A stretch of 37,421 nucleotides of DNA from Actinomycetes bacterium (lineage in GTDB: Bacteria; Actinomycetota; Actinomycetes; JACCUZ01): positions 1-37,421 of the forward strand of contig DATHAP010000032.1 of NCBI GenBank assembly GCA_035489715.1. Reading direction: 5' to 3'. A model generated the notes under the pieces. That model searched no databases. It was not told where the DNA came from and saw only the letters and a list, made by a program, of their open reading frames with translations. This document shows positions 1 to 37,421 of the stretch, in pieces. A program made the translations under genes and the position numbers. How positions within the stretch are numbered: position 1 is the stretch's first letter; every line of letters begins with the position of its first letter.

Positions 1-1
1 C

Positions 2-412
2 GGGGAGCTGACCACCGTCCTGCTCGACGACCAGGGCGCGGTGCGCGGCCTGCGCACCGAGCGCCGCTACTTCACCGTCCCGCAGCGCCGGGCGATGATC
101 GGCCGCGACGGGGACCGCTGCCCCTGGCCGTGGTGCGACCGCCCCGCCACCTGGTCCGACGGCCATCACCTGGTGTGGGCCAGCCGCGGCGGCCCGACCA
201 CCGTCGCCAACGGCGCCCTGCCGTGCCCGGCGCACCACACGATGTGCCACGAAGGCGGCTGGACCCTGCACCGCCACCCCGACGGCCGCTACAGCGCCAC
301 CCACCGCGACGGCCGCACCCTCGGACCCGAACCCTCCCCACCCGGCCGCAACCGCACCGGCAAGGACACCGGCCCGCCGCCCAGCCGACCACCGCCCCCG
401 CAACGCGCATGA
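2..412 (+). CDS. HNH endonuclease domain protein, C-terminal part (13E12/DUF222-type)
   Basis: The frame is open from the window edge, so the 5' end lies outside and 136 residues are seen. A zinc-ribbon-like pair of cysteines (CPWPWC) is followed by an HNH core: DGHHLVWASRGG, then an Asn (VANGALPC) and the closing AHHTMCH. This matches the C-terminal HNH module of the 13E12-repeat/DUF222 proteins that are multicopy in actinobacteria. The last 35 residues are a Pro/Arg-rich tail. An internal GTG at 41 is not a convincing start because the frame continues upstream with ordinary coding character. In the family the HNH fold gives metal-dependent nicking or cutting of DNA, but the role of these proteins is not settled. 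The domain is clear; the function is open. Confidence 0.8.
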   Translation, partial: GELTTVLLDDQGAVRGLRTERRYFTVPQRRAMIGRDGDRCPWPWCDRPATWSDGHHLVWASRGGPTTVANGALPCPAHHTMCHEGGWTLHRHPDGRYSATHRDGRTLGPEPSPPGRNRTGKDTGPPPSRPPPPQRA

Positions 413-452
413 GCCCGGCCTCGGAAGCCGTGCGGCGGACCGGAACGGCGTG

Positions 453-791
453 CTACCTGAGGATCTTCTCCATCGGCCTGCCCTTGGCGAGCTCGTCGAC
501 GAGCTTGTCGAGGTAGCGGATCTTCTGCATCAGCGGGTCGTCGACGGCCTCGACGCGCACGCCGCACACCGATCCGGTGATCAACGACGCACGGGGGTTG
601 AGGGCTGCCTCGGCGAAGAAGTCCCCGAACGTGGTGCCCGCGCTCAGATAGCGGTCCAGGGCCGGCTCGTCGAAGCCGGTCAGCCACTCGATCACGGAGT
701 CCAGCTCGTCCTTGGTACGCCCCCTCTTCTCCACCTTGGTCAGGTAGTGGGGATAGACCGACGAGACGCTCGTCGCAAAGATCCGGCTCAC
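453..791 (-). CDS. DUF2200 family protein
   Basis: Small cytoplasmic protein of 112 residues. It shows the family's conserved blocks: [19 protein letters not shown] near the N-terminus, VIEWLTGF, a DFFAEA block, [13 protein letters not shown] and the closing [20 protein letters not shown] ending in MEKILR. The family is widespread in bacteria and has no established biochemical role that I know of. I chose the GTG at 791 because the family begins at about this point (xRIFxxxxSSVYP) and a TACGCT box sits 7 nt upstream, as expected for a leaderless message. In-frame GTG codons at 809 and 815 would give 118 or 120 residues. It is transcribed away from the sigma-factor operon at 934. Confidence 0.85.
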
Positions 792-798
792 CTCCGCG

Positions 799-804
799 AG
801 CGTA
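799..804 (-). promoter_or_regulatory. Predicted -10 box, leaderless DUF2200 start
   Basis: TACGCT on the minus strand, 7 nt before the GTG at 791. It fits TAnnnT and would place the transcript start at the start codon. No clear -35 hexamer is visible. Confidence 0.45.
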
Positions 805-869
805 GCCACTCGCACCGGTGCTGCCTGGAGCGCCTCGCTGCCCCCAGCCGGGCTCGGCGGTCGTGCCGC

Positions 870-891
870 CTGCTCACGGAATTCGGAGCAG
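870..891. repeat. Inverted repeat CTGCTC-N10-GAGCAG upstream of the ECF operon
   Basis: Six-base arms (870-875 and 886-891) in the 142-nt gap between the DUF2200 gene and the sigma factor, which are divergent. It could be an operator; the arms are short enough that chance is possible. No ECF-type -35 GGAAC box with the right spacing was found. Confidence 0.35.
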
Positions 892-933
892 ACTCGTGAA
901 GCCAGGGCGGGACGGCGCGGCGACAGGTGGGGC

Positions 934-1485
934 GTGGGCGACCGGACGGAGCACAGCGATGCAGAGCTGCTGCGCGCCGTGGCCGGGGGTGACACCGGTG
1001 CCCTGCGCCTCCTGCACGAGCGGCACTCGGCCTGGCTGACCGTCCGGCTGCTGCGCCGGTGCAACGACCGGGAGCTGGTGGCCGAGGTCCTGCAGGACAC
1101 GTTCGTCGCCGTGTGGCGCGGGGCGGGAGGCTTCCGGGGCGACGGAGAGGTCGCCGGATGGCTGTGGGGAGTGGCCATCCGGCGACTGGTCTCCCGGCTC
1201 CGGACCCGAGGGCACGGGGCGGAGGTCCCGATGCCGGACGTGGTGCTGGACGCGGAGGTCAGCGTCGAGGAGCGCGTCCTCGCCGGTGTCGAGTACGGCG
1301 ACGCGGGCGCGGCCATGGCCCGACTCAGCCCCGAGATGCGCGCGGTCGTGCAGGCGACCGTGCTCGACGGGCTGACGACCCGGGAGGCCAGCCAGCTGCT
1401 CGGTGTCCCGCGGGCGACCGTCAAGACCCGCCTGCTGCGCGCGAAGGCGCTGCTGCGCCGCGACCTGGTGGAGGGATCCGCATGA
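934..1485 (+). CDS. ECF-type RNA polymerase sigma factor
   Basis: Protein of 183 residues, usual for an extracytoplasmic-function sigma factor. The sigma-2 part runs from about residue 10 to 85 ([20 protein letters not shown], then [16 protein letters not shown], the conserved region 2.2 helix). Sigma-4 is at about 125-180, with [11 protein letters not shown] and a helix-turn-helix in [20 protein letters not shown], which would read the -35 element. There is no sigma-1 or sigma-3 domain. The GTG at 934 is the best start I see; the Shine-Dalgarno is weak (AGGTGGGG just upstream). The stop overlaps the next ATG (ATGA, 1482-1485), so translation is coupled to the anti-sigma gene. The five-gene operon suggests that the regulon includes its own ABC transporter, which is an inference. 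Confidence 0.92.
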
Positions 1486-2318
1486 GCGAGGGAACCGCCC
1501 GCCGCACCTGGCACGTCGACGACGATGCGCTGCGCGACTGGGTCGACGGGGTCGCCGGCCCGCTGGTGAGTGCGTCGGTCGAGCAGCACGTGCAGCGCTG
1601 CGCCCGATGCCGGCACTCTGTCTCGACCTTGCTGCCCCAGGAGCTGCACAGCCCGTTCGACCGCGTGCTGGCCGCCGTCGAGGTGCCGGCGGCCAGCCCC
1701 CTCGAGCGGCTGCTCGTGCGGCTCCGGCTGACTCGCTCGGACGCTCGGGTGGTGGCGGCGGCGCCGGCCCTGCGCGCTCCCTGGATCGCCTCGATGGTCG
1801 GCGTGGTCGCCTTCGTCGCCCTCGCGGCCCTCCTGGCCGACGTCGGCGGGCTCTACCTCTTCCTCATGGTCGCCCCGCTGGTGCCGGTCGCCGGGGTCGT
1901 CGCGGCCTACGGCCCGAGCTCGGACCCGATGTACGAGGTCGTCCTGGTCGCGCCCTACGCCACCGTGCGGATCGTGCTGCTGCGCGCCGCGCTGGTCCTG
2001 GCCACCTCGGTCCCGCTGGTGGTGGTGGCCGGACTGCCGCTGCCGGGCGACGCCTTCGTCGCCATCGCCTGGCTGCTGCCGGCGGCAGGGTTCATCGCCG
2101 TCGTGCTGACGGCCAGCACCTGGGTCGACCCCCTCCACGCCGGCACGACCCTGGCCGTCGGCTGGGTGGTCGCCGTCATGCTCGCCATCCGCGGCGGTGA
2201 CCCGCTCGCGGTGCTCGCGCCGCTCGCCATGGCCGGCTACGCCGGCCTGGTCGTCGTCGCCGGCCTCGTCCTGCTGCACCGTCTGCTCGGCTCCACACCG
2301 TCCTGGCGGCTCCGATGA
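1482..2318 (+). CDS. Zinc-motif anti-sigma factor with six predicted membrane helices
   Basis: Protein of 278 residues. The cytoplasmic N-terminus has the zinc-binding anti-sigma signature HxxxCxxC (HVQRCARC; His36, Cys40, Cys43) preceded by a helix around DALRDWVDG, as in zf-HC2/ZAS proteins that hold an ECF sigma factor inactive. A linker of about 55 residues leads to roughly six hydrophobic segments (about 101-119, 124-144, 165-185, 191-211, 221-237, 242-266). Most ZAS proteins have none or one, so the membrane part is large. The start overlaps the sigma stop, and the TGA lies beside the ABC ATPase start. The likely role is to bind the sigma factor from 934 and release it in response to a membrane signal, perhaps transporter activity. 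The ligand is unknown. Confidence 0.85.
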
Positions 2319-2344
2319 GCCCGCCACCGAACCAAGGACCTGCC

Positions 2345-3211
2345 ATGCCTGAAGCAACCGTCTCCCTGCGCGGAGCGGCGAAGTCCTACCGCGGCACCCC
2401 GGCGCTGACCGGCGTCGACTTCGACCTCCAGGTCGGCGTCGTGGGGCTGCTCGGTCCCAACGGAGCCGGCAAGTCGACTCTGCTGCGCGTGCTCGCGACG
2501 GTCCTCGGCGTGGACGACGGCAGCGTGCGGATCCTCGGCCGGGACCCGTCGGTCGGCCGGGAGCGCACCGAGATCCGGCGGCGGCTCGGCTACCTGCCGC
2601 AGGAGCTCGGGTATCCGCGCGGCTTCACGGCCTACGGCTTCCTCGACTACCTCGCCGTCCTCAAGGAGTGGGACGACCCGGACCGGCGGCGGGCCGAGGT
2701 CCGGAGGGTCCTCGAGCAGGTCGGTCTCGGCGACCAGTCCGGCCGGCGGATCCGTGCCCTGTCCGGGGGCCAGAAGCGGCGGGTCGGCCTCGCCCAGGCG
2801 CTGCTCGGCTCGCCGGACCTGCTGATCCTCGACGAGCCCACGACCGGGCTCGACCCGGAGCAGCGGGTCTCGTTGCGCACCGTCCTCGCGGAGGTCGGCC
2901 GGACCTCCACCGTGCTCGTCGCCACCCACCAGACGGAAGACGTCGCCGCTCTGTGCGAGCGTGTCGTGGTCCTCGACGACGGTGCTGTGCGGTTCGACGG
3001 ATCGGTCCGCGATCTCGTGCAGGCCGCGGCGGGACGCGTGTGGCTGTCCGACGCCCCTGACCCCGCCGCTCGTACGTCGTGGCGCACCGGCAGCGGGCGC
3101 TACCGCAACCTCGGGTCGGCGCCGGCCGGGGCGGAGATCGCCGAGCCCTCCTTGGAGGACGCCTACCTGCTCCTGCGGGGCGTCAGCGCCGACTCGGATG
3201 TGGCGGCATGA
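2345..3211 (+). CDS. ABC transporter ATP-binding protein
   Basis: Protein of 288 residues with one complete nucleotide-binding domain: Walker [10 protein letters not shown] (37-45), a Q-loop in YLPQELG, signature LSGGQ (139-143), Walker B LLILDEP (159-165), D-loop GLD and switch histidine in VATHQTED (His195). This is the ABC-2/drug-export subtype with a short C-terminal extension. I chose the ATG at 2345, which has AAGGA 6 nt upstream. An ATG at 2315, overlapping the anti-sigma stop, would add ten low-complexity residues. It would drive the two membrane subunits downstream; the permease start overlaps its stop (ATGA at 3208). The substrate cannot be told from sequence; export of a stress-related or antimicrobial compound is a guess from the ECF context. 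Confidence 0.93.
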
Positions 3212-4134
3212 GCACCGTCGTGCTCGAGCAGCCACGTCTGGTCCCGTCCCCGGCCGCCTCGGTGCGCCAGCTGGGGGTCATCGAGGCCAAGCGCTACGCC
3301 ACGCACCCGCTCTTCGTCGTCGGCGCCCTGATGTGCGCCGGCCTGAGCATCGGGCTGCCCGGGCCCGACGAGCTGGACTACGCCGTGATCCCGGCCTTCT
3401 TCCTCGGGGTCCTGGGCCTGGTCGTGTCGGCCCGCCTGACCCGGTCCACCGACACCTCGGCACCGGTGCTGGACGCCGCACCGGTGCCCATCACGCGTCG
3501 CACCGCCGCGCTGTGCCTGGCCTGCGCCGTCCCTGCCGTCGCGGCACTGCTGATCGCGCTGCTGCACCGCGCGACGCTGCTCGCCGACCCGATCGCGGAC
3601 TTCCGCTACGGGACCTTCGGCGGCCTCGACCGCCAGGTGCTCACCTTGGTGCTCCCGGTGGTCTACGCCGCCGGCGGACCTCTGCTCGGCGTGGTCGTGG
3701 GTCGGTGGCTGCGTTTCCCGGGCGCACCGCTGCTGACGGTCGTAGCGCTGCTCGCCTGGAGCGCCACGCTGGCCTACCTGCCGCAGAGCGGGTCGAGCTC
3801 GTCCGCGCTCCTGCGGCTGCTGCACGTGAGCGCGCCGTACACCGCCTTCGCGTTCTCCGACGGGGACAACGTGCACCCGATCACGGTCGTGACGACGATG
3901 CCTGGGGCACCCCTGTGGTTCGCCGTCTGGGCGGTCGCGCTGTGCGGCCTCGCGGTCTGCGCCGCGCTCTGGCGCGGGGCGTCGGCAACCGTGCGCACCT
4001 CGGTCGCCCGCGCGGGTCTGGTTCTCGTCGCCGTGGCTGCCATCGCCCTGGCCCTGGCCGCGACCACCGGCCACGACGTCAACCACGAGACCGACTCCTC
4101 GGGTCGGACCACCGTCGTCCGTGGCGATGCCTAG
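3208..4134 (+). CDS. ABC transporter membrane subunit 1
   Basis: Hydrophobic protein of 308 residues with about eight predicted membrane segments, beginning at THPLFVVGALMCAGLSIGLPG and ending with an Ala/Leu-rich helix (VLVAVAAIALALA) and a polar tail. It is not a recognisable named permease, but its place right after the ATPase and the ATGA overlap make it the partner subunit. Residues 82-93 read DTSAPVLDAAPV, a motif repeated almost exactly in the next gene. The 3' end overlaps the following start by 8-14 nt depending on which start is used. The subunit role is inferred from context and hydrophobicity. Confidence 0.75.
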   Translation: MSTVVLEQPRLVPSPAASVRQLGVIEAKRYATHPLFVVGALMCAGLSIGLPGPDELDYAVIPAFFLGVLGLVVSARLTRSTDTSAPVLDAAPVPITRRTAALCLACAVPAVAALLIALLHRATLLADPIADFRYGTFGGLDRQVLTLVLPVVYAAGGPLLGVVVGRWLRFPGAPLLTVVALLAWSATLAYLPQSGSSSSALLRLLHVSAPYTAFAFSDGDNVHPITVVTTMPGAPLWFAVWAVALCGLAVCAALWRGASATVRTSVARAGLVLVAVAAIALALAATTGHDVNHETDSSGRTTVVRGDA

Positions 4135-4741
4135 GGCAGCGGTCGGTCGCGGGCTGCGTGTGCTCCGCTCGACCCCGTGGCTCCCGGTCTGCGGGACTTC
4201 GGGCCTCGCGACCGCCCTGCTCGTCGGGGCCGCCCTCGCGCCCCACCAGCCGTTCGTCCCCTTCGCGGCCGTGATCGCGGTCGCCGCGTGCGGCGGTGCC
4301 GCCGCTTACCTGCTCGACGAGGACACCGCACCCGTCCTCGACGCGACGCCCACCTCCCGCGGCGTGCGGACCTGCTGGCGGCTGCTCCCACTCGCCGTGC
4401 CCGCCACCGCGTCCCTGGCCGGGCTCGCCGCGCTCGACCGGGCCGACAGCAGCGGCCGCTGGCTGCAGCTCGTGCCGGTCGCGCTGGGCAGCATGGCCGC
4501 CGGGACCGGCCTCGCGGCGGCGCTGCGACGTTCGAGCAGCACTCCGGGCGACCTGGCGGCCGCCGTCACCCTCGTCGGCGTGCTCCTGGTCGTCGCGGTG
4601 GACCCGCTGCGCCGGTGGGCGCCGGCGGTGCCGCTCGGCGAGGGGCCGGGCGTCGGCCGCAGCATGCTGATGTGGACAGCCGTCGTCGTCGTGTCGGGGT
4701 GCGCGGTGGCGCTGTTCTCGCGCGACCCGGTGCACCACTGA
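4127..4741 (+). CDS. ABC transporter membrane subunit 2 (paralogue of subunit 1)
   Basis: Membrane protein of 204 residues with about six hydrophobic segments. Residues 66-75 read EDTAPVLDAT, matching DTSAPVLDAA of the preceding gene at the same topological place: after the first membrane hairpin and before a basic stretch leading into the next helix. The two look like a diverged tandem duplication, this copy being shorter by about 100 residues. The ATG at 4127 lies inside the 3' end of subunit 1; a GTG at 4121 would add two residues. It ends 3 nt before the convergent rsmE stop, and no terminator hairpin is visible between them. Confidence 0.72.
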   Translation: MPRAAVGRGLRVLRSTPWLPVCGTSGLATALLVGAALAPHQPFVPFAAVIAVAACGGAAAYLLDEDTAPVLDATPTSRGVRTCWRLLPLAVPATASLAGLAALDRADSSGRWLQLVPVALGSMAAGTGLAAALRRSSSTPGDLAAAVTLVGVLLVVAVDPLRRWAPAVPLGEGPGVGRSMLMWTAVVVVSGCAVALFSRDPVHH

Positions 4742-4744
4742 CGG

Positions 4745-5476
4745 CTAGCGCCACCGGACCTTCGTGGAGAGCACGGCCAGAGCGGCCGTGCCGGCCGTCG
4801 AGGTGCGCAGCACCGTGTCCCCGAAGCGGTACGCCGCGGCGCCCGCTCCGCGGAAGGCAGCCAGCTCGTCGTCGGCCAGCCCGCCCTCCGGCCCGACGAC
4901 AACGACGACGTCACCCTCCACCGGCAGTTCGACCGCGGCCAGCGGCTGGGTCGCAGACTCGTGCAGCACCCCGCCGAGGGCCGCGGCGGCCAGCAACGCG
5001 GTCACCTCCGCCGTCGTGACCAGCCCGGTCACCTCGGGGAACCGGCTGCGCCGCGACTGCTTGGCGGCGGTCCTGGCGGACGTACGCCACTTGGCGAGCG
5101 CCTTGTCGCCCCGCGCGTCGCGCCAGCGGGTCACGCACCGGGACGCCGCCCACGGCACGACCACGTCGACGCCGATCTCGGTCAGGGTCTCGACGGCGAG
5201 CTCACCGCGGTCACCCTTGGGCAACGCCTGCACGACGACGAAGCGCGGCTGCGGAGCCGGCTCGACGACCACCTCGGCGACCTCGACCTCGACCAGGTCG
5301 CGCCCGGCCGACACGACGACGCCCTCGCCACGGCGGCCCGAGCCGTCGGTGAGCACCACCGTCTCGCCGGGGGCGATCCTGGTCACCGTGGCGGCGTGCC
5401 GCCCTTCGGCACCGTCGACGACGACCAGGCCCGGGACCAGCCGGCCGGACGGCACAACGAAGAGCGGCGCACTCAC
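4745..5476 (-). CDS. rsmE: 16S rRNA (uracil(1498)-N(3))-methyltransferase RsmE
   Basis: Protein of 243 residues. An N-terminal PUA-like part (FVVPSGRL..VDGAEGRHAATVTRIAPGETVVLTDG) precedes a C-terminal SPOUT methyltransferase fold carrying the family motifs VVGPEGGLADDEL (GPEGG 195-199) and LRTSTAGTAAL (223-233), which form the trefoil knot that binds S-adenosylmethionine. RsmE methylates N3 of U1498 in 16S rRNA. The QALPKGDRGELAVETLTEIGV region is also diagnostic. The start is the GTG at 5476. It is third in the hrcA-dnaJ-rsmE order common in actinobacteria, 59 nt after dnaJ, and may be heat-inducible through read-through from the CIRCE-controlled promoter. Confidence 0.95.
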   Translation of the reverse strand: MSAPLFVVPSGRLVPGLVVVDGAEGRHAATVTRIAPGETVVLTDGSGRRGEGVVVSAGRDLVEVEVAEVVVEPAPQPRFVVVQALPKGDRGELAVETLTEIGVDVVVPWAASRCVTRWRDARGDKALAKWRTSARTAAKQSRRSRFPEVTGLVTTAEVTALLAAAALGGVLHESATQPLAAVELPVEGDVVVVVGPEGGLADDELAAFRGAGAAAYRFGDTVLRTSTAGTAALAVLSTKVRWR

Positions 5477-5535
5477 CGCGCCATCATCCCTGATCGTGAT
5501 CCGTGATCGTGACCGCGATCGTCGGCGAGAGCCGG

Positions 5536-6663
5536 TCAGCGCTCGTTGAAGGCGTCGCGCAGGCGGTTGAAGAATCCCTGGCGGGCGCTGGCCACCTGGC
5601 CGACGTCGGGCCCGTCCTCGCCGCGCAGCGAGGCGAGCTTGCGCAGCAGCTCCTCCTGCTCGGCGTCGATGCGGGTCGGTGTCTGCACGTCGACGTGCAC
5701 GACCAGGTCGCCGCGTCCCTGCCGGCGCAGGTGCGCCACACCCAACGCGGCGAGCGTGACCGCATGGCCGGACTGGGTGCCGGCGCGCACCTCGACCGGC
5801 CGCGGCCCGTCGAGCGTCTCCAGGGTCACGGTCGTGCCGAGGGCCGCCGCCGTCATCGGCACCGTGACCGTGCAGTGCAGGTCGTCGCCCTGGCGCTGGA
5901 AGGTCGGGTGCGGGCGCTCGACGATCTCGACGAACAGGTCTCCGGCGGGACCGCCGCCAGGGCCGGCCTCACCCTCACCGGCCAGCTGGATCCGGGTGCC
6001 GGCGTCGACACCGGGCGGCACCTTGACCGACAGGGTCCTCCGGGTGCGGACCCGGCCGTCGCCGCCGCAGTCCGGGCACGGCTGCGGGATGACCGTGCCG
6101 AAGCCCTGGCAGTTGGCGCACGGCCGCGACGTCATCACCTGGCCGAGGAAGCTGCGGGTGACCTGCTGCACCTCGCCGCGACCCTGGCAGATCTCGCAGG
6201 TGCGCGGCGACGTGCCGGCGGCCGTGCCGGCGCCCTGGCAGGTGGGGCAGGTCGCCGCCGTGTCGACCTGCAGGTCGCGGGTGGCGCCGAAGGTCGCCTC
6301 GGCGAGGTCGACCTCGAGGTGGATGAGGGCGTCCTGGCCGCGGCGCTGCCGAGGCCGCGGGCCCCGCGCGGCACCCGCCCCGGCGCCGAAGAATGCGTCC
6401 ATGATGTCGGAGAAGCCGAAGCCCGACCCGAAGCCGCCACCGGTGGAGAACGGGTCGCCGCCGAGGTCGTGCAGCTCGCGCTTGCGCGGGTCGGAGAGCA
6501 CCTCGTAGGCCTTGGTGACCTCCTTGAAGCGCTCCTCCTCGCCGGGGTTGACGTCGGGGTGCAGCTGCCGGGCCAACCGGCGGTAGGCCTTCTTGATGTC
6601 CTCGGGAGTGGCGTCGCGGGAGACGCCGAGGACCTCGTAGTAGTCCGCGCTCTGGGCCGCCAC
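5536..6663 (-). CDS. dnaJ: Chaperone protein DnaJ (type I Hsp40)
   Basis: Protein of 375 residues, full length. The J domain covers 1-70 with HPD at 35-37. A Gly/Phe-rich linker (about 71-100) follows. Four CxxCxGxG zinc repeats begin at Cys139, Cys156, Cys182 and Cys196 ([32 protein letters not shown]), then the C-terminal substrate-binding domains. It stimulates DnaK ATP hydrolysis and hands over unfolded proteins. The GTG start directly abuts the hrcA stop (TGA then GTG, no gap), so the two are cotranslated. This is the hrcA-linked dnaJ that many actinobacteria have besides a second dnaJ in a dnaK operon; no dnaK or grpE is in this window. Confidence 0.97.
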
Positions 6664-7683
6664 TCAGCCGTCCCCCACGATCCTGCCGACGTAGCGAGCC
6701 ACTGCGCGCACTGCTCCCATCGTTCCGGGGTAGTCCATCCGGGTCGGCCCGAGGACGCCGAGCTTGGCCAGCGCCTCGTTCTCGGAGCCGTAGCCCACGC
6801 TGACCACCGACGTCGCGGCCAGCGCCTCGTGCGGGTTCTCGTGCCCGATGCGCACCGTCAGCGCCGACAGGTCGCTGGCCTCGCCCAGCAGCCGCAGCAG
6901 CACCATCTGCTCCTCGAGCGCCTCGAGCACCGGTCGGATCGTCAGCGGGAAGTCGGGCCCGAAGCGGGCCAGGTTGGCGGTGCCGCCGAGCACGATGCGG
7001 TCCTCGTGCTGCTCCACCAGGCTCTCGAGCAGCGCCGACAGCACGGCCTGCACGGCCGGGCGGTTGTCGGCCGTGAAGCGCTCCGGCAGGTCTGCCAGCC
7101 GGCCGGCGGCGTCGGAGAGCCGCTGGCCGACGGTCTCGGCGTTGAGCTGGGCGCGCAGCTCGCCGAGCAGCACGTCGCCCACCTCGACCGGCGTCTCGAC
7201 CACGCGCTGCTCGACCCGGCCGGTCGTCGTGATCAGGACGACCAGCAGCCGGGAGGTGGCCAGCGGCACAAGCTCGACGTGCCGCACGCTGGAGCGCGAC
7301 AGCGAGGGGTACTGCACGACGGCAACCTGCTGGGTCAGCTGCGAGAGCAGGCGCACGGTGCGGGTGACGATGTCGTCGAGGTCCATCGCGCCGTCGAGGA
7401 ACGACTGGATGGCCCGCCGCTCCGCGGTCGAGAGCGGCTTGACCGCCGAGAGCCGGTCGACGAAGAGCCGGTAACCCTTGTCGGTGGGGATGCGCCCGGC
7501 ACTGGTGTGCGGCTGCGCGATGTAGCCCTCGTCCTCGAGCGCCGCCATGTCGTTGCGGATCGTCGCGGGCGAGACGCCCAGGTTGTGCCGCTCGACCAGG
7601 GCCTTGGAGCCCACCGGCTCCTGGGTCGACACGTAGTCCTCGACGATCGCGCGCAGCACGTCGAGCTTGCGGTCCTCGAGCAC
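6664..7683 (-). CDS. hrcA: Heat-inducible transcription repressor HrcA
   Basis: Protein of 339 residues, typical length. The N-terminal winged helix is clear: [20 protein letters not shown], then [19 protein letters not shown] and [18 protein letters not shown]. The GAF-like dimerisation domain follows to the end. HrcA binds CIRCE operators and represses chaperone genes; GroEL helps it stay active. The start is the GTG at 7683, with GGGAGG 5 nt upstream; a second GTG at 7689 overlaps this ribosome site and is less likely. A perfect CIRCE lies 54 nt upstream of the start, so the gene is autoregulated together with dnaJ, which begins at its stop codon. Confidence 0.96.
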
Positions 7684-7736
7684 GCACACCTCCCGCACGT
7701 AGGACTGGCCGACCAACGGCCGGGCGTGAGACACGC

Positions 7737-7761
7737 TGGCACTCACCCGGCCTGAGTGCCA
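7737..7761 (-). promoter_or_regulatory. CIRCE operator (HrcA binding site)
   Basis: Perfect inverted repeat TGGCACTC-N9-GAGTGCCA, with spacer 7745-7753. It matches the CIRCE consensus TTAGCACTC-N9-GAGTGCTAA with two symmetric changes per arm. It lies directly downstream of the predicted hrcA -10 box, covering the expected transcription start, the usual position for HrcA repression. Confidence 0.95.
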
Positions 7762-7767
7762 AGTGTA
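7762..7767 (-). promoter_or_regulatory. Predicted hrcA -10 box
   Basis: TACACT (TAnnnT) on the minus strand, directly abutting CIRCE. Transcription would begin inside the operator and give a leader of about 70 nt before the GTG at 7683. No good -35 match is seen, only GC-rich sequence. Confidence 0.5.
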
Positions 7768-7796
7768 CGCCGCCAGGCCGCTCGCCCGCCGCTGCC

Positions 7797-7802
7797 TAGA
7801 CT
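7797..7802 (+). promoter_or_regulatory. Predicted -10 box, leaderless GH1 start
   Basis: TAGACT, 7 nt before the GTG at 7810. There is no Shine-Dalgarno sequence, so a leaderless message is likely. This box decides the start codon choice. Confidence 0.55.
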
Positions 7803-7809
7803 CGCCGGC

Positions 7810-9222
7810 GTGACGGAGACCACGCCGACGACGACATCGACATCGACACCGACGACATCGCTGACCTTCCCCGCCGGCTTCTCGTGGGGCGCGGCGACGG
7901 CCGCCTTCCAGATCGAGGGCGCGACGCATGAGGACGGCCGCACCGACTCGGTGTGGGACACCTTCGCCCGCACGCCCGGCAAGGTGCTCGGCGGCGACAC
8001 CGGCGACCCCGCCTGCGACCACTACCACCGGATGCCGCAGGACGTCGCGCTGCTCGCCGAGCTGAACCTGGACACCTACCGCTTCTCCACGTCGTGGGCC
8101 CGGGTGCGCCCGGACGGCGGCCCGCCCAACCAGAAGGGCCTCGACTTCTACTCGCGGCTGGTCGACGAGCTGCTGGCCAAGGGCATCAGGCCGTGGCTCA
8201 CGCTCTACCACTGGGACCTGCCCCAGGCGCTCGAGGACCAGGGCGGCTGGACCAGCCGCGACACCGCCTACCGCTTCGCGGACTACGCCCAGACCGTCCA
8301 CGACGCCCTCGGCGACCGGGTGCCGACCTGGACCACCCTCAACGAGCCCTACTGCGCCGCCCTGCTCGGCTACGCCGGCGGCCAGCACGCCCCGGGGCGC
8401 ACCGAGCCGCGCGCTGCCGTGGCCGCCGTGCACCACCTGCTGCTGGCACACGGGCTGGGCGTCCAGGTGCTGCGCGACGCCGGCGTCGGTGGCGAGACCG
8501 GCAGCGTGGGCATCACGCTCAATCTCCTGCCGGTCTCGCCGGCCGACCACGCGTCGGCGGCCGACGTCGACGTCGCGCGGCGGGTCGACGGGCTGCAGAA
8601 CCGGATCTGGCTGGACCCTGTCCTGCGCGGCCGCTACCCGGACGACGTGCTCGAGGACCTCGCGCCGTACGGAGTGAGGGAAGTGGTGCAGGACGGCGAC
8701 CTGGAGACCATCGGCGCACCGATCGACGTGCTCGGCGTCAACTACTACTTCACCTTCACGATGCGTGCGGCCGAGCAGCCGCGGCTGCCGTCGGAGTGGG
8801 TCGGCGCGGAGACCGCCACGGACACACCCGAGGGGCTGCCGGTCACCGCGATGGGCTGGGAGGTCGAACCGAGCGGCCTGCGCGACATGCTCCTGCGGCT
8901 GCAGGACGAGTACCCCGGCACGCCTCTCGTCGTCACCGAGAACGGCGCCGCGTTCGACGACGAGGTGGCCCCTGACGGCGCGGTCCACGACGAGGACCGG
9001 CGGTCCTACCTCGAGGGGCACCTGCGGGCCGCTCACGAGGCGATCGAGGCCGGCGTCGACCTGCGCGGCTACCTCGCCTGGTCGCTGCTGGACAACTTCG
9101 AGTGGGCGTTCGGCTACTCCAGGCGCTTCGGCATCGTGCGCGTCGACTACGAGACGCAGGAGCGCACGGTGAAGGACAGCGCCCGCTGGTACGCCGAGGT
9201 GGCCCGCCGCAACGGGTTCTAG
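7810..9222 (+). CDS. Family 1 glycoside hydrolase (beta-glucosidase)
   Basis: Protein of 470 residues, full length for GH1. It opens with the family signature [19 protein letters not shown], followed by the HYHRM and [14 protein letters not shown] blocks. The acid/base glutamate is Glu179 in TTLNEPY, and the nucleophile is Glu377 in [30 protein letters not shown] near the C-terminus holds the sugar-binding Trp/Glu residues. It would hydrolyse beta-linked glucosides or related disaccharides in the cytoplasm, as no signal peptide is present. The start is the GTG at 7810, 7 nt after a TAGACT box; residues 2-17 are Thr-rich ([15 protein letters not shown]). No sugar transporter or LacI regulator adjoins it, so the physiological substrate is unclear. 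Confidence 0.95.
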
Positions 9223-9262
9223 CGACCCGGCGCGTCCGGTGGCGCGGCCGGTGCCGCACCGA

Positions 9263-9268
9263 CAGGCT
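9263..9268 (+). promoter_or_regulatory. Possible -10 box, leaderless DUF3097 start
   Basis: CAGGCT, one base off TAnnnT, exactly 6 nt before the GTG at 9275. It is weak alone but repeats the spacing seen at other starts here. Confidence 0.3.
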
Positions 9269-9274
9269 GGTGTC

Positions 9275-10132
9275 GTGGACCGCTACCCGGTTGACGTGCT
9301 GGCGCAGCCGCGCCCGGGTCGCCGCGCGCTGTCGCAGGTCGCGGCCGACACCGACCTGGTCGTCGAGGACGCCGAGACCGGCTTCTGCGGCGCGGTCGTG
9401 CGGTGGGAGAAGACGCCCGGCGGGCCGACCGTGACCCTCGAGGACCGGCACGGCAGGCACCGGGTCTTCCCGGCCGGGGTGGGCTTCCTCGTCGAAGGCC
9501 GGCCGGTCGAGCTGGTCCGTCCCGCGGCGGCTGCGGGCCCGAAGGCTGCGCCGGCGCGACGTACCGCCTCGGGGTCGGTCGCCGCACCGAGCGCGCGGGC
9601 CCGCGTGGCGCGCGCCAGCCGCATCTACGTCGAGGGCCGGCACGACGCCGAGCTGGTCGAGAAGGTGTGGGGAGACGACCTGCGGGTCGCGGGCGTCGTC
9701 GTCGAGCACCTCGGCGGCGTGGACGACCTGGCCGCCGAGGTCCGCGGCTTCGCCCCCGGCCCGGGCCGACGGCTCGGCGTGCTCGTCGACCACCTGGTCC
9801 CGGGCACCAAGGAGTGGCGGATCGCCGAGTCGGTGAGCTCGCCGCACGTCCTGGTGCTGGGCCACCCGTACGTCGACGTCTGGGCGGCGGTGCGCCCCTC
9901 GGTCCTCCGGATCGACAGCTGGCCCGACGTGCCCCGCGGGACGCCGTGGAAGGAGGGCGTGTGCGCCGCCCTGGGCTGGCCCTGCGCGACCGCCGCCGAC
10001 ACGGCCGCCGCCTGGCGGCGCATCCTGGGAGCGGTGCGCACCTACGCCGACCTCGAGCCGAGCCTGCTCGGCCGGGTCGAGGAGCTGATCGACTTCGTGA
10101 CCGGCGCCGTGCCGGTGGACGAGAAGGGATGA
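9275..10132 (+). CDS. DUF3097 family protein
   Basis: Protein of 285 residues of an actinobacterial family with unknown biochemical role. Recognisable are the N-terminal [10 protein letters not shown], a small beta-rich part up to about residue 85 ([18 protein letters not shown]), an Ala/Arg-rich linker, and the conserved core [20 protein letters not shown] followed by [29 protein letters not shown] and [10 protein letters not shown]. The acidic residues in EGRHDAE and LVDHL resemble a TOPRIM-like nucleotidyl fold, but this is only an impression. I chose the GTG at 9275 because the family starts at this motif; a GTG at 9239 would add 12 residues. The next gene begins 3 nt after its stop. Confidence 0.85.
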
Positions 10133-10135
10133 CCG

Positions 10136-10666
10136 ATGACCCAGCCACCAGAGCCGCCCCCCGAGTCGACGCCCCGACCTCCGGAGCCGACGCCACCGCC
10201 TCCTGGGCCACCTCCCGGCGAGGCGCCGTACGGTCAGCCGTCAGCCGGTCAGCCGCCGGCCGGTCAGCCGGGGTGGCAGGGGCAGGGCGCCGGGTTCCCC
10301 GAGCACCAGGCGGCCGGACAGGGCCAGCTCAGCCCGGCCGACGAGCGGACGTGGGGCATGCTCGCCCACCTCTCCGCGCTGCTGGCCGCGTTCGTCGCGC
10401 TGGCCTTCCTCGGACCGTTGCTCGTCATGCTGATCCAGGGCCCGAAGTCGGAGTTCGTGCGCCGTCAGTCGGTCGAGGCGCTCAACTTCCAGATCACGAC
10501 CTACATCGCGGCGATCATCAGCGCGATCCTCATCGTGCTGCTGATCGGCCTGATCCTGCTGCCCATCGTCGGCATCGCCTGGCTGGTGCTGACCATCATG
10601 GCCGGGCTGGCCGCCAACCGGGGCGAGGACTACCGCTACCCGTTCAACATCCGCCTGGTGAAGTAG
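10136..10666 (+). CDS. DUF4870 domain membrane protein with Pro-rich N-terminus
   Basis: Protein of 176 residues. The first 70 are Pro/Gly/Gln-rich, with repeats of GQPPAGQP type, and probably disordered. The DUF4870 domain follows: ERTWGMLAHLSALLAAFVAL, then LVMLIQGPKSEFVRRQSVEA and LNFQITTYIAAIIS, a long hydrophobic hairpin and the closing NRGEDYRYPFNIRLVK. Three to four membrane helices are predicted. The function is unknown; the family contains small bacterial membrane proteins. The ATG at 10136 has AAGGGA 7 nt upstream and lies just after the DUF3097 stop, so the two are probably one operon. Confidence 0.88.
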   Translation: MTQPPEPPPESTPRPPEPTPPPPGPPPGEAPYGQPSAGQPPAGQPGWQGQGAGFPEHQAAGQGQLSPADERTWGMLAHLSALLAAFVALAFLGPLLVMLIQGPKSEFVRRQSVEALNFQITTYIAAIISAILIVLLIGLILLPIVGIAWLVLTIMAGLAANRGEDYRYPFNIRLVK

Positions 10667-10699
10667 CCGATCGGTCGAGCCGCTCCGTCGAGCGCGTGC

Positions 10700-11920
10700 T
10701 CAGTCGACGAGGTCGCGCACCACCGCGTCCGCCAGGAGACGGCCGCGCAGTGTCAACGCTGCGCGGCCGTTCTCGTGCGCGGCCGGGTCGAGGAGGCCCT
10801 CGGACACCGCGCGCTCCGCGGCGGCGCGGCCGACGGACGACAGGTCCTCGAGCGGGTGTCCCGCGCGCAGCCGGATGCCGAGCAGCACCCGTTCGACCCG
10901 CCGTGAGCCCTCGTCCAGCACCTCGCGGGCGAGCGCCGGGCTCACCGTCTCGGCCAGCCGTGCGGCGTAGGCGGCCGGGTGCCGGACGTTCCACCAGCGG
11001 GTGCCGCCGACGTGGCTATGCGCCCCGGGGCCGACACCCCACCAGTCGTGGCCGAGCCAGTAGCCCTCGTTGTGCCGAGCTCTCTGGTCCGGCGTCGTGG
11101 ACCAGTTGCTGACCTCGTACCACTGCAGGCCGGCGGCGGCGAGCACCTCGTCGGCGAGCAGGTAGCGGTCGGCGAGGTCGTCGTCGTCGGGCGCGGGCAC
11201 CTCGCCGCGGCGGACCTGCGCCGCGAGCCGGGTGCCCTCCTCGACCACGAGCGCGTACGCACTGAGGTGGTCCGGCCGGCAGTCCAGGGCGGCGGCCAGG
11301 CTGGTCCGCCAGTCCTCGAGCGACTCCCCGGGGGTGCCGTAGATGAGGTCCAGGCTCACCCCGTCGAACCCCGCTGCGCGCGCCCAGGCGACGACCCGCG
11401 GCACCCGGTCCGGGTCGTGCGTGCGGTCCAGCGTCGCGAGGACGTGCGGCACGGCCGACTGCATGCCGAACGACACCCGGGTGAAGCCGGCCTCGCGCAG
11501 TCGCTCGAGGTCGGCCAGGTCGACGCTGTCCGGGTTGGCCTCGGTCGTCACCTCGGCGTCCGGGCGCACCCCCAGCTCGTCGCGGACCGCGCCGAGGAGC
11601 CGGGCCAGGTCGCCCGGCGGCAGCAGGGTCGGCGTGCCGCCGCCCAGGAAGACCGTCGCGGCCGCGACGTCCGCGTCGCCGAGCACCCGGCGGGCCAGCC
11701 GCACCTCCTCGACGGCCGTCCCGGCGTAGGCGGCCTGCGAGGCCCCGCCGCCCAGCTCGGTCGCGGTGTAGGTGTTGAAGTCGCAGTAGCCGCAGCGGGT
11801 GGCGCAGAAGGGCACGTGGACGTACACCCCGAAGGGCCGCGTGCCGAGGCCGGCCAGGGCCGACCCGGGGAGCGCCCCGTCGCGCGGGGCGTCCTCACCC
11901 TCGGGCAGCGCGGACGGCAC
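10700..11920 (-). CDS. hemW: Radical SAM heme chaperone HemW
   Basis: Protein of 406 residues. The radical SAM cysteine cluster is CATRCGYC (Cys39, Cys43, Cys46), preceded by FGVYVHVPFC. The GGGTPTLL, TTEANPDSV, RVSFGMQS and LDLIYGTPGES blocks are those of the HemW/HemN-like group. The HNEGYWLGHDWWGVGPGAHSH segment and a C-terminal HemN-type domain complete it. HemW binds heme and delivers it to membrane proteins. It is not the oxygen-independent coproporphyrinogen oxidase HemN, which shares this fold and is often mis-assigned. The GTG start begins MPSALPEGE, common in actinobacterial HemW, and has a CAGAAT box 6 nt upstream. The last 20 codons contain a strong hairpin (10739-10770). Confidence 0.94.
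   Translation of the reverse strand: MPSALPEGEDAPRDGALPGSALAGLGTRPFGVYVHVPFCATRCGYCDFNTYTATELGGGASQAAYAGTAVEEVRLARRVLGDADVAAATVFLGGGTPTLLPPGDLARLLGAVRDELGVRPDAEVTTEANPDSVDLADLERLREAGFTRVSFGMQSAVPHVLATLDRTHDPDRVPRVVAWARAAGFDGVSLDLIYGTPGESLEDWRTSLAAALDCRPDHLSAYALVVEEGTRLAAQVRRGEVPAPDDDDLADRYLLADEVLAAAGLQWYEVSNWSTTPDQRARHNEGYWLGHDWWGVGPGAHSHVGGTRWWNVRHPAAYAARLAETVSPALAREVLDEGSRRVERVLLGIRLRAGHPLEDLSSVGRAAAERAVSEGLLDPAAHENGRAALTLRGRLLADAVVRDLVD
10739..10770 (+). terminator. Candidate terminator inside the convergent hemW 3' end
   Basis: Perfect 12-bp stem (10739-10750 with 10759-10770) and an 8-nt loop, followed by TTCTCG on the plus strand. It lies 73 nt past the DUF4870 stop, within the last codons of hemW on the other strand. 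The U-tract is short, so efficiency is uncertain. Confidence 0.45.
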
Positions 11921-11926
11921 CCGCCC

Positions 11927-11932
11927 ATTCTG
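11927..11932 (-). promoter_or_regulatory. Predicted -10 box, leaderless hemW start
   Basis: CAGAAT on the minus strand, 6 nt before the GTG at 11920. It differs from TAGAAT by one base, and there is no Shine-Dalgarno. Confidence 0.45.
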
Positions 11933-11956
11933 CGTCGGTGCCCGGAACCGGCGGGC

Positions 11957-13786
11957 TCAGCCCCGGGAGTACATCGCGTCGAGAAGGTCGCGGTGCTTGT
12001 CCTCCACGACCCGGCGCTTGACCTTGAGGCTCGGCGTGAGCTCGCCGGCCTCGATGGAGAGGTCGTGGTCGAGGATGCGGAAGTCCTTGACCGTCTCCCA
12101 GCGGTTGATCTTGGCGTTGACCGCCTCGACCGCGCCGGCCACCTCGGCGTGCACGTCGGGGTGCTGGCTGAGCACGGCGTAGTCGCCGGTAAGGCTGCGG
12201 TGGTGGGCCCAGCTGGCCAGCGCGTCAGGGTCGAGCGTGACCAGCGCCGTGCAGTAGTTGCGGCCGTCGCCGTGGACGACGATCTGGCTGGCGAGGGCGC
12301 ACTCGCCCTTGAAGATGACCTCGATCACCTGCGGTGCGACGTACTTGCCGCCGGAAGTCTTGATCATGTCCTTCTTGCGGTCGGTGATCCGCAGGAAGCG
12401 ACCGTCCTCGAGCTGGCCGATGTCACCGGTGTGCAGCCAGCCGTCGGCGTCGAGCGCCTCGGCGGTCTGCTCGGGCAGGTTGTGGTAGCCCTGCATGACG
12501 CCGGGGCCGCGCAGCAGCACCTCGCCGTCCTCGGCGATGCGGACCTCGGTCTTCGGGAACGGGATCCCAACGGTGCCGAACCGGTAGTCCGCCGGCCGGT
12601 TGACGAAGGTGCCGGCGCTGGTCTCGGTGAGGCCGTAGCCCTCGAGGATGAGGATGTCGGCGGCGTGGAAGAACAGCGCGATGTCGCGGGACAGCGCGGC
12701 GCTGCCGGACACCAGGAACCGCAGGTTGCCGCCGAAACGGGCGCGCAGCTTGGAGAAGACCAGCTTGTCGGCGACGGCGTGCTTGGCCTTGAGCAGGCCG
12801 CCGGGCTCCTTGCCGGCCAGCCGCAGCGCCGATACCTCCTGGCCGACGCCCATCGCCCAGCGGAAGATCTTGAGCTTGACGCCGCCCTCGTCCTCGGCCA
12901 TGGTCACGACCCGGCCGTACACCTTCTCGAAGATCCGCGGCGCAGCCGCCATGAAGGTCGGCGCGACGACGGCCAGGTTGTCGATGATCTTGTCGACCCG
13001 GCCGTCCACCGCGGCCGACGAGCCGGTCGCGAGCTGGGCGGCGAGCAGGACCTTGCCGAAGGAGTGCGACAGCGGCAGCCAGAGGTACTGCACGTCGTCA
13101 GAGGTCAGCAGCCCGGTCTCGTCGACGGCGACGCCCTCGTAGACCCAGCAGTCGTGCGGCAGCCGGACGCCCTTCGGGCGGCCGGTCGTGCCCGACGTGT
13201 AGATCAAGGTCGCGAGGTGCTCGGGACGCGTCGCGTCGACGCGGTCGGTCACCGCCGTGGGGTTCTGCGCGAGCAGATCGGTGCCGAGGGCGGCCAGGTC
13301 GTCGAGGCTGACCACCCAGTCGCCGTCGGGGGTGCCGTCGAACGTCACGACCTTGGCGAGGTCGGGCAGCTTGTCGCGCTGCTGGCGCAGCTTCTCGACC
13401 TGGGCGTCGTCCTCGGCGAACGCGATGCGGGTGCCGGAATCGGCGAGGATGTAGGCCACGTCCTCAGGGTTGGTCGTCGGGTAGACCGTGGTGGTGGCGG
13501 CGCCGGCGCACAGGATCGCGAAGTCGGCCAGCACCCAGTCGACCCGCGTCGACGACAGGATCGCGATCCGCTGCTCCGGCTCGATGCCCATGGCCACCAG
13601 CCCGGCCGCGAGCGCGGTCACCCGCTCCCCGGCCTGGCCCCAGGTCATGCGCTCCCACGAGTCGCCCACCGGCCGTCGGTAGGCCTCGCCACCTGGGGTC
13701 GCCGCCACCCGGTCGAGGAACATCCGGCCGACCGACGGCGGCCTGCCGTCGATGCCCGTCGTCTGGTTCGTTGCCGATCCGGTCAC
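11957..13786 (-). CDS. Long-chain fatty acid--CoA ligase (AMP-forming)
   Basis: Protein of 609 residues of the ANL adenylating superfamily, FadD15-like long-chain acyl-CoA synthetase group. The phosphate-binding loop is YTSGTTGRPKGV (196-207). LEGYGLTETSAGTF is the A5 block, GWLHTGDIGQL the A7 aspartate region and RKKDMIKTSGGKYVAPQ the hinge/A8. The C-terminal catalytic lysine region is LTPSLKVKRR, around residue 588. It forms acyl-AMP, then acyl-CoA, from fatty acid, ATP and CoA, for beta-oxidation or lipid synthesis. The GTG start has GGAGGG 7 nt upstream. It lies between a MOSC protein and hemW on the same strand; an AMP-ligase near lepA/hemW is common in actinobacteria, with no known functional link. 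Confidence 0.93.
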   Translation of the reverse strand: MTGSATNQTTGIDGRPPSVGRMFLDRVAATPGGEAYRRPVGDSWERMTWGQAGERVTALAAGLVAMGIEPEQRIAILSSTRVDWVLADFAILCAGAATTTVYPTTNPEDVAYILADSGTRIAFAEDDAQVEKLRQQRDKLPDLAKVVTFDGTPDGDWVVSLDDLAALGTDLLAQNPTAVTDRVDATRPEHLATLIYTSGTTGRPKGVRLPHDCWVYEGVAVDETGLLTSDDVQYLWLPLSHSFGKVLLAAQLATGSSAAVDGRVDKIIDNLAVVAPTFMAAAPRIFEKVYGRVVTMAEDEGGVKLKIFRWAMGVGQEVSALRLAGKEPGGLLKAKHAVADKLVFSKLRARFGGNLRFLVSGSAALSRDIALFFHAADILILEGYGLTETSAGTFVNRPADYRFGTVGIPFPKTEVRIAEDGEVLLRGPGVMQGYHNLPEQTAEALDADGWLHTGDIGQLEDGRFLRITDRKKDMIKTSGGKYVAPQVIEVIFKGECALASQIVVHGDGRNYCTALVTLDPDALASWAHHRSLTGDYAVLSQHPDVHAEVAGAVEAVNAKINRWETVKDFRILDHDLSIEAGELTPSLKVKRRVVEDKHRDLLDAMYSRG

Positions 13787-13868
13787 GCCGCAGCCCTCCG
13801 ACTCGTCATCCCCGTATGACTTTCGACGACGCTATCGGCTCCCGCACAGAGTCGCAGGTCCTTGACTG

Positions 13869-14546
13869 TCAGCCGGGCGTGCTGGCCCGGGCGGCGAGGT
13901 CGCGGCGGATGGCAGCGGCCAGGGTCACCTCGAGGTCGGGCTGCTCGTCCAGCAGCCGTTCGAGGACGGCCGCGGAGGTCAGGCGCAGTGCGAACGTGTC
14001 GCTGATCGTCACCCCGTGCCCGGGCCGGTGCACCACCTCGATCCGGTCACCGGAACCGACGGTGCCCTCGGACAGCACGCGCAAGTAGGCGCCCGGGGCC
14101 CCGTAGGCGTAGAACCGCTTGACCCAGTGCGGCTCGTCCATCCAGCCCTGGAACGTCTTGCACGGGATCCGCGGGCTGGCGACCTCGAGCACCAGACCGT
14201 CCGAGCCCACCCGCCAGTGGTCACCGATCACCGCGTGGGTGAGGTCGACGCCGTACGTCGTCAGGTTCTCGCCGAACGTCCCGCCGGGGAGGGCCCGGCC
14301 CAGCTCGCGGGACCAGGCGTCCAGGTCTTCCCTGGCGTAGGCGTAGACCGCCTTGTCGCGCCCACCATGGTTCTTGGTGTCGATGATCCGGTCGCCGGCC
14401 ACGCCGACGAGGGTGTCGACCGCCCGCCGGCCGGGGACCGGTCGCTTGTCGATGGCGGTCGTGTCGAGGTCGCCGAGGGCGTCGGGGATGACGGCATGGA
14501 CGACGTTGACGGACTCGACCGTCGCCGCCGCGGTGGGCATGTGCAC
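13869..14546 (-). CDS. MOSC domain protein (YiiM-like)
   Basis: Protein of 225 residues. The MOSC fold is shown by TAIDKRPVPGRRAV, the highly conserved NHGGRDKAVYAYAREDL block, GGTFGENLTTYGVDL and SPRIPCKTFQGW. Cys129 in that last block is the invariant cysteine presumed to carry sulfur or contact the molybdenum cofactor. A 3-alpha C-terminal extension (ISDTFALRL to the end) is of the YiiM type. YiiM-like proteins take part in detoxifying N-hydroxylated bases; applying this here is inference. The start GTG at 14546 lies 6 nt after TAGCCT; an ATG two codons later is the alternative. It is 36 nt downstream of lepA. Confidence 0.9.
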   Translation of the reverse strand: MHMPTAAATVESVNVVHAVIPDALGDLDTTAIDKRPVPGRRAVDTLVGVAGDRIIDTKNHGGRDKAVYAYAREDLDAWSRELGRALPGGTFGENLTTYGVDLTHAVIGDHWRVGSDGLVLEVASPRIPCKTFQGWMDEPHWVKRFYAYGAPGAYLRVLSEGTVGSGDRIEVVHRPGHGVTISDTFALRLTSAAVLERLLDEQPDLEVTLAAAIRRDLAARASTPG

Positions 14547-14552
14547 CCGCCG

Positions 14553-14558
14553 AGGCTA
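14553..14558 (-). promoter_or_regulatory. Predicted -10 box, leaderless MOSC gene start
   Basis: TAGCCT on the minus strand, 6 nt before the GTG at 14546. It lies in the 36-nt gap after lepA, so the MOSC gene may have its own promoter. Confidence 0.45.
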
Positions 14559-14582
14559 CCCAGCGGAGGCTGGTGCGGCGCC

Positions 14583-16448
<1,866 letters not shown>

Positions 16449-16575
16449 GCAGGGTCCAATGCTTCGGGTTGAGGATCGTCCAGCGGTACGTCCGGACGTC
16501 CGCCCATCATCCCACGCTGCTGGTCGCCGCCCCGCGTGCGCGGAACCCGGTGGCTCGCCCCGGCGGTCGCTCCCC

Positions 16576-16581
16576 CATGAT
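16576..16581 (+). promoter_or_regulatory. Possible -10 box, leaderless APH-fold gene
   Basis: CATGAT, 6 nt before the ATG at 16588. It is one base off TAnnnT. GAGGG directly abuts the ATG and is too close to act as a ribosome site. Confidence 0.35.
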
Positions 16582-16587
16582 CGAGGG

Positions 16588-17550
16588 ATGGGCGACAAGG
16601 CCCCGGTAGCAGCCGGTCGGCGCATCGACTGGGCAGGGCTGCCAGAGGCGGTCCGCGGGTTCGTCGAGGAGTCGCTGGGCTCCCCGGTCGTCGCGGCGCG
16701 CACCCAGAGCGGCGGCTTCTCCCCCGGAGTCGCCGCCCGGCTGACCGCGGCCGACGGGAGCGCCGCCTTCGTCAAGGCCTGCGGTACGTCGCTGAACCCG
16801 GATTCGCCACGACTGCACCGGGCCGAGATCCATGCGCTCCGCCTCGTGCCCGCGTCACTGCCCCGGCCTGAGCTGCTGGCGGCGTACGACGACGCGGACT
16901 GGGTGGCGATGCTTCTCGAGGACGTCGACGGCCGGCACCCCGCGCTGCCGTGGTCCGCCGATGACGCCGCGGCCACGACCGCCGCTCTCAGCCTGCTGGC
17001 GGCGGCAACCGGAGACGTCGGGCTGCCCACGTTCGCCGAGACGGCGGAGCTGCTCACCGGCTGGGACGCGGTCGCGGCCGAGCCGGAGGGGGTAGCTCCT
17101 GAGCTGTTGGCCCGCCTGCCGGAGATGCTCGACCTGCAGGGCCGCGCCCAGGAGGTCACGGCCGGCTCGGCGCTGGTGCACTGGGACGCGCGCAGCGACA
17201 ACGTGCTGCTGCGCCAGGGCGAAGCGGTGCTGGTCGACTGGGCGTGGGCCTGCCGCGGCGCCACGTGGCTGGACACGCTGCTGCTCGCGGTGGACTTCGT
17301 CGTCCAGGGCGGGCCGGACCCGGACGGGTACCTGCGCTCGACCGCGGTGACCGCCGCAGCCGACCCGACCGACCTGCGGGCGGTGGTCGCGACGATGGTC
17401 GGCTTCTGGGTCGACCGCGCGCGGCGGCCCGCGCCGCCGGGACTGCCGACGATCCGCGCGTGGCAGGCGCATTGCGCACGGCACACGCAGGACTGGCTGT
17501 CGACCAGCACCGTGCTCGCTGCGGACGCACGAAGGCCCCGGCAGGGCTGA
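16588..17550 (+). CDS. Phosphotransferase of the APH fold
   Basis: Protein of 320 residues with the kinase-like fold. The N-lobe has a glycine-containing turn ([14 protein letters not shown]) and Lys63 in AFVKACG, the ATP-contacting lysine. The catalytic loop is [13 protein letters not shown] (His198, Asp200, Asn205), and the metal-binding aspartate is in [11 protein letters not shown] (Asp217). All key residues are present, so it is probably active. The family includes antibiotic, choline and sugar kinases; nothing here identifies the substrate, and calling it a resistance gene would go too far. Its stop codon is in the loop of the terminator hairpin shared with the convergent S8 protease gene. 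Confidence 0.85.
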
Positions 17551-17562
17551 CCTGCCGGGGCC
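17534..17562. terminator. Bidirectional terminator between APH-fold and S8 protease genes
   Basis: Perfect 12-bp GC stem (17534-17545 with 17551-17562) around the loop GCTGA. The loop includes the TGA of the plus-strand gene. It is convergent with the S8 protease ending at 17583. It has no long U-tract, as is usual in actinobacteria. Confidence 0.8.
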
Positions 17563-17582
17563 CCCGTCGTGCATCGTGCGGC

Positions 17583-20500
17583 CTACTCGACGACCACCGA
17601 GCCGGTGCCCAACAGGGCCCCTCCCGAGCTGGTCACGGTCATCTCGCCGAAGACCGACCGCCCGGCTGCCGGCGGTGTCCCTGCGGTCAGGGTGCCGGCG
17701 ACCTGCTTGGTCTCACCCGCAGCGTAGGACTGCTCACCGGTCGGCATGGTGACCGACAGGGTGCCGAGCGCCGAGGAGAAGAAGACGTCCAGGTAGTCGA
17801 ACTGCGTCGTGCCGGCCGGCACGTCGTAGCCGTCGACCAGGACGGTGTATGTGCCCGGCGCCGGGTTGACGTAGGTCAGCGACTCCTCCGAGTCACCGTC
17901 GGCGTCGTAGAGCTGTTCGCCCGCCGGGTCGGTGACGTAGAGGTCCAGGTCCGCCTGTGCGTCACTGGTGTTGCCGATGGACACGTCGAGCCGGGTGGCT
18001 CCCGTCGGCACGGTGACGGTGTACTCCTTGGTCGCGCCGTCGGCGATGGACTCGCGGCCGGAGAAGGCCGACCCGAGCGGGCCGCCGGCGGCCGTGGCCT
18101 CGAGCGGTCCGAAGTTGTTCGTCACCGTCCAGCTGACCGGGCTGCCCGCCGAGACCGTCCGTGTCTTCGGGTCAACGGTGACGCCGAGCAGGGCGGCCGA
18201 CAGCGTGAACGGGTTGGTGTCGGTGGCCGACGTGCGCCGCGACTCCACCAGGAACTCCCATACGCCGGGCTGCGGGTCCTCGTAGACCCGCTGGTCCGGG
18301 TTGCAGCCGTTCCCGCCCTGGAAGCTGGTGTAGCAGACCAGGCTGGAGCCCTCCTCCATGCCGACCCCGTAGGGGTGGAAGGCGAGGAAGCGGGTCTGGC
18401 TGCCGGCGGTGATGCCCGACAAGTTCAGCTGCAGTGCGGTCACACCAGGCGGCACCGTCAGGTAGAACCGCTGCGGCTCGCTGCGGCCCATCGAGCCCGA
18501 CCAGCTCCTCGCGTAGTCCGGGCCGACGATCGCGTCGCCAGCCGCGACGACGTTCATCACCTGGAAGTCCACGCCGTTGGTCGACGGGCTGTCCACCTTG
18601 AGCACCGCGCTGATCGCGGCACCGGAGGCGGGCGTGGTGGCGGTGACGTTGACCGTGGTCGCCTTGCCGCGGACCAGGCTCACCGACTGGCTGCCGAGGG
18701 AGAAGTTGCCCGTGTCCCCGCTCAGGGAGAGGTTGTACGTCACTGGCTGGCTGACCCCCGTCGTGCGCGTCAGCGTCACGGGGTAGGTCCGGCTCGTGCC
18801 TGGCGCCTGGCCGCCCGCGCCGGCGGCGCAACGGTTGTAGACGCCCGTCCCGGTGGTCCGGCCCAGGAGCTTCCAGATCTCGGTGCAGACCGGTGCCTTG
18901 GCCGTCATGCCGACCGGCGTGAGGCCGGCGTCCAGCAGGGCCCACGAGCCGGCGACGTCGATCTGACCGTTGCCCTGGAGGAAGGCGGGGATCTTGTCGT
19001 TGAACTGCGCGCTGCTGTAGACCGCCTGGCGGAGGTTGGCGGGCGCGTAGTCGCCAGCCGACATGCCCTCCGCCCTGGCAGCCGAGATGAGCAGCGCCAT
19101 GGCGCCGGCTGTCTGCGGGGCCGCCATCGAGGTGCCGTTGAGCATCGCGTAGCCCGGGGGCAGCGAGTAGCCCGCCTCGGGCACCGGGTTGCCCGGCATC
19201 CAGGTCGGGATCGTCGAGATGGCCGAGCCGGGAGCGGTGACGTTCGGCTTGAAGCCGCCGTCCTCGCGCGGGCCGCCGGAGGAGAACGTCATCGTACGGA
19301 TGCCGTCGAAGCTGACGTCCGAGCCGTAGTTGGCGGCCCAGGTCTCGGCGGAGATCGTCGCGGCGACACTGACGGCGTCGGTGGCGACGGACGGGTCGCC
19401 GATCGTGTTGAGCGCGTTGCCGGAGTTGCCGGCCGAGAGGACCAGCTGCACGCCGTCGGCGATGATCCGGTTGTAGAGGGTCGCGCGGGCGTTGTTGCCG
19501 TCGTTGAGCGCCGGCAGCCCGCCGATCGACATGTTGATGATGTCGACGCCGCGGTGCGCGGCGAGCTCGGCCATGCCGTCGGTCAGCGCGACGGCGGTGC
19601 AGCCCGGGCCGAAGGAGCAGGCACGTGCGGCCACCAGCTTGGCGCCGGGAGCGGCACCGTCCATGTCGCCGCCGAAGAGGTCGTTGGCGGCCGTGATGCC
19701 GGCGACGTGCGACCCGTGCTCACCGGACAGGATCCCGATGTCGACGAAGTCGAGCGACTTGCCGAGGGTGGGACTGTTGAAGAACGACACGTCCACGTCC
19801 TCGCGGTAGTCGACCGTGAAGGCCATCTGGTCGCGCACCGCGGTCTTGGGGTCGTCGGTGCCGAAAAGACCCATGTCCCGGTCCTGCCGGAACGGGCTCA
19901 TCGCCGCGTCGTCGGTGAAGTCGTGGTTGAGGTTGCTGTCGACGCGGACCACGTGGGTGTCCGGGTTGTAGAGCACGCCGAAGCGGTCGGTCGTGTCGCC
20001 GTCGCGGTTGACGTCGCCGCAGACCTCGCAGCCGGACACGTTGGTGCCGGCCTCGTCGAAGGTCCGGATCTTGTAGGTGCCCGCGGGGAGCTTCCACTTG
20101 GCCTCGCGGTACTGCCCGGAGGCCGGGAACACGCCGGGGCCGGTAGCGGTCTGCACCATCGGCAGCCACGTGGCGTCGCCGCCGGCCACGAGGGATCCCT
20201 CGGTGGCCGGGTCGGTCGCGGTGAAGGAGTCGACGATCTTGTCCGCACCGGTCGTGGTCCTCTGCAGCGCCGGGTGCAGCAGGTCCACACCGGAGTCCAG
20301 GATGCCGATGGTGACGTCCTCGCCGTCCCAGTCGGGGTGCGCCGCCTTGAAGTCGGCAGCACCCGTCTCGTTGGTCGGCATGTAGGCGTTGCTGTCCGGC
20401 GTCGAAGCGGAGGGCGCGGCGTAGGTGGCGGTGGCCGCGGTCGAGCCTTGCGGCGTCACGTCGGGCAGCGGCACGACCTCGTCGAGGTCAACGGCCAGCA

Positions 20501-20885
20501 CACTGTCGATGCCTGCAGCCTTGGTCACCTTGGCGGTGGGCACGCGGGCGCTGAAGTAGCCGTAGCGGTCGGCGGCGTAGAGGATCGTGCCGCCGAGCGC
20601 GCGGACCTCGCGCTTGGCCTGGGCCGCCTCGCCGCGGCGCGCGGTGACCATGATGCTGACGGCCGAGGTGTCCTCGGCTCGTGCCGCGGCCAACAGGTCG
20701 CGGTCGTGCGACCCGAGCTTGTCGGCCTTGCCGGTCTGGGCCGTCTTGGCCGGCCCGGTCGGGGCAGCGGCGGCCGCGGGGGTGGCCGTGGCGAGCGCTC
20801 CGGTCAGGAGGCTGCCGACCGCCAGCACGGCGAGCGACTGTCGCGCGCGCCGCCTTGGGACATGTGCGGACAAGGGGATTCCCAT
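17583..20885 (-). CDS. Secreted S8 (subtilisin-type) serine protease, multidomain
   Basis: Protein of 1100 residues. A signal peptide (VPRRRARQ then LAVLAVGSLLTGALATATPAAAA) ends near residue 41. A propeptide/I9-like part runs to about 140. The catalytic residues are Asp197 (GILDSGVDLLHP), His390 (GEHGSHVAG), Asn487 (LSAGNSG) and Ser586 (NGTSMAAP). The 193 residues between Asp and His are far more than in subtilisin and include a CEVC pair and DVNRDGDTTD, which looks calcium-binding; tripeptidyl-peptidase-II-like S8 proteases have such an insert. Beyond 650 come beta-sandwich regions and, near 1000-1060, a pre-peptidase C-terminal-like domain (ADLDLYVTDPAG). It should act outside the cell on proteins. 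The substrate is unknown. No good Shine-Dalgarno is seen. Confidence 0.93.
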   Translation of the reverse strand: MGIPLSAHVPRRRARQSLAVLAVGSLLTGALATATPAAAAAPTGPAKTAQTGKADKLGSHDRDLLAAARAEDTSAVSIMVTARRGEAAQAKREVRALGGTILYAADRYGYFSARVPTAKVTKAAGIDSVLAVDLDEVVPLPDVTPQGSTAATATYAAPSASTPDSNAYMPTNETGAADFKAAHPDWDGEDVTIGILDSGVDLLHPALQRTTTGADKIVDSFTATDPATEGSLVAGGDATWLPMVQTATGPGVFPASGQYREAKWKLPAGTYKIRTFDEAGTNVSGCEVCGDVNRDGDTTDRFGVLYNPDTHVVRVDSNLNHDFTDDAAMSPFRQDRDMGLFGTDDPKTAVRDQMAFTVDYREDVDVSFFNSPTLGKSLDFVDIGILSGEHGSHVAGITAANDLFGGDMDGAAPGAKLVAARACSFGPGCTAVALTDGMAELAAHRGVDIINMSIGGLPALNDGNNARATLYNRIIADGVQLVLSAGNSGNALNTIGDPSVATDAVSVAATISAETWAANYGSDVSFDGIRTMTFSSGGPREDGGFKPNVTAPGSAISTIPTWMPGNPVPEAGYSLPPGYAMLNGTSMAAPQTAGAMALLISAARAEGMSAGDYAPANLRQAVYSSAQFNDKIPAFLQGNGQIDVAGSWALLDAGLTPVGMTAKAPVCTEIWKLLGRTTGTGVYNRCAAGAGGQAPGTSRTYPVTLTRTTGVSQPVTYNLSLSGDTGNFSLGSQSVSLVRGKATTVNVTATTPASGAAISAVLKVDSPSTNGVDFQVMNVVAAGDAIVGPDYARSWSGSMGRSEPQRFYLTVPPGVTALQLNLSGITAGSQTRFLAFHPYGVGMEEGSSLVCYTSFQGGNGCNPDQRVYEDPQPGVWEFLVESRRTSATDTNPFTLSAALLGVTVDPKTRTVSAGSPVSWTVTNNFGPLEATAAGGPLGSAFSGRESIADGATKEYTVTVPTGATRLDVSIGNTSDAQADLDLYVTDPAGEQLYDADGDSEESLTYVNPAPGTYTVLVDGYDVPAGTTQFDYLDVFFSSALGTLSVTMPTGEQSYAAGETKQVAGTLTAGTPPAAGRSVFGEMTVTSSGGALLGTGSVVVE

Positions 20886-21172
20886 CGTCTGGAAGGGGTG
20901 TGACAGCAGATCGCCCGGCGGTGTGTCTCACGTCACTTCCGGGGCGGCTCCATATCTGAACGTAGAATTGCCAGAGATGGAAGGTTTCGGGACAACTTTT
21001 CTCGGGGATGCCGTCAGACCGGCCAGAGCCTGGGCTCGGCAGGGGCTTCCTCCACCGGTGCGCGCTGGCTCAGTTCGCGCCGGAGCGGGGCGGCTTGCTA
21101 ACCTGTGCCGTCGGTCTGCGCCCCCGGCCCGCCGACGCGACAATCCTCCCGACGAGAACAAAAGGCTTCTTC
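20886..21172. other. Divergent intergenic region, S8 protease / rpsT
   Basis: This 287-nt gap holds promoters for both directions. The part 20948-21005 is unusually AT-rich for this genome and probably contains the protease promoter. TAACCT at 21099-21104 is a candidate -10 for rpsT, giving a leader of about 62 nt. No clear -35 or operator was recognised. Confidence 0.5.
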
Positions 21173-21433
21173 GTGGCGAACATCAAGTCCCAGCTCAAGC
21201 GGATCAAGACGAACGAGAAGGCTCGCCTGCGCAACAAGGGCGTCAAGTCCTCGCTCAAGACGTCGGTCCGTAGGTTCCGCGAGGCCGCGGACGCCGGGGA
21301 CCGCGACACCGCGGTGCAGGCCATGACGACCGCCTCCCGCGAGCTCGACAAGGCGGCCAGCAAGGGCGTCATCCACAAGAACCAGGCCGCCAACCGGAAG
21401 TCGGCGATGGCCAAGCGCGCCGCCTCGCTCTGA
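21173..21433 (+). CDS. rpsT: 30S ribosomal protein S20
   Basis: Protein of 86 residues, full length. Diagnostic stretches are [20 protein letters not shown] at the N-terminus, then [12 protein letters not shown] and [20 protein letters not shown]20 binds the 5' domain of 16S rRNA during 30S assembly. The GTG at 21173 has AGG about 8 nt upstream (in AAAAGGCTTC). It is divergent from the S8 protease and followed by a strong terminator. Placement near holA and lepA is the usual actinobacterial order. Confidence 0.98.
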
Positions 21434-21480
21434 CCCCAGCCTCACCTGATGCGGCCGGCAACGGTTTGGCCGCACCGACA

Positions 21481-21506
21481 GGGCGCCACCTCGCGAGGTG
21501 GCGCCC
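21481..21506 (+). terminator. rpsT: rpsT terminator
   Basis: A perfect 26-nt palindrome gives a stem of up to 12 bp around the centre CGCG, followed by TTCGTC. It lies 48 nt after the rpsT stop. A smaller hairpin (TGCGGCC at 21450-21456 with GGCCGCA at 21468-21474) precedes it. Confidence 0.85.
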
Positions 21507-21638
21507 TTCGTCGGCCTCGGGGTCCGGCGGGGCTGGCCCCGGCCCGCCTTGGCGCAATCATGGGCCGACCGCCCCTGGTGCCGGGCCGCGAGCAGCGGCA
21601 CAGTCGTGCCGTCGAGCACTGGACTGGGGGTTTGGAAG

Positions 21639-22598
21639 ATGGTGCGCTCTGCTGGACGTCGGACCTTCCCCGCGGTGACAGTCGCGACTCTCCTCGCCGT
21701 GGCGACGGTCCTCGCGCTCGTCGCCCCGGCCGCACTCGGCAGCACCGCAGCGGCCGGGCGTCCTGACGGGAAGGCCACGGCCGCGCTGCCGACCCGCGCC
21801 GCGGCCGCGTTGCCCACCCTGGTGGGCATCCGTGCCTTACACCGGCCCGGCGTCGACCGGGTGGTCTTCCAGCTGCGCGGCGGCCTGCCCGCACGGCGCA
21901 CCGCGACGTACGTCGACCGGCTGATCAGCGACGGCCGCGGCCGGTCGCTGCGGATCGCCGGGCAAGCGATCCTGCAGGTCAGCATGGAGCTCGCAGACGC
22001 CCACGACGCGACCGGCTCCACCGCCCCTGGGCGGCTGGCCTTCCCGCTGCCCAACGTCCTGACCGTCGTGCGGTCCGGTGACTTCGAAGGGGTGGTCAGC
22101 TACGGCATCGGGCTGGCCAAGCGGACCGCGTTCACGGTGACGACCCGCACCGGCCCGAGCCGGGTCGTGGTGAGCATCCGGGCCGGCTTCCCGACGGTGC
22201 CCCGGAAGGTCTGGTTCCTCGACCGGGACGCCTTCGTCGCCGGCACCGAGCCGTTCTTCACGCCGGTCAGCCGGCCGGTCCGGGTGCGGCACAAGGCGGC
22301 CGGCCTCCTCGACCGCGTCTTCGCCGGCCCGACCGCGACCGAGACCGCTGCCGGGCTGCGGCTGCTCCGCTCGAAGGCGCGCGGCTGGGCCGACCTGAGC
22401 ATCACGAACGACGTCGCCCGGGTGCGGCTGACCCGCTCCTGCAGCAGTGGCGGGTCCACGGTGACCGTGGCCGGCGAGATCATGCCGACCCTTCGCCAGC
22501 TGGCGACCGTCGACTTCGTCAAGATCCTCGCGCCGGACGGCTCGACCGAGACGCCCACCGGTCGCAGCGACTCGATCCCGGCCTGCCTCGAGCCGTGA
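21639..22598 (+). CDS. Secreted AMIN-like domain protein
   Basis: Protein of 319 residues. A signal peptide (RSAGRRTFPAVTVATLLAV to about residue 40, Ala-rich) has no lipobox cysteine. Residues 55-190 match the actinobacterial AMIN-like domain: HRPGVDRVVFQLRGGLPARR, YVDRLISDGRGRSLRIAG and LQVSMELADAHDATG are typical. A C-terminal part with TVAGEIMPTLRQLATVDFVK and DGSTETPTGRSDSIP resembles a GerMN-type domain. AMIN domains are thought to mediate envelope or peptidoglycan localisation; nothing here identifies an enzyme. The ATG at 21639 has GGAAG nearby with short spacing. It is convergent with holA; only a small CGCTGCGCAGCG palindrome is seen between them. Confidence 0.75.
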   Translation: MVRSAGRRTFPAVTVATLLAVATVLALVAPAALGSTAAAGRPDGKATAALPTRAAAALPTLVGIRALHRPGVDRVVFQLRGGLPARRTATYVDRLISDGRGRSLRIAGQAILQVSMELADAHDATGSTAPGRLAFPLPNVLTVVRSGDFEGVVSYGIGLAKRTAFTVTTRTGPSRVVVSIRAGFPTVPRKVWFLDRDAFVAGTEPFFTPVSRPVRVRHKAAGLLDRVFAGPTATETAAGLRLLRSKARGWADLSITNDVARVRLTRSCSSGGSTVTVAGEIMPTLRQLATVDFVKILAPDGSTETPTGRSDSIPACLEP

Positions 22599-22658
22599 CG
22601 CAGCCCTGACGGAGCGCCGACGGAGCGCTGACGCTGCGCAGCGGGGCCTCGACCGGGC

Positions 22659-23627
22659 TCAGTCGCGCAGCGAGCGGGCGGCGACGATCGCGCCGATCGC
22701 CTGCTCGAGGGCGAACACCGGGTCGGTGCCGGCCCCCTTGATCTCCTCGTCGGCGACGGCCACCGCGGCGATCGCCTGCGCGACGCCCTCACCGGTCCAG
22801 CCCGAGAGCTGTCCGCGGGCCTTGCGCACCTGGAAGGGCGCGATGCCGAGGTCGCGGGCGATGTCGTCGGGACGTACGGTGCGCGCCGACCCACCCACAC
22901 GCGCCAGGTTGCGCAGGCCCGAGGCGAAGGCGGCGTTGATCGGGACCGGGTCGGTGCCGGTGGCGAGTGCGTGGCGCAGCAGCCGCAACGCGTCGTCGTG
23001 GCGGCCCTCGACGGCGGCGTCGGCCACCTTGAAGCCGCTCACCTCGACCCGACCCGCGTGGTAGCGCTCCACCACGGCGGCGTCGACGGTGCCCTGGGTG
23101 TCGGCGATCAGCTGGCTGCAGGAGTTGGCCAGCTCACGCAGGTCGCTGCCGAGGGCATCGACCAACGCGGACGCCGCGTCGTGGCTGATCCGACGGTGCG
23201 CCCGGCTGAACTCGGCCTGGACGAACGACATCTTGTCGCTCTCCCACTTGACCGGCTTGCACTCGACTACGGCGGCGCCGGCCTTCTTCACCGCGTCGAG
23301 CAGCGCCTTGCCCTTGACGCCGCCGTGGTGGACCAGGACGAGGACGACACCCTCCTGGGGCGCGGTCGCGTGCTCCTTGAGCTCGGTGGTGACGGCCTCG
23401 GCCGCCTCGGCCACGTCGCGGACGACGATGACGCTCAGCTCGCCGAAGAGCGACGGGCTCGCCAGCCCGGTCACCCGGCCCGGCTCGAGCCCGACGACCG
23501 GCAGGTCGTGGACCTGGACGTCCGGGTCGGCGGCGCGCGCCTGCACCAGCACCTCGGCGACCGCGCGGTCGCGCAGGAGGTCCTCGGGACCGGTGACGAG
23601 GGTGACTGGGGGCGGCAGGTCGGCCAT
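22659..23627 (-). CDS. holA: DNA polymerase III subunit delta
   Basis: Protein of 322 residues. The AAA+-like clamp-loader delta subunit is recognised from VTLVTGPEDLLRDRAVAEVL, FGELSVIVVRDVAEA, VLVLVHHGGVKGKALLDAVKKAGA and the C-terminal collar helices with KARGQLSGWTGEGVAQAIAA. As in the family, the P-loop is degenerate. It opens the sliding clamp within the clamp-loader complex. The ATG at 23627 lies 7 nt after a TAGCGT box, which overlaps the comEC stop codon, so it may have its own leaderless promoter as well as read-through. An upstream GTG at 23636 would precede the predicted transcript start. Confidence 0.93.
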   Translation of the reverse strand: MADLPPPVTLVTGPEDLLRDRAVAEVLVQARAADPDVQVHDLPVVGLEPGRVTGLASPSLFGELSVIVVRDVAEAAEAVTTELKEHATAPQEGVVLVLVHHGGVKGKALLDAVKKAGAAVVECKPVKWESDKMSFVQAEFSRAHRRISHDAASALVDALGSDLRELANSCSQLIADTQGTVDAAVVERYHAGRVEVSGFKVADAAVEGRHDDALRLLRHALATGTDPVPINAAFASGLRNLARVGGSARTVRPDDIARDLGIAPFQVRKARGQLSGWTGEGVAQAIAAVAVADEEIKGAGTDPVFALEQAIGAIVAARSLRD

Positions 23628-23634
23628 CGGCGCC

Positions 23635-23640
23635 ACGCTA
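23635..23640 (-). promoter_or_regulatory. Predicted -10 box, leaderless holA start
   Basis: TAGCGT on the minus strand, 7 nt before the ATG at 23627. Its first three bases are the comEC stop codon. The same hexamer precedes comEA. Confidence 0.5.
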
Positions 23641-26082
23641 CCCGCCGCTGGTGACCAGCCGGACCGATCGTCCCGAGCCGGCGACAAGCACCGTCCCGTC
23701 CCGGTCGGTGCGTCCGACGACGGCACCGGCGCGACGCAGGGCGGCCAGCGTCGCTCGCGCCGGGTGCCCGTAGTCGTTGTCCTGCCCCACCGACACCAGC
23801 GCGACCCGGGGCCGCACCGTCGCGAGCAGGGCCGGGTCCTGGTAGGCCGAGCCGTGGTGGGCCACCTTGAGCACGTCGACGCGCCCCAGGCCGCCACGGG
23901 CCAGCAGCACCCGCTGCGCCTCGGGCTCGACGTCGCCGGTGAGCAGCAGCGAGATGCCGTGCACCCGCACGAGCAGCACGGTGCTCGCGTTGTTGGCCTC
24001 GGACCCGGCGTGCACGACGCGGGCCGGCCACAGGACCGTCCACGACAGCGGCCCGACCCGCACCCGGTCACCGAGGCGAACCCGGGTCACCGGCACTCCG
24101 GCCGCCGCCGCCCAGCGGCGGACCCGGACCAGCTCGGCGGGCGGCTCGTCGAGCAGGCCGACCTGCACCTCGCCGACCCGCCGGCCGCGCAGCACTCCGG
24201 GCACCCCCTCGACGTGGTCCGCGTGCAGGTGGGTGAGCAGCAGCACCGCCACCGAGCGGACCCCGAGCCGGCGCAGGCACCGGTCCACCGCGGCCGGCTC
24301 CGGGCCGGCGTCCACCACCACCGCGGTCCCGGGACCGGCGACCAGGACGAGGGCATCGCCCTGGCCCACGTCGCAGGCCGCCATCACCCAGTCGCGGGGC
24401 GGCCAGCCCGGCGTCCGCGCGGGCACCACGAGGGCGACCACCAGCGCGACCGCGCAGGCTCCGGCCGGCACCGGTCGCCGGCCCGCAGACCGCACCGCTG
24501 TCACCGCCGCCACGGTCACCGCGCCGAGCATGGCGGCTCCGGCCACGGACCCGGGCCAAGCGACCGCGGCGGCTGGCAGACCGGCCGACCACCGGGCGAC
24601 GCGGACGATCCACCACACGAAACCGCCGGCCACCCAGGCCAGCCCGGCGGCCGTCCCGGGATGCACCGCCGAGGCCACCGTGGCCAGCACCCCCACCACG
24701 GTGGCCGGGGCGACGGCCGGCCCGGCGAGGAGGTTCGCCGGCACCGCGACCAGGCTGACCTGGTCGCTGAGCAGCACCACCACCGGCGCGCAGACCAGCT
24801 GCGCCGCCAGCGGGGCGGCGAACGCGGCGGCCAGCGGGCGCGGGACACCGGCGCTCGACCAGCGGCCGGTCCAGGATGTCGCGAGGGTGACAAGAGCTCC
24901 GGTCGCCAGCGCCGACAGCACGAAGCCGTACGAGCGGGACAGCCAGGGGTCGACGAGCAGCAGCACCACCACGGTCGCCGCTAGCGCGGCGAGGCTACGT
25001 CGGCGGCGGCCGGTCGCCAGCGCGAGCAGCGCCAGCGCGCCCATCGCGGCTGCCCGCAGCACCGACGGCTCGGGGCGGGCCAGCACCACGAACCCGGCGA
25101 TCGACGCGGCTGCGAGCACCGGCAGCGCCCGGCCGCGCACGCCGCCCCACCGCCCGAGCAGCAGCACGAAGCCGCTGACGATCGCAAGGTTCGCGCCGGA
25201 GACCGCGACCAGGTGGGTCAGGCCGGCCGTCCGGAAGTCGGCCTGCAGGTCGGCCGGCAGCCGGGAGGTGTCGCCTAGCACCAGACCGGGGAGCAGCCCA
25301 CGCTCCTCCGCAGGCAGGCCGTCGACAGCGCGACGCAGCCCGGCCCGCAGGTCTCCTGCGGCGGTCTGCAGCGGTGGCGGCCGGCCGAGCCGCTCGGGCG
25401 GCCGGACGAGCGTCAGAACTGCCGCGGCCGGCGGCCCGTCCCGCGCCGGGCCGAGGCGCCCCGCCACCCGCACGTGCTGGCCGGGAAGCAGGTGCGCGGT
25501 CGCGGCACGGTCGGCCCCGGCGCCGTGCAGGAGCCCGACGACCCGGCTGCGCACCTGCACCGCATGCCCCCGGGCCTGCACCGTCTCGAGCCGCAGCGGG
25601 AGCACCAGGAGCGGCGGTGCCCGGCGCGACCCGGACACGAGCGCCAGCGGGCGCACCGGGTCACCGACCAGGGTGGCCCGCCCGCTCACCGTCGCGCGCG
25701 CGGCCGCGAGCTCGTCCACCGGGCCCTGCAGCGCAGCCAGCACCGCCAGTGAGCCGGCAGCCAGCCCGCCGGCGAGGGCGCCGACCGTCAGCAAGGCGAC
25801 CAGCAGGCGGCGGTCCGGGCGGACTCGCCCGGTCAGGGCCGCCGCGCCGAGCAGGGAAGCCACCAGCACCCCGGCCGACGCCCCCGCCACCAGGCCGACC
25901 GGCAGCGGCGAGCGCCAGGCCGCCGTGCCGACGAAGGCACCTGCCCAGGTCGCCAGGGCCGGCAGGACGAGCCGGAGGTCGGCGGGCTGGTCGGCCGGCT
26001 CCGCCGGCGGGCTGGTCGGCTGCTCGGCCTGCTGGCCAGGCGGCACGTCGGCCGGGGTGGCGGCAGCCTGGCCAGTGGTCAC
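23638..26082 (-). CDS. comEC: ComEC/Rec2 family DNA-uptake channel protein
   Basis: Protein of 814 residues. An N-terminal Pro-rich tail is followed by paired membrane helices and a DUF4131-like soluble part (TVSGRATLVGDPVRPLA to about 250). The central competence domain contains LPGLVLGDTSRLP, TAGLTHLVAVSGANLAIVSG and about eight further helices. The C-terminal metallo-beta-lactamase domain has LLTHLHADHVEG (HxHxDH at 618-623) and VLKVAHHGSAYQD. ComEC carries single-stranded DNA across the membrane; the MBL domain has been proposed as the nuclease that degrades one strand. Whether this organism is naturally competent is not shown. The GTG start overlaps the comEA stop by 4 nt. Confidence 0.94.
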   Translation of the reverse strand: MTTGQAAATPADVPPGQQAEQPTSPPAEPADQPADLRLVLPALATWAGAFVGTAAWRSPLPVGLVAGASAGVLVASLLGAAALTGRVRPDRRLLVALLTVGALAGGLAAGSLAVLAALQGPVDELAAARATVSGRATLVGDPVRPLALVSGSRRAPPLLVLPLRLETVQARGHAVQVRSRVVGLLHGAGADRAATAHLLPGQHVRVAGRLGPARDGPPAAAVLTLVRPPERLGRPPPLQTAAGDLRAGLRRAVDGLPAEERGLLPGLVLGDTSRLPADLQADFRTAGLTHLVAVSGANLAIVSGFVLLLGRWGGVRGRALPVLAAASIAGFVVLARPEPSVLRAAAMGALALLALATGRRRRSLAALAATVVVLLLVDPWLSRSYGFVLSALATGALVTLATSWTGRWSSAGVPRPLAAAFAAPLAAQLVCAPVVVLLSDQVSLVAVPANLLAGPAVAPATVVGVLATVASAVHPGTAAGLAWVAGGFVWWIVRVARWSAGLPAAAVAWPGSVAGAAMLGAVTVAAVTAVRSAGRRPVPAGACAVALVVALVVPARTPGWPPRDWVMAACDVGQGDALVLVAGPGTAVVVDAGPEPAAVDRCLRRLGVRSVAVLLLTHLHADHVEGVPGVLRGRRVGEVQVGLLDEPPAELVRVRRWAAAAGVPVTRVRLGDRVRVGPLSWTVLWPARVVHAGSEANNASTVLLVRVHGISLLLTGDVEPEAQRVLLARGGLGRVDVLKVAHHGSAYQDPALLATVRPRVALVSVGQDNDYGHPARATLAALRRAGAVVGRTDRDGTVLVAGSGRSVRLVTSGG

Positions 26083-27149
26083 ACCGTCACCAGGGGCCGG
26101 AGATCGCCCAGGGTCGCCTCACCGATTCCCGAGACCTCACCGAGCTCCTCCACGGTGCTGAACCGCCCGTTCGCCGCCCGCCAGTCGAGGATCCGCTGGG
26201 CGAGCACCGGCCCGATCCCGGGCAGCGTGTCGAGCTGCTCGAGCGTGGCCGTGTTGAGGTCGACCGGCGCGGCCGGCGCCGATACCCCCGGCACCGCCAC
26301 CCCTGGCGTGCCCGCAGCACCCGCCGCGGGCGGCACGGCGGCACCCACGGCACCACGCCGGGCCACGACGACCTGCTCGCCGTCGACGGCCGGCCGGGCG
26401 AGGTTGACGCTCGCCGGGTCGCCGCGACCGGTGAGCCCGCCGACGGCTGCCACGGCGTCGGCGACCCGCGAACCGGCGGGCAGCTCCACCACGCCGGGGC
26501 GTCGCACCGCGCCGACGACGTGCACGACGAGCATGCCCGTGGACGCGCTGGCCGCCGCGACCGGGCCGGCGAGAGGCGAGCCGGCACCGCCGTCGGCTGC
26601 TCCACCATCGGCTGCACCGGCGGCGGGGCCACCGGATGCCCCGGCGGGCAGCGGAGCGCCGACCAGCCGGGCGCGGTCCGGAGCGGGCAGCTCGCGCGGC
26701 CGGGCCAGCCAGGTCGTGACGGCGGCGGCGAGGACCGCGACCAGCACCAGGACGAGCAGGGCGACCACCGCGCGCCCGGCGGGTGCGACGACCGCCGCGC
26801 GCAGCCGCACCGGCAGCCGGTCGGCTACTGCCGCGAGCCTGGGTCCGGCCGTCGCCGGTCGCTGCCCGGCCGGGCGCCCCGGTGGCGGGCGTGGTGCCAC
26901 GGGCAGCGCCGGGTCGGGCTCGAGCGACCCGTCTCGCGAAACCGAGACGTCGGTCGGCAGCGGCCGGGTCGGGACCCACCCGGACGGCGGGCCGGTCTCG
27001 GCTCCGCGACCTCCGAGGACCCGCTGCAGCCGGCGCACTGCCAGCGCGGCCGGGTCGTCGTCGTGGGCCGGACCGGCGGCCACGGTGGCGTCCGTGCCAC
27101 CGGGCATGCCGGTCCACCCGCGACGGTGCCGTGCTCTGCGCGTGCCCAC
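26079..27149 (-). CDS. comEA: ComEA family DNA-binding protein
   Basis: Protein of 356 residues. The first 125 are an unusual Arg/Pro/Ala-rich cytoplasmic part. One membrane helix lies at about 127-149 (AVVALLVLVLVAVLAAAV). After a Gly/Ala-rich linker comes an SLBB domain (MLVVHVVGAVRRPGVVELP and VADAVAAVGGLT). The C-terminal double helix-hairpin-helix covers 296-356: VDLNTATLEQLDTLPGIGPV, then EVSGIGEATLGDLRP. In competence, ComEA binds incoming double-stranded DNA at the outer face of the membrane and passes it to ComEC. The GTG start lies 6 nt after TAGCGT. The gene is longer than firmicute ComEA because of the N-terminal extension. The 252-nt gap upstream contains a tandem repeat. Confidence 0.92.
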   Translation of the reverse strand: MGTRRARHRRGWTGMPGGTDATVAAGPAHDDDPAALAVRRLQRVLGGRGAETGPPSGWVPTRPLPTDVSVSRDGSLEPDPALPVAPRPPPGRPAGQRPATAGPRLAAVADRLPVRLRAAVVAPAGRAVVALLVLVLVAVLAAAVTTWLARPRELPAPDRARLVGAPLPAGASGGPAAGAADGGAADGGAGSPLAGPVAAASASTGMLVVHVVGAVRRPGVVELPAGSRVADAVAAVGGLTGRGDPASVNLARPAVDGEQVVVARRGAVGAAVPPAAGAAGTPGVAVPGVSAPAAPVDLNTATLEQLDTLPGIGPVLAQRILDWRAANGRFSTVEELGEVSGIGEATLGDLRPLVTV

Positions 27150-27155
27150 CCGACG

Positions 27156-27161
27156 ACGCTA
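27156..27161 (-). promoter_or_regulatory. Predicted -10 box, leaderless comEA start
   Basis: TAGCGT on the minus strand, 6 nt before the GTG at 27149. It is identical to the holA box and indicates a promoter for comEA-comEC inside the cluster. Confidence 0.5.
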
Positions 27162-27201
27162 GGGACCGGAGGGCGCCCGGTCGGTCGGCCACGGGCGAGT
27201 T

Positions 27202-27334
27202 GTGGACGACTGCCGGGCGACGTACGACCTGTGGACGAGTGCGGTGCGACGTACGCCTCCAGGTGCGGTGCGACGTACGGCCTGCGGGTGCGGTGCGACG
27301 TACGGCCTGCGGGCGCGAGCGCGACGTATGACCT
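27202..27334. repeat. Five-unit tandem repeat, unit 25-29 bp, between degV and comEA
   Basis: The units are 27202-27230, 27231-27258, 27259-27283, 27284-27308 and 27309-27334. All contain GCGACGTA and end in CCT. Units 2-4 share GTGCGGTGCGACGTACG closely; units 3 and 4 are identical over their last 21 bases. The core has the palindrome CGTACG (CGTATG in the last unit). Outer units are more diverged, as expected for an array that grew from the middle. It lies 68 nt past the degV stop and 40 nt upstream of the comEA -10 box. No convincing gene covers it. Confidence 0.85.
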
Positions 27335-27401
27335 GACCGGTGCTGCGGCGACCGCGACCGACCGCGGACCCCACGCCCGTGGGCGCCGGCGGTCAGCGCC
27401 G

Positions 27402-28282
27402 TCAGGCGCCGGCGGGACCGCTCGGCGCGACGACCACGGCCAGCATCCCCGGGCCGACGTGGGCGCCGACCACGGCGCCCACCTCGCTGACCAGCAGGTC
27501 GCCGAGGCCGGGCAGCCGGCCACGCAGGCGCTCGGCGAGAGCAGCGGCGCGGTCCGGGTTGGCCAGGTGGTGCACCGCCGCGTCGACGGGGCCGTGGCCG
27601 GCGCGCTCGACGGCCAGCTCCTCGAGCCGGGCGATCGCCTTGGCCGACGTGCGGACCTTCTCCAGCGGCTCGATGTGACCGTCGACCAGGTGCAGCAGCG
27701 GTTTGACGGCGAAGGCCGAGCCGAGGAGGGCCGCGGCCGGGCCGATCCGGCCGCCGCGGCGGAGGTACTCGAGGGTGTCGACGTAGAACACCGCCGCCGA
27801 CGACTCGGCGCGCTCGCGGGCCACCTGGGCCACGTCGTCGAGGGTGCCGCCCACGGCCGCGGCGCGGGCGGCCGCGAGCACGGCGAAGCCGAGGCCCATG
27901 CCGAGCGACCGCGAGTCGACGACCTCCACCCGCAGCGGCGCCTCCTTGGCCGCGAGCTTGGCCGAGTCGACGGTGCCCGACATCTGCGACGACAGGTGCA
28001 CCGACACGACGCCGGCGGCCCCGGCAGCGGCCGCCCGGTCATAGGCGGCGGCGAACGCCGCCGGCCCCGGCCGGGAGGTCGTGACCGGCGTCCAGGACCG
28101 CAGCGCCTCGGTGACGCTGCGGGAGGACGTCTCGCCGCCCTCGTCGTGGGCCTGGCCGCCGATGACGACCTGCAGCGGCACCACCTCGATGCCGTGCTCC
28201 GCCACCAGCTGCATCGGGAGATAGCTCGTCGAGTCGGTGACGACCACGACCGGTCCAGTGCCCGGCGGCCGCGACGGCCGGC

Positions 28283-28286
<4 letters not shown>
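27402..28286 (-). CDS. DegV family fatty-acid-binding protein
   Basis: Protein of 294 residues. The DegV fold is shown by [12 protein letters not shown] at the N-terminus, [48 protein letters not shown] and [13 protein letters not shown], then [15 protein letters not shown] and [20 protein letters not shown]. Family members bind a long-chain fatty acid in a buried pocket, and some (FakB) present it to a FakA-type kinase; no kinase partner is seen here. The ATG overlaps the leuS stop (ATGA at 28283-28286), so it is translationally coupled to leuS and would share its attenuation control. Confidence 0.93.
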
Positions 28287-31207
<2,921 letters not shown>

Positions 31208-31245
31208 GTGGCTGCGCTCCTCGTGGGGACTCGGGTCCGGACACA

Positions 31246-31269
31246 GAAAAGCCCCTCGCAGGGAGGGGC
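31246..31269 (-). terminator. leuS leader attenuator terminator
   Basis: Intrinsic terminator on the minus strand: stem GCCCCTC/GAGGGGC (7 bp; arms 31263-31269 and 31251-31257), loop CCTGC, followed by TTTTCTG. It lies 39 nt before the leuS start codon, within the leader, and directly abuts the upstream hairpin. Confidence 0.85.
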
Positions 31270-31303
31270 AGCCGCACTGACGGGTCTCGATGTCAGCGCG
31301 GCT
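31270..31303 (-). promoter_or_regulatory. leuS leader hairpin over the leader-peptide stop
   Basis: RNA hairpin with 12 pairs including one G-U: arms 31292-31303 and 31270-31281, with a 10-nt loop. The leader-peptide stop codon (31293-31295) is in its 5' arm, so a ribosome finishing the peptide would melt it. The 3' arm ends where the terminator begins. Confidence 0.75.
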
Positions 31304-31328
31304 CGGTAAGGAGCAGTCCGGTACGCAC
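31293..31328 (-). CDS. leuS leader peptide (three consecutive leucine codons)
   Basis: Eleven-codon ORF read [11 protein letters not shown], starting at a GTG and ending with TGA. Codons 5-7 are CTG, CTC and CTT, three leucines in a row. CTT is uncommon in such a GC-rich genome, so translation should be sensitive to the charged tRNA-Leu pool. It begins 6 nt after a TATGGT box and has no Shine-Dalgarno, so it should be translated from the very 5' end of the leuS transcript. A hairpin covers its stop codon and an intrinsic terminator follows before leuS. This is the architecture of ribosome-mediated attenuation known for actinobacterial amino-acid genes. Expression of the peptide is inferred, not shown. 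Confidence 0.8.
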
Positions 31329-31334
31329 AGGACC

Positions 31335-31340
31335 ACCATA
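31335..31340 (-). promoter_or_regulatory. Predicted -10 box of the leuS operon
   Basis: TATGGT (TAnnnT) on the minus strand, 6 nt before the GTG of the leader peptide. The transcript would start at that GTG. No clear -35 hexamer is visible; the upstream terminator hairpin of the preceding gene occupies that place. Confidence 0.6.
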
Positions 31341-31353
31341 ACGGACGAGGGAT

Positions 31354-31377
31354 GGTCCCGCTCGGTCGAGCGGGACC
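31354..31377 (-). terminator. Terminator after the beta-propeller gene
   Basis: Perfect 10-bp stem (31354-31363 with 31368-31377) and a 4-nt loop, 21 nt past the stop of the secreted beta-propeller gene. It has no U-tract. It separates that gene from the leuS promoter. Confidence 0.7.
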
Positions 31378-31397
31378 ACCCCTGTGCCGTCAGCCGG

Positions 31398-34178
31398 CTA
31401 CCAGCCGCTGGTGCTGGTACGCCAGATACCTCGGCCGTGGGTGCCGGCGTACAGATAGCCGTCCGGACCGAGGTGCAGGTCGTAGACCGTCGTCAGCGGA
31501 AGCGCGGCGGCCGACGAGCCGGGCGAAGCGCCCACGCGCTGCCAGGTCCCGCCGTTGAGCCCACTGACGATGACGCCGTAGTCGGTGCCCACGACGAGGG
31601 TGTTGCCGACGCGGAGGACGTCGGTCGCCGGCACGTTGGGCATGTTGCCGGAGATGTCGGTCCACGCCACCTTGAGCGTGCCGTCGGTGTTGGTCTGGGT
31701 GCTGACCACGCCCTTGAAGACGTGGGTCAGGCCGGCGCCCGGACCCTCGATGAACCGGCGGTTGTAGCCGTTGAACACCAGGTAGATCGTGTTACCGGTC
31801 GCGTTCGCCTTCTCGTCGATCCACACGGCGTTCGGGTAGCGGGTCGGCAGGCCCGTCATGTCCAGCTCGTGCCACGGTGCCTGAGACGTGCCGCCGTAGT
31901 TGGTCTTGACACCGCGGGTGAAGCCCGCGCTGTTGCAGTTGCTCTCGCCGCACCAGGCCGCGTAGACCACGTCCTTCGACGCGTCCTTCGGTGCCGCCGG
32001 GTTGGCGATCGCGTCGAGCCCGACGGTCATCCGGCCAGCGGTGCCCAGGTCAGCGATCTTGCGCCAACCGTGCGAGGCGTCCGCCTCGGCCTCGTCGGAG
32101 GTGTACGAGAAGGCCCGGTCGTGCGTCCACACCTTGTTCCCGCCGGCAACCCACCGCTCCGTGCTGCCGTTGCCGGTGTTCTGCGAACCGCGCACGATCC
32201 GGAACGGGGCCGTGAACCGCGGGTTGGGGTCGGGCACGCTGACGTCGAAGACCGCGCTGACATCGCCCTTGGTCTTGCCACAGGTCTTCGTCATCCACAG
32301 GTTGAGGTAGACGTATTCGTCAAGGATCTGGCAGCCGTCGTCAGCGTCGACGATGATGTCGCCGCCGTCACCGCCGAACGGCGAGACCATCTCGTTCGCA
32401 TCCGCCCGCAGCAGCGAGCCGCCGTTGTCCTGCAACCCACCTGCCACAAGGAACTTCCCGGCACCCGCCGTGGTGTCACGGCCGACGCCCACTGAGTAGT
32501 ACTGCAGGGTCCGCAGCCCGGGGCTGTGGTTCAGCCAGTCGGTGGCGTGCCCGGCCGCGTCCTCCTTGCTCGCCGAAGGCGGCGCCGGCCGCGACTTCAC
32601 GCCGCCGTCGTTGCCGACGTAGACGTAGCCGTCCCCGAAGGCGATCGAGTGCTGGTCGGAGTGTGTCGTCTCCGGGCAACCCCCGGTGGGGTCGGATATG
32701 TCCCAGCAGTTGAACCCGAAGTTCCAGTACGGCCCCGGTGTGGACCACCTGGTGCCGGCGTTGCGGCTCTCGTAGACCTCCTCCAGACCGAGGTAGACGT
32801 GCCGAGCGTCCGCGGGGTCCACCTCGATGAAGTTGTTGTACCAGGCCTGTACGCCTGGCCGGTAGAACACTCCACCGGACCCGCGCAATGCGGAACCCGA
32901 GGAGGCGAGCTTGCCGCTCGACGCGATACGGGTCCATGGACCGGCGAGCTTGCCGGTGTCCGAACGGAACACGCCGTTCAGCACCGTCTGCGGCGAGTGG
33001 TTCAGCTTGTTCGGGGACTCGACCACGGTGTAGAGGATCGAGCCGTCGGCGCTGAAGGCGAACTCGGCGTTGCCCACGTCCTGAGCCTGGAGGGCACCGG
33101 TCGGGTTGACTCGGGTGTAGGTCTTCGCGTTGCCGGTCGGGCTGTAGTAGAAGCCGTTGTACGCGGCGCCGCTGCGCCACGCCGCGTTGACCAGGATGTG
33201 TGTGGTGCCGGGCTCGATGGCCACGTCGTTGACGATGTTGTTGTACGGCTTGGTGATGTCGGAGTCGTCTTCCAGGTTGGGCATGAAGACGTTCTCCCAC
33301 TCACCCGACGCCGACAGCGGGTGTCGCCACAGCCCCCGGGTAGTGGCCGCGTAGATCTGCTTGCCCTCGGCATCGACCTTGAGCTGGTTGATCCCGCGGC
33401 TCTCCAGCTCGGTGCCGCCGACCCGGTCCGACTGGCTGAAGGTGCCCGTGCTCGCGTTGGCCAGCCGGTAGACACCCGCTCCGGTGTACGAGGTGGCCCC
33501 GGTGTTGGCCTCGCCGGTGGCGTACCAGAGCACGTCGGCGTCCGCGTCGTAGACGAGGTCACCCGTCGAGAGGGAGAGGATCTTGTCGGAGATCGGCGTC
33601 CATGCGCCGTCGTCCGATGTGGACTTCAAGTTGGCGCCCAGCGACTTCCGGAACACGCCGCCGTTGGCGCCTCCCGCGAAGAGGTAGCCGTTGCCGACTG
33701 CCAGGCCGGTGATCCGGCCGGCGACGAAGCCCGCTCCGCCGGAGGAGTTGGAGAAGCTCGGGTCGCGGTACTCGGGGTCGTCCGCGTCGTAGGGGACGTC
33801 GGTGATCTCGTCCCAGGTGGCCGACGTGCCGCTCAGGGACTTGAAGGCGGACAAGGAGGCGCTCAGGTTGCCGGCCGGCACCGAGCCGCGCGGCGCCAAC
33901 CTCGCATTGGCCACCGAGCTCAGGGCGTTGAAGATCTCCGCCGACTCCTCGTTCGGGTTACCGACGATCGACTCGACGCCGCCTTCCTCCTCGGCCTCCC
34001 GCTCGCGCTCCTCACGGGCCTCCTCGCCCTGACCGGTGCGCTCGAGGTACCCGATGTACGACGGCCCCGCCGAAGACGGTCCTCCGCCACCCGCCGTCGC
34101 CAGCACCACCACCGCAGCCGCCACGGCCGCTGCCGCGACCGATGCACTGCCCGTCTTCTGTCGACGCGTGAACGCCAT
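31398..34178 (-). CDS. Large secreted beta-propeller protein (BNR/sortilin-like repeats)
   Basis: Protein of 926 residues. A signal peptide or anchor ([20 protein letters not shown] to about residue 33) is followed by a charged stretch rich in Glu/Arg ([16 protein letters not shown], about 52-67), probably a short coiled coil. From about 120 the protein is built of propeller-like blades: [69 protein letters not shown], and the final [20 protein letters not shown]. Such sequences occur in sialidase/sortilin-type and two-component-sensor-like propellers. No catalytic residues of a glycosidase are evident. Cys pairs (CWD..GGCPE, CGESNC) suggest disulfides outside the cell. The ATG has AAGGG 7 nt upstream. 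The role may be adhesion or polymer binding; this is speculation. Confidence 0.8.
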
Positions 34179-34231
34179 GTCCGAGCCCTTCTCGACCAGA
34201 TGGTCCGGTCCCCGACCCGGTGGACGCGGTC

Positions 34232-34260
34232 ACGGTAGGCCTATGTGACGGCGAGGGCAA
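34232..34260 (-). promoter_or_regulatory. Candidate promoter of the beta-propeller gene
   Basis: On the minus strand TTGCCC (34255-34260), a 17-nt spacer and TACCGT (34232-34237) resemble -35 and -10 boxes. They lie in the 176-nt gap after the GGDEF gene and would give a leader of about 45 nt. I see nothing else in that gap. Confidence 0.4.
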
Positions 34261-34354
34261 GATCCGGCTCCACCATGTCATCGATCGGTGCAAAGGAGAC
34301 GATCGCCCGCAGTACGCGAAGGCCGAAAAGCGTCGTCGATGACCGTTTCTGGCG

Positions 34355-35500
34355 CTACTCGGCGGCTGCCGGGCGGCGCGGCTCGGGCCGCCCCTCGGCC
34401 CGCAGCGACCGGCGCAGGTACATCTCCTGGTCCGCCTTGCCGAGCAGCGTCTCGAGGGTGCCGGCGTCCCAAGGCGCCAGCATCGACCCACCGGCGCTGA
34501 CGCTGACCGACCACACGTCCTCGGGGATCGGCGCCTGCAGGAGCACGCTGTCGCGGACCCGCCGCTCCAGCTCGAGCGGGGCCATGCCAGGGCCAGGACC
34601 CAGGACGCAGAACTCGTCGCCGCCCCACCGGGCCACCACGTCGGTAGCGCGGGTGACCGAGCGCAGCGCCTCGGCGACCGCCACGATGACGTCGTCGCCG
34701 GCGGCGTGGCCGAGGGCGTCGTTGACCTGCTTGAGCGCGTCGATGTCGACGAAGATGCAGTGCACGGCGTCGCCTTGCCGGCGCGCCTGCTCGACCATCT
34801 GTGCGCCGACCATGGCCAGCCCACGCCGGTTGGCCACGCCGGTCAGGTGGTCGCGCACCGCAGCCGCCTCGGCCGCGGCCCGCTCGGCAGCCAGGTCGCG
34901 AACACCGGCACGCCGCAGGTGGTTGATGACGAGCGAGAGCAGGGTCGCGCTGACCATGCCGACGACGTAGTGCGGCCAGGAGGCCGCCGAGCCGACCATG
35001 AAGGCACCGACCGCCCAGGCACCCCACGCGAGGTAGAGGGTGGCGAGCAGCCAGCGCAGCGACAGCAGCACCGCGCCGGCGCCGACGACCACCAGCATCA
35101 CGTTGGTCGACTGGCGCGGCTGCGCGACCAGCACCAGGTGGACGACGGCGTTGGCCACGACGAGCAGGACCATGGCCGCGGTCAGCGGCTGGGCCAGGTG
35201 GTCGGGCACCCGCCGCTTGTGCACCGTGAGGGCGATCAGGGCGTAGACCAGCGCGCTGGCCGCGGCCATCGGCACCATCACCAGACGCGCGGTCCCGTCG
35301 AGCATGACGACGTGCAGGACGGCGAACAGCGCGAAGATCCCGCCGAGGCCCGCCGCCAGGGTCGGCACGGCGGCGGCGACGGCCGCGTCGTAGGTCTGGT
35401 CCTGCGTCGGCGACACGGTGAACCTGTCGACACCCGGCATGGGCACCTTGACACCGTACGGGCGCCGCGGCCTGCGCGGGAGAGGCTTCGGGCGACCCAC
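34355..35500 (-). CDS. Membrane-bound GGDEF protein (diguanylate cyclase)
   Basis: Protein of 381 residues from the GTG at 35500. About six membrane helices occupy residues 45-200. A helical signalling linker (NHLRRAGVRDLAAERAAAEA) leads into the GGDEF domain: DHLTGVANRRGLAMV, then CIFVDIDALKQVNDALGHAA, GDDVIVAVAEAL, and the active-site loop RWGGDEF (motif residues 293-297). The signature is intact, so it is probably an active cyclase making c-di-GMP. No EAL domain is present, and an RxxD inhibitory site is not evident. The GTG at 35500 has GAGG 8 nt upstream; an ATG at 35554 would add 18 residues but lacks a ribosome site. The membrane sensor part has no recognised ligand. Confidence 0.88.
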   Translation of the reverse strand: MGRPKPLPRRPRRPYGVKVPMPGVDRFTVSPTQDQTYDAAVAAAVPTLAAGLGGIFALFAVLHVVMLDGTARLVMVPMAAASALVYALIALTVHKRRVPDHLAQPLTAAMVLLVVANAVVHLVLVAQPRQSTNVMLVVVGAGAVLLSLRWLLATLYLAWGAWAVGAFMVGSAASWPHYVVGMVSATLLSLVINHLRRAGVRDLAAERAAAEAAAVRDHLTGVANRRGLAMVGAQMVEQARRQGDAVHCIFVDIDALKQVNDALGHAAGDDVIVAVAEALRSVTRATDVVARWGGDEFCVLGPGPGMAPLELERRVRDSVLLQAPIPEDVWSVSVSAGGSMLAPWDAGTLETLLGKADQEMYLRRSLRAEGRPEPRRPAAAE

Positions 35501-35746
35501 TGTGACGACCTCACCGCTTCCGCTCGGACCCGTTGTCCGCAGGGTAGGGATCATCGGCGGCGTCGCGGGAGGTCGGCGCGCGGTTTGCCCCGGTATCGGT
35601 TACCCGTCCGGCCCAGCAGCGCCCGCCGCCCGGTGCCCTTGCCGAGCGATCCGCGCTGGCACGATGGGGCCGATGGTCGACGAGGAGGGTGGCGCCGCCG
35701 GCTGGCAGCACTCGGCCTCGTCGGCGCCGAGCCGGTCGGCCGCGCG
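35501..35746. other. Divergent intergenic region, GGDEF / APH-fold gene
   Basis: A 246-nt stretch. TACCCT (35541-35546, minus strand) is a possible -10 for the GGDEF gene. CACGAT at 35660-35665, 7 nt before an ATG at 35673, looks like a leaderless start for the plus strand but in a different frame from the downstream kinase homology, suggesting a lost or shifted gene start. Confidence 0.45.
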
Positions 35747-36439
35747 GTGGAGGGCGAGCGCGAGCTGCCCGGGACGGCGATGCAGCACCGGCTCGACCCG
35801 GATGCCCAAGGCGTGCCGGGCTGGGCCGTCGACGCGGTCGTCGCGAGCCTGCGCGCGCTGGCGGCGGTGCCCGGCAGCGATGCGATGCGGGTGCTGCCCG
35901 TCGTGAGTGAGAACGCCGCCTTCCGTACGCCGGGGGACTCGTTCACCGAGGCGCTGCTCCGGCTCGTGAGACGTCGGGTCGCGACAGCCGGCGCCGCGCT
36001 GCACAAGGCCCTCCCCGACCTCGACCGGCGGCTGGTCGCCGTCGGCGAGCGGCTGTCCGCCGTCGAGCCGGTGCCGGACACCGTGGTGCACGGTGACCTG
36101 TTCGGGGCCAACATTCACCTCGACTCGGACGGGAAGCCGGTCGCAGTGCTCGATTTCCGGTTCATGACCACCGCGGGGGATCCGCGGTTCGACGCGGGCG
36201 TCACCGCGTCGATCTTCGACATGTACGGCGCGCACGCCCAACAGATCACCACCCGGCTGACGGCCGAGCTCGCGGACCGGCTGGGGCACGACCCGGACGT
36301 GCTGGTGGTCTACCGCGCTGCGTACGCCGTGGTGACCTGCACGCTTTTCGGCTCCGACGAGCACGACGGCCACTTCGCCTGGTGCGTGCGGCAGCTGCGG
36401 GCGCCGGACATCAGCCGGGTCCTCGGACTGGCCCGCTGA
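35747..36439 (+). CDS. APH-fold phosphotransferase lacking most of the N-lobe (possibly decayed)
   Basis: A C-terminal kinase lobe of 230 residues is clear: ELPGTAM (hinge), WAVDAVVASLRALAAVPG, the catalytic loop VVHGDLFGANIHLD (His115, Asp117, Asn122) and VAVLDFRFMTTAGDPRFDAG (Asp136). The ATP-binding N-lobe is absent: homologous-looking sequence starts only at LAALGLVGAEPV (from about 35702), upstream of any usual start codon in this frame. The GTG at 35747 is the first possible start and has no Shine-Dalgarno. An ATG at 35673 with a good upstream box is in another frame; a one-base deletion near 35690-35702 would join them. Even then the lysine-bearing strands would be missing. It may be a truncated or decaying gene, or have lost kinase activity. 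Confidence 0.6.
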   Translation: MEGERELPGTAMQHRLDPDAQGVPGWAVDAVVASLRALAAVPGSDAMRVLPVVSENAAFRTPGDSFTEALLRLVRRRVATAGAALHKALPDLDRRLVAVGERLSAVEPVPDTVVHGDLFGANIHLDSDGKPVAVLDFRFMTTAGDPRFDAGVTASIFDMYGAHAQQITTRLTAELADRLGHDPDVLVVYRAAYAVVTCTLFGSDEHDGHFAWCVRQLRAPDISRVLGLAR

Positions 36440-36449
36440 CCCGGCCGGC

Positions 36450-37124
36450 TCAGACCAGCTCGGCCAAGAGCTGGAGGGTGCTGGCCTCCATGTCAGCCTT
36501 GGTCACCCCAAGTCCGGTCAGGACCTGGGCGCCCGGCTCGTCACCCACCTCGAGCAGGGCGAGCAGCAGGTGCTCGGTGCCGACGTAGGTGTGGCCCAGC
36601 CGCAGCGACTCGCGGACGCTGAGCTCGAGCACCTTGCCGAGTCCTGGCGAGAACGGCGCGTGCTGGCGGCCGGCTTTGGCGGCTGTCGGCAGGGCCTCGA
36701 TGACAGCGCTCCGCACGGCGTGCTCCGGCACGCCGGCCGCCTCGAGCGCCTGACCCGCGAGGCCCTGCCACTCGGCCAGCAGGCCGAGCACGAGGTGCAG
36801 GCTGGTGACCTCCGGCTCGCCGCGCTCCCGGGCGGTGTTCTGCGCCTTGAGAACCACGACCTTCGCCCGGTTGGTGAACCGGTCCAACGACGGCTCGCCG
36901 GTGACGAACCGCTTCTGGACCGCCTGCTTGGTGACTCCCATGCTCTGCCCGATCGCTGTCCAGGAGGCACCGGAGCGGCGGGCCTGGTCGACGAAGTGCC
37001 CGACCAGGTGGTCGGCCAGCTCGTCGACGTACGCCGCCACCTCTGCCGCCTCGGCGAGCTGGTCCAACGGCGTCCCGTCCGGCTGCCGGGTCCGCACCTG
37101 GGTGATCAGGTCGTCCAACGTCAT
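36450..37124 (-). CDS. Helix-turn-helix protein with complete ClpC-type N-domain, no AAA+ module
   Basis: Protein of 224 residues. Residues 24-52 are helical; a helix-turn-helix follows at 53-72 (ASWTAIGQSMGVTKQAVQKR). Residues 80-224 are a whole double Clp_N repeat: RFTNRAKVVVLKAQNTARE then LHLVLGLL, and FSPGLGKVLELSVRESLRLG then YVGTEHLLLALLEVG. In ClpC these repeats bind adaptors and phosphoarginine substrates. The Glu of the GTEH motif is kept in repeat 2 (Glu184) but replaced in repeat 1 (TSLH, Leu109). No Walker motifs exist, so it is not an unfoldase. It is probably a DNA-binding regulator that senses Clp substrates or adaptors. Two palindromes over its promoter suggest autorepression. 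The ATG at 37124 lies 6 nt after a TAAGGT box. Confidence 0.85.
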   Translation of the reverse strand: MTLDDLITQVRTRQPDGTPLDQLAEAAEVAAYVDELADHLVGHFVDQARRSGASWTAIGQSMGVTKQAVQKRFVTGEPSLDRFTNRAKVVVLKAQNTARERGEPEVTSLHLVLGLLAEWQGLAGQALEAAGVPEHAVRSAVIEALPTAAKAGRQHAPFSPGLGKVLELSVRESLRLGHTYVGTEHLLLALLEVGDEPGAQVLTGLGVTKADMEASTLQLLAELV

Positions 37125-37126
37125 GC

Positions 37127-37143
37127 GTCAACCTTAAGTTGAC
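37127..37143. promoter_or_regulatory. Proximal palindromic operator, HTH-ClpN gene
   Basis: Perfect inverted repeat GTCAAC-CTTAA-GTTGAC. It ends 2 nt before the start codon at 37124 and covers the predicted -10 box TAAGGT (37131-37136, minus strand). The centre is 29 bp from that of the distal copy, just under three helical turns. Confidence 0.8.
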
Positions 37144-37160
37144 GTTTGGCACATCGTCAA
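37131..37160 (-). promoter_or_regulatory. Predicted promoter of the HTH-ClpN gene (leaderless)
   Basis: On the minus strand TTGACG (37155-37160), an 18-nt spacer and TAAGGT (37131-37136), then 6 nt to the ATG at 37124. Each box lies within one of the two palindromes, so a bound repressor would block both. Confidence 0.65.
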
Positions 37161-37172
37161 CCTCCGGTTGAC
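37156..37172. promoter_or_regulatory. Distal palindromic operator, HTH-ClpN gene
   Basis: Perfect inverted repeat GTCAAC-CTCCG-GTTGAC, with the same arms as the proximal copy but a different 5-bp centre. That argues for selection on the arms. It overlaps the -35 box. Confidence 0.8.
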
Positions 37173-37190
37173 AAAAATCCTCTCAGCCCC

Positions 37191-37412
37191 TCAGTCCTTC
37201 GAGTCCGTGCGGTGCTGGGTCAGCACGTCCCGGACATCGTCCAGATCGATCTGCACCAGCTCGCTGGTCTCATAACCGTGCAGCACAGCATGAGCCACCA
37301 TGTCTCGGTCGGCGATGATCAGCTCGCGTTCGCGACTCGTGGTGGCCCTGGACAGTGCGATGTCCGCGAGCCGGTCGAGCGCGAGGATCACCTGCTGCTC
37401 CTGCTGCAGCAT
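37191..37412 (-). CDS. Small hypothetical protein
   Basis: Protein of 73 residues that I do not recognise. It is acidic and predicted mostly helical: LQQEQQVILALDRLADIAL, then a charged turn (TTSRERELIIADRDM) and VQIDLDDVRDVLTQH. No cysteines, signal peptide or membrane segment are present. The ATG at 37412 lies 9 nt from the window edge; a longer version starting outside cannot be excluded. It is upstream of the HTH-ClpN gene on the same strand, with the operator-containing 66-nt gap between them. A link in function is possible but unsupported. Confidence 0.55.
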   Translation of the reverse strand: MLQQEQQVILALDRLADIALSRATTSRERELIIADRDMVAHAVLHGYETSELVQIDLDDVRDVLTQHRTDSKD

Positions 37413-37421
37413 GGTGGACCC

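Follow-up and report, generated by a model that had tools for sequence, protein, structure and literature searches.

A predicted leucine-responsive attenuator with two abutting hairpins upstream of leuS-degV in Actinomycetes

Introduction

Leader-peptide attenuators upstream of leuS were predicted in 2005 in two Streptomyces species, S. coelicolor and S. avermitilis, by Seliverstov et al. (PMC1262725). The corresponding leader of S. lividans, leuL2 (MRAVRLLLSEPR), is transcribed as a leaderless mRNA according to 5'-end RNA-seq, and the S. lividans ilvL leader MRTRILVLGKRVG is likewise reported to be leaderless (PMC8079986). In M. tuberculosis ilvB1 the change of the LVVI codons to Ala resulted in low, inducer-independent expression (PMC13236596), and in S. 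coelicolor the swapping of regulatory codons upstream of ilvB was reportedly without effect, as cited in PMC1262725. The closest described arrangement is that of C. glutamicum ilvBNC, in which two adjacent hairpins overlap at GCC (PMC11857589). We found no direct proof of leucine-dependent read-through in the literature for any leuS element.

The subject of this work is the leader of leuS-degV in an actinobacterial contig of 37,421 nucleotides, which is referred to as the window. The first-pass annotation had read the leader as a leucine attenuator of leuS, an interpretation that is largely right in kind and that was already known in Streptomyces. The window and Streptomyces leuL2 have in common the target gene, a leader peptide that is leaderless in S. 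lividans and apparently so in the window, three Leu codons, the SEPR/TEPR context of the stop codon and the order of a hairpin (P1) followed by an intrinsic terminator (T). The window belongs to a different family of Actinomycetes, and its P1 loop is shorter. Moreover, the Streptomyces element was described as a classical attenuator that has an antiterminator. In the window P1 and T have no common base, and the same is true of the copies that carry the Streptomyces leader.

The other known systems compare as follows. M. tuberculosis ilvB1NC also has regulatory codons, a ribosome at the stop codon that masks the antiterminator and a Rho-independent terminator, but it senses Leu/Val/Ile for ilvB, it was tested experimentally, and its authors describe mutually exclusive hairpins. 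C. glutamicum ilvBNC has a near-leaderless leader peptide and adjacent antiterminator and terminator hairpins as in the window, but there the hairpins share the GCC overlap and a third, anti-antiterminator hairpin is present. The LEU element of leuA is similar in having a leader peptide with a Leu run in Actinobacteria, and differs in its proposed pseudoknot and Shine-Dalgarno (SD) pairing and in the lack of a terminator. In E. coli trp, thr and leu the position of the ribosome at the regulatory codons is decisive as well, but the antiterminator shares the 5' arm of T.

Results and Discussion

Anatomy of the leuS-degV leader

The features of the locus, numbered from the first letter of the window, are as follows.

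31335..31340, minus strand: -10 box TATGGT, promoter of leuL-leuS-degV (from sequence)
31293..31328, minus strand: leuL leader ORF with GTG start, 11 codons and stop TGA, apparently leaderless (from sequence)
31328-31293, minus strand: letters of the leuL ORF, GTG CGT ACC GGA CTG CTC CTT ACC GAG CCG CGC TGA
31308..31316, minus strand: regulatory Leu run CTG CTC CTT, the rare CTT being last, 8 nt before the conserved P1 core
31270..31303, minus strand: P1 hairpin of 12 bp with one G-U, arms 31303-31292 (5') and 31281-31270 (3'); probable antiterminating hairpin
31295-31293, minus strand: leuL stop TGA, inside the P1 5' arm
31269-31251, minus strand: intrinsic terminator T, 7 bp with a 5-nt loop, abutting P1 (spacer 0)
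31250-31247, minus strand: U-tract TTTT of T, directly after T
31217..31222, minus strand: Shine-Dalgarno GAGGAG of leuS (from sequence)
28283..31207, minus strand: leuS, 974 aa, long actinobacterial subtype, ATG at 31207 (TIGR00396, E 1e-262)
27402..28286, minus strand: degV-family gene, start at 28286 (TIGR00762, E 9e-76)

The leader is compact and begins 122 nt 5' of the leuS start on the minus strand. The GTG of leuL at 31328 lies 6 nt behind the TATGGT box, and the parts listed in the first-pass annotation, i.e. box, 6-nt gap, 11-codon GTG ORF, CTG-CTC-CTT, 12-bp hairpin containing the stop, and terminator with TTTT, are all present base for base. The proposed coupling of leuS and degV is also real, since the start of degV overlaps the stop of leuS as ATGA. 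A sequence search upstream of the leuL -10 box gave no match to a -35 box.

Some further details of the region can be mentioned here. The upstream gene ends at 31398, and the stretch from there to leuL contains a strong 12-bp hairpin without a U-tract (window 31378-31352), at the place where the -35 region of the leuL promoter would be expected. The leuS frame is open across the whole leader (31339-31208) from an ATG at 31339, which sits within the -10 box, 5' of the predicted transcript start; automatic annotation could in this way give LeuS about 44 false residues. The sequence right behind the U-tract (31250-31229) is conserved, with TTTTCATGTCCGG in many genera, and it can pair with leader codons 3-5, the preference for own over swapped partners being weak.

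Conservation and covariation of the element

The leader RNA is more stable than expected from its composition (folding z = -3.05; none of 200 shuffled sequences reaches its stability), and the leader region contains two terminator matches as opposed to 0.0 in the shuffles. Relatives were gathered by their LeuS proteins and leaders were then sought by ORF and Leu content alone. The same layout was found in 22 leaders obtained in this manner, including MRTGLLLTGPR, MRAVRLLLSEPR, MRGLLLLIGPR and MAGVFLLLTGPC. In an alignment of 19 relatives both helices are paired in 96% of the cells, and the value drops to 40-54% when the helices are slid. Covariation is seen in the two helices alike: seven pairs are changed on both sides, as compared to a shuffle mean of 2.8 (0 of 500 shuffles reach this number). 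The comparison of leuS upstream regions that the first-pass annotation had proposed as a check came out in its favour: the Leu run, P1, T and the spacing from the -10 box to the start are all kept in relatives.

A covariance model (R1) was built from mixed genera, the window included. With R1 the window scores 91.2 bits, and copies with the Streptomyces leader score about 94-102 bits. The next place in the window's own genome has only 16 bits (E 0.17) and falls within an ORF whose translation looks like that of a MarR-like regulator; the leuS element is accordingly single-copy in this genome. The window has no match to an Rfam model (T-box, riboswitch or other curated family) at the gathering scores.

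Leader codons and spacing

A short ORF with a run of Leu codons lies directly 5' of leuS, as in the leuL2-type attenuator. Its start codon is 6-7 nt behind a TAnnnT -10 box in all 75 Leu elements scored. In 70 of 74 elements the last Leu codon sits 8 nt ahead of P1; the first one is 11-17 nt from P1, and the stop is found at +7 in P1 or immediately before P1 in most Leu elements. The reading of the leader as a leucine attenuator, whose peptide is apparently made from a leaderless mRNA, is supported by the conservation of the Leu run, the start spacing, P1 and T.

It is conspicuous that CTT is the last Leu codon in 65 of 74 elements. Codon usage was taken from the window genes and the downstream leuS ORFs, and CTT makes up 1.2% of the Leu codons in 72 such leuS ORFs; kinship inflates the formal significance of this bias, which spans families. 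The preference for a rare last Leu codon and its fixed 8-nt distance to P1 are new.

Two abutting hairpins without a common base

The relation of P1 to T was analysed in 88 mutually related elements, the alignment of which followed a structural model. The two hairpins join without any spacer in 66 elements; the spacer does not exceed 1 nt in 81, and none of the 88 has more than 3 nt. In 84 of the 88 no nucleotide is able to pair in both P1 and T, in accordance with the earlier remark that no hairpin is seen to exclude T by direct overlap. We note that most of 13 other terminators in the loci also have an abutting hairpin; this comparison is uninformative as a null, and it was replaced by random positions, of which 1.1% coincide with the end of a hairpin of 9 bp or more. 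The abutment of two hairpins that share no base, together with the lack of an antiterminator in the folding test described below, is new with respect to the described systems.

The effect of the ribosome was modelled by equilibrium folding, which ignores kinetics, with a footprint of 26 nt, the value used for M. tuberculosis ilvB1 (PMC13236596). The predicted pairing of P1 is 0.92 with the ribosome at the first Leu codon, 0.59 at the second, 0.17 at the third and 0.05 at the stop, whereas T remains at 0.85-0.90 at every ribosome position. In other words, P1 depends on the position of the ribosome in the model. As P1 is the sole structure that follows the ribosome in the right direction, we consider it the antiterminating hairpin; and because it has no base in common with T, its action on T probably depends on abutment within RNA polymerase and not on pairing. 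Taken as a whole, it is very likely that leuS-degV is controlled by a leucine-responsive, ribosome-mediated transcription attenuator, in which P1 would antiterminate in this manner.

The switch can be envisaged as follows. Others have shown a leaderless transcript for S. lividans leuL2 and codon-dependent read-through for M. tuberculosis ilvB1. In the window transcription would start at or beside the leuL GTG and leuL would be translated as a leaderless mRNA. With ample Leu-tRNA the ribosome would reach the stop in the P1 5' arm, P1 would be blocked, and T would then fold and end transcription about 80 nt in. With scarce Leu-tRNA the ribosome would wait at the Leu run and P1 would fold behind RNA polymerase. 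Termination would need the foot of T to be pulled into the RNA exit channel, and a rigid helix of 10-12 bp joined to this foot by 0-1 nt would have no room there; T would be kept out and the polymerase would read through into leuS. We infer the direction of the leucine response, as well as the blocking of T by P1. In the trp operon the loss of translation leads to termination. The two-hairpin layout has no protecting hairpin, therefore lost leader translation should give the opposite, i.e. read-through.

The main doubt concerns the codon at which the ribosome stalls. If this is mainly the third codon, CTT, P1 is already melted under a footprint of 26 nt (0.17), and the reverse function of P1 would then be favoured. 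The reported lack of effect of the codon changes upstream of S. coelicolor ilvB also speaks against the switch as envisaged here. In the reverse scheme P1 promotes termination by stacking on T or by pausing the polymerase, a ribosome stalled at the third Leu codon melts P1 and weakens termination, and P1 re-forms after release. The rare CTT is placed exactly where a stalled ribosome melts P1. Moreover, the loop of T (window 31262-31258) carries the motif TG-Y-G in 49 of 76 Leu elements, the Y being mostly 12-13 nt downstream of the P1 base; this resembles a hairpin-stabilised pause site and it would fit a pause. On the other hand, T has its own U-tract and is predicted to form equally well without P1, P1 survives a stall at the first Leu codon, which lies further upstream, and the loop motif is not conserved in the cimA elements (see below). 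On balance a role of P1 in promoting termination seems unlikely.

A classical attenuator, in which P1 would be a true antiterminator with sequence in common with T, would be in line with the antiterminator and terminator hairpins described for leuS by Seliverstov et al. (PMC1262725) and with the C. glutamicum ilvBNC hairpins, whose adjacency and three-base overlap have mutational support (PMC11857589). Against this stands the fact that P1 and T do not compete for a single nucleotide in nearly all elements, so that the textbook explanation of switching does not fit. The same conclusion comes from a co-transcriptional folding test in which the ribosome was placed on the first regulatory codon and the sequestering of the T 5' arm was read out. 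The arm is sequestered to 0.89 in E. coli thr, 0.61-0.66 in trp and, more weakly, 0.45 in leu, whereas the value is 0.03 in the window and exceeds 0.5 in 0 of 86 elements. The pairing that defines a classical attenuator is consequently not found, and within this model a pairing-based antiterminator is absent. Every other testable attenuator trait is present, such as target-matched leader codons and an intrinsic terminator before the structural gene. We regard a classical attenuator as distinctly improbable here. The textbook model has a gap here, in that base pairing does not make the switching hairpin and the terminator exclude each other, and such non-overlapping hairpins would bear on how terminators fold inside RNA polymerase.

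Two further pairings were considered as candidates and rejected. The Leu run can pair with the T 3' arm (TCCTT:GAGGG) in 62% of the sequences, but as a general antiterminator this helix was discarded since it is absent in the Streptomyces-type and Ile elements and is masked by the ribosome. The leader start can also pair over a long distance with TCCGG behind T, but this sequence is transcribed too late for an effect on T, and the own-over-swapped signal of the pairing is weak (6% and 0.7% of the swaps are as good).

Proposed pairing of the Leu run with the leuS ribosome site

The first-pass annotation had also suggested a second, translational layer, given that CTCCTT of the Leu run is complementary to the GAGGAG of leuS. 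The window RNA can indeed close such a helix, and a comparable switch was proposed at leuA (PMC1262725). However, a species' own Leu run and SD pair no better than partners swapped between species (-9.46 versus -9.43 kcal/mol, 45% of the swaps being as good), and the match is missing in Streptomyces (CTTCTGCTT) and in the Ile leaders (ATTATC). The base stem of the leuA LEU type, formed by the Leu run and the SD, is thus not apparent by own-over-swapped preference. This part of the earlier interpretation did not hold up, and a translational switch for leuS is in our opinion very improbable.

Distribution and target genes

At E 0.01, R1 matches were found in 153 of 297 Actinomycetes genomes and in 72 of 114 genera, the weakest of which may be chance. 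A chance ORF before a constitutive terminator, conceivable because GC-rich DNA commonly holds short ORFs, is refuted by this spread, and the conservation, the covariation, the rare-codon bias and the match of codons to target gene leave it a negligible probability. The Streptomyces prediction is hereby extended to more than 70 actinobacterial genera. Outside Actinomycetes R1 matches are rare (five genomes): two have Leu leaders ahead of LeuS-like ORFs, and the other three have a Val/Leu/Ile run.

Among the 74 elements with a LeuS-matching downstream ORF, 39 precede the long LeuS subtype and 35 the short one, which is about 40% identical to the former. That the attenuator is kept before two such divergent subtypes is new, and it indicates that the element goes with function rather than with one protein.

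R1 also detected elements before cimA (citramalate synthase), ilvB and one leuC, and a second covariance model was built from the cimA set. It matches 111 of 198 genomes, although part of these matches are again the leuS elements. Among the elements detected is the one before cimA in the window's own genome (G000:C135:2138-2248, minus strand, L240) with the leader MASTCITT. Further cimA attenuators are found at L190, L191, L192, L194, L199-L201, L203, L241-L246, L249-L253 and L255-L257. The cimA leaders mostly contain Ile runs (MPSQVIIIVRRAG, VAQALIIG), and the ilvB leaders have Ile/Val/Leu codons (VQNLLVLIGRAG, MRTRILVLGKRVG), the S. lividans ilvL peptide MRTRILVLGKRVG being found letter for letter before an ilvB at L254. 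We found no published report of a cimA attenuator in the open-access literature searched. Codon identity follows the target gene, which argues strongly for the codons being the sensor. One attenuator design is re-used with different codons for leuS, cimA and ilvB. These sister elements before cimA and ilvB are likewise new.

The abutting two-hairpin layout recurs in the cimA and ilvB elements, for instance at L197 (ilvB, leader MHSILVVIEHVA). It is tempting to speculate, albeit with less than even confidence, that the leaderless branched-chain attenuators of Actinomycetota (leuS, cimA, ilvB) form a two-hairpin class in which the non-overlapping hairpin acts only by its direct joining to the foot of T, with RNA polymerase as the exclusion device.

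Finally, a few individual genomes deserve attention. At L202 (2001-2113) leuC is preceded by MRTVLLLLSGRDETSF, possibly a Leu leader, with P1 present and a poor terminator. Genome G209 has two leuS genes, one of each subtype, each with its own attenuator (L145, L146). Within one family the attenuator stands before the short LeuS in some genera and the long one in others (L117 and L147 versus L141, i.e. genomes G001 and G005 versus G000), as though a conserved switch had kept its place while the gene following it was displaced.
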